Shown here piece by piece: positions 1 through 64,000 of a stretch of DNA of 64,000 nucleotides (its first letter is position 1; every line of letters begins with the position of its first letter). The position numbers and the translations under genes were made by a program. The stretch covers positions 1 through 64,000 of the forward strand of contig JAPKZB010000079.1 of NCBI GenBank assembly GCA_026393985.1, in the 5' to 3' direction. This DNA comes from Acidobacteriota bacterium. Lineage in GTDB: Bacteria; Acidobacteriota; Terriglobia; Bryobacterales; Bryobacteraceae. Under the pieces are notes generated by a model. The model was not told the DNA's origin. It saw only the letters and a program-made list of their open reading frames with translations, and ran no database searches.

Positions 1-371
1 CTTTCTTGGCCGCACTTCCAGAAGTCAGACACGGCCTCGCACCGTTTTAACCCAGTATTGGCGGGCTCGACCAGGCTACCGCAACGAAAGACCCCAGACA
101 GCCCAAGCCGCCCGGCGGGGGCCCTGTGCATAATTCAGGTAGCACGACACTGAGTGAACCACGGTTTCCCCGTCGACGCAAGAACAATGTGTGGCGACGA
201 GTAAGATTCTTGCTGGACTCCTTATGGCCCGACCACTTGGGCGCAAGTGGGCTTGGCGGGAAGGGACTGTGGAGGTTCCGGGCCGCTCTACCGAGTTTCC
301 TGCTTTGGGCCAAGGTGCCAGCTTCAGTGGCTCGCGCACCAATCATGAGTCGCAGCGGCTACTCTGGAGAG
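1..371. other. Left-edge stretch with no supported gene
   Basis: Open frames run through this stretch on both strands, and the cupin frame extends upstream of its likely start at 372. None of the translations resembles a family I know, and codon use here is unlike the genes that follow. It may hold the decayed end of a neighbouring gene. No RNA gene, repeat or convincing promoter was seen. Confidence 0.4.
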
Positions 372-890
372 ATGGGGAATGTCCAACTTCTGACCCACGC
401 TCTGATTAAGTCGGTCGAGCAGGAGGCGGCGGCATCGGCGCGGCGGCGGAAGAACTTCAACTTTCATGCCAGTGCGGCGGACAATCCGCATCGCATGCTC
501 AACGTGCTGTGCCGCGGCACCTACGTGCGGCCGCACCGCCATGTTACGCCGCCCAAGAGCGAGGCATTTATCCCGCTGACCGGGGCGGTCGGCATTGTTC
601 TGTTCGATGACGCGGGGGCCGTCGCCGCGGCTCATCGCCTCGATGCCGGCGGGCCCGTGCGCGGCATTGATCTTCCGCCGGGTGTGTGGCATACCGTGAT
701 CGCGCTGACGGAGACGAGCGTCTGTTATGAGGTGAAGCCGGGGCCGTGGGAGCCGGCCTCCGACAAGGATTTCGCCGCTTGGGCGCCGGGGGAGGGCGAG
801 GCAGCGTGTGCCGCGCTGGTGGCCCGGTGGGAGGCGCTATTCGCGGCGCCGGGCGCGCTGCCGGGCGGCCCAGTATACAATGGCGGCTGA
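372..890 (+). CDS. WbuC-like cupin-fold protein
   Basis: A 172-residue cupin resembling the WbuC family of small metal-binding cupins often found near surface-polysaccharide genes. The N-terminal part has the family pattern: an Ala/Arg-rich helix (QEAAASARRRKNFNFH), then YVRPHRH about 50 residues in, which supplies cupin metal-ligand histidines, and later PPGVWHTV with the second-motif histidine. I chose ATG 372 rather than the longer frame opening at 126, or ATG 345, because homology starts here. A GGAGAG lies unusually close to this ATG. The stop overlaps the next start (TGATG), so the two genes are translationally coupled. Substrate unknown; family call fairly sure. Confidence 0.75.
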   Translation: MGNVQLLTHALIKSVEQEAAASARRRKNFNFHASAADNPHRMLNVLCRGTYVRPHRHVTPPKSEAFIPLTGAVGIVLFDDAGAVAAAHRLDAGGPVRGIDLPPGVWHTVIALTETSVCYEVKPGPWEPASDKDFAAWAPGEGEAACAALVARWEALFAAPGALPGGPVYNGG

Positions 891-1789
891 TGAAACTTGC
901 CGCCGTGATGATGATTGCAGGCGCGCTGTACGCGCAGCCGGTGTTGCCGATCAAGCTGGTCAGCGACTGGGTGAAGCTGCCCAAGGGGATGTACATCGGA
1001 GAGTGCTCCGGCGTGAGCGTCGATAAGGAAGACAACGTCTGGGTGTTTCACCGGGGCAAGGCGCAGGTGCTGAAGTTCGACCGGACCGGGAAGTTACTCG
1101 ACGCCTGGGAGGGGCTGCCCGTGGCGGCTTCGCACGGCATCAAGGTGGACCCGGAAGGGAACATCTGGACCGTGGACGTGTTCGGACACAACATCAAGAA
1201 GTTCTCGCGGGACGGGCGGATTCTGATGCACATCGGCAACGCGGGCAACACGCCGGGCGATAACACGACGCCTTACGCCTTCAATCGGCCGACGGCGGTG
1301 GCGTTTGAGCCGAACGGGGACTTTTGGGTCTCTGACGGGTATGTGAACTCCCGGGTGCTGAAGTTCAACAAAGACGGCGAGTTTGTCCTGCAGATCGGGG
1401 GGAAGAAGGGGACGGCCGATGGGGAGTTTGATACGGTGCACGATGTGGCGCTCGACACGCGCGGGCGCGTGTACGTGGCCGACCGGGAGAACCGGCGCGT
1501 GCAGATCTTCTCGGCCGACGGGAAGTTTCTGACCAAATGGACCAATGTGGGCTCGCCGTGGGGGCTGGCCTTCAACGCCAAAGACGGGACGTTCTACGTG
1601 GCTGACGGGTATGCGAACCGGATTCTGAAGGTGAATCTGGAGGGACAGGTGCTGGGCACTTACGGGAAGTTCGGCAAGATCCCGGGACGGTTTGATTTTA
1701 TCCACCATATCGCGGTGGATTCGGCGGGCAATCTCTATGCCGCCGAGATCAAGAACTGGCGGGTGCAGAAGTTCTCCTGGCAGAACTAG
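890..1789 (+). CDS. Secreted NHL-repeat beta-propeller protein
   Basis: About 299 residues with a short N-terminal signal peptide (MKLAAVMMIAGALYAQ) followed by NHL-type repeats such as VDVFGHNIKKFSRDG, VYVADRENRRVQIFSADG and FYVADGYANRILKV. The repeats predict a six-bladed propeller in the periplasm or outside the cell. Such proteins resemble the lyase domain of peptidylglycine amidating enzymes, but no catalytic assignment is safe. The start overlaps the cupin stop by one base, and the deacetylase follows 14 bases after the stop, so the three form a likely operon. Confidence 0.8.
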   Translation: MKLAAVMMIAGALYAQPVLPIKLVSDWVKLPKGMYIGECSGVSVDKEDNVWVFHRGKAQVLKFDRTGKLLDAWEGLPVAASHGIKVDPEGNIWTVDVFGHNIKKFSRDGRILMHIGNAGNTPGDNTTPYAFNRPTAVAFEPNGDFWVSDGYVNSRVLKFNKDGEFVLQIGGKKGTADGEFDTVHDVALDTRGRVYVADRENRRVQIFSADGKFLTKWTNVGSPWGLAFNAKDGTFYVADGYANRILKVNLEGQVLGTYGKFGKIPGRFDFIHHIAVDSAGNLYAAEIKNWRVQKFSWQN

Positions 1790-1803
1790 AGAGAGAGGGT
1801 GCC

Positions 1804-3402
1804 GTGGAGAGGCGGGAGGTCAGCCGGCGGGCGGTGATGGCGGGCGCGGCAAGCGCAGCGGTGAGCCATGGGGCGGGGCGGAAGCGGGTGGTGTTGACGT
1901 TTGATGACGCGGTGAAGTCGCACCGGACGTTCGTGGGGCCTTATCTGCGGGATCTGGGATTTCGGGCGACCTTCTTTGTGACGCACCGGTGGATGGCGCA
2001 GAGCGAGCATTTCCTGTCCTGGCAGGACGCGGCGGAGTTGCACGGGATGGGGTTCGAGATTGGGAACCATAGCTGGACGCACCTTGATTCGTCGTCGCCG
2101 CGGGGGGCGGCGCGGCTCGAGGCGGAGCTGGCGCTGGTGGACTATGAGCTGCGGCGGGTGGGGGTGCCGAAGCCGGTGAGCTTTGAGTGGCCGGGGAATC
2201 AGTTTGGGCCGGAGGGACTGGCAGTGTTGGAGCGGCACGGAATTACGCTGGCGCGGCGGGGGGCGCAGCCGGAGGCGGAGTACGGGCGGATGGTAGTGGG
2301 GCCGGCCTACCAGCCGGGGCGGCATGACCGGCTGCTGATTCCGACCACGGGGGATGCTTATCCGGATTGGACGCTTGCGCATTTTGAACAGGTGATGCGG
2401 GCGGCGGGGGAGGGAGAGCTGGTGGTGCTGCAGTTTCACGGGGTACCGGATGTGGTGCATCCGTGGGTGCATACCCCGGCGGACAGTTTCCGGCGGTATA
2501 TGGAGTACCTGCGGCGGGAGGGATTTGAGACGCTGGCGCTGCGGGATGTGGCGCCGTTAGCGCAGAGCGTGCCGGCGGATCCGCGGCGGCGGGAGCGGTA
2601 CAAAGCGCCGAAGGATGGAAAGCTGGCGCTGCCGGTGGAGGTGGAGCAGACGCGGAGGCGGCTGGGCTACTGGCGCGGGGTGATGGCGGAGCACGGGTTC
2701 AGCGCGGCGGAGGCGAGGTTGGTGACGGGCCAGGAGGTGACGGGGTCGCAGGGCGGGGTGCTGGCGGGATTGGCGCTGCGGCCGTACCCTGGGGGGCGGC
2801 ATCCGCGGATTGGTTTCCTCGACGGGATGGTGGCGCCGATGCGGGGGACGAAGGCGAGCGTGTTTCTGCCTTGGGCGGGGGCGGGGTATGTGATTGTGGA
2901 TGTGCCGGAGGCGGTCATGGCGAACGGGAAGATCCACTTTCTGGGGCACACGCATATTCCGACGGTGTGGGATGAGCGGAATCAGGTGGTGGCGAACCGG
3001 GATTGGACGGTGGGAGAGGACGGGTCGCTGCGGAATGAGTGGGTGCTGGGGGACGGGGTGAAGATTGGGGCGACGGTGCGGCTGGAAGGTGGGGAGGTGC
3101 GGATGACGTGCCGCGTCGAGAACGGGACGGCGGAGACGCTGCGGGAGATGCGGGCGCAGGTTTGCGTGATGTTCGGGAACGCGCCGGGGTTTGCGGCGCA
3201 GACGAACGACAACAAGACGCTGGGGGAGCGGGTGGCGACGGTGCGGGCGGGGGAGCGGGCGATTCACGTGGAGTGGACGCCGGTGCAGCGGGTGTGGGGG
3301 AATCCGCAATGTCCGTGTATGCATTCTGACCCGCGGTTTCCGGATTGCCGGCCGGGGGAGGCGGTGGAGGCGCAGGGGCGAATGTGGTTTAGCGGGGAGT
3401 AG
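1804..3402 (+). CDS. Polysaccharide deacetylase with large C-terminal domain
   Basis: A 532-residue protein with GTG start and a Tat-like leader (SRRAVMAGAASAA). Residues about 28-260 are a NodB/CE4 deacetylase domain: the TFDD motif (residues 32-35) and the metal-binding NHSWTH (His89, His93) are present, predicting removal of acetyl groups from a polysaccharide or peptidoglycan. From about residue 270 on there is a region I do not recognise, with beta-rich character, a HTHIPTVWDERNQ stretch and a cysteine cluster (PQCPCMHSD, then PDCRPG) near the end. It may be a binding or second catalytic domain. It follows the NHL gene by 14 bases. CE4 assignment sure; substrate unknown. Confidence 0.85.
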   Translation: MERREVSRRAVMAGAASAAVSHGAGRKRVVLTFDDAVKSHRTFVGPYLRDLGFRATFFVTHRWMAQSEHFLSWQDAAELHGMGFEIGNHSWTHLDSSSPRGAARLEAELALVDYELRRVGVPKPVSFEWPGNQFGPEGLAVLERHGITLARRGAQPEAEYGRMVVGPAYQPGRHDRLLIPTTGDAYPDWTLAHFEQVMRAAGEGELVVLQFHGVPDVVHPWVHTPADSFRRYMEYLRREGFETLALRDVAPLAQSVPADPRRRERYKAPKDGKLALPVEVEQTRRRLGYWRGVMAEHGFSAAEARLVTGQEVTGSQGGVLAGLALRPYPGGRHPRIGFLDGMVAPMRGTKASVFLPWAGAGYVIVDVPEAVMANGKIHFLGHTHIPTVWDERNQVVANRDWTVGEDGSLRNEWVLGDGVKIGATVRLEGGEVRMTCRVENGTAETLREMRAQVCVMFGNAPGFAAQTNDNKTLGERVATVRAGERAIHVEWTPVQRVWGNPQCPCMHSDPRFPDCRPGEAVEAQGRMWFSGE

Positions 3403-3428
3403 GTCCGCACCGCCATTTCAGCGAGCTT

Positions 3429-3460
3429 GCGGGGATGTTGGCAGTGCGGGGATTTTGGCA
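3429..3460. repeat. Imperfect 15-bp direct repeat, 17-bp period
   Basis: GCGGGGATGTTGGCA at 3429-3443 is repeated as GCGGGGATTTTGGCA at 3446-3460 with one mismatch. It lies in non-coding DNA beside a second micro-duplication. Confidence 0.7.
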
Positions 3461-3509
3461 GAAGGAGCGCTGGCTAAAACAGTTCTTCAGAAATGAGGCT
3501 GCTGCTTTT

Positions 3510-3545
3510 ACCCGGAGAGCAAGGCTTACCCGGAGAGCAAGGCTT
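3510..3545. repeat. Perfect 18-bp tandem duplication
   Basis: ACCCGGAGAGCAAGGCTT occurs twice in direct succession. One frame would read as a collagen-like Pro-Gly-Glu-Gln-Gly-Leu repeat, but no gene surrounds it, so it is reported as non-coding. Confidence 0.85.
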
Positions 3546-3720
3546 GGTGACTTTGCCGTACTGCGGTCAGTCGAGCAGCGGTCCATCGCCCGGCACGCGG
3601 GGCGGGATTGACGATTTCGGGCCATGCCGGCCGGAGCGGACTTGGAGTTATCCGGTTGATCGAGTGGGTTGATGTTACCCTCCACATCGCGGCCGAATCG
3701 GTGCTGCCAGCCGTCTGTTG

Positions 3721-3750
3721 TTGACATCATGTGTAGTACTTGTGTACTAT
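3721..3750 (+). promoter_or_regulatory. Sigma-70-like promoter with embedded palindrome
   Basis: TTGACA (3721-3726) and TACTAT (3745-3750) are separated by 18 bases. The spacer and -10 contain a perfect inverted repeat, TAGTAC (3734-3739), TTGT, GTACTA (3744-3749), which would place an operator over the -10 box of the PEP-CTERM gene. The boxes match consensus 6/6 and 5/6. No regulator gene is adjacent. Confidence 0.6.
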
Positions 3751-3792
3751 CTTTCAGTGCACGATTGTATGTTTGGCCGATTCTGCTCTAGT

Positions 3793-4626
3793 ATGGCGGC
3801 GTATGCTTTCGAGACTGGCGTCAGGGTAGCGGAGGATCGCGGATTCACCCAACTGAATCTATCGCTGCAACTCTCTCGCCTCGGATGGGCCACGCTCCTG
3901 GTCTCTTCCGTTTTAGCCAGTTCGTATCGCCTGCTGCCTCCGGCGACTGGGGCGATTCCCCTTGTGCTCAGTTTCGGGCTAGTCAGCGCTGCCCGCGCTG
4001 CCGCCATTGTTGTTCCTCCCAGTCTCAATCCCGGCGATACCTACAGGCTGATCTTCGTAACCAACGGCACGGTGAATGCGCTCTCCAACGATATCGCTTA
4101 CTACAACTCTTTCGTTTCGGACGAGGTTCTGGTCACCCCGGCGCTTGCGGCTCTGGGTACCACCTGGAAGGCGCTGGCTTCGACCAGCAGTGTCAATGTC
4201 TTGATTAACGCCGGACTCGACCCGACTGACACGACGACTCGCTTCTACAACACGCAGGGTAAGCTGATCGCCACCGGGGTTCCGGTCAACGTAAACGGTC
4301 TATACGGCGGGATTCAATACTCTCATGCTGCCGTGATCACCGACAGTTCCGGGACCGATGTCAACGTGCCCGTTTGGACGGGTACCGGGAGCGACGGAGT
4401 CACGAGCCGGGCTCTTGGCGGCACCGGCTTTAGTTTCTGGGGCTATTCCGGCTCGGCCGATTATGACTGGACCGAGTTCAATATCAACCCCAAGAGTACG
4501 ATGCAGCATCTCTACGCCATTTCCGGGGTACTCTCGGTCTCTGTCCCGGAACCGTCCTCGCTGGTTTTGGCGGGAGGCGCGATTCTGATGCTTGGTTTCG
4601 CGAAGCTTTGGCGCGCTGGTCGCTAG
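3793..4626 (+). CDS. PEP-CTERM sorting domain protein
   Basis: About 277 residues, probably exported and anchored to the envelope by the exosortase system. The C-terminus has the three-part PEP-CTERM signal: VPEPSSL, a hydrophobic helix (VLAGGAILMLGF) and a basic tail (RAGR). The middle part (GDTYRLIFVTNGT, then an IAYYNSFV stretch and VWTGTGSDG) resembles the body of other PEP-CTERM proteins of unknown function. The frame is open back to TTG 3718, but a good promoter covers 3721-3750, so the start must lie downstream; ATG 3769 and ATG 3793 are both possible and neither has a clear Shine-Dalgarno. The N-terminal leader before the hydrophobic segment is unusually long. Confidence 0.75.
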   Translation: MAAYAFETGVRVAEDRGFTQLNLSLQLSRLGWATLLVSSVLASSYRLLPPATGAIPLVLSFGLVSAARAAAIVVPPSLNPGDTYRLIFVTNGTVNALSNDIAYYNSFVSDEVLVTPALAALGTTWKALASTSSVNVLINAGLDPTDTTTRFYNTQGKLIATGVPVNVNGLYGGIQYSHAAVITDSSGTDVNVPVWTGTGSDGVTSRALGGTGFSFWGYSGSADYDWTEFNINPKSTMQHLYAISGVLSVSVPEPSSLVLAGGAILMLGFAKLWRAGR

Positions 4627-4834
4627 GCCGGCGCTTTTCCCAGCAGGGCGACGCGGGCCCGTGAATTGCGCACGGCCCAGTGGCGGCCCCCCAAGAGCCA
4701 TCCGGGAAAAATAGTAAGTATAATTTGACAAACCCCAAATCTCGGGCCTGCTTGCCGGGCGTCGTTTGGGGGCCATTCCAACTTCGGCACCGGACGAGCA
4801 GGGTGCGGATTTTCATTCGAGCGGAGTTCTCATC

Positions 4835-5986
4835 ATGAATGAGCAAAACACAACACGTCGGGAGATTCTGGCGGGGGCGGCGGCGCTGTCTGCCGCCGTG
4901 CCCGCGGCGGCGAAACCGATGATCCCGACCCCGCCTGGCATCAAGATCGGCGTCAGCGTCAATACCTACACACCCGAATACGGGCAGTACCTGAAACAAC
5001 TCGGAGTCAAGTGGGTGAGCGTGGCGCCGCAGCAGGCCACGGCCAACTCCGAAGGCTTCACCAAGCAGCGGGAAACCTGGGAGGCCGGCGGCTTTGGCGT
5101 TTACAACATCGGCAGCGGCGTGGGGCCGTCGGGCAGCTTGCATAACATGCCCGAGGTGACCCTGAACCTGCCGGGGCGCGATGTAAAGATTGAGGACTAC
5201 CTCAACTACATCCGCTACCTGGGCAAGGCGAAGATTCCCTACTCGACCTACGCGCACATGGGCAACGGCATCTGGTCAAGCGGCCGGGTGATCAATGCGC
5301 GCGGCTACATCGCGCGGGACGGCAACTCGAACAGTCCGGACTGGAAAGGCTTCTGGGGTGGCAAGACCTACACCGAACCGCTGTCGCATGGTCGCGTCTA
5401 CACCGAGCAAGAGATCTGGGAGAACTACGAGTACTTCATCAAGAAAGTAGTTCCGGTGGCCGAGGAAGCCGGCGTACGCATCGGGATCCACCCGGACGAT
5501 CCGCCCCAGCGCATGCTGGCCGGCGTACCGCGCTGCATCTTCTCGAACTTCGAGGGGTATAAAAAGGCCATCGAGATCGCCAACAGTCCGAACATCGGGG
5601 TCTGCTTCTGCGTCGGGTCGTGGCTCGAGGGCGGCAAGATGACCGGCGCGGACTGCGTGGATGTGATCAGGTACTTCGCGGCGAAGAAAAAGCTGTTCAA
5701 GGTCCACTTCCGCAATGTGACGGCTCCGCTGCCGCACTTTACGGAAGCGCTGATCGACGATGGCTACTACGACATGAGCCGGGTGATGCAGGCGCTGGTG
5801 GACGTCAAGTTCGACGGCATCGTTATTCCGGATCACGTTCCGGCGGTGGGAGAGATTCCCGGCGCGCCGGATACGAGCCGGGGCGCTGGAGCCAACGGGC
5901 AGTTTCGTCCGAGTGTTGGACTGGCGTACCTGCTGGGCAGCATGAACTCCATGTTGAAGGCGGCGCAGCGGACGGCGAAGGCATAG
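4835..5986 (+). CDS. Exported sugar phosphate isomerase/epimerase-like TIM-barrel protein
   Basis: A 383-residue protein with a Tat-type leader (TTRREILAGAAALSAAVPAAA) followed by an AP-endonuclease-2/xylose-isomerase-like barrel. Motifs include IGVSVNTYTPEYG near the start, GVRIGIHPDDPP, GVCFCVGSW and KVHFRNV, the last three carrying likely metal ligands, and FDGIVIPDHVP near the end. Substrate unknown, likely a sugar or sugar acid in the periplasm. ATG 4835 was chosen because it begins the Tat signal and is preceded by GGAG. A GC-rich hairpin follows the stop. An exact TATAAT at 4719-4724 upstream lacks a convincing -35. Confidence 0.75.
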   Translation: MNEQNTTRREILAGAAALSAAVPAAAKPMIPTPPGIKIGVSVNTYTPEYGQYLKQLGVKWVSVAPQQATANSEGFTKQRETWEAGGFGVYNIGSGVGPSGSLHNMPEVTLNLPGRDVKIEDYLNYIRYLGKAKIPYSTYAHMGNGIWSSGRVINARGYIARDGNSNSPDWKGFWGGKTYTEPLSHGRVYTEQEIWENYEYFIKKVVPVAEEAGVRIGIHPDDPPQRMLAGVPRCIFSNFEGYKKAIEIANSPNIGVCFCVGSWLEGGKMTGADCVDVIRYFAAKKKLFKVHFRNVTAPLPHFTEALIDDGYYDMSRVMQALVDVKFDGIVIPDHVPAVGEIPGAPDTSRGAGANGQFRPSVGLAYLLGSMNSMLKAAQRTAKA

Positions 5987-6798
5987 CGGGCAGGCCCGGC
6001 AGCGCTGCCGCCGGGCTTCCTTCCCATCCAGGAGCAGAAGCCGATGGTGAGTGCCCTCTGGAGGACACGCGGGTCGTGATGCTGCCGCCCGGGTTTGCGC
6101 AGTTCGTCATGTTCAGGAGATGGACGAACCCGGAAGGCCACTCGGCATAAACCGTTTTGTTGACGGCCAGCCAATGTTACGTTGGACGGGGCCGCGTGGC
6201 ATAGTGCGGCCGGTGTCTCCCCACAGTTTGCTGGCTCGGCTGCTGCACGTGCCGAAGCGCGGCCATCCGGTGAAGAGCCGTTTGCCGAAGGCGATCTGGT
6301 TCAGGTCGAATCCCCGGGCCGGGATGTTGCAGTCGAAGTTGCTGACCAGACGGTGAGCGCGGTCGGAGTGGAACAGGCCTCGGCTCAGGGCGGGGCGTAG
6401 GTGGTCGCAGCTGGTTTGGGTGAAGGTGGCGCCGGGTGATACTCGCCTGGGGCGAGGGGTAACGGGAGTCGGGCGTCGGCGGCGCTGGCGAGGAGCGGCT
6501 GGTTCATCCGGCGGCTGATGGCCAGGCGGTTGGTGGTGTAGTGTGGTGAGAAGATCGCGGGCAGGGCCGGGAGCCCGGCTGTTCTTGCATTTGACAGCCA
6601 CAGGACCTTTGCCCGTGTTGGTGCGTTGGATGCCTTTATGGCGGCGCCTTGGCAAGGTGCCCCGTTACTGCCAGCTGCTGCGCCGGAACTAGAACGGAGC
6701 CGTTCCCACCGAAGCGAGTTCCGTGCTCCACCGGCGGCCGGACCAGCGCTGACGCGGCGCCGCGGCGGGGAATAGAATGTCGAGGAGAGGTGCATGGC
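5987..6798. other. Long stretch without a supported gene
   Basis: About 800 bases separate the TIM-barrel gene from the next cytochrome gene. Frames of 100-200 codons are open on both strands (for example minus strand 6113-6655), but their translations are rich in Pro, Arg and Ser, change character along their length and match nothing I recognise. The hairpin at 5994-6016 and the Shine-Dalgarno at 6784-6790 are the only clear signals. It may be a decayed gene. Confidence 0.5.
5994..6020 (+). terminator. Hairpin after the TIM-barrel gene
   Basis: GCCCGGC (5994-6000) and GCCGGGC (6010-6016) form a 7-bp stem around a 9-base loop, followed by TTCC. The T-run is poor, so termination strength is uncertain. 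Confidence 0.5.
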
Positions 6799-9700
6799 AT
6801 GTCCTTGGTGATTCGACGGGTTTTCCATCCTGTTTGCCTCGCGGTGCTTGGCCTTCTGGCGGGCGGCGCCGGGTGGGCGGCCGAGCCATCGGGTCTCGAC
6901 AGCCGGTTCACCTCGACGGTGCGTCCCTTCCTGGCTACCTACTGTGTCACCTGCCACAACGCGCGGCAGCCAGCGGCGCAACTGGATTTAAGCGCGTTCT
7001 CCTCGCGCGCGACGCTGGTGCGGGACGGGCGCCGGTGGAGCCAGATTCTCGAGCGGATCGAGGCGCGAGAGATGCCACCGGCCGGAGCGCGGCAGCCTGC
7101 GGCCGGGGAGCGCGAGACGGCGGTCGCCTGGTTGCACGCCGTCCGCGACGACGAACGCCGGCGCCACGCGGGGGATCCGGGGATCGTGCTCGCACGGCGG
7201 TTGAGCAATGCCGAGTATGACTACACGATCCGGGATCTGACCGGGGTGGATATCCGTCCGGCGCGGGAGTTCCCCGTCGATCCGGCGAATACGGCGGGCT
7301 TTGATAACTCCGGGGAGACGCTCGCGATGTCGCCAACGCTGCTCAAGAAGTATCTGAGCGCGGCGCGGGAGGTGGCCAGCCATCTGTACTTGCGGGAGAA
7401 GGGGTTTGGCTTTGCTCCCCATCCGATGCTGGCCGAAACCGACCGGGATAAGTTCGCGGTGCACCAGATCATCGACTTTTATCACCGGCAGAATGTCGAC
7501 CTGGCTGATTACTTTGAGACGGCGTGGCGGTTCCGGCACCGGGTGGCGCTGGGGCAGCCGCGGGCGACGCTGGCGGGTTTGGCGAGGGCGCACAAGGTGA
7601 GTGTGAAGTATCTGGCCACGGTGTGGGCCACGCTTGAAAGCAGCCCCGACGTGGGACCGTTGGGGCAGCTGCAGAAGATGTGGCGCGCCCTGCCCGCCCC
7701 GCGTCCCGCTGCGGCGGTGCGCGCGGAGTGCGAACAGATGCGAGCCTATGTCCGCCGCTTGCGGGCGAAGGTGGAGCCGCGGTTCTTAAACATCACCGCG
7801 GGGCCGATTGGCGCGGCGTGGCAGCCGCTGCTCATCTGGAAGAACAGGCAGTATGCCACACACCGTCGGCGGTTTGACGCCCGGCAGTTGCAGGTGGCCA
7901 GCGAGCCGCTGTTCGAGCAGAAGGACCTCGTGGAGCCGGAGTGGGCGAACCCGTTCGGCCCGGGGAAGACGCTGCTCGTTGAAAACGCGCCGGGGGATCC
8001 GGACCTGCGGGTGCCGGCCGGGCAGCGGGCGCGCTACGAGGCGGCGTGGGGCCGGTTCTGCAGCGCGTTCCCGGACAGGTTCTACCGGGAATCGCGCGGG
8101 CGGAATTACTTCGTCACGGGCAAGGATGAGGGCCGGTATCTGAGCGCCGGCTTTCACAACGTGATGGGCTATTTCCGGGACGATCAGCCGTTGTACGAGT
8201 TGTTACTCGAAGACACCGAGCAGGCGGAGCTCGACCGGATGTGGCGGGAAATGGATTTTGTCGCCTCGATCAACATCCGCACTTACGTCGAGTTCGCCAA
8301 GCTGGGCACGCGCGGCACGCGGGACGACTTCAAAGACGGCGAGCCGGAGGTGCGCGAGCTCGAAGTAGACCAGATTATCGCCGAGCCCCGGCTGCGGAAA
8401 CTGGAAACGGACTACCTCGAGATGGCCAAAACCGGCAGCCCGGTGGCCAAGCAGGCGGTTCGGGATTTCTTCAACACCTACAGTACCAGCCTCCGTTGGG
8501 TGCAGGACTCCCGGCGCGCCGCCGAGGCGAGCCATCGGGAGGCGCTCGTTGAGTTTGCGGCGCGCGCTTATCGCCGGCCGTTGACGGAGGCCGAACGCAA
8601 GGATGTGCTGTCGTTTTACCAGGACGCGCGGCAGCGCACGGGCCTGGACCATGAGTCGGCCGTCCGCGAAACCGTTGTGCTGATTCTTACCTCGCCACGG
8701 TTTTCCTACCGCGCCGACCCTGCGGCGGCGGGCGGCGTACGGCCCCTGTCCGATGCGGATCTGGCGAACCGGCTGAGTTACTTCCTATGGTCGAGCATGC
8801 CGGATGAGCCGCTGCGGAAGCGGGCCGCCGCCGGGGAGTTGCGGCGGCCGGAGGTGCTGCTGGCCGAGGCCCGGCGTATGCTGCGCGATCCGCGGGCGCG
8901 GGCCCTGGCCCTGGAGTTCGGGGGCAACTGGCTCGACATCCGCGACTTTGCGCAGCTATCGACGGTGGACCGGGAGCGCTTTCCGGCTTTCACGGACGAG
9001 GTGCGCGCGGCCATGGGAGAAGAGCCCATGCGGTTTTTGCGGCACATTTTTAGCCACAACGGTTCGCTGCTCGATCTTCTCTATGCGCGCTACACCTTCG
9101 TGAATCCGGTGCTGGCGCGTTACTACGGCATGGCCTTGCCGCCGGGAACGGGCGAAACCGACTGGGTGCGCGTGGCCGAGGCGGACCGGCAGGGGCGCGG
9201 GGGGCTGCTGCCCATGGCGGCCTTTCTCACGAAGAATGCGCCCGGACTGCGAACCAGTCCGGTGAAGCGGGGGTACTGGCTCGCACGGCGGATCCTTGGG
9301 GAGGAGATTCCGCCACCGCCGGCGGTGGTGCCGGAGCTGCCGGCCGATGAGGCGCGGATGGACCTGCCGCTGCGGCAGATGCTTGAGCGGCATCGGAGTA
9401 ACCCGGCGTGCGCGTCGTGCCACGCGCGGTTCGACTCCTTTGGTCTTGCGATGGAGGGCTTTGATCCGGTGGGGCGGCCGCGGTCGGCCGATTTGGCGGG
9501 TCGTCCGGTGGATGCCGGCGCCGTGTTTCCGGGTAAGGTGGCGGGCCAGGGCGTGGCGGGCCAGGGCGTGGCGGGCCAGGGCGTGGCGGGCCTGCAGGAG
9601 TACATCCGGACGCACCGCCAGCGCGACTTTGTCCGCGGCTTTACCGGTAAGCTGCTGGCGTACGCACTCGGGCGTAGTCTGGCGCTCTCCGACGAGGTCT

Positions 9701-9801
9701 TGATCGATCAGATCGGGACCGAACTGGCGCGGAGCGGCTACCGGTTTGAGACCGCGGTGGCGGGGATTGTCACCAGCCGGCAGTTTTTGAGTAAGAGGTG
9801 A
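6799..9801 (+). CDS. DUF1587/DUF1592/DUF1595/DUF1588/DUF1585 diheme cytochrome
   Basis: A 1000-residue exported protein with signal peptide (residues 1-28). CVTCH (49-53) begins an N-terminal cytochrome c domain; CASCH (871-875) lies in the DUF1588 region. Between them come DUF1587 (RRLSNAEYDYTIRDLTGVD), DUF1595 (AARAYRRPLTEAERKDVLSFY), DUF1592 (LANRLSYFLWSSMPDEPL) and DUF1588 (GLRTSPVKRGYWLARRILG), and DUF1585 closes the protein. About 300 residues between DUF1587 and DUF1595 are longer than usual and unrecognised. The DUF1585 part carries a three-copy VAGQG insert from a 15-bp repeat. Start ATG 6799 has GGAGAGG eight bases upstream. The DUF1552 partner follows three bases after the stop. 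Function unknown; likely periplasmic electron transfer. Confidence 0.85.
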   Translation: MSLVIRRVFHPVCLAVLGLLAGGAGWAAEPSGLDSRFTSTVRPFLATYCVTCHNARQPAAQLDLSAFSSRATLVRDGRRWSQILERIEAREMPPAGARQPAAGERETAVAWLHAVRDDERRRHAGDPGIVLARRLSNAEYDYTIRDLTGVDIRPAREFPVDPANTAGFDNSGETLAMSPTLLKKYLSAAREVASHLYLREKGFGFAPHPMLAETDRDKFAVHQIIDFYHRQNVDLADYFETAWRFRHRVALGQPRATLAGLARAHKVSVKYLATVWATLESSPDVGPLGQLQKMWRALPAPRPAAAVRAECEQMRAYVRRLRAKVEPRFLNITAGPIGAAWQPLLIWKNRQYATHRRRFDARQLQVASEPLFEQKDLVEPEWANPFGPGKTLLVENAPGDPDLRVPAGQRARYEAAWGRFCSAFPDRFYRESRGRNYFVTGKDEGRYLSAGFHNVMGYFRDDQPLYELLLEDTEQAELDRMWREMDFVASINIRTYVEFAKLGTRGTRDDFKDGEPEVRELEVDQIIAEPRLRKLETDYLEMAKTGSPVAKQAVRDFFNTYSTSLRWVQDSRRAAEASHREALVEFAARAYRRPLTEAERKDVLSFYQDARQRTGLDHESAVRETVVLILTSPRFSYRADPAAAGGVRPLSDADLANRLSYFLWSSMPDEPLRKRAAAGELRRPEVLLAEARRMLRDPRARALALEFGGNWLDIRDFAQLSTVDRERFPAFTDEVRAAMGEEPMRFLRHIFSHNGSLLDLLYARYTFVNPVLARYYGMALPPGTGETDWVRVAEADRQGRGGLLPMAAFLTKNAPGLRTSPVKRGYWLARRILGEEIPPPPAVVPELPADEARMDLPLRQMLERHRSNPACASCHARFDSFGLAMEGFDPVGRPRSADLAGRPVDAGAVFPGKVAGQGVAGQGVAGQGVAGLQEYIRTHRQRDFVRGFTGKLLAYALGRSLALSDEVLIDQIGTELARSGYRFETAVAGIVTSRQFLSKR
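9538..9592 (+). repeat. 15-bp in-frame tandem repeat (VAGQG x3)
   Basis: GTGGCGGGCCAGGGC occurs three times perfectly (9538-9582), followed by a partial fourth unit GTGGCGGGCC. Because the unit is 15 bp, copy-number change would alter the protein by five residues without breaking the frame. Confidence 0.95.
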
Positions 9802-9804
9802 GGC

Positions 9805-11106
9805 ATGAGGAACGGGAAGATGAGGCGTAGAGCGTTTCTGCACGGTGCGGGGGTAACGATGGGGCTGCCGTGGCTCGAGTCGTTGCAGGGCGCGGTGGCC
9901 GAGGCGCCGCCGCAGCGTTTTGCGGTGCTGTTCATGGGCACGGGCATCAGCCCGGGCCGCTGGTGGGCCAAGGGCGCGGGCGCCGCGCTCGAACTCGGTG
10001 AGTCGCTGGCTCCGCTCGAGCCGATCAAGTCGAAGATCAACGTCATAGACGGGTTGTTCAACAAAGAAGCGACGGGGCAGGGAATTCACCCGGCGATGAC
10101 CGGGAACCTCCTTTCGGGCGTGCCGATTCGCAAGGGATCGATCATCCATGGGGGCATCACGATCGATCAGATGCTGGCCAACCGCATCGGCCAGGAGACA
10201 CAGCAGCCCAGCATGGTGCTGGCTTGTGAACGCGCGATGACCGGCTTTCACGAGACAAACTTTTCAAACGCCTACAGTTCGCATATCTCCTGGCAGAGCG
10301 CCGATTCGCCGGTGCCGAACGAGATGTATCCGTCGCTGGCGTTCGACAGCCTGTTTGAAAACGGCGGGCAGCTGCGGAACACGAGCGTGCTCGACCGCGT
10401 GAAGGAGCACGCGGCCTCGCTGCGGGGCCGCGTCAGCGCCACGGACCGGATCAAACTCGATGAGTATCTGGCGAGCGTGCGCGAGGTGGAGCGCGGCATG
10501 GAGCGGATGCGGACGGAGAAGGCGCGGGCCGAGGCGCGCGCCGACAAAGCCGGGCGGCCGCTCACGGCGTTGCCGCGCCCCGCCGATGGGCTGCCCGAGG
10601 ATATCCGGGACCATATCCGGCTGATGTGCGACATCATTGCGCTGGGGTTTCAGATGGATAAGACCCGGGTGGCGTCGTTGCTGCTGGCGCGGGATCTTTC
10701 GGCGCTCTACTATCCTTTCCTGGGCGTTGGCAAGCAGCACCACGGCGCGTCGCATTACGACACGGAAGCTGACTATCAGAAGATCGTGCGCTTTCACGTC
10801 GAGCAGGTGCTCTATCTGGCGCAGCGGCTCGATGCGATGCGGGAGGGCGAGCGGTCGGTGCTCGACAACTCTTGCCTGTTGTTTCTCTCGAATATGTGGT
10901 CGGGCACGAAGCACGATAACAAGAAAGTGCCGGTGATTACGGTGGGCGGCCTGGGAGGGAAGTTGGCGACCGGTCGGGCCCTCAATTACTTTGCGGCGGG
11001 AGACGACAACCGCAAGTTGTGTAGCCTGTATCTGGGCATTATGGACCGCATGGGTGTCGTGCTGCCGCAGTTCGGGGATGCGCGGACGCGGTTGGCCGGG
11101 TTGTGA
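9805..11106 (+). CDS. DUF1552 Tat-exported protein
   Basis: A 433-residue DUF1552 protein. The N-terminus has a Tat-like signal (MRRRAFLHGAGVTMGLPWLES), and the body shows typical family segments: FMGTGISPGRWW, LEPIKSKINVIDGL, HPAMTGNLLSG, the long helix ending EVERGME, and SHYDTEADYQKIVRFHVEQ. Family members occur beside DUF1592-type cytochromes and have no assigned reaction. The start is three bases after the cytochrome stop, with the ribosome site (GAGGTGAGG) inside the upstream gene end. A strong hairpin terminator follows at 11124-11157. Confidence 0.85.
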   Translation: MRNGKMRRRAFLHGAGVTMGLPWLESLQGAVAEAPPQRFAVLFMGTGISPGRWWAKGAGAALELGESLAPLEPIKSKINVIDGLFNKEATGQGIHPAMTGNLLSGVPIRKGSIIHGGITIDQMLANRIGQETQQPSMVLACERAMTGFHETNFSNAYSSHISWQSADSPVPNEMYPSLAFDSLFENGGQLRNTSVLDRVKEHAASLRGRVSATDRIKLDEYLASVREVERGMERMRTEKARAEARADKAGRPLTALPRPADGLPEDIRDHIRLMCDIIALGFQMDKTRVASLLLARDLSALYYPFLGVGKQHHGASHYDTEADYQKIVRFHVEQVLYLAQRLDAMREGERSVLDNSCLLFLSNMWSGTKHDNKKVPVITVGGLGGKLATGRALNYFAAGDDNRKLCSLYLGIMDRMGVVLPQFGDARTRLAGL

Positions 11107-11123
11107 GCGACCGTGCAACGGAA

Positions 11124-11157
11124 AAAAGCCCGCCGGTCTGTCGACCGGCGGGCTTTT
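11124..11157. terminator. Bidirectional Rho-independent terminator
   Basis: A perfect 11-bp stem, GCCCGCCGGTC (11128-11138) with GACCGGCGGGC (11143-11153), closes a TGTC loop and is flanked by AAAA and TTTT. It sits between convergent genes and can serve both strands. Confidence 0.95.
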
Positions 11158-11177
11158 CTGGGTAGGGCGGCGAGCGC

Positions 11178-14100
11178 TTAGAAACCCATCCGGAGGCCGA
11201 ACCGGAAGGCCCGCTGGGTAAGCCCATCGCGCCCGGTGTTGGCCAGGCCGGTCACTTCAAAAACGCCGGAGCGGAACGAGTTGTCCGGGTTGAGCCGGAG
11301 GTTGGAGATGTTTCCGCTCGGGTTGCCAAACTGCGGCGTATTCGTCAGGTTAAGCATCTCGATGCGCAACTGCGCCGAGATCCGTTCGCGGAACTTGAAC
11401 TGGCGGAAGATACCGATGTCGGCATTGCCAATCCGCGGCCCGCGCAGAGCCATGAAGCTGGCATCGCCGAACCGCGCATCGGTCACCGCCTTGAAAGCGG
11501 TGAAGTCGAAGAAGGGTTGCCCCTGGCCGACCTTACCGATCTTGGTAACCTTTCCAGGCCGCGTATAGTCGGCTCGCTGCGTGGATCCCGAGAACAGATT
11601 CAGTGACGCGCCGTCGGCCGTCACGTTAAACGGAGAGCCGCTGTACAAGCTCAGCAACCCGTTCAACTGCCAGCCGCCGAGGATAGCCGCCGCCACCCCA
11701 TCATTAGCAAACGCTTTCCCCTTGCCAAACGGCAGTTCCCAGAGCGAGGTGACCTGGAAATTGTGCGTCCGGTCAAAGTCGGCGAGCGAACGGTTCAGGT
11801 TGTAGAACGGCATCGCCTGGATGGCGGGGCCGCCGTCGCTATTGGAGTTGCAGCAGATGCCCATCGCCTTCGACCAGGTGTAGGCCACGTTGAGCGAATA
11901 GCCTTTGGCAAAGCGCTTTTCAAGGGTGGTCTGGAGCGCGTTGTAGCTGGTGTGGCCGATTGGCGTCAACAGCTGCGTGGTTACCCGGCGGCCAAACCGC
12001 TGGAAGTAGGGAGCGCCGTTGACGCCCGCGCCGGGGATCTGGCCGGCGTTGAGGTCGAGGTTCCCGGTCTGCTTCACCTGACGATTGGCCACGTAGCCGG
12101 CCTGCGCAACGAAGCCTTTGCCAACCTGCCGCTGAATGGTGAAGTTCCAGCTCATGATGTAGGAGCGCTTGAACTCATCGCCCGCGCTGACCACGGCATA
12201 GTTGGTGGGCACGTCGATGATGCCGTTGCCCAGGTCGGGGTTGGGGATGTTCGGGATGCCCTGCTCCAGACGGCTGACGGGCACGAAAGCGTTCGGCGCA
12301 TTGCCGTTGAGGATGACCAGCATCGGGAAGTTGGTCCGGTGTGTACGGGCCAGGTTCCAAGGATCCCAGTTAATGCCGAAGCCGGTGCGGATCACCGTCT
12401 TGTCCGTCGGCCGGTAGGCGATGCCAAGCCGGGGCGAGAACTGCAGCTTTTGCTGGCGGATGCCGCAATCGCGCGGCATGACACCCACGCCGCAAACGAA
12501 CATCTTGTTATTCGCAAAGTCATACCGTTCGACGCCGCGATCGCCGCGCGTCGGCATGGGGAAGTACTCGTAGCGCACGCCGTAGTTCAGCGTCAGCTTC
12601 CGGTTGACGTTCCAGGTATCCTGCAGATAGCTCGAGAACATGTTGGTGCGGGTCTTGTAGACGTCATCGACCTGCAGCAGGCGGCCGTAGTTATTCGGCG
12701 CGCCGAGCAGGAAGGCTCCCCACGAATTGAACTCATTGGCCGAAGCGCCCCCATTCAACTGCGTCGGGCCGCCGGTAAAGCTAAAGCCCCCGACCGCGCC
12801 GTGGTTGGCGCCGGAGAACTCCGGCTGCAAGTGGTTCATGTTCATCTTGTAGACGTCGATGCCGAAGCGGATGTTGTGGGTGCCCTTGGTCCAGTTAGCA
12901 TTGGCCACGTACTGGAACTGGGGGTCCCGCCGGTTGTACGGCATGAAGGCGTCGGGAACGCCGAAGGTGGTGAAGTTGGAAACGGTGAACCGCGGCCAGC
13001 CGCCCTCGAAGGTGCGGGTGCCATTAGTTCCCGGAATGCCCAGCAGGTCGCGGCCCAGGTTCTTTTCAAGGCCCGGCTGCTCTACCTTCGTATTCATCTG
13101 CGTGAACCCGAAATACGAGTCGATAATGAAGGAGGGCTTCAGAACGTAGGTGGAGGCGATGGTGGTCGAGTAGGTCTGGCCAACGGCGACGCCCACGTTA
13201 CCGCCGGCGCCGGAGATGCCCGGGCCGATCAATTCGCCGAGCATGCCGGCGTTTTCCATCGTGTAGTCCAGCACCGAGAAGCGGCCGTACATGGTCCACT
13301 TGTCCGAGATGTTGTAGTTCATCTTCGTGTCGAGCGTCTGCCGGTCGAACAGGAAGTTGCCAACGGCAAAGTAGTTCTGCTGAATGAAGGCGCTGGGCAC
13401 GTTCGGGGTGGGCAGTTTGCCGGTCAGCGTGCGGGCGATGGGGCTGATGCGGTTGGCCGGCAGAACGTTGCCGGCAAACGGGGTCCGCCCGCGGCCCTGG
13501 TCGTCGCCCGTCAGCGGGTCGTAGATGGGCCGGTCGGTAGCCGAAAGATCGCCGCTGCGCATGGCCGTGGTCGGCATGGTGCCGAACTGGTTGGCAAACT
13601 CGCGGCGCGTGGTGCCTTCGTAGGCCGCAAAGTAGAACAGCTTGTTCTTTTTGATCGGGCCGCCGACCGTCGCGCCGAACTGGTTGAAGATGTACTTGGG
13701 GTTGCGCTGGCCCTGCGGCAGGAAGAAGGGTTTGGCAATCACTTTATTATTCGTGTTGTACAGGAACGCCGAACCGTGCAGGTCGTTCGTGCCGGACTTG
13801 ATCTGCACGCTGATCGAAGCGCCGCCCGCCAGCCCCTGTTCGGCCGAAAACGAGTTCGTCACCACGTTCACCGTCTCAATCGCTTCCAGCGACGGCACGT
13901 AGGCCGAAATGTGCGGCAGCCAGATGTTGGTAGAACTGACGCCGTCAATGCGCGTATTCACCGAGGAGCGCGTTGCCCCGTTCACGTTGGCTTCAAGCGA
14001 CCGGGAGGGGTTCGAAGGAACCGAGTGCGCGTTGCGCGGCGGCGAGAAACCGGGGACCGTCACCAGCAGGTTCTGATAGTTCCGGCCCACGGGTACGGGC

Positions 14101-14552
14101 AGATTCGTCAACTGTTTGGACGTCACCTCGGCCCGCACCTCGGCGCGGTCCGTCTGCAGCGTGGCGGAGCTGGCTTCGACCGTTACCGTGTCAGAAACCG
14201 CGCCGACTTGTAAGGTGAGGTCCACGCGGACGGTTTCGTTAATGGCCACGTTGGCGGTGTTGGCCACGCCTTTGAAGCCGTCTTTGGTGATGCGGACTTC
14301 ATAGCTGCCGTTCTGGATGGTGGGAAAGGTGTACCCCCCCTCGTCGTTGGTTACTGTTTCGCGGACCTGTCCGGTCTGCTGGTTGGTAATCACTACTTTC
14401 GCCCCCGGTACGGCCCCCCCGGAAGCATCCTTTACGGAGCCGACCAAGGCTCCGTACAAAACCTGTGCGTGAGACAGAGACGCGCTGAAAGCCAAAAGGC
14501 AAACGAGCATCACTGCCACGCTGCAACGCTGCAGTCGTGAATGAGTATTCAT
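11178..14552 (-). CDS. TonB-dependent receptor with carboxypeptidase regulatory domain (Oar-like)
   Basis: A 1124-residue outer-membrane receptor. A signal peptide (to about residue 30, ending SHAQ) precedes a carboxypeptidase-regulatory/CNA-B-like domain (GALVGSVKDASGGAVPGAKV, then NDEGGYTFP). A plug domain follows (DRAEVRAEVTSKQLTNLPV, GRNYQNLLVTVPG, VNGATRSSVNTRIDGV, SVQIKSGTNDLHGSAF), then a large beta-barrel that ends in an aromatic residue (FRFGLRMGF), as expected for BAM-dependent insertion. It probably imports large or scarce substrates. An AGGGG ribosome site precedes ATG 14552. It is transcribed alone and shares the downstream terminator with the DUF1552 gene. Ligand unknown. Confidence 0.9.
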   Translation of the reverse strand: MNTHSRLQRCSVAVMLVCLLAFSASLSHAQVLYGALVGSVKDASGGAVPGAKVVITNQQTGQVRETVTNDEGGYTFPTIQNGSYEVRITKDGFKGVANTANVAINETVRVDLTLQVGAVSDTVTVEASSATLQTDRAEVRAEVTSKQLTNLPVPVGRNYQNLLVTVPGFSPPRNAHSVPSNPSRSLEANVNGATRSSVNTRIDGVSSTNIWLPHISAYVPSLEAIETVNVVTNSFSAEQGLAGGASISVQIKSGTNDLHGSAFLYNTNNKVIAKPFFLPQGQRNPKYIFNQFGATVGGPIKKNKLFYFAAYEGTTRREFANQFGTMPTTAMRSGDLSATDRPIYDPLTGDDQGRGRTPFAGNVLPANRISPIARTLTGKLPTPNVPSAFIQQNYFAVGNFLFDRQTLDTKMNYNISDKWTMYGRFSVLDYTMENAGMLGELIGPGISGAGGNVGVAVGQTYSTTIASTYVLKPSFIIDSYFGFTQMNTKVEQPGLEKNLGRDLLGIPGTNGTRTFEGGWPRFTVSNFTTFGVPDAFMPYNRRDPQFQYVANANWTKGTHNIRFGIDVYKMNMNHLQPEFSGANHGAVGGFSFTGGPTQLNGGASANEFNSWGAFLLGAPNNYGRLLQVDDVYKTRTNMFSSYLQDTWNVNRKLTLNYGVRYEYFPMPTRGDRGVERYDFANNKMFVCGVGVMPRDCGIRQQKLQFSPRLGIAYRPTDKTVIRTGFGINWDPWNLARTHRTNFPMLVILNGNAPNAFVPVSRLEQGIPNIPNPDLGNGIIDVPTNYAVVSAGDEFKRSYIMSWNFTIQRQVGKGFVAQAGYVANRQVKQTGNLDLNAGQIPGAGVNGAPYFQRFGRRVTTQLLTPIGHTSYNALQTTLEKRFAKGYSLNVAYTWSKAMGICCNSNSDGGPAIQAMPFYNLNRSLADFDRTHNFQVTSLWELPFGKGKAFANDGVAAAILGGWQLNGLLSLYSGSPFNVTADGASLNLFSGSTQRADYTRPGKVTKIGKVGQGQPFFDFTAFKAVTDARFGDASFMALRGPRIGNADIGIFRQFKFRERISAQLRIEMLNLTNTPQFGNPSGNISNLRLNPDNSFRSGVFEVTGLANTGRDGLTQRAFRFGLRMGF

Positions 14553-14612
14553 GAATAACCCCTGAAAGCTGTAGAGGCCGCGTCATCTTAGTGACACGGC
14601 AGTATCTTTACT

Positions 14613-15533
14613 CTATTCCGAACGTTTCTGCATTGCAATCGGGTCCAGTCGGTTCTCAAGGATCCGTTCCGGCGAGAAATGCTCGATTCGCAGATCCACC
14701 CCGCTCGCCGCGGCCGCCGCCAGCGCGGCCTGCGGAATCAGTCCGATCAACTCGCTGGTCGCCACCTCCACGCCCAGTTCTGCCGCCACCCGCCCAATGG
14801 CCTCCCACACCACATGCGGAGGAGTTACCGTAAAATCCGTCAGGTTCATCGAAACCTGCGCCTGCCCGCGCTCCGGCAAGTACAGCCCCAGTGCTCTCAC
14901 ACACGCCAGACCGCCGCTCGCGTGGCGAATCCGGCGCGCGATCTCCTTGGCCGCGGCCACGTTCCCATCGGCCAGAAAAACATTCCAGGCGATCAAAATC
15001 TTGCGGGCGCCCACCGCCACCGCCCCCGCCGTCGGATGGGGCGCCGCGTGGCCAAAATCCGGCACAGGAAACGGCAGGCTCCCCGCCGCCTTCCGCACAT
15101 GGGCCAGATTGCGCCGGCTTTCGATCTGCGCCGCGGCATCGTACAGAAACACAGGCACCGAAAACCGGTTCCAGATCTCGGCCCCCACCGCATTGGCCAG
15201 CCACGCGCACTCCACCAGCGTGATGTTCCGCAGCGGCACAAACGGCACCACATCGGCGGCTCCGATCCGCGGATGCACCCCCGTATGCCTGGTCAGGTCG
15301 ATACGCGCCACCGTCTCACCCACCGCCACCACGGCCGCCTCCCCAATCGCTTCGGGCCGTCCGGCGAAGGTGATCACGCTGCGGTGATGATCCGCGTCCG
15401 CCGACCAGTCCAGAACGCTCACCCCGGGCACCGCCGCGACGGCCGACGCGATGGCCTCGATCGTCCGCACGTCCCGGCCTTCCGAAAAATTCGCAACACA
15501 CTCCACCAGCGGCAACGAGTTCGGCTCAGGCAA
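14613..15533 (-). CDS. ftcD: Glutamate formimidoyltransferase
   Basis: A 306-residue protein matching the formimidoyltransferase domain of FtcD, which moves the formimino group between N-formiminoglutamate and tetrahydrofolate at the end of histidine breakdown. Recognisable are VECVANFSEGRD at the N-terminus, the catalytic loop TGVHPRIGAADVVPFVP with His87, and VSMNLTDFTVTPPHVVWEAI near the middle of the C-terminal half. The cyclodeaminase domain of the mammalian enzyme is absent, as usual in bacteria. It overlaps the upstream hutI-like gene by eight bases, so the pair is one operon. Family call sure. Confidence 0.9.
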   Translation of the reverse strand: MPEPNSLPLVECVANFSEGRDVRTIEAIASAVAAVPGVSVLDWSADADHHRSVITFAGRPEAIGEAAVVAVGETVARIDLTRHTGVHPRIGAADVVPFVPLRNITLVECAWLANAVGAEIWNRFSVPVFLYDAAAQIESRRNLAHVRKAAGSLPFPVPDFGHAAPHPTAGAVAVGARKILIAWNVFLADGNVAAAKEIARRIRHASGGLACVRALGLYLPERGQAQVSMNLTDFTVTPPHVVWEAIGRVAAELGVEVATSELIGLIPQAALAAAAASGVDLRIEHFSPERILENRLDPIAMQKRSE

Positions 15534-16818
15534 CGCGCCACTCCGGCGCGGTTTCCTGATGGACGATCGTGCCCCGGCGTATTACCGTGGAAACCAGATT
15601 CATTCCAAAATGATAGGGGATTTCCCGATAGTCCGGCACGGACAAAATCAACAAATCGGCAAACTTGCCCGCTTCGAGCGAACCGGTCTCCCGCGCCACC
15701 CCCGCCGCGCAGGCTGCGTTGAAGGTAGCCGCCTGAATCGCCTCGGCCGGCGACATATGGAGTTGATTGCACGCAAGTGAGATGATCATCTGCATGTTGC
15801 AGGTAGGACTGTACAACGGGTCATACCCGGAAGCAACGGCCATCGCCGCGCCCCCGTCAATCAATCGCCGGGCCGGCGCCAGTCGGTTCAGCCGGAGATG
15901 ATACGCCAAGCCCGGCAACAGGACCGCCACCGTCGAGGAGTCGCACAAGTGGCCAATCTGGTCGTCTGTGATGAAGTTGCAGTGCGAAACGCTCTCGGCG
16001 CGCATCGCCACGGCCAATTCTACGTTCGAATCGGGCTGATGCAGCGCGGCATGGAGCCGCGGCATAAAGCCCGCCAGGCGCGCCGTGCGCAACAACTGCA
16101 CGGTCTGGTGCAAGGAAAAACTACACGCGGCAGGGTCGGCGTCAATATGCGCAATCGTTTTCCGGCGGGCAATGCGCGGCAGCATCTCGTCCATCAAAAA
16201 GCGCAGGTAACCCTCGGCGTTGCCTGCATACTCCGCGGGCAGAGCGCGCGCCCCAAACCAGGTCGGCAGCACCGAGATCGGGCACGCCTGCAAATCTTCG
16301 AGGACGCGCACACACTTCATCTCACCCGTATCGTCGAGTCCATAGCCTGTCTTGGCCTCAATCGTCGTCGTCCCGTGGCGCAGACAGCGCAGCAGCGTAT
16401 TCTTGGCCTGCAACTCCAATCGCCGCGCGGGCAGGTTCCGTACGTTCCGCACCTGCGCCTGCACCCCCTCCCGTAGCAGACCGCTCTGTTCGAGCGATGC
16501 CCCCAAGGTGTGCATCTCAAACTCGTCCACCCGGGACGGACCGCTCACCAGCATCGTGTGCGGATCAACGAACCCCGGCATCACCACGCAACCATCCGCA
16601 TCGATCACCTCGGCCCCACGGGCCTCAGCCAGATTCTCGATGCGCCGACCGGGGCCAACGGTCACAATCCGCTCGTCCTCGATCAGCACCGCCCCATCGG
16701 GCACCACCGCCAGATCACTCATCGAATTCACCCGGCGTGGCGCCGGGACCCCGCGAAGGGTCAACAACTGCCGCGCACCGCGAATCAAAATCTTTCTAGG
16801 CGGCATTCTTGTCTCCAC
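15526..16818 (-). CDS. hutI: Imidazolonepropionase-like amidohydrolase with lost metal ligands
   Basis: A 430-residue homologue of HutI, which hydrolyses imidazolonepropionate to N-formiminoglutamate. It aligns by eye over its full length with Bacillus subtilis HutI, as I recall that sequence (PGFVDPHTMLV, GTTTIEAKTGYGL, AVLLPGLAYHL, IPYHFGMN). Key residues differ. The HxH metal motif is HTM (His87 kept, Met89). The aspartate of the ATDFNPG motif is Gly331 (ASGYDPLYSP). The glutamate after the third histidine is Leu259, and the substrate-binding histidine of GAHA is Arg191. His256 and His279 remain. It may be inactive or have new chemistry. GTG start, with TACGGT six bases upstream and no Shine-Dalgarno. 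ftcD overlaps its 3' end. Confidence 0.8.
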   Translation of the reverse strand: METRMPPRKILIRGARQLLTLRGVPAPRRVNSMSDLAVVPDGAVLIEDERIVTVGPGRRIENLAEARGAEVIDADGCVVMPGFVDPHTMLVSGPSRVDEFEMHTLGASLEQSGLLREGVQAQVRNVRNLPARRLELQAKNTLLRCLRHGTTTIEAKTGYGLDDTGEMKCVRVLEDLQACPISVLPTWFGARALPAEYAGNAEGYLRFLMDEMLPRIARRKTIAHIDADPAACSFSLHQTVQLLRTARLAGFMPRLHAALHQPDSNVELAVAMRAESVSHCNFITDDQIGHLCDSSTVAVLLPGLAYHLRLNRLAPARRLIDGGAAMAVASGYDPLYSPTCNMQMIISLACNQLHMSPAEAIQAATFNAACAAGVARETGSLEAGKFADLLILSVPDYREIPYHFGMNLVSTVIRRGTIVHQETAPEWRVA

Positions 16819-16824
16819 AGAAAG

Positions 16825-16830
16825 ACCGTA
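16825..16830 (-). promoter_or_regulatory. -10 box TACGGT for leaderless hutI-like gene
   Basis: Read on the minus strand, TACGGT ends exactly six bases (CTTTCT) before the GTG start at 16818, so transcription would begin at or next to the start codon. Confidence 0.55.
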
Positions 16831-16950
16831 TCAGGGAATCCGAGCAGGGATATCCACGCGCCGACAAACTCAACAGCTGACGGGACGCACCGGGGGAGTG
16901 TGCTGGACCCATAGAGGAAATTTGACTTAACTACCGAGGAGCATAGCACA

Positions 16951-17009
16951 AACAATTGTATTATAAAAATTAAATTGAATTAATTTGATGCAATATTTAT
17001 GAATTTGTT
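16951..17009. other. AT-rich island in GC-rich DNA
   Basis: By direct count only 8 of these 59 bases are G or C, whereas the surrounding DNA is strongly GC-rich. It carries several AATT/TTAA steps and lies about 130 bases upstream of the hutI-like start and about 170 upstream of the amidohydrolase start. It could be an UP-element-like or nucleoid-protein site, or an insertion scar. Confidence 0.6.
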
Positions 17010-17165
17010 CTCGGGTCGGCCGCTCTGAGTAGCCCTCGCATGGCCTCCGGCCATGCAGCCGCCCTGCACGCAACCCCCAAATTGTTCTCCCAATTCATAC
17101 CTGACTTGGGTCAGTTGCCGCGCCCGCCCCCCCGCGCACACCACGCCGGCAGCCAAGCGCGGCGC

Positions 17166-17171
17166 TATAAT
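17166..17171 (+). promoter_or_regulatory. -10 box TATAAT for leaderless amidohydrolase
   Basis: An exact TATAAT is followed by six bases (TCCCCC) and then ATG 17178. No purine-rich ribosome site precedes the ATG, so the mRNA is predicted to start at the AUG. Confidence 0.65.
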
Positions 17172-17177
17172 TCCCCC

Positions 17178-18443
17178 ATGCTCCGCTTCCTGGGCTCCGC
17201 CCTGCTCCTGGCCGCCGCCGCCCTCGCCCAAGACTTCGACCTGCTCCTGCAAGGCGGCCGCGTTATCGACCCCAAAAGCCGCCTCGACGCCCCCCGCGAC
17301 GTCGCCATCAAAGCCGGCAAAATCGCCGCCATCGAACCCTCCATCCCCGCCAACCGCGCCCGCCGCGTCCTCGACGTTCGCGGCCTCCTCATCACCCCCG
17401 GACTCATCGACCTCCACGTCCACGTCTACTACTCGGCCGGCAACCCCGGCTCCTGGGCCGGCGACAACAGCATCCCGCCCGATGTCCTCAGCTTCCGCAC
17501 CGGCGTCACCACCATGGTCGACGCCGGCTCCTCAGGCTGGCGCAACTTCGAACACTTCAAGGTCACCGTCCTCGACCGCGCCCGCACCCGCGTCCTCGCC
17601 TTCATCAACATCGCCGGCCACGGCATGATCAGCGACCTCACCGAACAGGACGACTTCAACCCCGACGCCATCGTCAAACTCAAAACCAAGTACCCCGATG
17701 CCATCGTCGGCGTCAAATCCGCTCACTACCGCCGCCCCGACTGGGAGTCGGTCGACTCCGCCGTCGAGGCCGGCAAAAAGGGCAACATGCCCGTCATCGT
17801 CGACTTCGGCTACTTCCTGCCCGAACGGCCCTACCACCAGCTCGTCGGCGAACACCTCCGCCCCGGCGACATCTCCACCCACGCCTACCGCGGCCCCGTG
17901 CCGTGGACCGACGACAAGGGCAAGGTCTATCCCTATCTCAAGGCCGCCCGCGCGCGCGGCGTCCGCTTCGACGTCGGCCACGGCGGCGGCAGCTTCGTCC
18001 TCCGCAGCGCCGCCGCCGCCATCAAAGACGGCTTCTATCCCGATACCATCTCCTCCGACCTTCACACCGGCAGCATGAACGGCGCCTTCATGGATATGCC
18101 CTCGCTCATGTCCAAACTCATGGCTCTCGGCATGCCCCTCCACGAAGTCATCCGCGCCTCCACCTGGACCCCCGCCGAAGTCATCCGGCGCCCCGAACTC
18201 GGCCACCTCACCGTCGGCGCCGAAGCCGATATCGCCGGCCTCCGGCTCATGGACGGCGACTTTGGCTACTACGACAACAACGGCGGCCTCGTCCGTTCGA
18301 AGCAGCGCCTGTTCTGCGAAGTCACCATCAAAGGCGGCGCCATCGCCTGGGACTACAACGGCCGCCAGGGCCGCGACTTCCAACTCCTCGGGCCGCACTA
18401 CGGCATCCGCGAAGGCATCGACCAGATCATCGTTCCCAAGTAA
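17178..18443 (+). CDS. Amidohydrolase/deacetylase family metallohydrolase
   Basis: A 421-residue exported amidohydrolase. A signal peptide (MLRFLGSALLLAAAALAQ) precedes the small beta-domain (LLLQGGRVIDPKSRLDAP) and the barrel. The metal site is intact: LIDLHVHVYY gives the HxH pair, VGVKSAHYRR a candidate bridging lysine, DISTHAYRG and VGHGGGSF histidines, and ISSDLHTGS the aspartate. The family resembles dihydroorotases and includes enzymes acting on N-acyl amino acids; the true substrate is unknown. The ThuA-like gene begins five bases after the stop. The start is fixed by the signal peptide and the TATAAT box. Confidence 0.85.
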   Translation: MLRFLGSALLLAAAALAQDFDLLLQGGRVIDPKSRLDAPRDVAIKAGKIAAIEPSIPANRARRVLDVRGLLITPGLIDLHVHVYYSAGNPGSWAGDNSIPPDVLSFRTGVTTMVDAGSSGWRNFEHFKVTVLDRARTRVLAFINIAGHGMISDLTEQDDFNPDAIVKLKTKYPDAIVGVKSAHYRRPDWESVDSAVEAGKKGNMPVIVDFGYFLPERPYHQLVGEHLRPGDISTHAYRGPVPWTDDKGKVYPYLKAARARGVRFDVGHGGGSFVLRSAAAAIKDGFYPDTISSDLHTGSMNGAFMDMPSLMSKLMALGMPLHEVIRASTWTPAEVIRRPELGHLTVGAEADIAGLRLMDGDFGYYDNNGGLVRSKQRLFCEVTIKGGAIAWDYNGRQGRDFQLLGPHYGIREGIDQIIVPK

Positions 18444-18448
18444 GCACC

Positions 18449-19114
18449 ATGAAGCTCCCCGGCCTCCTGCTCCTGCTCGCCTCCGCCCTCTGGGCCGAAG
18501 CCCCGCTCCGCGTCCGCATCGTCACCGGTGGCCACGACCACGCCCCGTCGTTCTACAGCATGTTTGAGAGCATGCCCGGGCTCCAAGTCGCCGTCGAACC
18601 GCATCCCCGCGCCTTTGAAGGCAACCTGCTCAAGCGCGTCGATGTCCTCGTGCTCTATGACATGATGACCACCTCGACCCCCGCACAGCGCGACCGGCTC
18701 CGCACCTTCGCCGAAGCCGGCAAAGGCATCGTGATTCTCCATCACGCCATCTGCGGCTACGTCGACTGGCCCTGGTGGTACGAGAACGTCGCCGGCGGCC
18801 GCTATCTGCCCACCTCCACCTTCCAGCACGATGTCACCATCCCGGTCCGCATCGTCGCCGACCACCCCGTCACGGCCGGGCTCAAAGACTTCCAGATCTT
18901 CGACGAGACCTACAAAGGCATGTGGATCTCGGACAAGGTGCAGGTACTCGCCTCCACCACGGAAAAGACCGCCGACGGGCCCCTGGTCTGGGTCAGCCCC
19001 TTCGCCACGAGCCGCGTCGTCTTCATTCAGATGGGTCACGGCCCGGAAGCCCACCGCGACCCCAACTACCGCCAACTCGTCCGCCAGGCCATCGCCTGGG
19101 CCGGCGGTCGCTAG
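18449..19114 (+). CDS. ThuA-like domain protein
   Basis: A 221-residue exported ThuA-like protein (glutamine amidotransferase-like fold, linked in some bacteria to disaccharide use). After a signal peptide (residues 1-16) come LRVRIVTGGHDHAPSFYSMF, VLVLYDMM, GKGIVILHHAICGY, HPVTAGLKDFQIFDETYKG and VVFIQMGHGPEAHRD, all typical of ThuA. Members appear near oxidoreductases and 3-keto-sugar genes, and some bind sugar derivatives. It follows the amidohydrolase by five bases. Its TAG stop sits on a CTAG shared with the stop of the convergent gene. Confidence 0.85.
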   Translation: MKLPGLLLLLASALWAEAPLRVRIVTGGHDHAPSFYSMFESMPGLQVAVEPHPRAFEGNLLKRVDVLVLYDMMTTSTPAQRDRLRTFAEAGKGIVILHHAICGYVDWPWWYENVAGGRYLPTSTFQHDVTIPVRIVADHPVTAGLKDFQIFDETYKGMWISDKVQVLASTTEKTADGPLVWVSPFATSRVVFIQMGHGPEAHRDPNYRQLVRQAIAWAGGR

Positions 19115-19527
19115 AGCCGCGTCGCCTGCCGGCCTACCAGCTGCCAGCCGCCCTTGCCCTTCACCCACACGTACAGGATGCTCAGCTTCATCGTCCGCGG
19201 ATCCGCGCCCAGCAGCTTCACGGTCGTATCGCGCCGGACGACGGCCGTGTTGCCGTGGAAGGCCAGCTGCTTTTCGGCCGCATAGTCGACCGCGGCGTAG
19301 ATCGTCGACTTCTTCACCGCCAGCGCGTCAATGACCTCTTTCTTGTTCTCGATCCGGCCGTTCGAGTGCGTGTAGATCAACTGTTCGCCCAGGATCTTCT
19401 CGAGCGAAGCCACCTCCGGCTTCCGCAGCGCGTCGGCCAGTTGGGTCATGGCGGCGTCAATTTCGACTTCGCGTTTATCGGCGGCCACCAGGGGCAGCGC
19501 CAGGAACAAAAGGAATAGAACTCTCAT
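19111..19527 (-). CDS. Exported DUF4440/SnoaL-like (NTF2-fold) protein
   Basis: A 138-residue protein with a signal peptide (MRVLFLLFLALPLVAA) and an NTF2-like cone fold: an N-terminal helix (IDAAMTQLADALRK), then LEKILGEQLIYTHSNGRIENKKEVIDAL and paired beta strands ending WVKGKGGWQLVGRQATRL. DUF4440 proteins bind small ligands and rarely have a known reaction. It lies six bases downstream of the class II aldolase gene and is probably co-transcribed with it. A TAGACT box ends nine bases before its ATG. Confidence 0.8.
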   Translation of the reverse strand: MRVLFLLFLALPLVAADKREVEIDAAMTQLADALRKPEVASLEKILGEQLIYTHSNGRIENKKEVIDALAVKKSTIYAAVDYAAEKQLAFHGNTAVVRRDTTVKLLGADPRTMKLSILYVWVKGKGGWQLVGRQATRL

Positions 19528-19532
19528 CGTCG

Positions 19533-20291
19533 TTACAGTCTATACGATGGATCCTTCCGGTCCATCAGCCGCATCATGGCCGTGAACTCCGGGTTCGGGT
19601 TCCGGCTGTAGCCCTTATCGCCTTCGGCCACCAGAAAGTCGTCGCTCAGCCGCGCACTCAACTCACAAACGGACCGCGGCGGAACCACGAGCTTCGCGCC
19701 GGTCGCCTGCGCGGCCAACTGCACCTGACAGGCCCGCTCCAGCCGGAACAGCCGCACAAAGGCCTGCGCCACGGTTTCGCCGCACGCCAGCAGCCCGTGC
19801 GTCTTCATAACGAGCAGGTTCTTCTGCCCCAGGTTGGCCGCCAGGCGCTCCCGCTCGCCCAGTTCGAGGCTCGGCCCCTCAAAGTCGTGGTAGGCGATGC
19901 GTTCAAAGTAGCCGAGGGCGTACATGCTGATCGGCAGCAGGCCCTCTTCGAGCGCCGCCACGGCCATGCCCGCCGTCGTGTGCGTGTGCATCACGCAGCG
20001 CACGTCGGGCCGCGCCATGTGGATAGCGCTGTGGATCACAAAGCCCGCCGGGTTGATCTCCTGCTCCTGGTCGCCGACGATGTTGCCTTCGTGGTCGACT
20101 TTGACCAGGTTCGAAGCCGTGACCTCGTCAAAGCGGAGGCCATACGGATTGATGAGGAAGTGATCTTCCGCGCCGGGCACACGCACCGTGTTGTGCGTCC
20201 AGATCAACTCGCTCCAGCCGAAGTGGTCCACCATGCGATAGGCGGCGGCCAGTTGGACCCGCAGTTCCCATTCCTGTTCGGTCATGGTCAT
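19533..20291 (-). CDS. Class II aldolase/adducin family protein
   Basis: A 252-residue protein of the class II aldolase/adducin family, which includes fuculose- and ribulose-phosphate aldolases and epimerases using Zn2+. The metal site is recognisable: CVMHTHTTAG gives the HxH pair and KTHGLLACG the third histidine; a glutamate in INPAGFVIHSAIH or EEGLL would be the catalytic base. The closest relatives by pattern are the adducin-like proteins (WTHNTVRVPG, HFLINPYGLRFDEVTASNLVKVD). Its ATG directly follows the TAG stop of the upstream gene, so the three minus-strand genes 20636-19111 form an operon. Substrate unknown. Confidence 0.85.
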   Translation of the reverse strand: MTMTEQEWELRVQLAAAYRMVDHFGWSELIWTHNTVRVPGAEDHFLINPYGLRFDEVTASNLVKVDHEGNIVGDQEQEINPAGFVIHSAIHMARPDVRCVMHTHTTAGMAVAALEEGLLPISMYALGYFERIAYHDFEGPSLELGERERLAANLGQKNLLVMKTHGLLACGETVAQAFVRLFRLERACQVQLAAQATGAKLVVPPRSVCELSARLSDDFLVAEGDKGYSRNPNPEFTAMMRLMDRKDPSYRL

Positions 20292-20636
20292 CTACTTCTC
20301 TTTTTTCGCCGTCCAGGTCGCTGCGCCGATCTCGGGGTAGTCGGCCTTGCCCGCCATGGTTTCGGCTCCGGTGATCGTGCCGCTGTAGCGCAGTTCGCCG
20401 CTGCCGGTGGCCACGACGAATTCGATCTTGTCGCCCTCGACTTTGCCTTTCAGCGGCGCCTCGCCCACCATGCCCTGGTAGGTGCCGGTCAGCGCCGTGC
20501 CCTTCTGCACGAAGGTGAAGGAGGGTGTGCCGGACCCCGCGCCCGTCTCGACGGCAAAGCTCCACTTGCCGGTCACGTCCGCGGCGAGCAGCATTGCACT
20601 GGCCGCCAGAAAAGTCACTACCGTTCGCAGTCGCAT
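20292..20636 (-). CDS. Small secreted beta-rich protein, unknown function
   Basis: A 114-residue protein with a signal peptide (MRLRTVVTFLAASAMLLAAD), then an all-beta domain with repeated strand patterns (VTGKWSFAVETGAG, FTFVQKGTALTGTYQG, GEAPLKGKVEGDKIEF, ELRYSGTITGAETMAG). It resembles a small lipocalin-like or calycin-like fold common in Acidobacteriota, but I cannot assign a function. The frame is open further upstream, yet the signal peptide and the TACCCT box six bases before ATG 20636 fix the start. It is the first gene of the operon with the aldolase and DUF4440 genes. Confidence 0.7.
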   Translation of the reverse strand: MRLRTVVTFLAASAMLLAADVTGKWSFAVETGAGSGTPSFTFVQKGTALTGTYQGMVGEAPLKGKVEGDKIEFVVATGSGELRYSGTITGAETMAGKADYPEIGAATWTAKKEK

Positions 20637-20642
20637 ACAGGC

Positions 20643-20648
20643 AGGGTA
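20643..20648 (-). promoter_or_regulatory. -10 box TACCCT, minus strand
   Basis: On the minus strand TACCCT is followed by six bases (GCCTGT) and ATG 20636. It shares the TA at 20647-20648 with the plus-strand box TATCCT. Confidence 0.55.
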
Positions 20649-20652
20649 TCCT
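20647..20652 (+). promoter_or_regulatory. -10 box TATCCT, plus strand
   Basis: TATCCT is followed by six bases (ACCCGC) and ATG 20659. Only 22 bases separate this ATG from the divergent ATG at 20636, leaving no room for leaders on either transcript. Confidence 0.55.
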
Positions 20653-20658
20653 ACCCGC

Positions 20659-21849
20659 ATGCCGCTGTCCCGCCGCTGTCTGCTCGCCCTGCCCGCTGCC
20701 GCACTCGCCGCCCCGCCTCCGTGCAAGATCACGCGCTTTGTCATCCACAAAGCTACGCTCCGGTGGCGCGACCTCGTCTTTCTCGAAATCCACACCGACA
20801 CCGGCCTCACCGGCCTCGGCGAAGCCACGCTTGAAACCCGCGCCGACCTCGTCGAAGCCGCGCTCCGCTGGCTCGAACCCTCCCTGGTCGGCCAGGATCC
20901 GCAGGGTGCCGAGCAGCACTGGAACCGCAACTACTATGGCCTGTCGCGCTGGCGCCACGGCGCCGCCGAACTCACGGCGCTCTCGGCCGTCGACATCGCC
21001 CTCTGGGACCTCGAAGGCAAGCGCCTCGGCGTGCCCGTCGCCCGCCTGCTCGGCGGCGCGGTGCACGATCCCCTGCCGCTCTACTTCACCCACTGGTCCT
21101 CCACCCTCAAAGAACGCACCCCCGCCGCCTTCCGCGCCTGGGCCACCGAGACCCGCCGCCGCGGCTGGCGCGCCGTCAAATGGACCGTCCCGCTCGCCGG
21201 GGACGACCAGTCGCGCATCGCGCAAACCGTCAAAGAAGTAGAGGCTGTCCGCGCCGCCGTGGGCCCGCAACTCGACATCGGCCTCGAGTTGGCCGAGACC
21301 TTCAACTACCGCACCACCCTCGAACTCGCCCGCGCCCTCGCCCCGCTGCGGCCGATGTTCCTGGAAGAGCCGACGCTGCGCGAAAACCCGGCGCTCCTGG
21401 GTCAGCTCGCCGCCCAATCGCCCGTACCCATCGCTACCGGCGAAGGTCTGCTGCTCCGCTCGGAGTTCCGGCACTTGCTCGAACACAAGGGCGCGGCCAT
21501 CGTCCAGCCCGACGTCATGCACGCCGGCGGCATCACGGAGCTGCGCAAGATTGCGCAGTTGGCCGAAACCTTCGGCGTCGAAATCGCCCCGCACCAGTGC
21601 AGCGGCCCCGTCGGCCACGTCGCCTCGCTCCACGCCATGGCTGGCTGTCGTAACTTCTTCCTGCAGGAGTGGGAGGGCGACGACGACGCCGTCTATCAGG
21701 AGTTCTGCCAGGGCACCTATCCGGTGCAGAAGGATGGCGCCGTCCGCCTGCCTGCCGGCCCCGGCCTGGGGCTCACGGTGAACTTCGCGGAGTTGACGCG
21801 GCGGTTCCCCTATCAAGGCATCAACCGCCGCGCCACCCTTACGAAGTAG
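20659..21849 (+). CDS. Mandelate racemase/muconate lactonizing enzyme-like (enolase superfamily)
   Basis: A 396-residue enolase-superfamily protein with a signal-peptide-like N-terminus (MPLSRRCLLALPAAALAAPP). The capping domain has TGLTGLGEATLETRADLVEA, and the barrel has VDIALWDLEGKRLGVPVARLLGG. Expected active-site positions include LELAE, MFLEEP and ATGEG for the metal, Lys in VKWTVP, and His in IAPHQCSGPVGH. The pattern is closest to galactonate dehydratase-like members, implying dehydration of a sugar acid, but the first metal position reads Glu (GLEL) rather than the usual Asp. Export is unusual for this family. Its stop converges with the Cdd1 gene across a duplicated 12-bp end. Confidence 0.85.
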   Translation: MPLSRRCLLALPAAALAAPPPCKITRFVIHKATLRWRDLVFLEIHTDTGLTGLGEATLETRADLVEAALRWLEPSLVGQDPQGAEQHWNRNYYGLSRWRHGAAELTALSAVDIALWDLEGKRLGVPVARLLGGAVHDPLPLYFTHWSSTLKERTPAAFRAWATETRRRGWRAVKWTVPLAGDDQSRIAQTVKEVEAVRAAVGPQLDIGLELAETFNYRTTLELARALAPLRPMFLEEPTLRENPALLGQLAAQSPVPIATGEGLLLRSEFRHLLEHKGAAIVQPDVMHAGGITELRKIAQLAETFGVEIAPHQCSGPVGHVASLHAMAGCRNFFLQEWEGDDDAVYQEFCQGTYPVQKDGAVRLPAGPGLGLTVNFAELTRRFPYQGINRRATLTK

Positions 21850-21862
21850 TCTTACGAAGTAG
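21838..21862. repeat. Tandem duplication across two convergent stops
   Basis: CTTACGAAGTAG occurs at 21838-21849 and again at 21851-21862, with one T between them. The first copy gives the plus-strand stop TAG; the second gives the minus-strand end of the Cdd1 gene with stop TAA. Confidence 0.9.
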
Positions 21863-22124
21863 CTTTGGCCTTGCGCAGGCGCGACCAGTACCACCAGTTC
21901 CGTTGTTCGGCGGGCAGGCCGGGGTCTCGCGCCTGGGCCACCGCGCAGCAGAAGGTATCGAGCACGCAGGGGTCTTGCCGCGACCGCGTCAGCCGCTCGA
22001 GCTCGCGGTAGAGTTGCTCCGGGTCGCGCTCAGCGAGTGCTTCGACGGAGGGGACCCCGAGGAGTTCGAAGTCCCGGAGCATGGCCGGACCGATGCCGGC
22101 GAGGTCTTTGAGCTGACGCGCCAA
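21852..22124 (-). CDS. Cdd1-like helix-hairpin-helix protein
   Basis: A 90-residue protein of the Cdd1 ('pathogenicity locus') family. It begins with a helix-hairpin-helix (LKDLAGIGPAMLRDFELLGV) and continues with the family signature DPEQLYRELERLTRSRQDPCVLDTFCCAVAQA, ending in a Trp-rich segment. Members are small cytoplasmic proteins of unknown function, possibly DNA-binding through the HhH. It starts five bases after the stop of the GlcG-like gene and is likely co-transcribed with it. Confidence 0.8.
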   Translation of the reverse strand: MARQLKDLAGIGPAMLRDFELLGVPSVEALAERDPEQLYRELERLTRSRQDPCVLDTFCCAVAQARDPGLPAEQRNWWYWSRLRKAKATS

Positions 22125-22128
22125 CGAC

Positions 22129-22599
22129 TTACTTCATGCCTTCGAGCGACTTCACGCCGGCCGCGGCAATCTGGCCGTCCTGCACCGAGGTCACCCCGCT
22201 CACGCCAATCGCCCCGATCATCTGCCCGTCGACGGCCAGCGGCAGACCGCCTTCCACCGGCAGCACGTCCGGCAGCTTCAGCACCGTATTCCGCCCGCCG
22301 ATCACCACATCCTCAAGCGCCTTCGACGGGCGCTTCATCCGGATCGCCGTCCGCGCCTTCATCTGCGCAATGTCGACGCTGCCGATCTGCGTACCGTCCA
22401 TCCGCTGCAGGTAGATCAGGTTCGCGCCGTCATCGACCACCGCGATGACCACATTCCAGTTGTTCTTGCGGGCTTCGGCCTCGGCCGCCGCCGCAATCGT
22501 CTTGGCCGCCGCCAGGGTGAGAGATTTCTTGGTGGCGAGCTGCGCGCCCGCGGGTATCGTCATTGCCAGCACCGCCAGTGTGATTACGAAATTTCGCAT
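22129..22599 (-). CDS. Exported GlcG/HbpS family protein
   Basis: A 156-residue protein with a signal peptide (MRNFVITLAVLAMTIPAGAQ) and a GlcG/HbpS domain: SLTLAAAKTIAAAAEAEA, NVVIAVVDDGANLIYLQRMD, GSVDIAQMKARTAIR and the glycine-rich end MIGAIGVSGVTSVQDGQIA. HbpS binds haem in the envelope, and other members are found with glycolate and corrinoid genes. The haem ligand cannot be confirmed here. No Shine-Dalgarno; TACCGT lies six bases before the ATG, suggesting a leaderless message. Confidence 0.85.
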   Translation of the reverse strand: MRNFVITLAVLAMTIPAGAQLATKKSLTLAAAKTIAAAAEAEARKNNWNVVIAVVDDGANLIYLQRMDGTQIGSVDIAQMKARTAIRMKRPSKALEDVVIGGRNTVLKLPDVLPVEGGLPLAVDGQMIGAIGVSGVTSVQDGQIAAAGVKSLEGMK

Positions 22600-22605
22600 G
22601 GCAAT

Positions 22606-22611
22606 ACGGTA
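22606..22611 (-). promoter_or_regulatory. -10 box TACCGT for GlcG/HbpS gene
   Basis: On the minus strand TACCGT is followed by six bases (ATTGCC) and ATG 22599. Confidence 0.5.
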
Positions 22612-22637
22612 TCAGGAATTCCCGCGGAAGAATAAGG

Positions 22638-22666
22638 TGGACAAAAATGTCCGATAGAAATATTAT
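22638..22666 (+). promoter_or_regulatory. Promoter of the Rrf2 gene with palindromic operator
   Basis: TGGACA (22638-22643) and TATTAT (22661-22666) are 17 bases apart. Overlapping the -35 is a perfect inverted repeat GGACA-AAAA-TGTCC (22639-22652), a likely binding site for the Rrf2 protein encoded immediately downstream, giving autorepression. The -10 ends eight bases before ATG 22675, so the message is nearly leaderless. Confidence 0.75.
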
Positions 22667-22674
22667 GGGATCGG

Positions 22675-23130
22675 ATGTTCTCGCACACCGTCGAATATGC
22701 TCTCCGTGCCGTTGCCGCTCTCGCTGAAGATTGGGAACGCCCCCATGCGGTGCAGCGGATCGCGGAGCGCACGAAGATGCCGAACGACTATCTGGCGAAG
22801 GTGATGCAGGCGCTGTGTCGCTCCGGCGTCGTGAAGGCCATTCGCGGCCGCCACGGCGGCTATCAGTTGGCGCAGGCGCCCAACCAGCTTTCGCTGCTGA
22901 CCGTGATCAACGCCGTCGACCCGATCAAGCGGATCGACCGCTGCCCGCTGGGCTTGCCGGGTCACGGGCCGAACCTGTGTCCGCTCCACCGCCGGCTCGA
23001 CGACTCCATCCGCGAAACCGAGAACACCTTCCGCTACACGACTCTTGCCGAACTGCTGGAGAGTACGGGCCCGGTCCGTCCGCTCTGTCCTGTTGACCAA
23101 CCCCCGGCGCTCTTCCATGTGGCTCTCTAA
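22675..23130 (+). CDS. Rrf2 family transcriptional regulator
   Basis: A 151-residue Rrf2 regulator. The winged helix-turn-helix covers residues 1-80 (FSHTVEYALRAVAALAED, then MPNDYLAKVMQALCRSGVV and the wing RGRHGGYQLAQ). A cysteine-containing loop follows (RCPLGLPGHGPNLCPLH, Cys90 and Cys102), with a further cysteine near the C-terminus. Such cysteines hold an iron-sulphur cluster in IscR, NsrR and RirA, but the spacing here differs, so sensing of NO, iron or redox state is only likely. The operator at 22639-22652 suggests autoregulation. The cytochrome gene overlaps its 3' end by 14 bases. Confidence 0.9.
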   Translation: MFSHTVEYALRAVAALAEDWERPHAVQRIAERTKMPNDYLAKVMQALCRSGVVKAIRGRHGGYQLAQAPNQLSLLTVINAVDPIKRIDRCPLGLPGHGPNLCPLHRRLDDSIRETENTFRYTTLAELLESTGPVRPLCPVDQPPALFHVAL

Positions 23131-24436
23131 ACTGGCTGGCATCGCCGCGTTGGGTCTGGGCGGATCGTTCGTCGCCTCGCTCGACCATCCGGCCATTAAC
23201 TATCACAAGGACCCCGGCAACAACGCCATTACGCAGTTAAACCGGCGTCTGGCCGCCGGCGAGGTGAAGCTGGCGTTTGATCCGCAGTTTGGCTATCTGC
23301 CGGCGGTGTTGGACGAGCTGCGCGTGGCCCGCGAGTCGCAGGTACTGGTCTTTTCGAAGACCAGCTTTCAGGCGCCGCGCATTGCGCCGCGCACTCCGCG
23401 GGCGCTTTACTACAACGACGAGGTTTCGGTGGGTTATGTGCAGGGCGGCGATGTGGTGGAATTGGCCGTGCAGGACCCGAAACAGGGCGTGATCTTCTAT
23501 TCGCTCGACCAGGACGAGATTGGCCGGCCGCGCTTTGAGCGGCGCGATGCCTGCCTGCAGTGCCATGAGTCGTCGGCCACGCTCGGGGTGCCGGGCATTG
23601 TGGTGCGCAGCGTCTCGGCCGAGCGCAGCGGGATGCCGGCGTTTCAGCACGGGACTTACATCAGCGACCATCGCAGTAAGTTCGCCGAGCGCTGGGGCGG
23701 CTGGTATGTTACGGGTGACACGGGCGCGATGCGGCACATGGGGAACTCGATTACGCGCGACCGCGAGAGCGCCGAACTGGTGCCGGTCCCCAACCGGTTC
23801 GACGCGGCGCAGTACCTGACGCCGCACAGCGATGTCGTCGCGCTGCTGGTGCTCGAACACCAGACGCACATGACGAACCTGCTGACGCGGGCGGGTTTTG
23901 AGATCCGCCACGCGATTCATCATCAGCAGGCGATGAACGAGATCTTCAAAGACCCGCCGGCTTACCGCAGTGAGTCGACGCTGCGCCGGATCCGGCAGGC
24001 CGCCGAGGAGCTGGTCGATTACCTGCTGTTCGTTGAGGAGACGCCGCTGCCGAACCCGGTGGCCGGGGCGTCGGGCTTTGCCGAGTGGTTCGCCAAGCAG
24101 GGCCCGCGCGATGGAAGTGGCCGCTCGCTGCGGCAGTTTGATTTGAAGACGCGGATCTTCCGCTATCCGCTGAGTTACATGATTTACAGCCCGGCGTTTG
24201 ATCAACTACCGGGGCCGCTGCACGCGGCGGCCGTGGAGCGTTTGCGCGCGTTGCTTGACGGCGAGGTGACCGGCGCGCCGTACGCGCATCTGACGCCCGC
24301 GGTCCGCGCGGACCTCCGGAGCATTCTCGCCGCGACCAAGCCGCAACTATTTGCCGCCGGGGGGGGGGCCGGCACGGAGCACGGATGGCGGTCCGGAGCC
24401 ACGGACGAGGTAAGAGGAGAGAGTTCGGGCAGGTAG
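23117..24436 (+). CDS. Exported monoheme cytochrome c domain protein
   Basis: About 439 residues with a hydrophobic N-terminal segment (LAGIAALGLGGSFVASL) and one haem-c motif, CLQCH (residues 146-150), within DACLQCHESSATLGVPGIVVRSV. A histidine-rich helix (IRHAIHHQQAMNEIF) could supply a distal ligand. I do not recognise the family beyond the haem motif. Its start lies inside the Rrf2 gene (14-base overlap), so it is the direct partner of that regulator. The last 30 or so residues follow a run of ten G at 24359-24368 and look unlike the rest, so the C-terminus may be affected by a frame change there. Confidence 0.75.
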   Translation: MWLSKLAGIAALGLGGSFVASLDHPAINYHKDPGNNAITQLNRRLAAGEVKLAFDPQFGYLPAVLDELRVARESQVLVFSKTSFQAPRIAPRTPRALYYNDEVSVGYVQGGDVVELAVQDPKQGVIFYSLDQDEIGRPRFERRDACLQCHESSATLGVPGIVVRSVSAERSGMPAFQHGTYISDHRSKFAERWGGWYVTGDTGAMRHMGNSITRDRESAELVPVPNRFDAAQYLTPHSDVVALLVLEHQTHMTNLLTRAGFEIRHAIHHQQAMNEIFKDPPAYRSESTLRRIRQAAEELVDYLLFVEETPLPNPVAGASGFAEWFAKQGPRDGSGRSLRQFDLKTRIFRYPLSYMIYSPAFDQLPGPLHAAAVERLRALLDGEVTGAPYAHLTPAVRADLRSILAATKPQLFAAGGGAGTEHGWRSGATDEVRGESSGR

Positions 24437-24545
24437 TGATGGGGAAGGGTGGGTGCGGGCTGCGGGAGTGGCGAGAGGGCGGCACTCCGGGCCGGTCGCA
24501 CCGCCATTCGGCGTCGCGGCCGGGCGGTGATACAACAATAGGTGT

Positions 24546-27503
24546 ATGCTGCGCCTTTTGCTCCTCCCCCTGCTGGCCCTTCCGCTGGCCGGTCAGGGGC
24601 AGCCCATTGAGTTCAACCGGGACGTCCGGCCGATCCTTTCCGACCGCTGCTTCGCCTGCCACGGGCCCGACGCCGGGAATCGCAAAAGCCCGCTGCGCCT
24701 CGACAGCGAGGCCGGGGCGAGGCGGGGCATCGTGCCGGGCAAGCCCGAGCAGTCGCCGATTATTCAGCGCATCACTTCGACCAACAGAGCCCTGCGGATG
24801 CCGCCACAATACGCCGGGCACGACCGGCTGCCGGACCGCGATATCGAAACGCTGCGCCGCTGGATCGCCGCCGGGGCGCCGTGGCAGAACCATTGGGCCT
24901 TCGTGCCGCCCAAGCGCGGGGCCGGGGGCGGCATCGATACCTTTATCGACGCCCGTCTCGAAAGAGAAGGCCTGCGGCCGAACGCTCCGGCGAGTAAGTC
25001 CACGCTGCTGCGCCGGGTGACGCTCGACCTCACCGGGCTGCCGCCCACCCCCGCCGAGGTGCAGGCTTTTCTCGCCGACTCCTCGCCCGAGGCCTATGTC
25101 AAAGTCGTCGACCGGCTGCTCGCGAGCCCCGCCCACGCCGAACGGCAGGCCGTGCGGTGGCTCGACTACGCTCGCTACTCCGATACCAACGGCTACCAGT
25201 CCGATGGGGTCCGGGATATGTGGCGGTGGCGCGACTGGGTGATTGACGCCTTTGCCCGCAACCAGCCGTTTGATCAGTTCACCATCGAGCAGATTGCCGG
25301 GGATATGCTGCCGCAGGCGACGCGGGCGCAGCGGATCGCCACGGGCTTTCACCGCAACCACCGGACATCGGCCGAGGGCGGGATTGTCGATGAAGAGTTT
25401 CGCGTTGAGTATGTCGCCGATCGCGTGGAGACGACGAGTAACGTCTGGCTCGGCCTGACGGTGGGCTGCGCGCGGTGCCACGACCATAAGTACGACCCGG
25501 TGAAGCAGCGGGAGTTCTATCAACTGTTCGCCTTCTTTAATAACATCCCGGACGAACGCGGGTTTGTCTATAACTTCGGCAACGAGAAACCCTTTATCAA
25601 GGCGCCGACGCCGCCGCAGGAGGCCGAGTTGAACCGGCTCGGCGCGCTGCGCGATGCGGCCGCCGCGCGGTGGCAGGCCGCGGGCAAAACCTTTGAAAAG
25701 GCGCTGCGGAAGTGGAAGCCGCCGGTGGGGGAGTGGGCGCCGCCGGAGGGGCTCGTGGTCAACCACAAGCTTGAGCAGTTTACGGCACCCGTGGATCTTG
25801 GTAAAGACGTCGCTAAGTTTAACCATCGCGATCCGTTTACGCTTTCGGCGTGGATCCGACCGGAGCAGCCGCGGGGGGCGATTGTCACCCGGGTGGAGGA
25901 CCATTGGGAGGGGACCGGTTACGGCCTGTATCTGGTGGACCAGAAGCTGCGGTTTCATTACACGTTCCGGTGGTCGGACTTAGGGGTCCGCGTTGAGACG
26001 AAAGCGCCGCTGGTATTGAATGAGTGGCAGCATGTGGCGGTGAGTTACGACGGCGGGATGTATGCCAAGGGGATTCACCTGTATGTGAACGGCGTGGAGC
26101 AACCGATGCAGGTGATCTTTGACCAGAACCTGTGGCCGGTGGACAACAAGGTGCCGTTCCGGATTGGGGCGGGGGCGGGGTTGGGCTACCGGGGCGGGAT
26201 TGATCAGGTGCGGGTTTGGAGCCGGGCGTTGAGCGCGGCGGAGGTTTCGACGCTGCCGGTGCGGGAGGACCTGGCGACGCTCGCGCGGCGGAAGCAGCGG
26301 TCGGCGGCGGAGCAGGCTAAGTTGGCGCTGGCGTTTGAGCAGCAGTATCTGCCCCCGGCGCTGCAGGCGCTGCGCGAGGCTGTGCGCGAAGCCGGGAAGG
26401 CTTACGAGAAGTATCTGGCGACGGTGCCGACGGTGATGGTGATGGAAGAAGGCCCGGCGAAGGACGCCTTTGTGCTGCGCCGGGGCGCGTACGATCAGCG
26501 GGGCGAGAAGGTGGCGCCGGCGGTGCCGGGCTTTCTGCCGCCCTTGCCGCCGGGGGCGGCGGCCAACCGGTTGAGTCTGGCGCGGTGGCTGGTGAGCCGG
26601 GAGAATCCGTTGACGGCGCGGGTGCAGGTGAACCGGTTGTGGCAGTCGTTTTTCGGCACAGGGATTGTGAAGACGGTGGACGATTTTGGCTCGCAGGGGG
26701 AGTGGCCGTCGCACATGGAGCTGCTGGACTGGCTGGCGGTGGAGTTTATGGATTCGGGCTGGGATCTGCGGCACATGGAGCGGCTGATGGTGATGAGCCG
26801 GGCGTATCAGCGGGCGTCGACGGTGACGGCGGAGGTGTTGAGCCGGGACCCGGACAACCGGCTGCTGGCGCGGGGGCCGCGGCTGCGGCTGGCGGCGCCG
26901 TTTATCCGGGATCAGGCGTTGGCGGTGTCGGGCTTGCTCGTGCCGAAGGTGGGCGGGTCGAGCGTGAAGCCGTATCAGCCGGAGGGTTTGTGGCAGGAGC
27001 TGGCGGGCGGGGCGGGTTATAAGGCGGACAAGGGCGAGGGGCTGTACCGGCGGAGCCTGTACACGTACTGGAAGCGGACGATTGCGCCGCCGAGCATGAT
27101 CAACTTCGACGCGGCGACGCGGGAGGTGTGTACGGTGCGGGAGAGCCGGACCAATACGCCGCTGCAGGCGCTGAACCTGATGAACGACGTCGCCTATCTT
27201 GAGGCGGCGCGGAAGCTGGGCGAACGGGTGCTGCGCGAGGGCGGGGCGACGGACGCCGAGCGGATACAGTATGCCGTGCTGGTGGTTTTGGGGCGGGGGG
27301 TGAAGCCGGGGGAGGGGGAGACGCTGGGGCGGACGCTCGACCGCTTTCGAGCACGTTACGAAACGAACCCAATTTCCGCTAAGTCCATTATAAATCAAGG
27401 AGATAGCGCCGTTGATGCGGCGTTTTCGGCCCCCGAGCTGGCCGCCTGGACGACGATTGGGAGCCTGTTGCTGAACCTGGACGAGACCATTACGAAGGAT
27501 TAA
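24546..27503 (+). CDS. PSD1 cytochrome with LamG domain (PSCyt1-DUF1549-LamG-DUF1553)
   Basis: A 985-residue exported protein. Signal peptide 1-17; planctomycete-type cytochrome c domain with CFACH (35-39); DUF1549 ([19 protein letters not shown], then a second haem motif CARCH at 308-312); a LamG/concanavalin-like domain in the middle ([39 protein letters not shown]); and DUF1553 at the C-terminus ([35 protein letters not shown]). The LamG insertion suggests carbohydrate binding. The DUF1501 partner starts within the stop codon (TAATG). A less GC-rich patch near 27363-27420 codes the last 50 residues. Reaction unknown. Confidence 0.9.
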
Positions 27504-28882
27504 TGTTCATGACCCGACGCCAATTTCTTGCCTCTTCGACGACCGGGATCGCGGCCTTTCAGCACCTGGAAGGCAAGGAGCCGTATCACCATGCGCCGCG
27601 GGCGAAGCGGGTGATTTACCTGTTTCAGTCCGGGGGGCCGTCGCAGCTGGAGACCTTTGACTATAAGCCGAAGTTGAAGGACATTTACAAGTCCGAGCTG
27701 CCGGATTCGATCCGGCGGGGGCAGCGGTTGACGGGGATGTCGGGGCAGCAGGCGAGTTTTCCGGTGGTGCCTTCGAAGTTCGGCTTTGCGCGGCACGGGC
27801 AGAGCGGGACATGGGTGAGCGATCTGCTGCCGCATACGGCGAAGGTCATTGATGACCTGGCGGTGGTGCGGAGTTTGCATACCGAGGCGATTAACCATGA
27901 CCCGGCGGTGACGTTTTTGCAGACGGGGTCGCAGATTGCGGGGCGGCCGAGTATTGGCAGTTGGGTGAGTTACGGGTTGGGGAGCGAGTCGAAGAACCTG
28001 CCGGGGTTTATTGTGCTGATTTCACCGGGGGCGGGGGGCGGGGGGCAGCCGCTGTATGACCGGTTGTGGGGGGCGGGTTTTCTGCCGTCGCGCTATCAGG
28101 GGGTGAAGTTCCGGAGCGTGGGGTCGCCGGTGCTGTATCTCAATGATCCGGAGGGATTTAGCCGGGAGGACCGGCGGGCGTATCTTGATGCGCTGGCGGA
28201 GTTGAACCAGAAGAATCTGGAAGAGTCGGGCGATCCGGAGATTTCGACGCGGATTGCGCAGTATGAGATGGCGTTTCGGATGCAGGCTTCCGTGCCGGAG
28301 TTGACGGATTTGAGCAAGGAGCCGCAGAGTACGTTTGACCTGTACGGGGCGGATGCGCGGAAGCCGGGCACGTTTGGCTATAACTGTTTGATGGCGCGGC
28401 GGTTAGCCGAGCGCGGGGTGCGGTTTATTCAGCTCTACCACCGGGATTGGGACCACCACGGGGGACTCGTGAAGGGTATGCCGGCGCGGTGCCGGGAGAC
28501 GGACCAGCCGGCGGCGGCGCTGGTGCGGGATTTGAAGCAGCGGGGGATGCTGGACGATACGCTGGTGGTTTGGGGCGGGGAGTTCGGGCGGACGGTGTAC
28601 TGTCAGGGCCAACTGAAGGAAGACGACTACGGGCGGGACCATCATCCGCGTTGTTTTTCGATGTGGATGGCGGGTGGGGGCGTGAAGCCGGGGGTTGTGT
28701 ACGGCGAGACGGATGAGTATAGCTACAACGTCGTGAAAGATCCGGTGCACGTGCATGATCTGCAGGCGACGCTGCTGCACCTGCTGGGGATGGACCATAC
28801 GCGGCTGACCTACCGGTTTCAGGGGCGGTACTTCCGGCTGACGGACGTGCACGGGGCGGTGGTGAAGCCGCTGTTGGCGTAG
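27503..28882 (+). CDS. DUF1501 Tat-exported protein
   Basis: A 459-residue DUF1501 protein, a member of the alkaline phosphatase/sulfatase-like fold group. It opens with a Tat-like signal ([16 protein letters not shown]) and shows family segments: [84 protein letters not shown] and [20 protein letters not shown] 27503 overlaps the PSD1 stop; a second ATG two codons later is also possible. The coupling implies equal expression with the cytochrome. Enzymatic activity unproven for the family. Confidence 0.88.
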
Positions 28883-28901
28883 AATTAATTCTGGACTGGG
28901 C

Positions 28902-30710
28902 ATGTTAAAGTTTCTTCTTCTTCTGGCTCCGGCGGCGTTGGCGGCGGACCCTTTCACGTTTGCCGAGGCGCAGGGGTTGCTGCGGACGCACTGCGCGAAG
29001 TGCCACGGGGGGAAGGTGGCGCTGGGCGGATTTAACTTCGCGCAGTTTCCGGACGAGGCTTCGCTGCTGACGCGGTCGAAGGTGTGGGCGCGGGCGGGGA
29101 ATCTGATCCGGGAGGGGGAGATGCCGCCGCCGGGGAATCCGGCGCTGTCGCTCGAGGACCGGGACCGGTTTTCGACGTGGCTGGCGACGACGCTGCACCA
29201 GGCGGCGTGCGCGGACGGGATAACGCCGCCGGCGTTTCCGCTGCGGCGGCTGAACCGGAACGAGTACACGGCGACGGTGCGGGACCTGCTGAATATTCCG
29301 GTGAACGCGGGGCGGAACCTGCCGATTGACGGGGCGGGCGGGGAGGGTTTTGACAACGCGGCCGAGACGCTCTTTCTTTCGCCGATTCACGCGGAGAAGT
29401 ATTTGGAGGCGGCCAAGATTGCGCTCGACTACGCGATGCGGGATCCGAAGTCGCGGGCGGCGTTTTTGACGCCGCAGCCGGATGCGCGGGCTACCCTGAC
29501 GGCGCTGCTGCCGCGGGCGTTCCGGCGGCCGGTGACGCCGGCCGAGATTGACCGTTACGTGGCGCTGTTTCAGGCGGCCGAGAAGCGGGGGGATACCTAC
29601 GATGAGGCGATCAGCTACGCGATTCAGGGGGTGATGTTGTCGCCGCATTTTCTGTTCCGGCTCGAGAGTTCGACGCCGGACTATGCGCTGGCGAGCCGGT
29701 TGAGCTATTTTCTGTGGGGCGGGATGCCGGACGCTGAGTTGTTCAAGCTGGCCGGCGAGGGGAAGCTGTCGGATCCGGCGGTGCTGAGCGCGCAGGCGGT
29801 GCGGCTGTTGAAAGACCAGAGGTCGCGGGAGTTTGCCGAGAATTTCGTGGGGCAGTGGCTGTCGATCCGGGAGTTGGGGCGGGATATCAAGCCGGATGCG
29901 AAGGTGGCGGGGGATTACTATGAGACCGAGGTGGAGTCGGGGATCCGCTATGAGCCGGCGCTGTTTTTCCACGAGATTCTGATGCAGAACGAGCCGCTGA
30001 CCTATCTGCTGGACGCGCCGTATTCGGTGGTGAGCAGCAAGCTGGCGCGGTATTACGGGATGACGCCGACGGGGATCCGGCAGCAGCCGGTGCGGTTCAA
30101 CCTGCCGCCGGGTTCGCACCGGGGCGGATTGCTGGGGATGGCGGCGGTGCTGGCGGTGAGTTCGTATCCGACGCGGACGAGTCCGGTGTTGCGGGGCAAG
30201 TGGATCTTGGAGTCGCTGCTGGGGACGCCGCCGCCGCCGCCGCCGCCGAACGTGCCGGAGTTGAAGGAGCACGAGGGGGGGACGCCGCAGACGCTGCGGG
30301 CGCGGCTGGAGCAGCACCGGGCGAACCCGGTGTGCGGGTCGTGCCATAGCCGGATTGATCCGCTGGGGTTTGGTCTTGAGAACTACGACTCGGTGGGCCG
30401 GTGGCGGGAGACAGACGCCGGGCAGCCGATTGATGCTTCCGGGGTGCTGCCGGACGGGACGCGCTACCGGGGCGTGGATGAGCTCAAGAAAGTGCTGCTC
30501 AGCAAAAAGAAGCAGATTGTGCGGAATTTGACGGGGAAGATGCTGGGCTACGCGTTGGGACGGGGCTTGACGGCCGAGGATGAGTGCGCGGTGGACCAGA
30601 TTGTGACCGCGGTTGAGCGCGCCGATTATAAGGCGCATACTTTAATTACGGAGATTGTCCGGAGTGCTTCGTTTCGGGCGGAGACAGGCCGGCAGGAGAC
30701 AAAACGATGA
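28902..30710 (+). CDS. DUF1587/DUF1592/DUF1588/DUF1585 diheme cytochrome, short form
   Basis: A 602-residue exported cytochrome. Signal peptide 1-15, haem motif CAKCH (31-35), DUF1587 (RRLNRNEYTATVRDLLNIP), DUF1595 (PRAFRRPVTPAEIDRYVALF), DUF1592 (ASRLSYFLWGGMPDAEL), DUF1588 (YPTRTSPVLRGKWILESLLG) with CGSCH (478-482), and DUF1585 (LTGKMLGYALGRGL). A run of eight prolines lies between DUF1592 and the second haem. It lacks the 300-residue insertion of the homologue at 6799. It begins 19 bases after the DUF1501 stop, and its own DUF1552 partner overlaps by four bases. Confidence 0.9.
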   Translation: MLKFLLLLAPAALAADPFTFAEAQGLLRTHCAKCHGGKVALGGFNFAQFPDEASLLTRSKVWARAGNLIREGEMPPPGNPALSLEDRDRFSTWLATTLHQAACADGITPPAFPLRRLNRNEYTATVRDLLNIPVNAGRNLPIDGAGGEGFDNAAETLFLSPIHAEKYLEAAKIALDYAMRDPKSRAAFLTPQPDARATLTALLPRAFRRPVTPAEIDRYVALFQAAEKRGDTYDEAISYAIQGVMLSPHFLFRLESSTPDYALASRLSYFLWGGMPDAELFKLAGEGKLSDPAVLSAQAVRLLKDQRSREFAENFVGQWLSIRELGRDIKPDAKVAGDYYETEVESGIRYEPALFFHEILMQNEPLTYLLDAPYSVVSSKLARYYGMTPTGIRQQPVRFNLPPGSHRGGLLGMAAVLAVSSYPTRTSPVLRGKWILESLLGTPPPPPPPNVPELKEHEGGTPQTLRARLEQHRANPVCGSCHSRIDPLGFGLENYDSVGRWRETDAGQPIDASGVLPDGTRYRGVDELKKVLLSKKKQIVRNLTGKMLGYALGRGLTAEDECAVDQIVTAVERADYKAHTLITEIVRSASFRAETGRQETKR

Positions 30711-32044
30711 AACCCTTATCTCGCAGGACTCTTTTGCGTGGCACGGGCGCCGCGCTGGCGTTGCCGTGGCTCGAGGCGATGGGGGCGACAGGCCCGGCGG
30801 CCAAGCGCGCGGGGGCGAAGGCTCCGGTGCGGATGGCGGCGCTGTATATGCCGAACGGGATTCATCCTGGAATGTGGACGCCGGCGGGCGTGGGGCGGGA
30901 GTTTACGCTGGCGCCGACTTTGACGCCGCTCGAGCCTTTTAAGAAGAGCCTGATTGTGGCGACGAACCTGTGGAACCAGGGTTCGAAGGGTGGCGATGGC
31001 CACTACGTGAAGCTGTCGGGATTCCTGACGTGTACGACGGTGACCAAGACGCTGGGCGTGGACATCAACTGCAACGGCATTTCGATGGACCAGGTGGCGG
31101 CGCAGCGGGCGGGGCAGTTGACGCCGTTTGCTTCGCTCGAGCTGGGGGTGAGCCCGGTGACGACCGGGGTGGACCGGAACGTGGGCTATACGCGGGTGTA
31201 CGGTTCGCACATTGCGTGGAGCGGCCATACGAATCCGCTGGCGCGGGAGATTAATCCGCAGTCGGTGTACGAGCGGCTGCTGCGGGCGACCAAGCCGGCG
31301 GCGGGGAACGGGCCGCGGAACGATGCGCAGCTACTGGACCTCGTGCTCGAGGATGCGCGGCAGTTGCGGGCGCAGTTGGGGCGGGCCGATCAGGTGCGGA
31401 TGGATGAGTATTTGAGCGTGGTGCGTTCGCTTGAGGAGCGTTTGCAGCGGGCGACGACGCCGGCGCAGCGGAAGTGGAAGCCGCGGGTGGCGATTGACCC
31501 GGCGGCGAAGCCGGAGGCGCAGCCGAAGGATTTCGCGGACCATGTGCGGCTGATGATGGACATGATCGCGCTGGCGTTTCAGACCGATTCGACGCGGATT
31601 GCCACCTTCATTTTCGGCAACGAGGTGACGAACCAGAACTTTTCGTTTGTGGACGGGGTGAAGGGCGGGCACCATTCGATTTCGCATCACATGGATGACG
31701 CTGAGCAGATGCGGCAATATCAGCTGATTAACCAGTGGCACGTGGCGCAATATGCTTATTTGTTGGGCAAACTGGCGGCGATGCCGGAGGGCGAGAGCAA
31801 CGTGCTGGCGAATTCGATGATTCTGTTCGGGGCGGGTTTCCGGGACGGGAACAAGCATGATCCGCACAATCTGCCGATTCTGGTGGCGGGCGGGGGCGGG
31901 GGCCGTTTGCAGACGGGTCAGCACCTGATCTACGGGCCGGATTCGCCGCTGTCGAACCTGTATGTTTCGATGCTGGATGCGTTTGGGACGCCGGTGGAGC
32001 GGTTTGCGGATAGCACGGGTCCGGCGCGGGGGGTGTTGGCCTAG
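30707..32044 (+). CDS. DUF1552 Tat-exported protein
   Basis: A 445-residue DUF1552 protein with a Tat-like leader (SRRTLLRGTGAALALPWLEA). Family features include MAALYMPNGIHPGMWTP, LTPLEPFKKSLIVATNL, SGFLTCTTVTKTLGVDINC, VRMDEYLSVVRSLEERLQR and DGVKGGHHSISHHMDD. ATGA overlap with the cytochrome stop shows translational coupling. Homologous to the 9805 gene, which sits in the same position behind the other DUF1592-type cytochrome. The PA14-like gene begins nine bases downstream. Confidence 0.88.
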   Translation: MKPLSRRTLLRGTGAALALPWLEAMGATGPAAKRAGAKAPVRMAALYMPNGIHPGMWTPAGVGREFTLAPTLTPLEPFKKSLIVATNLWNQGSKGGDGHYVKLSGFLTCTTVTKTLGVDINCNGISMDQVAAQRAGQLTPFASLELGVSPVTTGVDRNVGYTRVYGSHIAWSGHTNPLAREINPQSVYERLLRATKPAAGNGPRNDAQLLDLVLEDARQLRAQLGRADQVRMDEYLSVVRSLEERLQRATTPAQRKWKPRVAIDPAAKPEAQPKDFADHVRLMMDMIALAFQTDSTRIATFIFGNEVTNQNFSFVDGVKGGHHSISHHMDDAEQMRQYQLINQWHVAQYAYLLGKLAAMPEGESNVLANSMILFGAGFRDGNKHDPHNLPILVAGGGGGRLQTGQHLIYGPDSPLSNLYVSMLDAFGTPVERFADSTGPARGVLA

Positions 32045-32052
32045 AGGGGCCG

Positions 32053-32610
32053 GTGAAGCGGCGGACGTTTCTGCTGGCCGGGGCGGCGGCGCGGGGCGCG
32101 GCGGGGCAGGGCATTGGCAGGAAAGACCCGGCAGGAAAGACCCGGCAGGAAAGACCCGGCGGGGAAGGACCCGGCGGGGAAGGACCCGGCGGGGAAGGAC
32201 CCGGCGGGGAAGGACCCAGCCGGGAAAGACGTGGTGTTTGGCACGACTGGGCGGTGGGGACGTTATACGCGTCGTCGCTGGAGGTGATGCCGCAGAGTTT
32301 CACGCAGGGGTTTCCGGGGATCACAGACCGACGGGAGTGGTTTGCGATCGACTACCGGGCCAAGGTGTGGATTGCGAGGCCGGGGCTCTACCGATTTGCG
32401 CTGCTGTCGGATGACGGGGCGAAGTTCTGGATCAACGAGAAGTTGGTGATTGACAACGACGGGCTGCACGCGCAGCTCGAGTGGGCGGGATCGGCGCGAC
32501 CGCCGGGGGAGGCATGGTCGGTGTTTCACACCGATCGGTACGTGGCGCCGGCGGCGGGAGAGCATCCGGCGGGTGAGGTGACCGAGATTATGCGGGCGTC
32601 GAACTGGTAG
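32053..32610 (+). CDS. PA14-like domain protein with repeat-encoded linker
   Basis: About 185 residues from a GTG start. A Tat-like leader (KRRTFLLAGAAARGAAGQG) is followed by a low-complexity linker made by tandem 14- and 15-bp repeats (32117-32218), then part of a PA14 domain: WFAIDYRAKVWIARPGLYRF, LLSDDGAKFWINEKLVIDND, GLHAQ. The usual second half of PA14 seems to be missing and the end (EVTEIMRASNW) is unrelated, so the gene may be truncated. PA14 domains bind sugars. Its 3' end overlaps the convergent aminotransferase by 23 bases. Last gene of the cytochrome run. Confidence 0.6.
   Translation: MKRRTFLLAGAAARGAAGQGIGRKDPAGKTRQERPGGEGPGGEGPGGEGPGGEGPSRERRGVWHDWAVGTLYASSLEVMPQSFTQGFPGITDRREWFAIDYRAKVWIARPGLYRFALLSDDGAKFWINEKLVIDNDGLHAQLEWAGSARPPGEAWSVFHTDRYVAPAAGEHPAGEVTEIMRASNW
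32117..32218 (+). repeat. Tandem array: 3 x 14 bp then 4 x 15 bp
   Basis: GCAGGAAAGACCCG occurs three times at 32117-32158 with a 14-bp period, then GCGGGGAAGGACCCG four times at 32159-32218 with a 15-bp period (last unit one mismatch); a degenerate unit follows. The 14-bp units are read in three successive frames, giving GRKDP, AGKTR and QERPG; the 15-bp units all give GEGPG-type residues. Confidence 0.95.
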
Positions 32611-33928
32611 CGAGGGTGGCGGCGAACTGGTGGACTTTGGCGATGGCGGCGGCGATGTCTTCCATGTCGCGTTTGTCGCCGAGGAGCATGGTTTGGGTGA
32701 ACCAGACGGCTTCGCTGCAGACGCGATCGTTGACGGGGAGTTCGTTTTGTTCCCGCCATTGCTTGAGGCGGGCGGGGCCGTAGAGGCGCTGGTAGCCGCG
32801 GGAGTTGAGGATGTTTTCAAGGAACGGCTGGCGGTTGAGCGGGGAGTAGCCGCCCGAGGCGGGGATGCCTTCGGCGGCGAGGGCTTTGAGGAATTTGGCG
32901 CGGGGGAGGTTGGCGAAGTGGGCGGCGTCGTAGCGGAACATGTAGAGATGCCAGGCGCTGCGGGTGGCGCCGGTGGGCCAGGCGGCGGGGGTGATGCCGG
33001 GGATCTGGCGGAGGAGTTGGGAGAGGTGGGCGGCGTTTTCGTCGCGGCGCTTGGACTGGGTTTCGAGGCGCTCCATCTGGGCCATGAGGAGGGCGGCCTG
33101 GAACTCGGTGAGGCGGAGGTTGGCGCCCTGGGCGGTGGGGGCGCCGGACCAGCCGCTCATGAAGGCGCTGCTGCCGGCGGCGGGCTTGCGGGTGTTGGAG
33201 TTGTTGTGGAAGGAGTAGCAGCGTTCGATGAAGTCCCCGTCGTTCGAGACGATGGCGCCGCCTTCACCGGAGTTGAGATTTTTCGAGCCCTGGAAGCTGA
33301 AGGTGCCGGCGTGGCCGAGGGTGCCGACGCGTTGACCTTTCCATTCGGCGAGGTGAGCCTGGGCGGCGTCTTCAAGAACCTTGAGGCCTTTGGGCCGGGC
33401 GGCGGCGAGGACGCCGTCGAGGTCGGCGGGGGTGCCGGCGATGTGGACGGGGATGACGGCGACGGTGCGGTCGGTGATGGCGGCGGGGATTTTAGCGGGA
33501 TCGATTTGGAAGGAGGCGGCGTCGGTATCGACGAAGACGGGGAGGGCGCATTTGGAGATAACGGCGTTGACGGTGGCGATGAAGGTGTAGGGGGGGACGA
33601 TGACTTCGTCGCCGGCCTGGACGTCGAGGCCGTGGAGGGCGACCATGAGGGCGCTGGTGCCGTTGGCGACGGCGAGGCAGTGTTTGGCGCCGAGGAGGGC
33701 GGCGTATTTCTGTTCGAAGGCGGCGACCTGCTGGCCGGTGCCGCGGTTCCATTTGCCGCTGGCGAGGACGCGGAGGAGGCCTTCCTGTTCGGGGGAGCTG
33801 GAGACGGGCCAACCGGGGAAGGGTTTGCGGCGGACGGGGTCTCCGCCGAGGGCGGCGGGTTTGGCGTGCGCTTGGGAAACGATAGTAACTCCGGCGGCTG
33901 CGGCGGCTACGGCCTCACGTCTGGTCAT
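32588..33928 (-). CDS. Tat-exported DegT/DnrJ/EryC1/StrS aminotransferase
   Basis: A 446-residue PLP enzyme of the DegT/ArnB type, which normally aminates keto-sugars. Recognisable are LAVANGTSALMVALHGL, DEVIVPPYTFIATVNAV, VLEDAAQAHLA and the PLP lysine in FSFQGSKNLNSGEGG. The N-terminus MTRREAVAAAAAGVTIVSQAHA is a twin-arginine signal, so the enzyme is predicted to leave the cytoplasm, which is odd for a sugar aminotransferase. Tat would allow export with the cofactor bound. No Shine-Dalgarno; TAGGAT ends six bases before ATG 33928. It converges on the PA14-like gene. Confidence 0.85.
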   Translation of the reverse strand: MTRREAVAAAAAGVTIVSQAHAKPAALGGDPVRRKPFPGWPVSSSPEQEGLLRVLASGKWNRGTGQQVAAFEQKYAALLGAKHCLAVANGTSALMVALHGLDVQAGDEVIVPPYTFIATVNAVISKCALPVFVDTDAASFQIDPAKIPAAITDRTVAVIPVHIAGTPADLDGVLAAARPKGLKVLEDAAQAHLAEWKGQRVGTLGHAGTFSFQGSKNLNSGEGGAIVSNDGDFIERCYSFHNNSNTRKPAAGSSAFMSGWSGAPTAQGANLRLTEFQAALLMAQMERLETQSKRRDENAAHLSQLLRQIPGITPAAWPTGATRSAWHLYMFRYDAAHFANLPRAKFLKALAAEGIPASGGYSPLNRQPFLENILNSRGYQRLYGPARLKQWREQNELPVNDRVCSEAVWFTQTMLLGDKRDMEDIAAAIAKVHQFAATLATSSTPA

Positions 33929-33934
33929 GCTCTT

Positions 33935-33940
33935 ATCCTA
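33935..33940 (-). promoter_or_regulatory. -10 box TAGGAT for DegT gene
   Basis: On the minus strand TAGGAT is followed by six bases (AAGAGC) and ATG 33928, with no ribosome-binding sequence. Confidence 0.55.
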
Positions 33941-34044
33941 ACCGAGATGGGCGGGAACCGGTGGCGTTCGGGCGTGGCATTTGATAGAGTTTCGGCCATG
34001 CAGCCGCCGGTTACGGGCCGCGGCTTTACTTTGAGGTTACGAGG

Positions 34045-37000
34045 ATGAAGAGCTTGTACGGTGCGGGGCGCTGGGGAGTTTTGGCGCTCGCAGGATTGCT
34101 GGTGCTGGCGGGGATGCCGGCGGCGGCGCAGGTGTTGAAAGGCCAGATTCTGGGGGTGGTGGCCGACCAGTCCGGGGCGCTGGTGCCCGGGGTGAAGGTG
34201 ACGATTCTCGAGACGCGGACGAACTTCCAGCGGACGACCGAGACGAACGATACGGGCAATTTCTTCTTTGTGAACCTGGACCCGGGCGACTACCGCGTGG
34301 AGGCGGAGAAGACGGGCTTCAACAAAGCTTTGCGGAGCGGCGTGGAGCTGCTGCCGAATACGACGGCGCGCGTGAACTTTGAGTTGGTGCCGGGGGCGGT
34401 GACGCAGACGATTGACGTGAGCGCTTCGGCGGCGCCGCTGCTGCAGACCGACCGCGCGGACACGGGCGGCAAGATTGACCAGAAGCAGTTGCAGTCGCTG
34501 CCGATGTTATTCAACCGGAACTACCAGGGATTGCTGCTGCTGGTGCCGGGGGTGGGGCGTCCGTTCCGGCCGCACTCGGAGTTTTATAACTCGCATGATT
34601 CGCTGTCGGTGCGGGTGAACGGGCAGGGGCGGCAGTTCAACAACTTCCAGATTGAAGGGATTGAGAACAAGATTGACAACGGGAACCTGACGGCGCTGGT
34701 GCCGCCGGCGGAGGCGATTCAGACGGTGGACGTTTCGACGTCGAATTTCGACCCGGAGTTTGGGAACGCGGGCGGGGCGGTGACGAACGTGACGCTGCGG
34801 AGCGGGTCGAACGAGTTCCACGGGAGTTTGTTTCAGTTTCACCGGAACGAGAATATTCAGGCGCGGAACACGTTTGCATTGACGAAGGCGCCGACGGTTT
34901 ACAACCAGTTTGGCGGGACGCTGGGCGGGCGGATTGTGCGGGATAAGCTCTTCTTTTTTGGTGATTATCAGGGGAGCCGGGACCATCTGGGACAGGTGAA
35001 CCGGGGGACGCTGCCGAGCACGATTTTCCGGACGGGGAACCTGGCCGGGGGCGGGGTGGCGATTTATGACCCGCTGACGGGGGACGCGAGCGGGGCGGGG
35101 CGGACGGCGTTTGCGGGGGGCATTATTCCGGCGAGCCGGATCAGCCCGATTGCGCGGCGGATTCTGGGTTTTTTGCCGGAGCCGAATCTGGGTGGCGTGC
35201 CCGAGGGGCAGCTGAACTATTCGCAGAACAGCGTGCGGATCAAGACGCTGGACCAGGCCGATTCAAAGGTTGACTGGGTGATTGGGAGCAACGACCGGCT
35301 GGCGGTGCGCTATAGCATTCAGAAGGCGGTGGTGGATGACCCGGGTTTGTTTGGCCCCGGGGGGATTTATGGGGGCTTCCGGAACGGCGGCTTTGGCGGG
35401 CGGGGGCCGGCGCGGACGCAGAGCGCGGGGGTGAACTATTCGAAGGTGCTGAGCCCGACGCTGGTGTGGGAGTCGCGGGTGGGGGTGGTGCGGAATCGCA
35501 ATGATGCTCTTGCTTCCGATACGGGGAAGAAGACGTCGGAGGAGCTGGGGATTCGGGGGGTGAACCTGGACGAGTGGACGAGCGGGTTGACGGAGGTGCG
35601 GGTGAACGGGTATTCGTCGCCGCTGGTGGGTTTTTCGCCGAGTTTGCCGTGGGCGCGGGCGGTGACGAGTTTTGGAATCGTCAACAATTTTTCGAAGACG
35701 TTTTCGAAGCATATTGTCCGGTTTGGCGTGGATATTCGCCGGGAGCGGAACGATCTGCTGCAGACGCAGACGTTTAATCCGCGGGGCCGTTTTGAGTACA
35801 ACCCGGCGCAGACGGGGACGGTGGCGGATACGCGGCGGAACTTCGCGAATTCGTTTGCGGCGTTTCTGCTGGACCAGCCGAGCCAGGCGGGGCGGGACCT
35901 GCCGTTTGTGTTTCCGGCGCGGCGGGAGCTGATTTCGAACTTCTACGTTCAGGACAAGTGGCAGGTGTCGTCGAAGTTGACGGTGGACCTGGGGCTGCGG
36001 CTGGAGCGGGAGCGGGGGAGCCGTCCGCGTTCGGCGGGCGGGTTCTCGAACTACAATCCGGCGAACAATACGCTGGAGCTGGCGGGGGTGGGGGCGATTC
36101 CGTTCGACATTGCGAACTCGAATAACAATTGGGGTCCGCGGCTGGGGATTGCGTATCGCGTGACGGAGAAGACGGTGGTGCGGACGGGGTACGGGATCAG
36201 CTTCTTCCCGCGGCGGATGGGGCAGTTCAACTTCCCGATTCTGCAGAACAACGGGTTTCCGTCGGCGAACGCGTTTGTGCCGGCGGCGGTGACGATGACG
36301 ACGGGATTTCCGCCGTTTACGCCGTTCAATCTGCCGTCGAGCGGGGTGATTGAGAATGCGCCGCTGGCGAACAGCTTCACGGTAACGCCGCGGGACCTGG
36401 CGAGCCCGTACGTGCAGAGCTGGAACCTGGCCGTGCAGCGGGCGCTGCCGTGGAAACTGGCGCTGGACGTGGCGTACGTGGGCAACATCGGGATCAATAA
36501 CCAGTCGGGGTATAACATCAATGCGTCGATGGTTCCGGGGTCGGCCAACAATGGGCGGCCGCTGTTTCAGCGGTTCCGGAAGGTGACGGATGTGACCTCG
36601 GTGCTGGGGACGAATACGTGGTACCACGGCTTGCAGGTGAAGGTGGACCGGCGGGTGGGGGACGGGCTGTTCCTGACTTCGGCGTATACGTTCAGCAAGG
36701 GGTTGAATTATACGGACGACGACGGCGGTTTGGCGATTCCGATGAATCCGGCGTTGAACAAGGGCCGGATGAGCGACAACCGGACGCATGTGTTCACGAA
36801 CAGCTTCATGTGGGCGCTGCCGTTTGGGAAGGGCAAGCGGTGGGCGACGACGGGGGCGGCACAGTGGGTGCTGGGCGGGTGGCAGTTTCAGGGGGTGGCG
36901 AGTTTGATGAGCGGGACTTGGTTTTCGCCGTCGGTGTCGGGGGTGGTGAACGCGCCGGGGAATGCGGACCGGCCGAACTGGGTGGCGCCGGTGCGCTATC

Positions 37001-37314
37001 TGGAAGGGACTGGTCCGGGGCAGAAGTATTTTGACCCGGCGGCGTTTGCGATTCCGGCGCAGAATACGCTGGGGAACGCGGGACGGAACATTCTGCAGGG
37101 GCCGCGCTATTCGAATCTGGACGCGGCGCTGCACCGGGATTTCCGGTTGCGGGAGGGGATGTCGCTGACGTTGCGCGTGGAGAGTTTCAACTTCACGAAC
37201 ACGCCGCACTATAGCAATCCGAACGGCAACGCGCAGTCGCCGCAGTTTGGCGAGATTAACGGGGCCGACCAGGATCAGCGGCAGTACCAGATTGGGCTGA
37301 CGCTGCGGTTTTAG
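34045..37314 (+). CDS. TonB-dependent receptor with carboxypeptidase regulatory domain
   Basis: A 1089-residue outer-membrane receptor. A signal peptide (to about residue 28, PAAAQ) is followed by a regulatory domain (GQILGVVADQSGALVPGVKV, NDTGNFFFVNLDPGDYRVEA), a plug (DRADTGGKIDQKQLQSLPML, NRNYQGLLLLVPGVGR, VTNVTLRSGSNEFHGSLFQF) and a long barrel ending QIGLTLRF. GAGG lies upstream of ATG 34045. The architecture matches the receptor at 11178-14552 closely, but sequences differ throughout. It is followed four bases later by the convergent creatininase gene with no visible terminator. Ligand unknown. Confidence 0.9.
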   Translation: MKSLYGAGRWGVLALAGLLVLAGMPAAAQVLKGQILGVVADQSGALVPGVKVTILETRTNFQRTTETNDTGNFFFVNLDPGDYRVEAEKTGFNKALRSGVELLPNTTARVNFELVPGAVTQTIDVSASAAPLLQTDRADTGGKIDQKQLQSLPMLFNRNYQGLLLLVPGVGRPFRPHSEFYNSHDSLSVRVNGQGRQFNNFQIEGIENKIDNGNLTALVPPAEAIQTVDVSTSNFDPEFGNAGGAVTNVTLRSGSNEFHGSLFQFHRNENIQARNTFALTKAPTVYNQFGGTLGGRIVRDKLFFFGDYQGSRDHLGQVNRGTLPSTIFRTGNLAGGGVAIYDPLTGDASGAGRTAFAGGIIPASRISPIARRILGFLPEPNLGGVPEGQLNYSQNSVRIKTLDQADSKVDWVIGSNDRLAVRYSIQKAVVDDPGLFGPGGIYGGFRNGGFGGRGPARTQSAGVNYSKVLSPTLVWESRVGVVRNRNDALASDTGKKTSEELGIRGVNLDEWTSGLTEVRVNGYSSPLVGFSPSLPWARAVTSFGIVNNFSKTFSKHIVRFGVDIRRERNDLLQTQTFNPRGRFEYNPAQTGTVADTRRNFANSFAAFLLDQPSQAGRDLPFVFPARRELISNFYVQDKWQVSSKLTVDLGLRLERERGSRPRSAGGFSNYNPANNTLELAGVGAIPFDIANSNNNWGPRLGIAYRVTEKTVVRTGYGISFFPRRMGQFNFPILQNNGFPSANAFVPAAVTMTTGFPPFTPFNLPSSGVIENAPLANSFTVTPRDLASPYVQSWNLAVQRALPWKLALDVAYVGNIGINNQSGYNINASMVPGSANNGRPLFQRFRKVTDVTSVLGTNTWYHGLQVKVDRRVGDGLFLTSAYTFSKGLNYTDDDGGLAIPMNPALNKGRMSDNRTHVFTNSFMWALPFGKGKRWATTGAAQWVLGGWQFQGVASLMSGTWFSPSVSGVVNAPGNADRPNWVAPVRYLEGTGPGQKYFDPAAFAIPAQNTLGNAGRNILQGPRYSNLDAALHRDFRLREGMSLTLRVESFNFTNTPHYSNPNGNAQSPQFGEINGADQDQRQYQIGLTLRF

Positions 37315-37318
37315 GCGA

Positions 37319-38227
37319 TTAGCGGGGCGCCGGCAGGCGGCCGCGGAACTTGGGGACGATGAGTTCCCGGGTGTAGCGGTCGTGCTGCCGGAGGGCCTCC
37401 ATGGCTTCGGGGAGGCGCATTTTGGCGACGATGGCGCGGAGCGGAGCGGCGCCCTGGCGGCCCCAGGCTTCGCGTTCGGCGGGGGTGGCGGGGAGGGGGC
37501 CGTCGCCGCCGTGGGCCATGACGTCGGCGACCCAGGAGCCGAGGCTGAGGCTGCCGGCGAAGCCGAGTTTGCCGAGGGTGGCGAGACCTTCGTTGGGAGG
37601 GACGGGGGCGGCGGCGTGGGATTCGGCGGGGCCGTAGTCGCCCTGGAGGGGAAGGTCTTCGAGGCGGCCGGTGAGGGCGTGGGCGCCGTAGAGGGTGTGG
37701 GCGCGATCGGCGGGGGAGAGTTGGAGGCGGGGGAGATAGGTGTCCATGTTGATGTAGAGGATGGGGACGTGGGTTTCTTCGAAGAACTCGCGGACGAGGG
37801 TGCCGCCGGTGAGGGGGGCGGGGCCGTGGCTCGCGGAGAGATAGACCTGGCGGCGGAAGCCTTGTTTGAGCAGGGAGTGGGCGAGTTCCTTGAGGAAGGC
37901 GGCGCCGGAGCGGGGGCTGAGGGAGATGGTGGAGGGGGCGATGGTGGTGGTGCCGGGGTAGGACCAGAGGAGGCCGGGCATGTAGAGGCCGCCGGTTTGT
38001 TCGGCCATGAGCATGGCGTAGGCGAGGGGCCAGGCGTAGTCGCGGCCGCTGGGTTGGATGCCGTTGGTTTCGACGGCGCCGATGGGGATGAAGATGACGT
38101 CGCTTTGGGCGAGTTGGGCGGCGACCTGGACCTGGCTGAGGCGGGTGAGGTCGCGGGTGTGGAGGGGGCGGGACTGGGCGGGGAGGAGGGCGGCGGCGGC
38201 GAGGGCGAGGGTGAGGAGTTTGGGCAT
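37319..38227 (-). CDS. Exported creatininase-family protein
   Basis: About 302 residues from ATG 38227, starting with a signal peptide (MPKLLTLALAAAALLPAQSR). The creatininase fold is recognisable from VIFIPIGAVETNGIQPSGRDYA, GLLWSYPGTTTIAPSTISLS and RQVYLSASHGPA. In creatininase the first motif reads EQHG; here it is ETNG, so one metal histidine is replaced by Asn, while the glutamate, the aspartate and the later histidine remain. Activity is therefore doubtful. An upstream ATG at 38263 is in frame, but it directly abuts a TATCAT -10 box, so transcription probably starts after it. Divergent from the PSD1 gene. Confidence 0.75.
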   Translation of the reverse strand: MPKLLTLALAAAALLPAQSRPLHTRDLTRLSQVQVAAQLAQSDVIFIPIGAVETNGIQPSGRDYAWPLAYAMLMAEQTGGLYMPGLLWSYPGTTTIAPSTISLSPRSGAAFLKELAHSLLKQGFRRQVYLSASHGPAPLTGGTLVREFFEETHVPILYINMDTYLPRLQLSPADRAHTLYGAHALTGRLEDLPLQGDYGPAESHAAAPVPPNEGLATLGKLGFAGSLSLGSWVADVMAHGGDGPLPATPAEREAWGRQGAAPLRAIVAKMRLPEAMEALRQHDRYTRELIVPKFRGRLPAPR

Positions 38228-38263
38228 GAGGGGGGCTTCGAGGGTTGTTTTCGTACGCTCCAT

Positions 38264-38269
38264 ATGATA
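38264..38269 (-). promoter_or_regulatory. -10 box TATCAT for creatininase-like gene
   Basis: On the minus strand TATCAT lies directly against the in-frame ATG at 38263, which argues that the true start is ATG 38227 with a leader of about 30 bases. Confidence 0.4.
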
Positions 38270-38274
38270 CTCGT

Positions 38275-38280
38275 TACGGT
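38275..38280 (+). promoter_or_regulatory. -10 box TACGGT for leaderless PSD1 gene
   Basis: TACGGT is followed by six bases (GGGTTT) and ATG 38287. It lies six bases from the oppositely oriented TATCAT box. Confidence 0.5.
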
Positions 38281-38286
38281 GGGTTT

Positions 38287-40824
38287 ATGCGCGTCGGTCT
38301 CTTTTCAATTGCGGCGCTTGGCGCGGTGAGTCTGCTGCAGGGGCAGCGGGCGCCTTTGTTCAAAGACGAAGTTCTGCCGGTGCTCGAGAAGAGCTGTGTG
38401 AAGTGTCACAGCCCGAAGCAGGCGATGGGGGGGCTGGACCTTTCGACGTTCGCGGGGTTGATGAAGGGCGGGGCGAGCGGGCCGGCGATTGCGCCGGGTA
38501 AGCCAGGGCGGAGCTTGTTGTGGGTGATGGTGGAGTCGGACAAGATGCCTTTGGGGGGGAGCCTGACGGCGGCGCAGAAGCAGCTGCTGCGGACCTACAT
38601 TGAGCAGGGACGGTTTCCGACGGCGGAGATGGACGCGGCGCAGGCGGCGCGGGAGGCGGCACGGATTACGCCGGAGGCGCGGCGGTGGTGGTCGTTTCAG
38701 GTTCCGGTGAAGCCGGGGGTGCCGGCGGCGCGGCGGGGAGCGACGGTGCGGACGCCGATTGACGCCTTTGTGGACGCGAAGCTGGCGGCGAAGGGTTGGC
38801 GGATGCAGCCGGAGGCGGAGCGGGTGACGCTGGCGCGGCGGTTGTATTTCGGGTTGACGGGGGTGGCGCCGACGGCGGCGGAGATGGAGGCGTTTCTGGC
38901 CGACCGGACGCCGCAGGCCTACGAGCGGCTGGTGGACCGGCTGCTCGAGAGTCCTCGCTACGGGGAGCATTGGGGGCGGCACTGGCTGGACATTGCGGGG
39001 TACTCGGACACGCGAGGGGACGCGGGGGATTCGGTGCGGGAGGTTTCCTGGAAGTACCGGGATTACGTGGTGCAAGCGTTCCATAAGAACAAGCCGATTG
39101 ACCGGTTCCTGTTAGAGCAGTTTGCCGGGGATCAGCTCGTGAATTACGAGCCGGGGAGTTCGCCGCGGCCGGAGCAGGTGGAGGCGTTGACGGCGACCGG
39201 GTATCTGCGGACGATTGCCGATATTACCGATAATCAGACAATCTACGAAGTGGATAAGTACTTTGACGCGCTGCAGAAGACGGTGGAGACGAGTTTGTCG
39301 GCGGTGCTGGGTTTGTCGGTGGGTTGTGCGCGGTGCCATGACCATAAGTTTGATCCGATTCTGCAGAAGGACTATTACAAGCTGACGGCGGTTTACCAGG
39401 CGACGTGGGATCCGGAGAACTGGCTGGCGGCGAATCTGGGATTTGGGCCGTGGCCGAGCCGGATGGTGTTGGATATTCCGGCCGAGAAGCGGGCGGCGTG
39501 GATTCGGGATGTGACGAGCAGCGATGCGAAGACGATCCGGCGGTTGGAGGATCTGCTCGAGGCGAGCTATCAGCGGTTCCGGGCGGAGTTGAAGGCGGGG
39601 CGGGAGTTGACGCGGGAGCGGCGGGCGGAGCTGCGGCGGATTATTGAAGAAGACCCGGATTTAGAAGTAGACCGGAACGCGACGCAGGAGTTTATTTCGA
39701 ATAAGGAGCTGGACGCGCGGTATCCGGAGTTTAGTCAGTGGAAGGAAGAGATCGCGGTACGGCGGGCGAACCGGCGGAAGAAGCAGTCGGAGATTGATCC
39801 GAACTATATTGAGGCGGCTTGGGATGTGTCAAAGCGGCCGTCGCCGACTTACATCCTGCAGCGCGGGAACTATCTGGCGCCGGGGGCGGAGGTGGCGCCG
39901 GGGCTGCCGGTGGTGCTGGATAACGCGGCCAAGCCGTTGGCGTTTCCAAAGGCGGCGGAGCATCCGGAGTGGCACCATACGGGGCGGCGGCTGGCGTTGG
40001 CGCAGTGGCTGGTAGCGCGGGAGAACCCGCTGGTGGCACGGGTGTTTGTGAACCGGGTGTGGCAGTTCCACTTTGGCGAGGGATTGGTGCGGTCGGTGGA
40101 TGACTTTGGGATGCAGGGGGATAAGCCGACGCATCCGGAGCTGCTGGATTATCTGGCGGTAGATTTTCAGGAGAGTGGTTGGGATTTGAAGCGGCTGACG
40201 CGGCAGATTGTGTTGTCGCAGGTGTACCGGCAGTCGTCGGCGGAGGTGGCGGAGTATCTGGCGGCGGACCCGGGGGCGAAGCTGCTGTGGCGCAAGCCGC
40301 CGCTGCGTTTGGAGGCCGAGACGATTCGGGACTCGATGCTGCAGGTGAGCGGGCTATTGAACGGGAAGATGTACGGGCCGAATGAGCCGATCAAGCGGGG
40401 GGCGGACGGGCAGTGGGTGGAGGATGAGTCGAAGGGCGAGGCGAACCGGCGGAGTTTGTATTTGACGCAGGCGCGGACGCGGCCGGTCGGGTTTCTGCAT
40501 GCGTTTGATGCGCCGACGATGACGGCGGATAACCAGACGCAGCGGTTCCGGTCGGCGCTGCCGGCACAGTCGCTGGCGTTGTTGAACGGGCCGTTGGTGC
40601 GGCGGGTGAGTTTGGCGTTTGCCAATCAGGTGTGGGAGCAGAGTAGGGGGGACAGCGCCGCGGCGCTGGAGCGGGTGTTTTTGGCGGCGTATTCGCGGCC
40701 GCCGTCGGCTGCGGAGTTGGCGATTGGCCGGCAGACGATGGCCGCCGAGGCCGATCCGGAGGAGGGCTTGCGGTTGTTTGTGCAGGCCGTGCTGGGCGCT
40801 AACGATTTTCTGTATAGTTACTAA
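38287..40824 (+). CDS. PSD1 cytochrome (PSCyt1-DUF1549-DUF1553)
   Basis: An 845-residue exported protein: signal peptide 1-20, planctomycete-type cytochrome c domain with CVKCH (37-41), DUF1549 (ARRLYFGLTGVAPTAAEMEA, RHWLDIAGYSDTRGD) with the second haem motif CARCH (347-351), a charged, helical stretch of about 150 residues (RRLEDLLEASYQRFRAELKA and on), and DUF1553 (ALAQWLVARENPLVARVFVN, SVDDFGMQGDKPTHPELLD). Unlike the homologue at 24546 it has no LamG domain. The DUF1501 partner begins six bases after the stop. Start fixed by the TACGGT box and signal peptide. Confidence 0.9.
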   Translation: MRVGLFSIAALGAVSLLQGQRAPLFKDEVLPVLEKSCVKCHSPKQAMGGLDLSTFAGLMKGGASGPAIAPGKPGRSLLWVMVESDKMPLGGSLTAAQKQLLRTYIEQGRFPTAEMDAAQAAREAARITPEARRWWSFQVPVKPGVPAARRGATVRTPIDAFVDAKLAAKGWRMQPEAERVTLARRLYFGLTGVAPTAAEMEAFLADRTPQAYERLVDRLLESPRYGEHWGRHWLDIAGYSDTRGDAGDSVREVSWKYRDYVVQAFHKNKPIDRFLLEQFAGDQLVNYEPGSSPRPEQVEALTATGYLRTIADITDNQTIYEVDKYFDALQKTVETSLSAVLGLSVGCARCHDHKFDPILQKDYYKLTAVYQATWDPENWLAANLGFGPWPSRMVLDIPAEKRAAWIRDVTSSDAKTIRRLEDLLEASYQRFRAELKAGRELTRERRAELRRIIEEDPDLEVDRNATQEFISNKELDARYPEFSQWKEEIAVRRANRRKKQSEIDPNYIEAAWDVSKRPSPTYILQRGNYLAPGAEVAPGLPVVLDNAAKPLAFPKAAEHPEWHHTGRRLALAQWLVARENPLVARVFVNRVWQFHFGEGLVRSVDDFGMQGDKPTHPELLDYLAVDFQESGWDLKRLTRQIVLSQVYRQSSAEVAEYLAADPGAKLLWRKPPLRLEAETIRDSMLQVSGLLNGKMYGPNEPIKRGADGQWVEDESKGEANRRSLYLTQARTRPVGFLHAFDAPTMTADNQTQRFRSALPAQSLALLNGPLVRRVSLAFANQVWEQSRGDSAAALERVFLAAYSRPPSAAELAIGRQTMAAEADPEEGLRLFVQAVLGANDFLYSY

Positions 40825-40830
40825 CGAGTC

Positions 40831-42231
40831 ATGAAGCCATTTCTTTCCCGCCGTCAAGCTCTTCAGGAAGCCGCTCTCGGCTTCGGTGGTCTCGCGCTGA
40901 GTTCGTTCGCGGCATGGGGCGCCACGCCCGGGCAGCATACGCTGCAGCCGCGGCGGCCGCATTTTCCGGCCAAAGCGAAGAACGTGATTTTTCTTTACGT
41001 GGGCGGGGGGCCGAGCACGATTGACATGTTCGACCCGAAGCCGCTGCTGCGGAAGTACGACGGCAAGCCGGCGCCGTTTGAGATCAAGGGCCGGGCGTTG
41101 AACGGATCGCAGGAGGTGATGGCGAGTCCGTGGGAGTTTACGCGGTGCGGCAAGAGCGGGCGGGAGATTTCGAACCTGCTGCCGCATTTTCAGAAGGTCG
41201 TGGACAAGGTAAGCTTTGTGCGGTCGATGCAGACGGACCGGATTGACCATTCGACGGCGCAGTTCACGTTTGTGACGGGGCGGGGATTTACGGGATTTCC
41301 GACGCTGGGGGCGTGGGTGAACTACGCGCTGGGGACGGAGAACCAGAACCTGCCGGGGTTTGTGGCGCTGGGCGAGGGGGCGAGTATTGGTTCGCGGGCG
41401 CACTCGTCGGCGTGGCTGCCGCCGGTGTACACGGGGACGGCTATGCGGGCCGATGGGAAGGCGCCGATTTATGACATCAAGCGGCCGGAGGATATGCCGG
41501 GCGCGCAGCAGGAGCGGCTGCTGGGGGCGGTAAACGCGTTGAATCGGGCGCAGAAGGGGGGGCACGCGCTCGATCAGGATCTGGAGGCGCGGATTGCCAA
41601 TTATGAGCTGGCGGCGCGGATGCAGTTGGAGGCGCTGCGGGTGGCGGATCTGTCGGCCGAGAGCCAGGCGACGCGGGATTTGTACGGGGTGGACGAGAAG
41701 GTATCCGGGCCCTACGGCAAGCTGTGCCTGATGGCGCGGCGGCTGGTGGAGAGCGGGGTGCGGTTTGTGCAGGTGTACGGCGGCGGGGGAGGGAACTGGG
41801 ATACGCACAGCAACATTGCCGGGCAGTTGCCGGGGCTGTGCCAGTACATCGACCGCGGGACGGCGGCGCTGCTGGCCGATCTGGATCAGCGGGGGTTGCT
41901 CGCGGAGACCTTGGTGGTTTGGTCCGGAGAGTTCGGGCGGCTGCCGACGATTGAATCGAAGAACGCGACGCCGGGGCGGGATCATAATCCGTATGGGTTT
42001 AATTTGTGGATGGCGGGGGCGGGGGTGAAGCAGGGGTTTGATTACGGGATGACGGATGATCTGGGCTATGCGGCGGTGCCGGAGTTCCGGGTGGGTCATG
42101 CCGATATTCACGCTACGATTCAGCACCTGCTGGGGATTGATTACCGGAAGAACACCTTCTTCCACGAAGGGCGGGACGAGTCGCTGGTGGGGGTGACGCC
42201 GGCGCGGGTTTTGCAGGAGATTCTCATATGA
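40831..42231 (+). CDS. DUF1501 Tat-exported protein
   Basis: A 466-residue DUF1501 protein. The leader is SRRQALQEAALGFGGLALSS, a twin-arginine type. Family segments: AKNVIFLYVGGGPSTIDMFD, QKVVDKVSFVRSMQTDRIDH, RFVQVYGGGGGNWDTHSN, AETLVVWSGEFGRLPTIE and PGRDHNPYGFNLWMAGAGVK. It pairs with the PSD1 cytochrome upstream in the same way as the gene at 27503 pairs with its PSD1. The next gene overlaps by four bases (ATGA), adding a TIM-barrel protein to this operon. Confidence 0.88.
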   Translation: MKPFLSRRQALQEAALGFGGLALSSFAAWGATPGQHTLQPRRPHFPAKAKNVIFLYVGGGPSTIDMFDPKPLLRKYDGKPAPFEIKGRALNGSQEVMASPWEFTRCGKSGREISNLLPHFQKVVDKVSFVRSMQTDRIDHSTAQFTFVTGRGFTGFPTLGAWVNYALGTENQNLPGFVALGEGASIGSRAHSSAWLPPVYTGTAMRADGKAPIYDIKRPEDMPGAQQERLLGAVNALNRAQKGGHALDQDLEARIANYELAARMQLEALRVADLSAESQATRDLYGVDEKVSGPYGKLCLMARRLVESGVRFVQVYGGGGGNWDTHSNIAGQLPGLCQYIDRGTAALLADLDQRGLLAETLVVWSGEFGRLPTIESKNATPGRDHNPYGFNLWMAGAGVKQGFDYGMTDDLGYAAVPEFRVGHADIHATIQHLLGIDYRKNTFFHEGRDESLVGVTPARVLQEILI

Positions 42232-43109
42232 TTGATCGCCGTTTGTTTCTGACCGGTGGCTTGGCCGCGGCGGCGCTGGAAGGCGCTACCGGAGGCGAAG
42301 TGAAGCGCCGGGCGGGGTCGCGGATTAAGATTGGCTTGAACGCGTACTCGTTCAACCGCCCGCTGATGGCGGGGACGATGACCATACCCGACGTGATCGA
42401 CTACTGCGCGCAGCAGGAGATTGACGGGGTGGACCTGACGGGTTATTACTTCAAGGGCTACCCGAACGCGCCGAGTGACGAAGTGATCTATAGCATTAAG
42501 CGGGCGGCGTTTCTGAACGGGGTGACGATTACGGGCACGGGGGTGCGGAACGATTTCGCGCTGACGGATCCGTCGAGCCGGCGGGGGCATATCCAACTGG
42601 TGAAGGACTGGGTGGATGTGGCGGCGAAGCTGGGGTCGGACATGGTGCGGGTGTTTTCGGGGCGGGAGCATCCGAAGGGCTACACGTTTGAGCAGGTGCT
42701 GGAGTGGATGGTGCCCGCGTTTCAGGAGTGCGCCGAGTATGGGGCCAAGCGGGGAGTGATTATCGGTCTGCAGCACCACGATGATTTCCTGAAAACGGCC
42801 GAGCAGACGATCCGCGTGGTGGATCTGGTGAAGAGTGACTGGTTTTCGGTGATTCTGGACGTGGGGAGTTTACGGCAGGGGGATCCGTACGCCGAGATTG
42901 AGAAGCTGCTGCCGTATGCGAGCAACTGGCAGGTGAAGGAGCACGTCTGGTACGGGACGAAGAAAGTAGAGATTGATCTGCCGCGGATCCGGAAGATTAT
43001 CGATAAGGTGGGCTACCGGGGGTTCACGCCGATTGAGGCGCTGGGCGAGGGGGACCCGCGGGCGATTGTGACGGCGTTTCTCGGGAAGGTGCGGCAGGCG
43101 TTTGCGTAG
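42228..43109 (+). CDS. Sugar phosphate isomerase/epimerase-like TIM-barrel protein
   Basis: A 293-residue AP-endonuclease-2-like barrel. The leader IDRRLFLTGGLAAAALEGATGG looks like a weak Tat signal. Barrel motifs: KIGLNAYSFNRPLMAG, EIDGVDLTGYYF, GVIIGLQHHDDFLKTAEQ, FSVILDVGSLRQGD and YRGFTPIEALGEGDP, giving candidate metal ligands Glu/Asp/His. Overlaps the DUF1501 stop by four bases and ends before a hairpin terminator, so it is the third member of the PSD1 operon. Substrate likely a sugar derivative, not determined. Confidence 0.8.
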   Translation: MIDRRLFLTGGLAAAALEGATGGEVKRRAGSRIKIGLNAYSFNRPLMAGTMTIPDVIDYCAQQEIDGVDLTGYYFKGYPNAPSDEVIYSIKRAAFLNGVTITGTGVRNDFALTDPSSRRGHIQLVKDWVDVAAKLGSDMVRVFSGREHPKGYTFEQVLEWMVPAFQECAEYGAKRGVIIGLQHHDDFLKTAEQTIRVVDLVKSDWFSVILDVGSLRQGDPYAEIEKLLPYASNWQVKEHVWYGTKKVEIDLPRIRKIIDKVGYRGFTPIEALGEGDPRAIVTAFLGKVRQAFA

Positions 43110-43115
43110 GCAGGG

Positions 43116-43140
43116 GGAGGCCGCCGGGGCGGCCTCCTTT
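43116..43140. terminator. Hairpin terminator between convergent genes
   Basis: GGAGGCCGC (43116-43124) pairs with GCGGCCTCC (43129-43137) around a CGGG loop, followed by TTT. It lies between the stops at 43109 and 43149. Confidence 0.75.
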
Positions 43141-43148
43141 CGGTTGGT

Positions 43149-44336
43149 TTAGCCTTTGAGGACTTCGCGGAGGCGGCGCGCGACGATCTTGTCTTCGCCG
43201 GGCTGGAGCATCCAGACGCCGACTTCGAGCGAGTCTTTGTTGCTGCCGGGGACGACTTCGATGGACGGATCGCCTTCGCGGAGTTTGACGGCGACGTCTT
43301 TGTAGCTGAGCTTGACCTTGGCCGGGTCCCAGGTGAGGCGGAGGTGCGGGACGTGGTTGGCGATGGCCGGGACGTACTGTTCGGCTTTGACGGAGGGGAT
43401 GGACTTGGCGGCATCGCCGATGAGGGATACGCGGCGTTCCCATTCCTTCCAGTCGGCGGCGTGATCGCGCTTCATGAAGGTTTCGACAGCGACCATCATG
43501 CCGAGGAGCTCTTCCTTGTTGACCTTCATGCCGCGGCCGATGGTGTCGCCGTTGGGCGGGCCGTTGAGGCGGGCGGCGGCGATGATCTCCTTTTTACCCA
43601 TGAGGACGCCGGCGCTTTGGGGACCGCGGATGCCTTTGCCGCCGGAGAAGATGACGAGGGAGAAGCCCATTTTGTTGAAGCGGGTCATGTTCTCGAGGGG
43701 CAGGGAGTCGGCGGCGCAGTCGGTCATGGTGGGGATGCCTTTGTCGAGGCCGATCTGGGCGAACTCCTGATCCTTCACCTGGCCGTCGTTGTTGGCCCAG
43801 TTGAGGAAGAACATCATGGCCGTTTTTTCGTTGATGGCGCGGAGGAGCTGGTCGCGGGTTTCAACCTCGATGAGCTTGACGCCGCAGTTGCGGATGGCGT
43901 GATCGTAGCCGACGCGGTGGGACTTCTGGACGATGACTTCGCTTTTGAGGCCGGTGAGGTCGGGCAGTTGGAGGACCTTCTTCTGGTCCATGCCGGTGAG
44001 GACGCCGGCGGTGCCGAGGGTGAGGGCGGAGGCGGCGCCGGCGCTGACCATGGCGGCTTCGGCGCCGAGGAGTTCGGCGATGCGTTTGCCGACGGCGTCG
44101 TGGAGCTCACTGAGACGGACGAAGTGCTTGGAGGCGTAGTTGATGGCGTCCATGACTTCGGGCTGCATGAGCGAGGCGGTGAACATGGTGTAGGTGCCAG
44201 CCGCGTTGATGAGCGGGCGGACGCCCAGGTCTTTGAAGTAGTCGCGTTTGGGGGCCGCGGCGGCGGCGGCGGGCGCGAGGCCGGCGACGGCGGGGGCAAC
44301 GGAAAGGGATTTCAGGAATTTTCTGCGGTTGGCCAT
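43149..44336 (-). CDS. Tat-exported SelA-like PLP-dependent enzyme
   Basis: A 395-residue fold-type I PLP enzyme resembling SelA/DgaE-type lyases (for example glucosaminate-6-phosphate ammonia-lyase). Seen are LGVRPLINAAGTYTMF, MVSAGAASALTLGTAGVLTG, a PLP aspartate region IPTMTDCAADSLP, and the lysine motif VIFSGGKGIRGPQSAGVLMG. The N-terminus NRRKFLKSLSVAPAVAGLAP is a twin-arginine signal, so this is the second exported PLP enzyme in the window. TATAAT ends six bases before ATG 44336 and there is no Shine-Dalgarno. It is separate from the VWA operon behind it. Confidence 0.85.
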   Translation of the reverse strand: MANRRKFLKSLSVAPAVAGLAPAAAAAAPKRDYFKDLGVRPLINAAGTYTMFTASLMQPEVMDAINYASKHFVRLSELHDAVGKRIAELLGAEAAMVSAGAASALTLGTAGVLTGMDQKKVLQLPDLTGLKSEVIVQKSHRVGYDHAIRNCGVKLIEVETRDQLLRAINEKTAMMFFLNWANNDGQVKDQEFAQIGLDKGIPTMTDCAADSLPLENMTRFNKMGFSLVIFSGGKGIRGPQSAGVLMGKKEIIAAARLNGPPNGDTIGRGMKVNKEELLGMMVAVETFMKRDHAADWKEWERRVSLIGDAAKSIPSVKAEQYVPAIANHVPHLRLTWDPAKVKLSYKDVAVKLREGDPSIEVVPGSNKDSLEVGVWMLQPGEDKIVARRLREVLKG

Positions 44337-44342
44337 CTGGCA

Positions 44343-44348
44343 ATTATA
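44343..44348 (-). promoter_or_regulatory. -10 box TATAAT for SelA-like gene
   Basis: On the minus strand an exact TATAAT is followed by six bases (TGCCAG) and ATG 44336. This promoter lies between the VWA operon end (44382) and the SelA-like gene. Confidence 0.65.
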
Positions 44349-44381
44349 CGCCCGCGGCGGCCAGGGGTTGGGTAGAAAATC

Positions 44382-46883
44382 CTAAGTGGAAAACGCGAGT
44401 TTCTTCTGCCAACTGGCGGGCAGGATGCCGCGCCATTTGCGGAGGACGAGTTCGAGGAGATTGAGCAGCACGGCGAGGCCGAGGAGGCCGGGCCAGAGGC
44501 GCGTGGTGGTGGGGACGGTGCGGCCGGGGTTTGCGAAGGTCTGGCGGGGGTCTGGCGCGTAGCGGCCGCCGGTGAAGCCGGCGATCTGGCGGAGGAGGGT
44601 TTCGTTGGCGCCGTAGTCGGCGAGTTCGACCTCCTGGCGGTAGTAGCCGACTTCGGGGAAGACGCGGCTATCTTCGACGGGGCGGATGCGGAAGAGGCCC
44701 TGGGTAGCGCCGATGCGGACGCGGCCGCGGTAGAGGCCTTCGCCGGCCTTGGTGACTTCGACGGGCTGGCGGAAGCCGGCGGGGCCGAGGACGAAGATTG
44801 GGGGGACGGACTTGGGGGCTTCGAGATTGCGACCGAGGCGGTAGGTGACGACGAGGTCGCCGGTGGCGGCGTCGAAGGCGGCGGCGGCTTCGCCGGCCTG
44901 GGAGTGGGGCAGGAGATCGCGGAGGACGTTGCCCCAGAAGCGGTCGAAGCCTTTCCAGGCGACCCAGGCTTCGGCCCAGCGGCTTTTGGCGTCGGAGGCG
45001 AAGACGACACTGCGGCCGAGGCCGTACTGCCAGCGGGTGAGGAGGGGGTCGCGCTGGTCGATGCTGAGGATGGTTTCGGCGGTGGGTTTGGCGATGAATT
45101 TGGTGTAGCCGCGCAGGGCAGGGGCGGACTCCATGCCGACGCCGTCGAGGATTTCGGCGGGGCGTTCGATGACCGGGACGATGGCCTTTTCGATGGCCGT
45201 CGAGCCGGTGAACTCCATCACGTCTTTGAGGAGAATCTGTTCGAGGCCGGAGGGATCGTTGAGGAAGTAGGACTTGCCTTTCGAGAAGGCGGCGATTTTC
45301 TCGAGGTAGGCGCGGTTGACGTCCTGGCCGAGGCCGACGGTGGAGATGGTGATGCTTTGGGTGGCGGCTTCCTTGGCGAGGGCGATGGAGTCGCCTTCTT
45401 CGGAGATGCCGTCGGTGAGGAGGACGATGTGCTTGTAGGTGGCCTTGACGGGGACGGTGCGGCGGAAGGCTTCCGTGAGGGCGGGAGCGATTTGGGTGCC
45501 GCCGTCGGGGGTGATGCCGGCGACTAGGCGTTTGATGAGGGTGCGGTCTTCGGCCTTGCGGATGGGGACGGCCCATTGGAAGGAGTTATCGAAGATGAGG
45601 ACGCCGACGAAGTCGACGGCGCGGAGGTTTTCGATGACGCCGATGGAGGCGACGCGGGCGAGTTCCATTTTGCGGCCTTCCATGGAGGAGGACTTGTCGA
45701 CGATGAGGGTGACGCAGGTGCCTTCCGGGGAGCGGGGCGGGGCGAGCTTGGCCGACATGGTGCGGTCGAGCGCGTCCTCGACCTTCTTGGCTTCGTTGAA
45801 GGTGTTGCGTTCGCCGCCGATGACGAGGAGGCCGCCGCCTTGCTTCACCCACTTTTCGACGCTGTCTTTGCGTTCGAGCGGGATGGCTTCGAGGTCGAGG
45901 TTGTTGAGGATGACGATTTGGAAGTCGTCGAGTTTCTGGCCTTCGAGGGAGTTGGCGGTGGTGACGTCGAAGCGGCCGGCGGCGAGCACTTCCATGAAGT
46001 CTTTTTCGCTGCCGAGGGGGTCCTGGGTGACGAAGAGGGCTTTGGGCAGGCGGAGGGCGACGGACTGGGCGAAGCGGACTTCGCCGAGGCCTTCGGCTTT
46101 GACGACGCCGGCGAGGTCGATGGCGCCGGGGGTGTTGAGAGCGACCTGGACGCGGACGCGGTTCATGCCGGCCTGGAGGGAGACGGTATTGGCGCCGATG
46201 GCTTTGCCTTCGGCGGTGAGGTCGATATTGGCGGTGGCGGCGCGGGGGGCTTCGAGGGAGATTTCGATGGGGAAGCGGTCGCCGGCGAAGGCCTGGGTGG
46301 GGAAGGAGACGGCGTCGAGGCGGAGGTCGGGTTTGGGGCGGCCGGCCATGGGGTAGACGTCAACGGGGATGCCTAACTGCTGGGCCTGCCAGAGGGCACG
46401 GGTGACGCTGCCTTTGTTTTCGTTGCCGTCGGAGAGGAGGGCGAGGCGGGGGACGAGGCCGGCGGGCATGGCGGCCATGCCTTCGCGGAGGGCGGTTTCG
46501 AGGTCCGTGCCGCGGCCGGCGGCGCCGGCGGTGTAGCCGAGCTTGCCTTTCTCTTCGGCGGCGGCCACGGGGCGGGTGGTGCGGCCGAAGGGGATGACCT
46601 TGACCCAGTTGCGGCCTTTGTCGTTGACGATGCGGGAGGCGAGGGAGGAGGCGCGGACGAGGTCCTGTTCGGAGACGCTCGAGGAGGTATCGACGAGGAC
46701 GCTGACGGCGACCTTACTCTCTTCGGAGTTGACGGTGGGTTCGGCGAGGGCGATGAGGATGCAGATGAGGGCGAGGGCCTTGAGGGTGGTGGCGAGGCGC
46801 TGGCGGTGGCGGGTCCATTCGAGGTACCACCAGCCCGCGGGGACGACGATCAGGAGCAGTACCCACCAGCGTTCAAGGGTCAT
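44382..46883 (-). CDS. Membrane protein with two VWA domains and a GATase-like region
   Basis: An 833-residue protein. Two membrane helices (residues about 6-22 and 33-48) precede a first von Willebrand A domain with MIDAS DTSSS (Asp65). A region resembling the class I glutamine amidotransferase fold (KLDDFQIVILNNLDLEAI, KWVKQGGGLLVIGGERNTF) follows, then a second VWA domain with DKSSS near residue 395 and LLTDGISEEGD. A final membrane helix lies near residue 800. Its ATG overlaps the stop of the BatA gene. Such proteins probably form an envelope complex powered by the MoxR ATPase. Specific role unknown. Confidence 0.85.
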   Translation of the reverse strand: MTLERWWVLLLIVVPAGWWYLEWTRHRQRLATTLKALALICILIALAEPTVNSEESKVAVSVLVDTSSSVSEQDLVRASSLASRIVNDKGRNWVKVIPFGRTTRPVAAAEEKGKLGYTAGAAGRGTDLETALREGMAAMPAGLVPRLALLSDGNENKGSVTRALWQAQQLGIPVDVYPMAGRPKPDLRLDAVSFPTQAFAGDRFPIEISLEAPRAATANIDLTAEGKAIGANTVSLQAGMNRVRVQVALNTPGAIDLAGVVKAEGLGEVRFAQSVALRLPKALFVTQDPLGSEKDFMEVLAAGRFDVTTANSLEGQKLDDFQIVILNNLDLEAIPLERKDSVEKWVKQGGGLLVIGGERNTFNEAKKVEDALDRTMSAKLAPPRSPEGTCVTLIVDKSSSMEGRKMELARVASIGVIENLRAVDFVGVLIFDNSFQWAVPIRKAEDRTLIKRLVAGITPDGGTQIAPALTEAFRRTVPVKATYKHIVLLTDGISEEGDSIALAKEAATQSITISTVGLGQDVNRAYLEKIAAFSKGKSYFLNDPSGLEQILLKDVMEFTGSTAIEKAIVPVIERPAEILDGVGMESAPALRGYTKFIAKPTAETILSIDQRDPLLTRWQYGLGRSVVFASDAKSRWAEAWVAWKGFDRFWGNVLRDLLPHSQAGEAAAAFDAATGDLVVTYRLGRNLEAPKSVPPIFVLGPAGFRQPVEVTKAGEGLYRGRVRIGATQGLFRIRPVEDSRVFPEVGYYRQEVELADYGANETLLRQIAGFTGGRYAPDPRQTFANPGRTVPTTTRLWPGLLGLAVLLNLLELVLRKWRGILPASWQKKLAFST

Positions 46884-48793
46884 GATGCCTTCCGGAAGGG
46901 CGCGGTGAAGCGCCGCAAGATTTCGAGGCCGGGCAGGGCCTGTTGCTGGACGGCGGGCAGACGGCTACGGCCGAACCAGAGCCATTCGGTGAGGAGCAGA
47001 AGTCCGCCGGCGATGGCGAGCCACTGCCAGAGGTCGCGCGAGGCGATGGAGTCGGTGATGCCGCGGGGGATGCCGCGGCGGACTTTGGCCGGGGCGTCCC
47101 AGGCGGAGTCGGCGACGTCGGGCAGGGAGAGGGAGTAGACCTGCTCCTGCGGGCCGGTGCGGACGCGGACGAGGCCGCGCTGGGCGGAGTAGAACTGGAG
47201 ATTGCCGTCGACGAGAGAGAAGGGAATGGCGAGGTCGCCTTCGCCGAGGACGCGGAAGTCGCTGGCGGCGCGGCCGCCTTCGACGGGGATGCGGACGTTG
47301 CCGACGCTTTCGCCGGTGACCTCGCGGCGGCGGAGGACTTCCGGGGCGAGCCAGGCGAGGGTATTGGCCATGAGGAGGGGGGCGGTGAGTTCGAAGCGGA
47401 GGGCGCCGCGGCCGGGATGGAAGCCGAGGTAGGCGGCGTCCGGGCCGGCGACGGCGACGGCGCCGGCTTCGCTTTCGGCGACAACGGTGACGTTGGCCGA
47501 GGGGGCGAAGACGCTGGTTTCGGCCAGGCGGAGATCGAGGCTGCGGAGGCCGGCGGCCATGGGGTGTTCATTGCGCCAGCCGGTGAGTTTTACGCCGCGG
47601 GCGGGGGTGAGCATGGCGAGGGGCGCGCCCTGGACCGGGGGTTCGATCCAGAGGGCTTTGCGGAGGGGCTTGGCGGTGGGGGCGAAGCGGTCGAGGATGA
47701 GGATTTCGGCGTCGGCGTCGGCTTTGTACTCTTCGGGGGGGGCGTAGGTGGCGGTGAGCCAGCGGTTGGCGTTGAGAAGGGGGCGAAGGAGGGCGGGTTC
47801 GCGGGTGTAGACCATGACGCGGACCAGCTTTTGTTCGGGGAGTTCGAGGGTGGCGCCGTTGTCTTTGGCGATGGCGTCGCGGAGGACGAGGCGGGCTTCG
47901 AGGTAGCCGGCGGCCTTGGTGCGGAACTCGATGCGAGCGGTCTCTTCGGCGCCGGGCGGGAGGGTGAGGCGGGCCGAGCCGACCGGGGCGCTGCCGAAGG
48001 TGACGGCGAGGGGGGCGTTTTCGACCTGGCGGGAGTAGTTTTTAACGGCCACGAAGACCTCCCAGAGCTGGGGGTCGGCCGGGGAGCGGCGGAGGGTGAC
48101 CTTGCGGATACCGACGTTGCGGAGGTTGCTTTGGACGGGGAGGAGGCGGAGGTTGGCGGGGAGTTCGGCTTCGGCGGGCAGGTCGTTGGTGTAGGAGCGG
48201 AGGGCGCCGACGAGGACGATGTCGCCGAGGCCGCTGCCGTGCTGGCGCTGCATTTGGCGGGCGAAATCGAGCGTGGCGCGGAGGTTGAGGGCCGAGGCGC
48301 CGGGGCGGGTTTCGAGGATCGCCTGTTCGGTGGCCGCGCGGTTGGTGGCGAAGACGGTGGCGGGGGAGGGGAGGGCGTCGGCGCGGACGAGCATGACGCG
48401 GTCGGCGGCGGGGAGGCTGCGGAGCCAGAGGATGGAGTCGCGTTTGGCCTGGTCGAGGAGGGAGCGGGGGCCGGAGCGGGCACTCATCCAGGCGGAGCTG
48501 TCGAGGACGAGGACGTGGTCGCGGCTCATGCGGTCTGGCGAGCCGAGGCGGAGTTGCGCGAGGGCGGCGAGGAGGAGGCCGATGGCGAGGAGCTGGAGGA
48601 GCATCGACCAGGGCTGCTGGATGCGTTTGCGATGCTTGGCTTCGGGCGGTCTTTCGGAGGGGGTCCAGAAGCGGAGGGTGGCGACGCGGATTTTGCGGCG
48701 GGAGCGATCGAGGAGGTAGAGGGCGAGGACGCCGCCGCTGACCAATCCCCAGACGGCGAGGAATTCGCCGAGGCTCAAATTGAGAAAGAACAT
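46880..48793 (-). CDS. BatA/VWA-like membrane protein
   Basis: A 637-residue membrane protein. The BatA N-terminal domain has two helices (LAVWGLVSGGVLALYLL and LLQLLAIGLLLAALAQL) flanking the basic RKIRVATLRFW segment. A VWA-like domain starts at VLVLDSSAWMSA (Asp98); the MIDAS is incomplete because the third serine position is Trp102. A beta-rich middle (LRNVGIRKVTLRRSPADPQL) resembles a CARDB/Ig-type region, and a C-terminal helix (LWQWLAIAGGLLLLTEWLWF) anchors the end. Overlaps the VWA gene by four bases and abuts the DUF58 gene. Confidence 0.85.
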   Translation of the reverse strand: MFFLNLSLGEFLAVWGLVSGGVLALYLLDRSRRKIRVATLRFWTPSERPPEAKHRKRIQQPWSMLLQLLAIGLLLAALAQLRLGSPDRMSRDHVLVLDSSAWMSARSGPRSLLDQAKRDSILWLRSLPAADRVMLVRADALPSPATVFATNRAATEQAILETRPGASALNLRATLDFARQMQRQHGSGLGDIVLVGALRSYTNDLPAEAELPANLRLLPVQSNLRNVGIRKVTLRRSPADPQLWEVFVAVKNYSRQVENAPLAVTFGSAPVGSARLTLPPGAEETARIEFRTKAAGYLEARLVLRDAIAKDNGATLELPEQKLVRVMVYTREPALLRPLLNANRWLTATYAPPEEYKADADAEILILDRFAPTAKPLRKALWIEPPVQGAPLAMLTPARGVKLTGWRNEHPMAAGLRSLDLRLAETSVFAPSANVTVVAESEAGAVAVAGPDAAYLGFHPGRGALRFELTAPLLMANTLAWLAPEVLRRREVTGESVGNVRIPVEGGRAASDFRVLGEGDLAIPFSLVDGNLQFYSAQRGLVRVRTGPQEQVYSLSLPDVADSAWDAPAKVRRGIPRGITDSIASRDLWQWLAIAGGLLLLTEWLWFGRSRLPAVQQQALPGLEILRRFTAPFRKAS

Positions 48794-49669
48794 TTAGCGG
48801 CCGCCCCCTAGTAATGGTCCGAAGATGGCCTGTTCGACGGGGGTGGCGGTGACGACGCCGGCGTATTTGCCGCCTTTGCGCTGGGCGACTTCGCGGACGC
48901 CGCGGGCGTAGGCGTCGAAGTTGGCGGTGTATTCGGCTTGCGCTTCCCGGTCGAAGTTGAGCTTTTGGACTTCGCCGGTTTCGGCGTCTTCGATTTCGAT
49001 TTCGCCGAGAAAGGGGGGGACGCGGTCCTGTTCGCTCCACAGGTGGGTGAGGAAGACCTCGTGGCCGAAATCGGCGAGGTACTGGAGGGGTTTTTCGCAG
49101 CCCTGGTCGTCTAGGAAGTCCGAGATGACGATGACGAGTCCGCGCTGGGGGTATTCGGCGATGAAGCGTTTGACGACGGCGAGGAAGTCGGATTTGCCGG
49201 ATGGTTTCAGGCCTTCGAGGAAGGTGACGGTGGGGCGGAAGCGATGGCGGCCGCCGCCGCAGGGCAGGGGGTCGAGGAGTTGGCCGGAGAAGGGCTGGAG
49301 GAGGACGCTTTCGAGGCGCACGAGGCCGACGTAGGTGAGAGCGCCGGCGAGGCGGCGGGCGTAGTCGAACTTGTTCGGCTCACCCGTGGCCATGGAATCG
49401 CTCGTGTCGAGGAGGATGCGGACGGGGACGCGGGGTTCGACCTGGAAGAGTTTCAGGATGAGGCGTTCGAGGCGCATGTAGACGCGCCAGTTGACGGCGC
49501 GGAGGTCGTCGCCCTGGTGGAACTGGCGGTGGTCGAGGAACTCCTGGCCGGCGCCGGAGTAGCGGGAGGCGTTGTGGCCGCCGACGAGCCCGGGAAACGA
49601 CTTCTGCCAGTGCAGGGTGAGCCGTTCGAGCCGTTCGAGAAAGGCCTGATCGATGGAGAACTCCGCCAT
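48794..49669 (-). CDS. DUF58 domain protein
   Basis: A 291-residue DUF58 protein, a standard partner of MoxR ATPases. Family motif GAGQEFLDHRQFHQGDDLRAVNWRVYMR is visible in the first third, followed by a VWA-like fold with an intact MIDAS (LLDTSDSMATG) and LVIVISDFLDDQG. No membrane segment. It stops immediately before the BatA gene start and begins ten bases after the moxR-type gene stop, so all four genes form one operon. Confidence 0.9.
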   Translation of the reverse strand: MAEFSIDQAFLERLERLTLHWQKSFPGLVGGHNASRYSGAGQEFLDHRQFHQGDDLRAVNWRVYMRLERLILKLFQVEPRVPVRILLDTSDSMATGEPNKFDYARRLAGALTYVGLVRLESVLLQPFSGQLLDPLPCGGGRHRFRPTVTFLEGLKPSGKSDFLAVVKRFIAEYPQRGLVIVISDFLDDQGCEKPLQYLADFGHEVFLTHLWSEQDRVPPFLGEIEIEDAETGEVQKLNFDREAQAEYTANFDAYARGVREVAQRKGGKYAGVVTATPVEQAIFGPLLGGGR

Positions 49670-49679
49670 GGGGGCCAGC

Positions 49680-50669
49680 TTAGACCTTGGCGGGGGCGAC
49701 GGAGCGCACGATGTGCTGGAGGACGGTATCGGGGGTTTCGCCGTCGGCGTGGGCGTCGAAGTTCATGATGATGCGGTGGCGCAAGACGGCCGGGGCGATG
49801 GACTGAATATCTTCGATGCTCAAGTGCGTACGGCCGCGCATGAGGGCGAGGACGCGGCCGCACTCGACGAGGGCCTGGGCGCCACGGGGGGAGCTGCCGT
49901 AGCGGATGTATTTTTTGGTGCGTTCGGCGGCGCTGGCCGAGGCGGGCTGGGTGGCCATGACGAGATCGACGGCGTACTCCTGGACGTGGGGGGCGGCGAG
50001 GACCTGGCGGGCGACGGATTTGAGTTCGAGGATGCCGGCGCGGTCGACGACCTGATCGAGGTGGATCTCTTCGCGGTGCATGGTGAGGTCGACGATGCGG
50101 GAGAGTTCGGACTTGGAGGGGTAGGGGACCAGGATCTTCATGAGGAAGCGGTCGAGCTGGGCTTCGGGAAGGGGGTAGGTGCCTTCCATTTCGATGGGAT
50201 TCTGGGTGGCCATGACGAGGAAGGGATCTTCGAGGACGTGGGTGGTGGTGCCGCTGGTGACGGTGCGCTCCTGCATGGCTTCGAGGAGGGCGGATTGGGT
50301 TTTGGGGGTGGCGCGGTTGATTTCGTCGGCGAGGACGAGGTTGGCGAAGATGGGGCCGGCCTGGAAGCGGAAGGCGCGGTGGCCGGCGCTATCGGACTCC
50401 ATGATCATGCTGCCGACGATGTCGGCGGGCATGAGGTCCGGGGTGAACTGGATGCGGGAGTATTTGAGATGGAGGACGCGGGAGAGGGTGCGGAGGAGGG
50501 TGGTTTTGCCGAGACCCGGGACACCTTCAAGCAGCACGTGGCCGCCGGCGATCATGCATATGAGAACGCCGTCGACGACCTCGGGTTGACCGACGATGAT
50601 TTTGCCGATCTCTTTCCGGATCTGATCGAGGTGTTGGACCGCTTGACGGAGGGCGCTATCTGTGAACAC
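49680..50669 (-). CDS. MoxR-type AAA+ ATPase
   Basis: A 329-residue MoxR ATPase: Walker A GVPGLGKT (residues 49-56), Walker B LVLADEIN (Asp115-Glu116), sensor 1 MATQNP, arginine-finger region LPEAQLDRFLMK and sensor 2 GSSPRGAQAL. MoxR proteins act as chaperones that activate or assemble partners carrying VWA/MIDAS domains, here the three downstream proteins. GTG start; TAGAAT ends six bases upstream, with GAGGGA between, which could also serve as ribosome site only if the message extended further upstream. First gene of the operon. Confidence 0.92.
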   Translation of the reverse strand: MFTDSALRQAVQHLDQIRKEIGKIIVGQPEVVDGVLICMIAGGHVLLEGVPGLGKTTLLRTLSRVLHLKYSRIQFTPDLMPADIVGSMIMESDSAGHRAFRFQAGPIFANLVLADEINRATPKTQSALLEAMQERTVTSGTTTHVLEDPFLVMATQNPIEMEGTYPLPEAQLDRFLMKILVPYPSKSELSRIVDLTMHREEIHLDQVVDRAGILELKSVARQVLAAPHVQEYAVDLVMATQPASASAAERTKKYIRYGSSPRGAQALVECGRVLALMRGRTHLSIEDIQSIAPAVLRHRIIMNFDAHADGETPDTVLQHIVRSVAPAKV

Positions 50670-50675
50670 TCCCTC

Positions 50676-50681
50676 ATTCTA
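50676..50681 (-). promoter_or_regulatory. -10 box TAGAAT for the MoxR operon
   Basis: On the minus strand TAGAAT is followed by GAGGGA and GTG 50669. Confidence 0.5.
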
Positions 50682-50758
50682 TGGCAAGCCGATGACAGGC
50701 GCGAATCTTTCCCGGGAAAATTCGCAAGCCGCGGGAAAATTCGCAAACCAGCGGGGCA

Positions 50759-51211
50759 TCAGCCGCGGGCGGCGACCAGATTGACGCCCGATTCGGCGGC
50801 GAGGTAGCCGACGATGCGGGACATCTCGCGCACGGCGCTGAGGGCTTTGGGTACACCCAAGAATTGTGTGAAGGCAACTGAGATTTGTAACAGATGATAG
50901 TCGATCACCAGCAGCCGGCTTTCGAGGGAGGGGGCGGCGGTTTGTTCGCCATCCTGCCGCTGGGCGAGATCTTGAATCAGGCGGAGGTCTTGGTTGAGCG
51001 CGTGGCGGACCTGCTGCAGATCGGAGAGCGACGAAGCCTGCGCGAGCTGCTGGTCCCAGTGCGCGTCGATGTTTTCCTGAGAATCGTTACCGACCCTGAT
51101 CTGGGCTTCCTCCTCGTTGAGTCGGGACTCCAGAATCAGCAGACAGGAGTAGCGGAACCAGTAGAGGAACAACGCCAGCGACAGAATGATGATCACGATG
51201 CTTGTAATCAT
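50759..51211 (-). CDS. Small membrane-anchored protein, unknown function
   Basis: About 150 residues starting at ATG 51211 with one N-terminal membrane helix (MITSIVIIILSLALFLYWFR). The rest is predicted helical and charged, with RLNEEEAQIRVGNDSQEN and QQVRHALNQDLRLIQDLAQR, a pattern that hints at a coiled coil on one side of the membrane. No family recognised. TTG 51235 in frame is an alternative start. Same strand as the MoxR operon but 90 bases upstream of it. Confidence 0.6.
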   Translation of the reverse strand: MITSIVIIILSLALFLYWFRYSCLLILESRLNEEEAQIRVGNDSQENIDAHWDQQLAQASSLSDLQQVRHALNQDLRLIQDLAQRQDGEQTAAPSLESRLLVIDYHLLQISVAFTQFLGVPKALSAVREMSRIVGYLAAESGVNLVAARG

Positions 51212-51359
51212 GGGAAAAGTAATAGAGTGGGCCAAAATTCGAACGCGGAACTCGGTACTGTGCGTACTGATGCCTACTTCGAATTATAGGCACGGGGGCG
51301 TGCGGGGGCAAGCGGAAAACGGGGTGGTAGGTGTCTTTTGCGGAAGGGCTAAGGGGGCG

Positions 51360-51938
51360 TCAGACGCCGGGGGAAGGCGGGAAAAGCATATCACCGGCCG
51401 TTTTGCCCCGTTTGGTGCAATGATCGGCAAAGAGGCGGGCGTAGCTCAGATTGAGGTAGTCGGCTTCGGTGAAGCCGAGGGCGAGGGCGGCGCGGTCGAT
51501 CCATTCACCGGGGCCTTCGAGTTCGAGGAAGGCGCCGATGGGGGTTTCATCGAGCATGGCGACGCCGGGTTGGTGGGGTTGCTGCCATTCGCTGCGGAAC
51601 TTTTCGTAGCGGAAGCGGGGTTCGAGGCCGAGTTTGCCGAGGATGATGGCGAGGATGGCGGTGTCGGCGACGTCGACTTCGATCTCTTCGCGCTGCTTGT
51701 GGCGGTCGACGGTGGCGGGGCCTTTGTAGGTGAGGATGCGGTGGCCAGCGTACTCGCGTAGGCGGATGAGTTCTCCGCGCTGGCGGAGGGCGCCATCGGG
51801 GTAGTCGTAGATGCGGTTCTGTTCGAGGCTGCGGGGAGCGAATTCGACGAAGCCGGCCGCGGCGAGGGTGGCGCGCATGGCCGGCACGTCGGGTACTGCG
51901 AGTTTGACTTCGATTTCCTGGTACCGGTCGGCGTGCAC
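51360..51938 (-). CDS. CYTH domain protein (class IV adenylate cyclase-like)
   Basis: A 192-residue CYTH protein from a GTG start. The hallmark EIEVKL (ExExK) follows the start, and alternating acidic and basic strands give LIRLREYAG, ILTYKGPATVDRH, REEIEVDV and the C-terminal FLELEGPGEWID. CYTH enzymes bind triphosphates and metal in a tunnel; members are adenylate cyclases, thiamine or tripolyphosphatases. CyaB-type activity is plausible but unproven. TATCCT ends seven bases before GTG 51938. The stop is close to a GGCGTC/GACGCC hairpin. Confidence 0.85.
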   Translation of the reverse strand: MHADRYQEIEVKLAVPDVPAMRATLAAAGFVEFAPRSLEQNRIYDYPDGALRQRGELIRLREYAGHRILTYKGPATVDRHKQREEIEVDVADTAILAIILGKLGLEPRFRYEKFRSEWQQPHQPGVAMLDETPIGAFLELEGPGEWIDRAALALGFTEADYLNLSYARLFADHCTKRGKTAGDMLFPPSPGV

Positions 51939-51945
51939 TGGACCC

Positions 51946-51951
51946 AGGATA
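51946..51951 (-). promoter_or_regulatory. -10 box TATCCT for CYTH gene
   Basis: On the minus strand TATCCT is followed by seven bases and GTG 51938. It lies just downstream of the Gfo/Idh/MocA stop at 51960, allowing separate transcription of the CYTH gene. Confidence 0.5.
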
Positions 51952-51959
51952 GCGCAGGG

Positions 51960-53126
51960 TTAGGGCAGTTCGACTCCGGTGGTCTTCCACTGGCCGGTGC
52001 GGGCGCTTTCAAGGACGGCATCGCAGACGCGCTGGGTTTGGAGCGCGTTGCGGAAGTCGGGCTGGGTGGGTTGGCCGGACTCGATGCCGAGGACGAAATC
52101 GGCGATGGCGTTGAGGAAGGTGTGTTCGTAGCCGATGCAGGTGCCGGGAACCCAGTAGTGCTTCATATAGGGGTGTTCGCCGTTGGTGGTGTGGATTTTG
52201 CGCCAGCCGGTGAGATGACTCTCGGTCTTCTTGCCGCTCTGCTGCTGGCGGTATTCGAAGAACTGGAGGTATTCGGGCTCTTCGAGGTCGAAGTAGAGGC
52301 TGCCTTCGGCGCCATTGAGTTCGAAGGTGTTGAAGTTTTTGCGGCCGCGGGCGTAGCGGGTGGATTCAAAGGTACCCATGGAGCCGTTGGCGAACTCGGC
52401 GAGGAACATGCAGGCGTCGTCGATGGTGACGGGTTGGACTTTGCCGGTTTCGACGTGGGTGCGTTCCTTGACGAAGGTTTCGGTTTTGGCGACGACGCGG
52501 GAGATGGGTCCGTTGAGCCACATGGCGGTGTCGATGGAGTGGGCGAGGAGGTCGCCGGTGACGCCGCTGCCGGCGACGTCGGCATCGAGGCGCCAGAGGC
52601 CGGGGCCGCCCTGGGGGACGTCCTCGGCGATGGTCCAATCCTGGAGGTAGGTGGCGCGGTAGTGGAAGGCGCGGCCGATGCGGCCTTCGTCGACGATCTG
52701 TTTGGCGAGGGCGATGGAGGGCACGCGGCGGTAGTTGAACCAGACCATGTTGGGGACGCCGGCTTTTTCGACGGCGGCGACCATCTGTTCGGCCTCGGCG
52801 ACGGTCATGGCGAGGGGTTTTTCGCAGACGACCATTTTGCCGTTAGCGGCGGCGGCCAAGGCGATCTCCATATGGGTGTTGTTGGGCGAGCCGATGTCGA
52901 TCAGGTCGATATCGGGCGCTTCGACCAGGGCGCGCCAGTCGGTTTCGATGCGTTCGTAGCCCCAGTTGTCGGCAAAGGCGCGGGCCTTTTCGGCGTTGCG
53001 GGCGCAGACGGCCTTGAGGACGGGCTTGTGGTGAACGGGGAAGAAGTCAGTGAGGCGTTTATAGGCGTTTGAGTGGGTTCGGCCCATGAACCCATAGCCG
53101 ATCATGCCAACGCGAAGTTCTTTCAT
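51960..53126 (-). CDS. Gfo/Idh/MocA family oxidoreductase
   Basis: A 388-residue NAD(P)-dependent oxidoreductase. The Rossmann motif [16 protein letters not shown] is at the N-terminus, followed by [17 protein letters not shown], the EKP motif ([17 protein letters not shown]), and a C-terminal substrate domain with [20 protein letters not shown] and [14 protein letters not shown]. The frame remains open much further upstream, but ATG 53126 begins the domain. It lies four bases after the upstream isomerase gene. With two TIM-barrel isomerases in the same operon it likely oxidises a sugar or inositol, possibly to a 3-keto form. Confidence 0.88.
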
Positions 53127-53130
53127 GGGA

Positions 53131-54087
53131 TTATGCTCCGTAGCGGGCGACGAGGCCGTCGAGGGCTTTTTTGCAGGTTTCGGTGGCGGCCCAGGCATCG
53201 GGCCAGAAGCAGAGGTCGATGGTCCACCAGTCGTGGCGGATGCGGGGGGCGGCGGCTTTGACGAGGGCGGGGACGATGGAGTCGAAGTCGAGGACGCCGA
53301 GGCCGAAGGGCGGGTGGCTGGAGGTTTCGTCCTCGCCGTTGGCGTCCTTGTGACACTGGTTGTCGGAGTCGATGAGGTGGATGTGATTGATGCGGCCGGC
53401 GAGGAGGGCGATGAGTTCGAGTTGGGAGGCGAAGACCTCTTTTTCGCCTTCCTGGCGGGCGCCGACGACGCCGACCATCTGGCCGTGGCAGGTGTCGTAC
53501 ATGAGGCCGAAGTTGTCTTTGCCGACGGCGTCGTGGACGCGGACGATGTCGCTGGGTTTGTTGAAGGCGAAGCCGGGTTCGAACTCCCAGGTGACGTACT
53601 GGCCGTTGGCGGCGGCGATGTCGCAGCACTCTTTCCAGGCGCCGGCGATGCGGGCGAGGGCGGTGGCGTGATCGACTTCGCGGTGGATGGTGGGGGGCTG
53701 GACGCAATCGACGCGGACGCCGCCGATGCCGAGGTCGCGGGCAAATTCGGAGTTTTTACGGAACTCGGCGACGTACTTGGTGGTGTCGTCGGTGTTGATG
53801 AGTTTTTCGCCCCAGAGGTTGGCGGCGATGCCGCTGAAGGCGAGGCCACGTTCCTTCATTTTGGCGACGAGTTCTTCGCGCTGGGCCTTTTCGGGCAGGG
53901 CGCCGGCCCAGCCTTCGTTGGGGCCGTTGGGGTTGCCGGGATTGGGGTGGGGCGGGAAGGAACCGAGTTCGACGCCATCGAAGCCGAGGGCTTTCAACTT
54001 GGTGCAGACGGTATCGAAATCAATGGGGTTGGGGCCGTAGGGGCCGATGGTGTAGGCCCAGGTGCCGATGGAGGTACGCTTGCTCAT
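53131..54087 (-). CDS. Sugar phosphate isomerase/epimerase-like protein
   Basis: A 318-residue cytoplasmic TIM barrel (no signal peptide). Characteristic segments: [71 protein letters not shown] and [19 protein letters not shown], with Glu, Asp, His and Glu at expected metal positions. It resembles proteins annotated as xylose isomerase-like or hydroxypyruvate isomerase-like. Ends four bases before the oxidoreductase and begins nine bases after the next isomerase stop. Confidence 0.85.
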
Positions 54088-54096
54088 GTTTGTCTC

Positions 54097-54945
54097 CTAG
54101 AAATTTAGCGACTTCAGGTACTGCGCGCTGCCGCGCAGGCTGTCGAGCGGATTGCCCGGGGTCTGGTCCTGTTCGACGAAGAAATGCCGGGCGCCGGCCT
54201 TTTGGGCGGCCTGCAGGACGGGACCGATGGCGATGACGCCTTTGCCGACCTCTTCAAACGCCTCGCGGGGCACGCGCTCATGGTATTGCGGTCCGATGCC
54301 GGCCTTGACGTTCTTCATGTGCACGAGAGGGATGCGGCCCTTGTACTTTTCGAACAGTTTGACGGGTTCGACGCCGCCGACCTGGGCCCACATGATGTCG
54401 AGTTCGAGGCCGACGAGTTTGGGGTCGGTGTTCTTCATGAGGACGTCGAGGAGGTTGCCGCCTTCCTTGACGGGTTCAAATTCGAAGGCGTGGTTGTGAT
54501 AGCAGAGTTGGATGCCGGCGGCCTGGCAGCGCTGGCCGGCGCGGTTGAGAGTGTCGGCTAGTTTCCTGATGACGTCGACGCCGCCGCGGTCCTGCGGGGC
54601 GATGTAGGGGCAGACGGCGTAGCGGAAGCCGCGCTGTTTGGCGTCGTCGAGGGTGGCGTTGAGTTTGTCGATATCGGCGGTGAACATGCGGGTATCGATG
54701 TGCAGGCTGACGGGTTTCAGCTTGGTCTGTTTGAGGGCGGACCAGATTTTGTCCATGTTGCCGCGGATAACTTCGGCTTCGGTGTAGCCGGCGGCTTCGA
54801 GGCCCTGTAGGACGGCGAGGGGGTCCTTGTCAATGATGGAGCGGAGCGAATAGAGCTGGGCGCCGAAGGTCTTTAACGACTTGGCTTCGAGTGCCAGCGC
54901 CGCGGCCGAGGCGGCGACAAAGGTACGGCGGGTCAGGGTCTGCAT
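54097..54945 (-). CDS. Exported sugar phosphate isomerase/epimerase-like protein
   Basis: A 282-residue TIM barrel with a leader of the Tat/Sec type (LTRRTFVAASAAALALEAKS). Segments: FGAQLYSLRSIIDKDPLAVL, AAGYTEAEVIRGNMDKIW, GIQLCYHNHAFEFEPVKEG, VGLELDIMWAQVGGVEPV and IPLVHMKNVKAG, carrying His/Glu/Asp ligand candidates. First gene of the minus-strand trio, so one exported and one cytoplasmic barrel are expressed with the same oxidoreductase. TATGAT ends eight bases before its ATG. Confidence 0.85.
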   Translation of the reverse strand: MQTLTRRTFVAASAAALALEAKSLKTFGAQLYSLRSIIDKDPLAVLQGLEAAGYTEAEVIRGNMDKIWSALKQTKLKPVSLHIDTRMFTADIDKLNATLDDAKQRGFRYAVCPYIAPQDRGGVDVIRKLADTLNRAGQRCQAAGIQLCYHNHAFEFEPVKEGGNLLDVLMKNTDPKLVGLELDIMWAQVGGVEPVKLFEKYKGRIPLVHMKNVKAGIGPQYHERVPREAFEEVGKGVIAIGPVLQAAQKAGARHFFVEQDQTPGNPLDSLRGSAQYLKSLNF

Positions 54946-54953
54946 CAGGGAAC

Positions 54954-54959
54954 ATCATA
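54954..54959 (-). promoter_or_regulatory. -10 box TATGAT for sugar-catabolic trio
   Basis: On the minus strand TATGAT is followed by eight bases (GTTCCCTG) and ATG 54945. Confidence 0.45.
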
Positions 54960-54985
54960 TCGAAACAGGGCGGTGCGAATAGTGC

Positions 54986-54991
54986 TATAGA
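54986..54991 (+). promoter_or_regulatory. Weak -10 box TATAGA for SDR gene
   Basis: TATAGA is followed by six bases (TGGTTC) and GTG 54998. Match to TANNNT is incomplete, but spacing agrees with the other leaderless starts. Confidence 0.35.
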
Positions 54992-54997
54992 TGGTTC

Positions 54998-55726
54998 GTG
55001 CCTGTATCTATTCAAGGGGAAAGAACCCTCATCGTCGGCGCCTCCAGCGGAATTGGCCGCGCCACTGCCCGTCTTTTTGCCCGCGCCGGCGCCAAGGTGT
55101 ATGCGGCGGCCCGCCGCGCCGAGCGGCTTTCTGAACTGGCGGCCGAACTCGCCGCCGAAGGTCACGAGATCGCCTACGGCACCGCCGATGCCGCCTCGCA
55201 CGAGTCGATGGAGGCGTTGGCCGCCGATGCGGTGGCCAAGTTGGGGGGCGTGGACATTCTTGTTTTCGCCACGGGAACCAACACGCCGGACCGGGCGATG
55301 ACCCGGCTGAACCGGACCATCTGGAACGAACTGATCGAGGTGAATCTGAACGGACCGTACTCGCTGACGGCGGCGCTGCTGCCGGCGATGCGGGCGGCCG
55401 GCAAGGGCCATTTGATTTACGTGTCGTCGATTTCGGGCAAGTACGCCGACGTTTCCGGCGCGGCTTACCAGGCGTCGAAGCGCGGCATGCTGGGTTTGGC
55501 GGCGGCCATCCGGCAGGAGGAACGGGAGCACGGGATCCGGACCTGCGTGGTGTGCCCGGGGCTGGTGGACTCCGAGTTGATGGAGAAGCGGCCGGTGAAG
55601 CCATCGGCCGAGACACTGGCCAAGGCGCTGCAGCCCGAGGATGTGGCCGAGATTATTCTGAGCGTTGCCGTGCTGCATCCGCGGGCCGCGGTGCCGGATC
55701 TGGAGATTGTGCCGACGGTGATTTAG
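54998..55726 (+). CDS. Short-chain dehydrogenase/reductase
   Basis: A 242-residue SDR from a GTG start. The cofactor motif is TLIVGASSGIGRATARLF, followed by DILVFATGTN (the NNAG position), the catalytic serine in IYVSSISGKYADVSG, and YQASK with Tyr and Lys. Residues after strand 2 (AARRAERL) favour NADP(H). No signal peptide. It runs divergently from the isomerase trio with 52 bases between starts and converges on the receptor-like gene with five bases between stops. Substrate unknown. Confidence 0.9.
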   Translation: MPVSIQGERTLIVGASSGIGRATARLFARAGAKVYAAARRAERLSELAAELAAEGHEIAYGTADAASHESMEALAADAVAKLGGVDILVFATGTNTPDRAMTRLNRTIWNELIEVNLNGPYSLTAALLPAMRAAGKGHLIYVSSISGKYADVSGAAYQASKRGMLGLAAAIRQEEREHGIRTCVVCPGLVDSELMEKRPVKPSAETLAKALQPEDVAEIILSVAVLHPRAAVPDLEIVPTVI

Positions 55727-55731
55727 CGGCG

Positions 55732-58437
55732 TTAAAAGCGCACGCGCCCGAGCACCTGCACCATGCGCATCGGGTTGCCCGCCAGGGGCACCCCGAACTG
55801 CGCGTTGCCGACTACCGTATTCCATTGCGGAAACGTTGCGTTGTTGAGCACATTGGCGGCTTCGGCGCGGAGCTCCCACACGGCGCGGCCTTTGGTGCGG
55901 AACAGGCGCGTGAGTGAGGTGTTGACGGCGATCTGCGGCGGGCCGTTGAGGGAGTTGCGGCCGGCGTTGCCCCATTGGCCGGGGCGGGGCGGGGCGAAGG
56001 CGGCGGGGTTGAGCTGCAGGCCGTCGGGGGCCTGATAGGGATTGGCGCCGGTGTAGTCCGGCCGCCAGCTATGGATGACGCCGGTGCCGGGGACCGGGGC
56101 CAGCCACTGCGGGGTGAGCGGTAGTCCGGAGCCGGCGGCCCACTGCACGGTCCAGCTCCAGTCGCGCGCCCAGCGCCAGGGGGTGCGGGCGCCGGAGTTG
56201 AATTCGGCGGTGCCGGAGAAGGTGTGGCGCTGGTCGAAGTTGGAGCGGCCGCGTTCGGCGGCCAGATTGAGCCAGTTCTGCGCGATGTAGGTGGCTCCCT
56301 GACCCTTCGGGCCGAGGGCGGTGTTGTCGAGGGCCTTGGACCAGATGTAGTTGACGGAAGCCGAGAGGCGGCCACCCAGGCGGCGGCTGAGGCGGAGGTT
56401 GCCGGCCTGGCGATTGGAGGTGCCGTTCGAGGTCAGGTAGGTGGCTCCCCCGCCGGGGAGGGCGCGGCCGGGGTCGGTGCCGGGGAGCGTCTGCTGCTGG
56501 CCGCGGGTGCCCTGGGTGCCCTGGTAGAGGAGCAGCAACTCCCATTCGGCGGGCAGCACGGCTTGGACCGAAGCCTGCCAGCTGTGGGCGTAGCCGACGC
56601 GGAAGTGGGGGTCGACGCCGAAGAAGGCCGCGGCGGCCCCGGCCGGGAAGCCGTTGGCGAGGGTGAGGGGCAGGGCGGGGGAGGCACCGAGGCGGAGGCT
56701 GCGGGACAAGGGTGCCTGCTGGGCCATGCGCATCATGACCGGGGCGTAGACGGCCGCGTCATGGAAGACGCCGTAGCCGGCCCGCACGACCACGGGCGCC
56801 TGCCAGGGGCGCCAGGCCAGGCCGACCCGCGGCGAGAAGTTGTTGCGGTCGGGCCGCAGTGGGCCGCCGGGGTTAACCAGGCGGCCGTATTTTTCGTGGA
56901 GGGGCGACCAGTACTCCCAGCGCAGGGCGAGGTTGAGTGTCAGGGCGGGGTGGAGGCGCCAGTCGTCGTTCGTGAACAGTTCCGCGGTGGCGCCGCGGAG
57001 GTACTTGTCGGCGTTGCCGTAGGCGAGCAGGGCGGTATCGGGGCGTCCCGCGCTGAACTTGGCCCAGTCGTCACCGGTGAAGGTGAAAGCGCCACGGGCC
57101 TCCTCCTGGCCAATGATGTTGAACTGCTGCCGCCGGTAGGCGAAACCGCCGCTCCAGGTATGTTTGCCGCGCACGAGCGAGCCGTCGCCGGTCAGGCCGG
57201 CGACCTGGTTGCGGCGCCAGACGGCGGCGGGTGGTTTGAGGGGGGCGAGGCCACCACTGAACTCGATGGTGGGCGGCCCCCAGTTGATGGGGTCCTGGTT
57301 GTTGCCGGTGATGCCGGCGGCGGCCGAGACGTTGCGGCGGTTGGCAAAGAAAGGCGTGACTTCGTTTTCGAGCCACGTGAGCTGCGCGCCGAGGCGAACA
57401 AAGGCGCGCGGGCCGTAGGCGCGCCGGTAGGCGGCGGTGAGGTTGCCGCCGCCGGTGCGGGTCTGGTCGACAAAGCCGAACAGGTCTTCGGCGTCGGTCC
57501 GCGTGCTCTGCCAGGAGAAGCTGCTGAGGACGGTGTGGCGGCGCAGGGTGCGCTGCCACTTGCTCTGCACCTCGTCCTGATGGAAGCCGCTGGTCACCAT
57601 CTTCTGGAAGTTGTATTGGGAGCTTTCGGCGAAGTTAGCTTCCGGATAGAAGCGGACTAACTCGGCCGCCTGCGGGTTGCGGACGGCGGCGCGCTGGGCC
57701 GGGGTGGGCACGAGGCCGGCGACGGTTTGGGGGCTGCGATTGCGCATCCACTGATAGTTGAGCGAGAAGTCGCGGCCCCCGAAGGCGGCGAGGCCCTGGC
57801 CGCGGTGGTAGTCCGGCTTGGCCAGACGCTGGCCGGTGAGCGAGTAGGCGCGGGCATCCCAGGCCGGCTGGTTCCATAGGCCGGCGAGGGAGCCGTTGTA
57901 GGGAGATTTTTTGAGGGGCCGGAACTCGGGCGCCATCCAGTCGGTGAGGGGCGCGGGTCCGGCTTTTGCCTCTTCCTTATCGTCGCTCAGCCGTTGGGCC
58001 TCGGAGACGAGGGGCGGGGGAGCGACGGGCTTGGGTTGGGCGGTGGTGGGGCGCTGGGCGGGGGCGCGTCGGGGTGGAGCCGCGGCGGCGGGCCGTTCAG
58101 CGGCGGCGGGCCGTTCAAAGGAGAGGCCCGGTTGGAGATTCCACTCCGCCGGGGCAGCGCCGGTGATCTGTTCCCTCCGCTCGGTCTTGAAGCCGGGCAG
58201 TTCTACCTGCACGGCCCAGGCGCCTTCGGCTACGCCGCGAAACCCATACTCGCCATTTTCGTTGGTCATCGCGGTGCGGCGGACCGCCCCGTGGGAGATG
58301 GTGACGACGGCGCCGGGCGCGGGCGATCCTCCCTGTTTGACGATGCCGCGCAACTCTTTCGACTGCACCGGGGGCGATTGTCCCGGGGCCGCTTGCCCCA
58401 GGGCCGCCATGCTCACGAGCCAAATCAAGATCCCCAT
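55732..58437 (-). CDS. Outer-membrane receptor-like protein without recognisable plug
   Basis: About 901 residues from ATG 58437. Signal peptide (MGILIWLVSMAALGQAAPGQ), then a carboxypeptidase-type regulatory domain (LRGIVKQGGSPAPGAVVTIS, NENGEYGFRGVAEGAWAVQV). Next comes a Pro/Ala-rich linker of about 60 residues (ERPAAAAPPRRAPAQRPTTA) where a plug would be expected, followed directly by barrel-like sequence ending MVQVLGRVRF. The plug motifs seen in the other two receptors are missing. The frame is open to TTG 58491. Expression is divergent from katG. Family call fair; export or adhesion rather than TonB-driven import is possible. Confidence 0.75.
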   Translation of the reverse strand: MGILIWLVSMAALGQAAPGQSPPVQSKELRGIVKQGGSPAPGAVVTISHGAVRRTAMTNENGEYGFRGVAEGAWAVQVELPGFKTERREQITGAAPAEWNLQPGLSFERPAAAERPAAAAPPRRAPAQRPTTAQPKPVAPPPLVSEAQRLSDDKEEAKAGPAPLTDWMAPEFRPLKKSPYNGSLAGLWNQPAWDARAYSLTGQRLAKPDYHRGQGLAAFGGRDFSLNYQWMRNRSPQTVAGLVPTPAQRAAVRNPQAAELVRFYPEANFAESSQYNFQKMVTSGFHQDEVQSKWQRTLRRHTVLSSFSWQSTRTDAEDLFGFVDQTRTGGGNLTAAYRRAYGPRAFVRLGAQLTWLENEVTPFFANRRNVSAAAGITGNNQDPINWGPPTIEFSGGLAPLKPPAAVWRRNQVAGLTGDGSLVRGKHTWSGGFAYRRQQFNIIGQEEARGAFTFTGDDWAKFSAGRPDTALLAYGNADKYLRGATAELFTNDDWRLHPALTLNLALRWEYWSPLHEKYGRLVNPGGPLRPDRNNFSPRVGLAWRPWQAPVVVRAGYGVFHDAAVYAPVMMRMAQQAPLSRSLRLGASPALPLTLANGFPAGAAAAFFGVDPHFRVGYAHSWQASVQAVLPAEWELLLLYQGTQGTRGQQQTLPGTDPGRALPGGGATYLTSNGTSNRQAGNLRLSRRLGGRLSASVNYIWSKALDNTALGPKGQGATYIAQNWLNLAAERGRSNFDQRHTFSGTAEFNSGARTPWRWARDWSWTVQWAAGSGLPLTPQWLAPVPGTGVIHSWRPDYTGANPYQAPDGLQLNPAAFAPPRPGQWGNAGRNSLNGPPQIAVNTSLTRLFRTKGRAVWELRAEAANVLNNATFPQWNTVVGNAQFGVPLAGNPMRMVQVLGRVRF

Positions 58438-58575
58438 TCCTTTCCATTTTGATCCATCGCCGAGTCTGCGATCGCGAAGGCCTATAGCCAAAGCCTATGG
58501 GAGGTATTGCCCGGATTGTTCGCTTCTCTGTCTCTTTCGGGGGATTAGAAGCATCAACGCGGATGAGGAGTGTTT

Positions 58576-60789
58576 ATGAAGACCAACTTAAAGAGGCTGC
58601 TGGCCGCGTCCGCGATTGCCGCAGTCAGCCTGGTGCGGCCCGATTCGGCCACCGCCCAGGCCCCCAAGCCCAATCAGTTCTGGTGGCCGAACCAACTCGA
58701 CCTGTCCCCGCTGCGGCAGCATGCGGCGTCGTCGGATCCGGTTGGTAAGAGCTTCGACTACGCCAAAGCCTTCGCCACGCTGGACCTGAAAGTGGTCAAG
58801 CAGGATATTCAGAAGGTTCTGACGACGAAGCAGGACTGGTGGCCGGCCGATTATGGGACCTATGGCCCGTTCTTTATCCGGATGGCGTGGCACAGCGCGG
58901 GCACCTACCGGGTGACCGACGGCCGCGGCGGCGCCGGCGGCGGCCAGATGCGGTTTGACCCGCTCAACAGCTGGCCTGACAACGCGAACCTCGATAAGGC
59001 GCGCCGTTTGCTGTGGCCTGTGAAGCAGAAGTACGGACAGAAGCTCTCCTGGGGCGATTTGATGGTCCTGGCGGGCAACGTCGCCATGGAGTCGATGGGT
59101 TTCAAGACGTTTGGTTTCGCCGGCGGCCGGCGGGATGACTGGGAGCCGGATTTGGTGTACTGGGGCCCGGAAAAGAAGCTGCTCGCCGATGAACGTTACA
59201 GCGGGGACCGCAATCTGGCCAAGCCGCTGGCGGCGGTGCAGATGGGTTTGATCTACGTCAATCCGGAGGGCCCGAACGGCAATCCCGATCCGCTGGCGGC
59301 CGCGCGGGACATCCGCGAGACGTTTGGCCGGATGGCGATGAATGATGAGGAGACGCTGGCGCTGATCGCGGGCGGGCACACGTTTGGGAAGGCTCACGGT
59401 GCGCACGCTCCCGATAAGTGCGTGGGCCCGGACCCGGCGGGGGCTGCGCTCGAAGAGCAGGGCCTTGGTTGGAAGAACAAGTGCGGCAGCGGTAAGGGTG
59501 TGGATACGGTGACGAGCGGCCTTGAAGGCGCCTGGACATCGACACCGAACCGGTGGAGTTCGCAGTATCTCGAAAACCTGTTCGCCTACGAGTGGGTGAA
59601 GACCAAGAGCCCGGCCGGGGCGACGCAGTGGATTCCGGCCAACGGGCAGGCGGCTACCGCCGTTCCGGACGCGCACGATCCAGCCAAGCGGCACGCGCCG
59701 ATCATGTTCACCACCGACCTGGCGCTGAAGATGGATTCGAGCTACCGGAAGATCGCCATGCGCTTCCGCGAGAAGCCTGAGGAGTTTCAGCTGGCCTTCG
59801 CCAAGGCGTGGTTTAAGCTGACGCACCGGGACCTGGGTCCGAAGTCGCGCTACGTGGGCGCGGAGGTGCCAAAGGAAGATTTGGTATGGCAGGATCCGCT
59901 GCCAAGGGCGGAGTCGGCGCCGGTCAACGCGAAAGAGATTGCGGCGTTGAAGGGGAAGATTCTGGCCTCGGGTCTGACGGTGCCGGAGCTGGTGCGGACC
60001 GCCTGGTCGTCGGCAGCGACCTTCCGGGCAACCGACAACCGCGGTGGCGCCAACGGCGCGCGGCTTCGGCTGGCCCCGCAGAAGGACTGGGCGGCCAACA
60101 ATCCGGCTGAGCTGGCAAAGGTTCTCGGCAAGTTGGAGGGGATCCAGAGGGAGTTCAACACGGGTAAGAAGAAGGTCTCCCTGGCCGATCTGATTGTGTT
60201 GGGCGGCAGCGCGGCGGTTGAGAAGGCGGCCCAGGATGCCGGGGTCTCGGTGGCGGTTCCGTTTGCGGCGGGCCGCGTGGACGCTTCGCAGGAGCAGACC
60301 GATGTGCAGGCGTTTGCCTTCCTCGAGCCGCAGGCGGACGCGTTCCGGAACTACTTCCGGGCGGGTCAGGCGCAGTCGCCGGTGGAGCAGATGGTGGACC
60401 GGGCGAGCCTGCTTTCGCTGACGGTGCCGGAGATGACGGTGCTGGTGGGCGGTCTGCGGGCGTTGAATGCCAACAGCGGCGCGGCGGCGCACGGGGTGTT
60501 CACGAGCCGGCCGGGGGCGTTGACGAATGACTTCTTTGTCAACCTGCTCGACATGGGCACCAAGTGGACCAAGTCGGCGCAGGGCGAGGGTTTGTACGAG
60601 GGCGTCGACCGGGCTTCGGGCAAGCTGAAGTGGACGGCGACGCCGGTGGATCTGGCGTTCGGCTCCAACTCGGAGCTGCGCGCGGTGGCCGAGGTCTATG
60701 CGCAGTCCGACAGCAAGGAGAAGTTTGCCCAGGACTTTGCCAAGGCTTGGGCCAAGGTGATGAACCTGGACCGCTTCGAACTGAACTAA
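58576..60789 (+). CDS. katG: Exported catalase-peroxidase
   Basis: A 737-residue bifunctional haem catalase-peroxidase that breaks down H2O2. The N-terminal active site has [11 protein letters not shown] (Arg102, Trp105, His106), the tyrosine of the Trp-Tyr-Met adduct in [13 protein letters not shown], its methionine in [11 protein letters not shown], and the proximal histidine in [14 protein letters not shown]. The C-terminal half repeats the fold. Unlike most KatG it starts with a signal peptide ([20 protein letters not shown] to about 28), so it should act in the periplasm like KatP. ATG 58576 has GAGGAG upstream; a frame start at 58570 is less likely. A strong terminator follows. Confidence 0.95.
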
Positions 60790-60812
60790 CGGGCGAGAGA
60801 ACAAACGGACCG

Positions 60813-60847
60813 GACGGTGGCGCTTACCGGCGCCACCGTCTTTTTTT
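60813..60847 (+). terminator. Rho-independent terminator after katG
   Basis: GACGGTGGCGC (60813-60823) pairs with GCGCCACCGTC (60830-60840) around a six-base loop, followed by seven T. Confidence 0.95.
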
Positions 60848-60978
60848 GTGCCGTGGGTCGGTGAAATCCTAGCGTCACGTTTTCTGATGAGCCAGCCGTT
60901 TGAGTCCGATAACGCCCCTAGGGGAAGGGCTTATCCGACGGGGAGTAGCCTCCTGAGCTCGGTTTGGCTGTTGTTCTC

Positions 60979-63621
60979 ATGGTGCAATCGGGATTTCACG
61001 TCGTACTTCGGATTCTGGCCTTGGTGTGTTTGCCGACGCTCTTGTGCGGCCAGAACACGATTGTCACCATTGCGGGTGGTCCGGGGCAGGGGCCGGTAGC
61101 CACCGCGGTGGCGCTGCGGTCGCCCCGTGCGGTAGCGATGGATACGGCGGGCAATCTATACATCGCCGACACGGAGAGCCAGCGGGTGCGTCGTGTGGCG
61201 CCGGGCGGGGGGATAACGGTAGTCGCCGGGTCGGGGGTGCCGGGCTTTAGCGGCGACGGGGGGCAGGCGACGGCGGCGCAGTTGCAGGACCCGAACGGCG
61301 TGGCGGTGGACGGGGCGGGGAACGTCTACATTGCCGACACCGGGAACCACCGGATCCGGCTGGTCACGCCGGCCGGGGTGATTTCGACTGTGGCGGGGGG
61401 GGCGCAGAATCAGTTGAACACGCCGTTTGGGGTGGCGGTGGACGCGGCGGGGACCGTGTATGTGGCCGATACGGGTAACAACCGGGTCCGGCGGCTGAAC
61501 GGCGGGGTGTTGACGACGATCGCCGGCACGGGTGGGCCGGGCTTTGGGGGGGACGGCGGGGCGGCAACGGCGGCGCTGCTGTGGCAGCCCCGCGGCGTGG
61601 CGGTGGATGCAGCGGGCAACGTCTACATCGCCGATCGTTGGAATCGGCGCATCCGCCGCGTGGCGACGAACGGAATCATTACTACGGTGGCCGGGGCCGG
61701 GACGATGGGGTTTACGGGCGACGGCGGGAGCGCGGTGGCGGCCCAGCTCGGCGATGCGGCCGGGGTGGCCGTGGACCCTGCCGGCACAATTTTCATAGCC
61801 GACCAGGCCAACCAGCGGATCCGGCGCGTGGCGGGCGGGGTGATGACGACGCTTGCCGGGAATGGTACCCCGGCGTTCGGGGGCGATGGAGGCCTGGCCT
61901 CCGGGGCGGCGCTCTACCAGCCACTGGGGGTTTGCGCGGGGCCGGGCGGGTCGGTGTACGTGGCCGATACCAGCAACTTCCGGGTCCGGATGATCTCGGC
62001 GGGCGGGGTGATTACGACGGTGGCGGGCAACGGCACGGCCGGGTTCAGCGGCGACGGGGGGGAGGCGATGAGCGCGCAGCTGTCCGGTCCGGCCGCGGTG
62101 GCGCTCGATGGGGCGGGGAACCTCTATATCGCCGATGCCGAGAACCACCGGGTTCGCCGGGTCACTCCCGCCGGGACGGTGACGACAGTGGCGGGTTCGG
62201 GGGGGATTCTGTTCAGCGGCGATGGTGGGGCGGCGACGGCGGCGACGCTGTACCGTCCGTCGGGGGTGGCGGTGGACGGGGTGGGCAATTTGTATATCGC
62301 CGATACCTTCAACGACCGGATCCGGAGGGTAACGCCGGGCGGGGTGATTTCGACCGTAGCCGGAGGCGGCACCTCCCTGGCCGACGGGGTGGCGGCGACG
62401 TCGGCGCGGCTGGTTCTGCCTTCGGCGGTGGTGGTGGACGGGAGCGGAGACCTGTTTGTAGCAGACTACTCGAACCGGGTCCGCCGGGTGAGTGGAGGAG
62501 TGATCACGACCGTGGCCGGGTCAGGCGTCTACGGGACGGGGGGGGACGAAGGTAGCGCCGTGGCGGCTCAGTTGGCCGGTCCGAACGGTTTAGCGCTCGA
62601 TAGTGGGGGTAATCTTTACGTGGCCGACGGCTCACGGATCCGGCGCTTCCGGCCCGGGGGAACGATTACGACCGTGGCGGGCACGCTGACTCCCGGGTCG
62701 GCCGGCGACGGGGGGCCGGCCACGGCGGCCGGGCTGAACTTTCCGGCTGGTTTGGCGGTCGGGGCGGGTGGTCTCCTTATCGCCGACAGCGGGAACCATC
62801 GGATCCGGGAGGTGAGCCCGGCCGGGGTGATCCGGACGGTGGCGGGCACCGGGGTGGCCGGTTTCTCGGGGGACGGCGGCGAACCGGCGGTGGGGGCGCT
62901 GTATGACCCGCGTGGCGTGACCGTTGATAGCCTGGGCCGGGTGTTCACGGCCGATACCCGGAACCAGCGGGTGCGACGATTCACCGGGTCGACGCCGACG
63001 ACGTTTGTGACCGTGCCGTCCGGGCTGCAGTTGGTGGTGAACGGGGAGAGCCGGACCGCGCCGTTCAGTCTTGAACCCGCCGCCGGGACGGTGATTACGG
63101 TGACTGCGCCGGCCTCCCAGAGCGGGGCGGGCGTACAGGCGACCTTCGCCGGTTGGAGCGATGGGGGGGCGGCTTCACGGACGATCACGCTCAGCCCGAC
63201 GGGCGCCTCCTACACCGCCAACTACAATGTTCGAGTGCAGCTGACGCGGAGTGCGAGTCCGTCCGCCGGCGGGACGATTGTGGGCACGCCCGGTTCGGCG
63301 GACGACTACTATGCGCTTGGAACCAACGTCTCTCTGGTGGCGACGGCGGCACCCGGCTACGCATTCACCGGCTTTTCGGGCGCGCTCAGCGGCGGTGCGA
63401 ACCCGCAGGCGCTGGCCATGACCGGGGCGCGGGCCGTGACGGCGAACTTCACCTGCACCTTTCAACTGGCGGCGTCGAGCGCGAGTGTTCCTGCTACGGC
63501 CGGTTCGGGGACGGTGGCGGTGACGACAGGGGCGGGATGCTCAATTCCCGTTGTCCCCGATGTGGGCTGGTTGACCGGCACCGTGACGGGCAACACGGTG
63601 CAGGCTACCTATCAGCCTTAA
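60979..63621 (+). CDS. Secreted NHL-repeat protein with bacterial repeat and BACON-like domains
   Basis: About 880 residues. A signal peptide (VVLRILALVCLPTLLCGQ) is followed by 12 NHL-like repeats, each with a (N/T)-(L/V)-Y-(I/V)-A-D core and an (R/V)-R end, for example NVYIADTGNHRIR and TVYVADTGNNRVR, likely forming two six-bladed propellers. From about residue 670 there are two divergent InlB-type bacterial repeats (VQATFAGWSDGG, YAFTGFSGALSGG), and the end resembles the start of a BACON domain (CSIPVVPDVGWLTGTVTG), cut short by the stop. Large extracellular proteins of this kind are common in this group. ATG 60979 preferred over TTG 60964. Confidence 0.85.
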   Translation: MVQSGFHVVLRILALVCLPTLLCGQNTIVTIAGGPGQGPVATAVALRSPRAVAMDTAGNLYIADTESQRVRRVAPGGGITVVAGSGVPGFSGDGGQATAAQLQDPNGVAVDGAGNVYIADTGNHRIRLVTPAGVISTVAGGAQNQLNTPFGVAVDAAGTVYVADTGNNRVRRLNGGVLTTIAGTGGPGFGGDGGAATAALLWQPRGVAVDAAGNVYIADRWNRRIRRVATNGIITTVAGAGTMGFTGDGGSAVAAQLGDAAGVAVDPAGTIFIADQANQRIRRVAGGVMTTLAGNGTPAFGGDGGLASGAALYQPLGVCAGPGGSVYVADTSNFRVRMISAGGVITTVAGNGTAGFSGDGGEAMSAQLSGPAAVALDGAGNLYIADAENHRVRRVTPAGTVTTVAGSGGILFSGDGGAATAATLYRPSGVAVDGVGNLYIADTFNDRIRRVTPGGVISTVAGGGTSLADGVAATSARLVLPSAVVVDGSGDLFVADYSNRVRRVSGGVITTVAGSGVYGTGGDEGSAVAAQLAGPNGLALDSGGNLYVADGSRIRRFRPGGTITTVAGTLTPGSAGDGGPATAAGLNFPAGLAVGAGGLLIADSGNHRIREVSPAGVIRTVAGTGVAGFSGDGGEPAVGALYDPRGVTVDSLGRVFTADTRNQRVRRFTGSTPTTFVTVPSGLQLVVNGESRTAPFSLEPAAGTVITVTAPASQSGAGVQATFAGWSDGGAASRTITLSPTGASYTANYNVRVQLTRSASPSAGGTIVGTPGSADDYYALGTNVSLVATAAPGYAFTGFSGALSGGANPQALAMTGARAVTANFTCTFQLAASSASVPATAGSGTVAVTTGAGCSIPVVPDVGWLTGTVTGNTVQATYQP

Positions 63622-64000
63622 AGTTTCAGCAAAGGAGAAGGTTTGAGATCAGGGTTTTTCACAGCCGTCGCCGTGGTGCCTTGGGGAAATCGAGTCCTTG
63701 CCAACGCTGCCCAAATTTGGCAGCTTAGTTGAGGAGAAGCCTTCCGCCACCACGAGCGACTCAACCGGACACGAGATATCTAGATTTAGACCCTCTGGCG
63801 GCGGGTTGGCAATTTCTCCGGACGAATCCTCAGAGGTCGCCTGGTCGTGGCCCCGCAACCTCCCCCCCACGCGCCGGGCCCACCCGAGCGGCGTCTTGCC
63901 GCCTATCTGCATGGTCTGGTGCAAGCGGCAGGACACCGAGACCGGTATCAGCACTTCACCAGCTCCCACATCAGCTTCCTTTTGCCCGGAGAGCGCAAAA
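63622..64000. other. Right-edge stretch, possibly an edge-truncated minus-strand gene
   Basis: No family is recognised. A minus-strand frame is open from the right edge to 63649, at least 117 codons without a stop. Its most protein-like part (VSVSCRLHQTMQIGGKTPLG) lies toward the edge, but later composition is not convincing. The sequence looks less GC-rich and less codon-biased than the genes. Confidence 0.35.

Follow-up and report, generated by a model that had tools for sequence, protein, structure and literature searches.

A HutI homologue with an incomplete metal site is kept under selection, often beside ftcD, in an order of Acidobacteriota

In a 64,000-nucleotide stretch of an Acidobacteriota genome (the window), the gene directly upstream of ftcD encodes a homologue of imidazolonepropionase (HutI) whose metal site is incomplete. 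The active site is lost, the histidine pathway is absent from the genome, and the gene is linked to ftcD and under strong purifying selection. Across its group, the normal pattern of constraint is inverted, and 5-formyl-tetrahydrofolate (5-formyl-THF) cycloligase is missing from all sampled genomes of this large, soil-dwelling acidobacterial order. HutI homologues with an incomplete metal site are here called HutI*. That HutI* is a dead enzyme under selection is well supported. What it does is less certain: the leading account, at just under an even chance, is that HutI* is a non-catalytic pseudoenzyme from a hutU-hutI-ftcD operon, kept after pathway loss, whose beta-sandwich most likely binds FtcD. 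The locus is organized as follows.

15526 to 16818, minus strand: HutI* coding sequence, an imidazolonepropionase homologue whose metal site is incomplete; 430 aa if read from the first GTG
16564 to 16794, minus strand: N-terminal half of the composite beta-sandwich (residues 9-85), from conservation and the structure model, with the conserved motif RGARQLLTLRG..PRR...GP.RR.EN
15817 to 16563, minus strand: (beta/alpha)8 barrel that once held the catalytic site (residues 86-334), evolving fast across HutI*
15559 to 15753, minus strand: C-terminal half of the composite beta-sandwich with a DYRE...G.N motif (residues 356-420), from conservation
14613 to 15533, minus strand: ftcD, a stand-alone glutamate formiminotransferase without a cyclodeaminase domain, TTG start

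Translation of HutI* likelier begins at the ATG at 16806 (residue 5) than at the first GTG. The first-pass annotation's full-length alignment with imidazolonepropionase is borne out: the protein matches the hutI equivalog model TIGR01224 over its full length (318 bits; cut-off 298) and Bacillus subtilis HutI (2bb0) along its entire length (6e-72). An AlphaFold2 model (pLDDT 83) likewise finds 2bb0 as its best PDB match (Z 50.8), indicating that the HutI fold is present. The neighbour transcribed divergently from HutI* (17040-18443; NF006689, 392 bits) also encodes an amidohydrolase-superfamily protein, whose HxH motif is intact. A promoter scan found nothing.

In B. subtilis HutI (structures 2bb0/2g3f), we take His80, His82, His249 and Asp324 to be the mononuclear metal site, and Arg89, Tyr102, Tyr152, His185, Gln/Glu252 and His272 to be the substrate and catalytic residues. 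Alignment in this numbering places the following replacements in the window protein.

16552 to 16554, minus strand: Met89 at metal ligand His82
16492 to 16494, minus strand: Leu109 at Tyr102
16246 to 16248, minus strand: Arg191 at substrate His185
16042 to 16044, minus strand: Leu259 at Glu252 (Gln in active HutI of the order)
15826 to 15828, minus strand: Gly331 at metal/catalytic Asp324

Two of the four metal ligands are gone (His82, now Met89, and Asp324, now Gly331), and the alignment revealed no substitute ligands at other positions. Tyr102, His185 and Gln/Glu252 are missing from the substrate and catalytic set. By alignment, His80 (H87), His249 (H256), His272 (H279), Arg89 (R96) and Tyr152 (Y159) are retained. 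The four replacements first read from the sequence (Met89, Gly331, Leu259 and Arg191) agree with the alignment to B. subtilis HutI; the change of Tyr102 to Leu109 had been overlooked, bringing the count to five. Although Leu259 is real, the weight given to loss of a glutamate there does not hold. Position 252 is Gln, never Glu, in 32 of 32 aligned active HutIs of the order, so the absence of Glu252 is uninformative by itself; Leu at this position is nonetheless unusual. The substitutions recur in close relatives: D324G, Y102L, H185R and E252L occur in all six at 81-91% identity, and the His82 position is changed in five (Met in four, Leu in one; His in L048).

The genome, which is 98% complete, lacks the remainder of the histidine pathway. 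No hutU, PF00221 lyase (hutH), cyclodeaminase domain (FTCD_C) or HutG (N-formylglutamate amidohydrolase) was found, and the HutI-like gene is the only one, with no second HutI. Likewise, none of 10 sampled genomes of the window's genus carries hutU. Histidine breakdown by a changed enzyme, one of two alternatives raised at first, is not supported, because hutH, hutU and a second HutI are all missing; the other, a new role, is favoured.

Among 120 sampled genomes of the order (Bryobacterales), most of them MAGs, 58 encode HutI*; these counts vary with search thresholds and contig breaks. In 41 genomes ftcD follows it immediately, and 31 of those lack hutU; in the other 17 HutI* lies away from ftcD. 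An active HutI accompanies it in 16 of the 58. The retained operon with ftcD, first noticed in the window, is thus found in the window's genus and in 41 of the 120 order genomes. By alignment, the residues at His80, His82, His249, His272 and Asp324 vary by lineage, with Asp324 mostly Gly or Asn, and several members bear large barrel deletions. In other genera, the genes preceding ftcD were considered as strongly reduced forms of HutI* but turned out to be SDR, riboflavin synthase, PhoPQ-related and other genes.

Spread of HutI* beyond the order was rejected. When the window's genome is set aside, 28 of the 29 best matches in the phylum have all five site residues, and these are kept in 18 of 19 HutI regions examined later, in genomes partly the same as the first set. 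The exception (L194/L232) is a single genome of another family (G392) with Asp324 to Asn, Arg89 to His and His185 to Arg; ftcD does not occur within 3 kb of this gene, which may have lost its site independently. Whether the substitutions define a clade depends on the method: FastTree splits HutI* from active HutI (support 0.98), a mixture-model tree does not recover HutI* as one group, and an AU test does not reject a single HutI* clade (p-AU 0.26). These trees neither reject nor establish a single origin.

Several loci depart from the common arrangement. In one genus, a type IV pilus operon whose last gene is pilQ, encoding the secretin, immediately precedes HutI* (L172-L176, L180); elsewhere in that genus, HutI* comes after yceG/mltG. 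A subgroup (L068, L072-L074, L076, L078, L079, L081) keeps His80, His82, His249 and His272 with Asp324 changed to Asn, and is perhaps an intermediate step in site loss. Next to its members, in divergent orientation, is a gene for a pseudouridine synthase of the S4/RluB type (annotated in L072); the same neighbour occurs in L181, outside the subgroup. Two very divergent HutI-like proteins, L085 (G018) and L086 (G020), have site residues HHHHD and HHKHD, have lost substrate residues, and possibly have a different amidohydrolase activity. In L087 (G031), where ftcD is intact, the adjoining HutI* is split into two overlapping reading frames; this could be a genuine pseudogene or an assembly artefact.

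Sequence constraint indicates that the HutI* protein is maintained. In the window's genus, dN/dS of HutI* is 0.033-0.103 (one saturated pair aside) by pairwise NG86, with dS near saturation in some pairs. These values are lower than those of FtcD in nearly all of the same genome pairs, and below or inside the range of active HutI (0.07-0.15). Together with the lineage-specific site residues, the low dN/dS supports the first-pass annotation's view of several independent losses rather than general decay. Within this genus, the barrel (0.050) is as constrained as the sandwich (0.069), so the barrel still matters there, which counts against the leading account.

Across the whole group, the pattern of constraint differs from that of the active enzyme. 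The barrel/sandwich tree-length ratio is 3.0 in HutI* (2.6-3.4 in 16-row subsets) versus 1.0 in active HutI (0.95-1.15); L085 and L086, initially counted with HutI*, are excluded from this test, L085 having all ligands and grouping among active HutIs. Within the HutI* alignment, 13% of barrel cells are gaps, against none in the sandwich. Binned conservation over residues 101-280 is 0.15-0.50 in HutI* versus 0.54-0.75 in active HutI, and over residues 41-80 HutI* (0.68-0.70) exceeds active HutI (0.57-0.59). No pocket residue is conserved throughout the group, and HutI* presumably lacks all catalysis.

The working part of HutI* may instead be the composite beta-sandwich, acting as a macromolecule-binding surface. 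Its kept residues include R13, R16, R22, R28, R29, R58, R59, E61, N62, R67, D396-Y-R and N407. Of these, HutI* shares R13, R16, R22, R29, R59, E61, N62, R67 and N407 with active HutIs encoded as hutU-hutI-ftcD but not with active HutIs encoded without ftcD, where most of the kept residues vary. Residues 23-27 and 31-35, which flank R28/R29, are low-confidence in the AlphaFold2 model and might form a flexible surface loop. All 55 FtcDs from HutI* genomes retain Asp233, versus 18 of 40 from genomes lacking HutI*. On the tree, the latter amounts to about three losses of Asp233, and one further loss affects an FtcD adjacent to an active HutI, making this pattern a weak hint only. Gene linkage, the shared motif and the weak Asp233 correlation make FtcD the best candidate for a binding partner.

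A different pseudoenzyme function is unlikely but is the strongest competitor: HutI* might serve as a ligand sensor or bind another protein or RNA, with its place beside ftcD merely ancestral. HutI* persists at the 17 loci away from ftcD, including those directly after pilQ in one genus and divergent from the S4/RluB-type gene in others, and the sandwich motif is conserved at these unlinked loci too. The arginine motif may reflect common descent rather than FtcD contact. HutI* is unlinked in the 17 genomes, and many genomes have ftcD and no HutI*, so there is no strict requirement in cis of either gene for the other. Against an unrelated function, ftcD is the sole conserved neighbour across the order, and every HutI* genome encodes FtcD except G092, a fragmented assembly; yet so do nearly all other genomes.

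The FtcD-binding reading gains plausibility from folate metabolism. The window FtcD scores 294 bits against TIGR02024, and FtcD is encoded in 118 of the 120 order genomes. Its catalytic His87, which aligns with His82 of porcine FTCD, was reported intact at first and does not vary among the 112 FtcD sequences examined. None of the 120 order genomes (G000-G119) encodes the cycloligase (PF01812), which is present in 11 of 14 control genomes. The near-universal FtcD and absent PF01812 match the known replacement of cycloligase by FtcD, for which Jeanguenin et al. 2010 is reportedly the source, and the order's FtcD most likely does the cycloligase's job of 5-formyl-THF disposal. Formiminotransferase-bearing bacteria generally lack the cycloligase, and bacterial COG3643 FtcD proteins, an Acidobacterium one among them, can stand in for ygfA in an E. 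coli deletion strain (PMC3223725). In two loci (L075 and L091, from G038 and G072), a cyclodeaminase domain can still be weakly recognized (PF04961, 32-41 bits) in the FtcD beside HutI*; it seems to be a decaying leftover from the two-domain FtcD found in Hut operons.

In the favoured sequence of events, HutI* would descend from the HutI of a hutU-hutI-ftcD operon. Once hutH and hutU had gone, ftcD would have been retained because FtcD removes 5-formyl-THF where the cycloligase is missing. HutI chemistry would have been lost, with the protein surviving in a non-catalytic role through its composite beta-sandwich, whose putative arginine-rich surface would be inherited from the FtcD-linked type of HutI. 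Most likely, HutI* would bind FtcD and stabilize or regulate it. A stronger version is doubtful: across the order, HutI* might be a dedicated non-catalytic subunit of FtcD, its functional surface moved from barrel to sandwich, that tunes 5-formyl-THF disposal rather than histidine breakdown.

HutI* might also be an enzyme of altered chemistry, metal-free or using other ligands, perhaps acting on N-formylglutamate made by FtcD from 5-formyl-THF; this seems distinctly improbable. The modelled fold is intact, His87, His256, His279, Arg96 and Tyr159 are retained, the barrel is strongly constrained in the window's genus, and the window genome lacks a HutG-type amidohydrolase. Nevertheless, no pocket residue is common to all HutI*, and the apparent complementarity with HutG does not survive scrutiny. 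PF05013 (HutG) is rarer in HutI*-only genomes (8 of 42) than in genomes without any HutI (18 of 41; p 0.019), but this signal comes from one other family and vanishes within the window's own (4/26 versus 5/39, p = 1). HutI* as a replacement for HutG was accordingly rejected.

A leader cistron, translated solely to couple translation of ftcD and encoding a functionless protein, is highly implausible: the genes overlap, as first noted, by 8 nt if ftcD starts at the TTG at 15533, but the amino-acid sequence is strongly constrained (dN/dS far below 1), and HutI* persists at loci unlinked to ftcD. Least probable of all is a working imidazolonepropionase with displaced metal ligands: despite a score above the curated hutI cut-off, its genome lacks hutH, hutU and FTCD_C, no replacement ligands appear in the alignment, and Asp324, His185 and Tyr102 are all gone.

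Cycloligase replacement by FtcD is already known biology, here in an order-wide case. If the favoured reading is right, the locus illustrates a possible fate of pathway enzymes when the pathway goes but one of them is retained for another task: the catalytic site of its neighbour dissolves, and another face of that neighbour becomes more conserved than its active site. HutI* thereby offers dozens of natural versions of one loss for studying how pseudoenzymes form, and raises the possibility of a HutI-FtcD complex in normal Hut operons. A caution for annotation is that the curated hutI model labels proteins with an incomplete catalytic site as imidazolonepropionase.

HutI (TIGR01224; B. subtilis 2bb0/2g3f, A. 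tumefaciens 2gok) is the closest characterized relative. The HutI* model superposes on 2bb0 over 407 residues (rmsd 2.3 A, 36% identity), the composite beta-sandwich is common to both, and many active HutI operons have the same hutI-ftcD gene order. Unlike HutI, HutI* lacks His82, Asp324, Tyr102, His185 and Gln/Glu252, sits in a genome without hutU or hutH, and shows relaxed constraint on the barrel across its group. The FtcD/COG3643 system that replaces cycloligase (PMC3223725) resembles the present locus in the intact catalytic His of FtcD and in the absence of PF01812 from the order; unlike at this locus, the available portion of that account describes no HutI-derived companion protein. Within partial literature coverage, no earlier description of a catalytically incomplete HutI beside FtcD was found. 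Amidohydrolase-superfamily pseudoenzymes share with HutI* the loss of catalytic ligands and the retention of the fold; a limited literature search found no HutI case among them, and HutI* adds order-wide, varied losses and inverted constraint.
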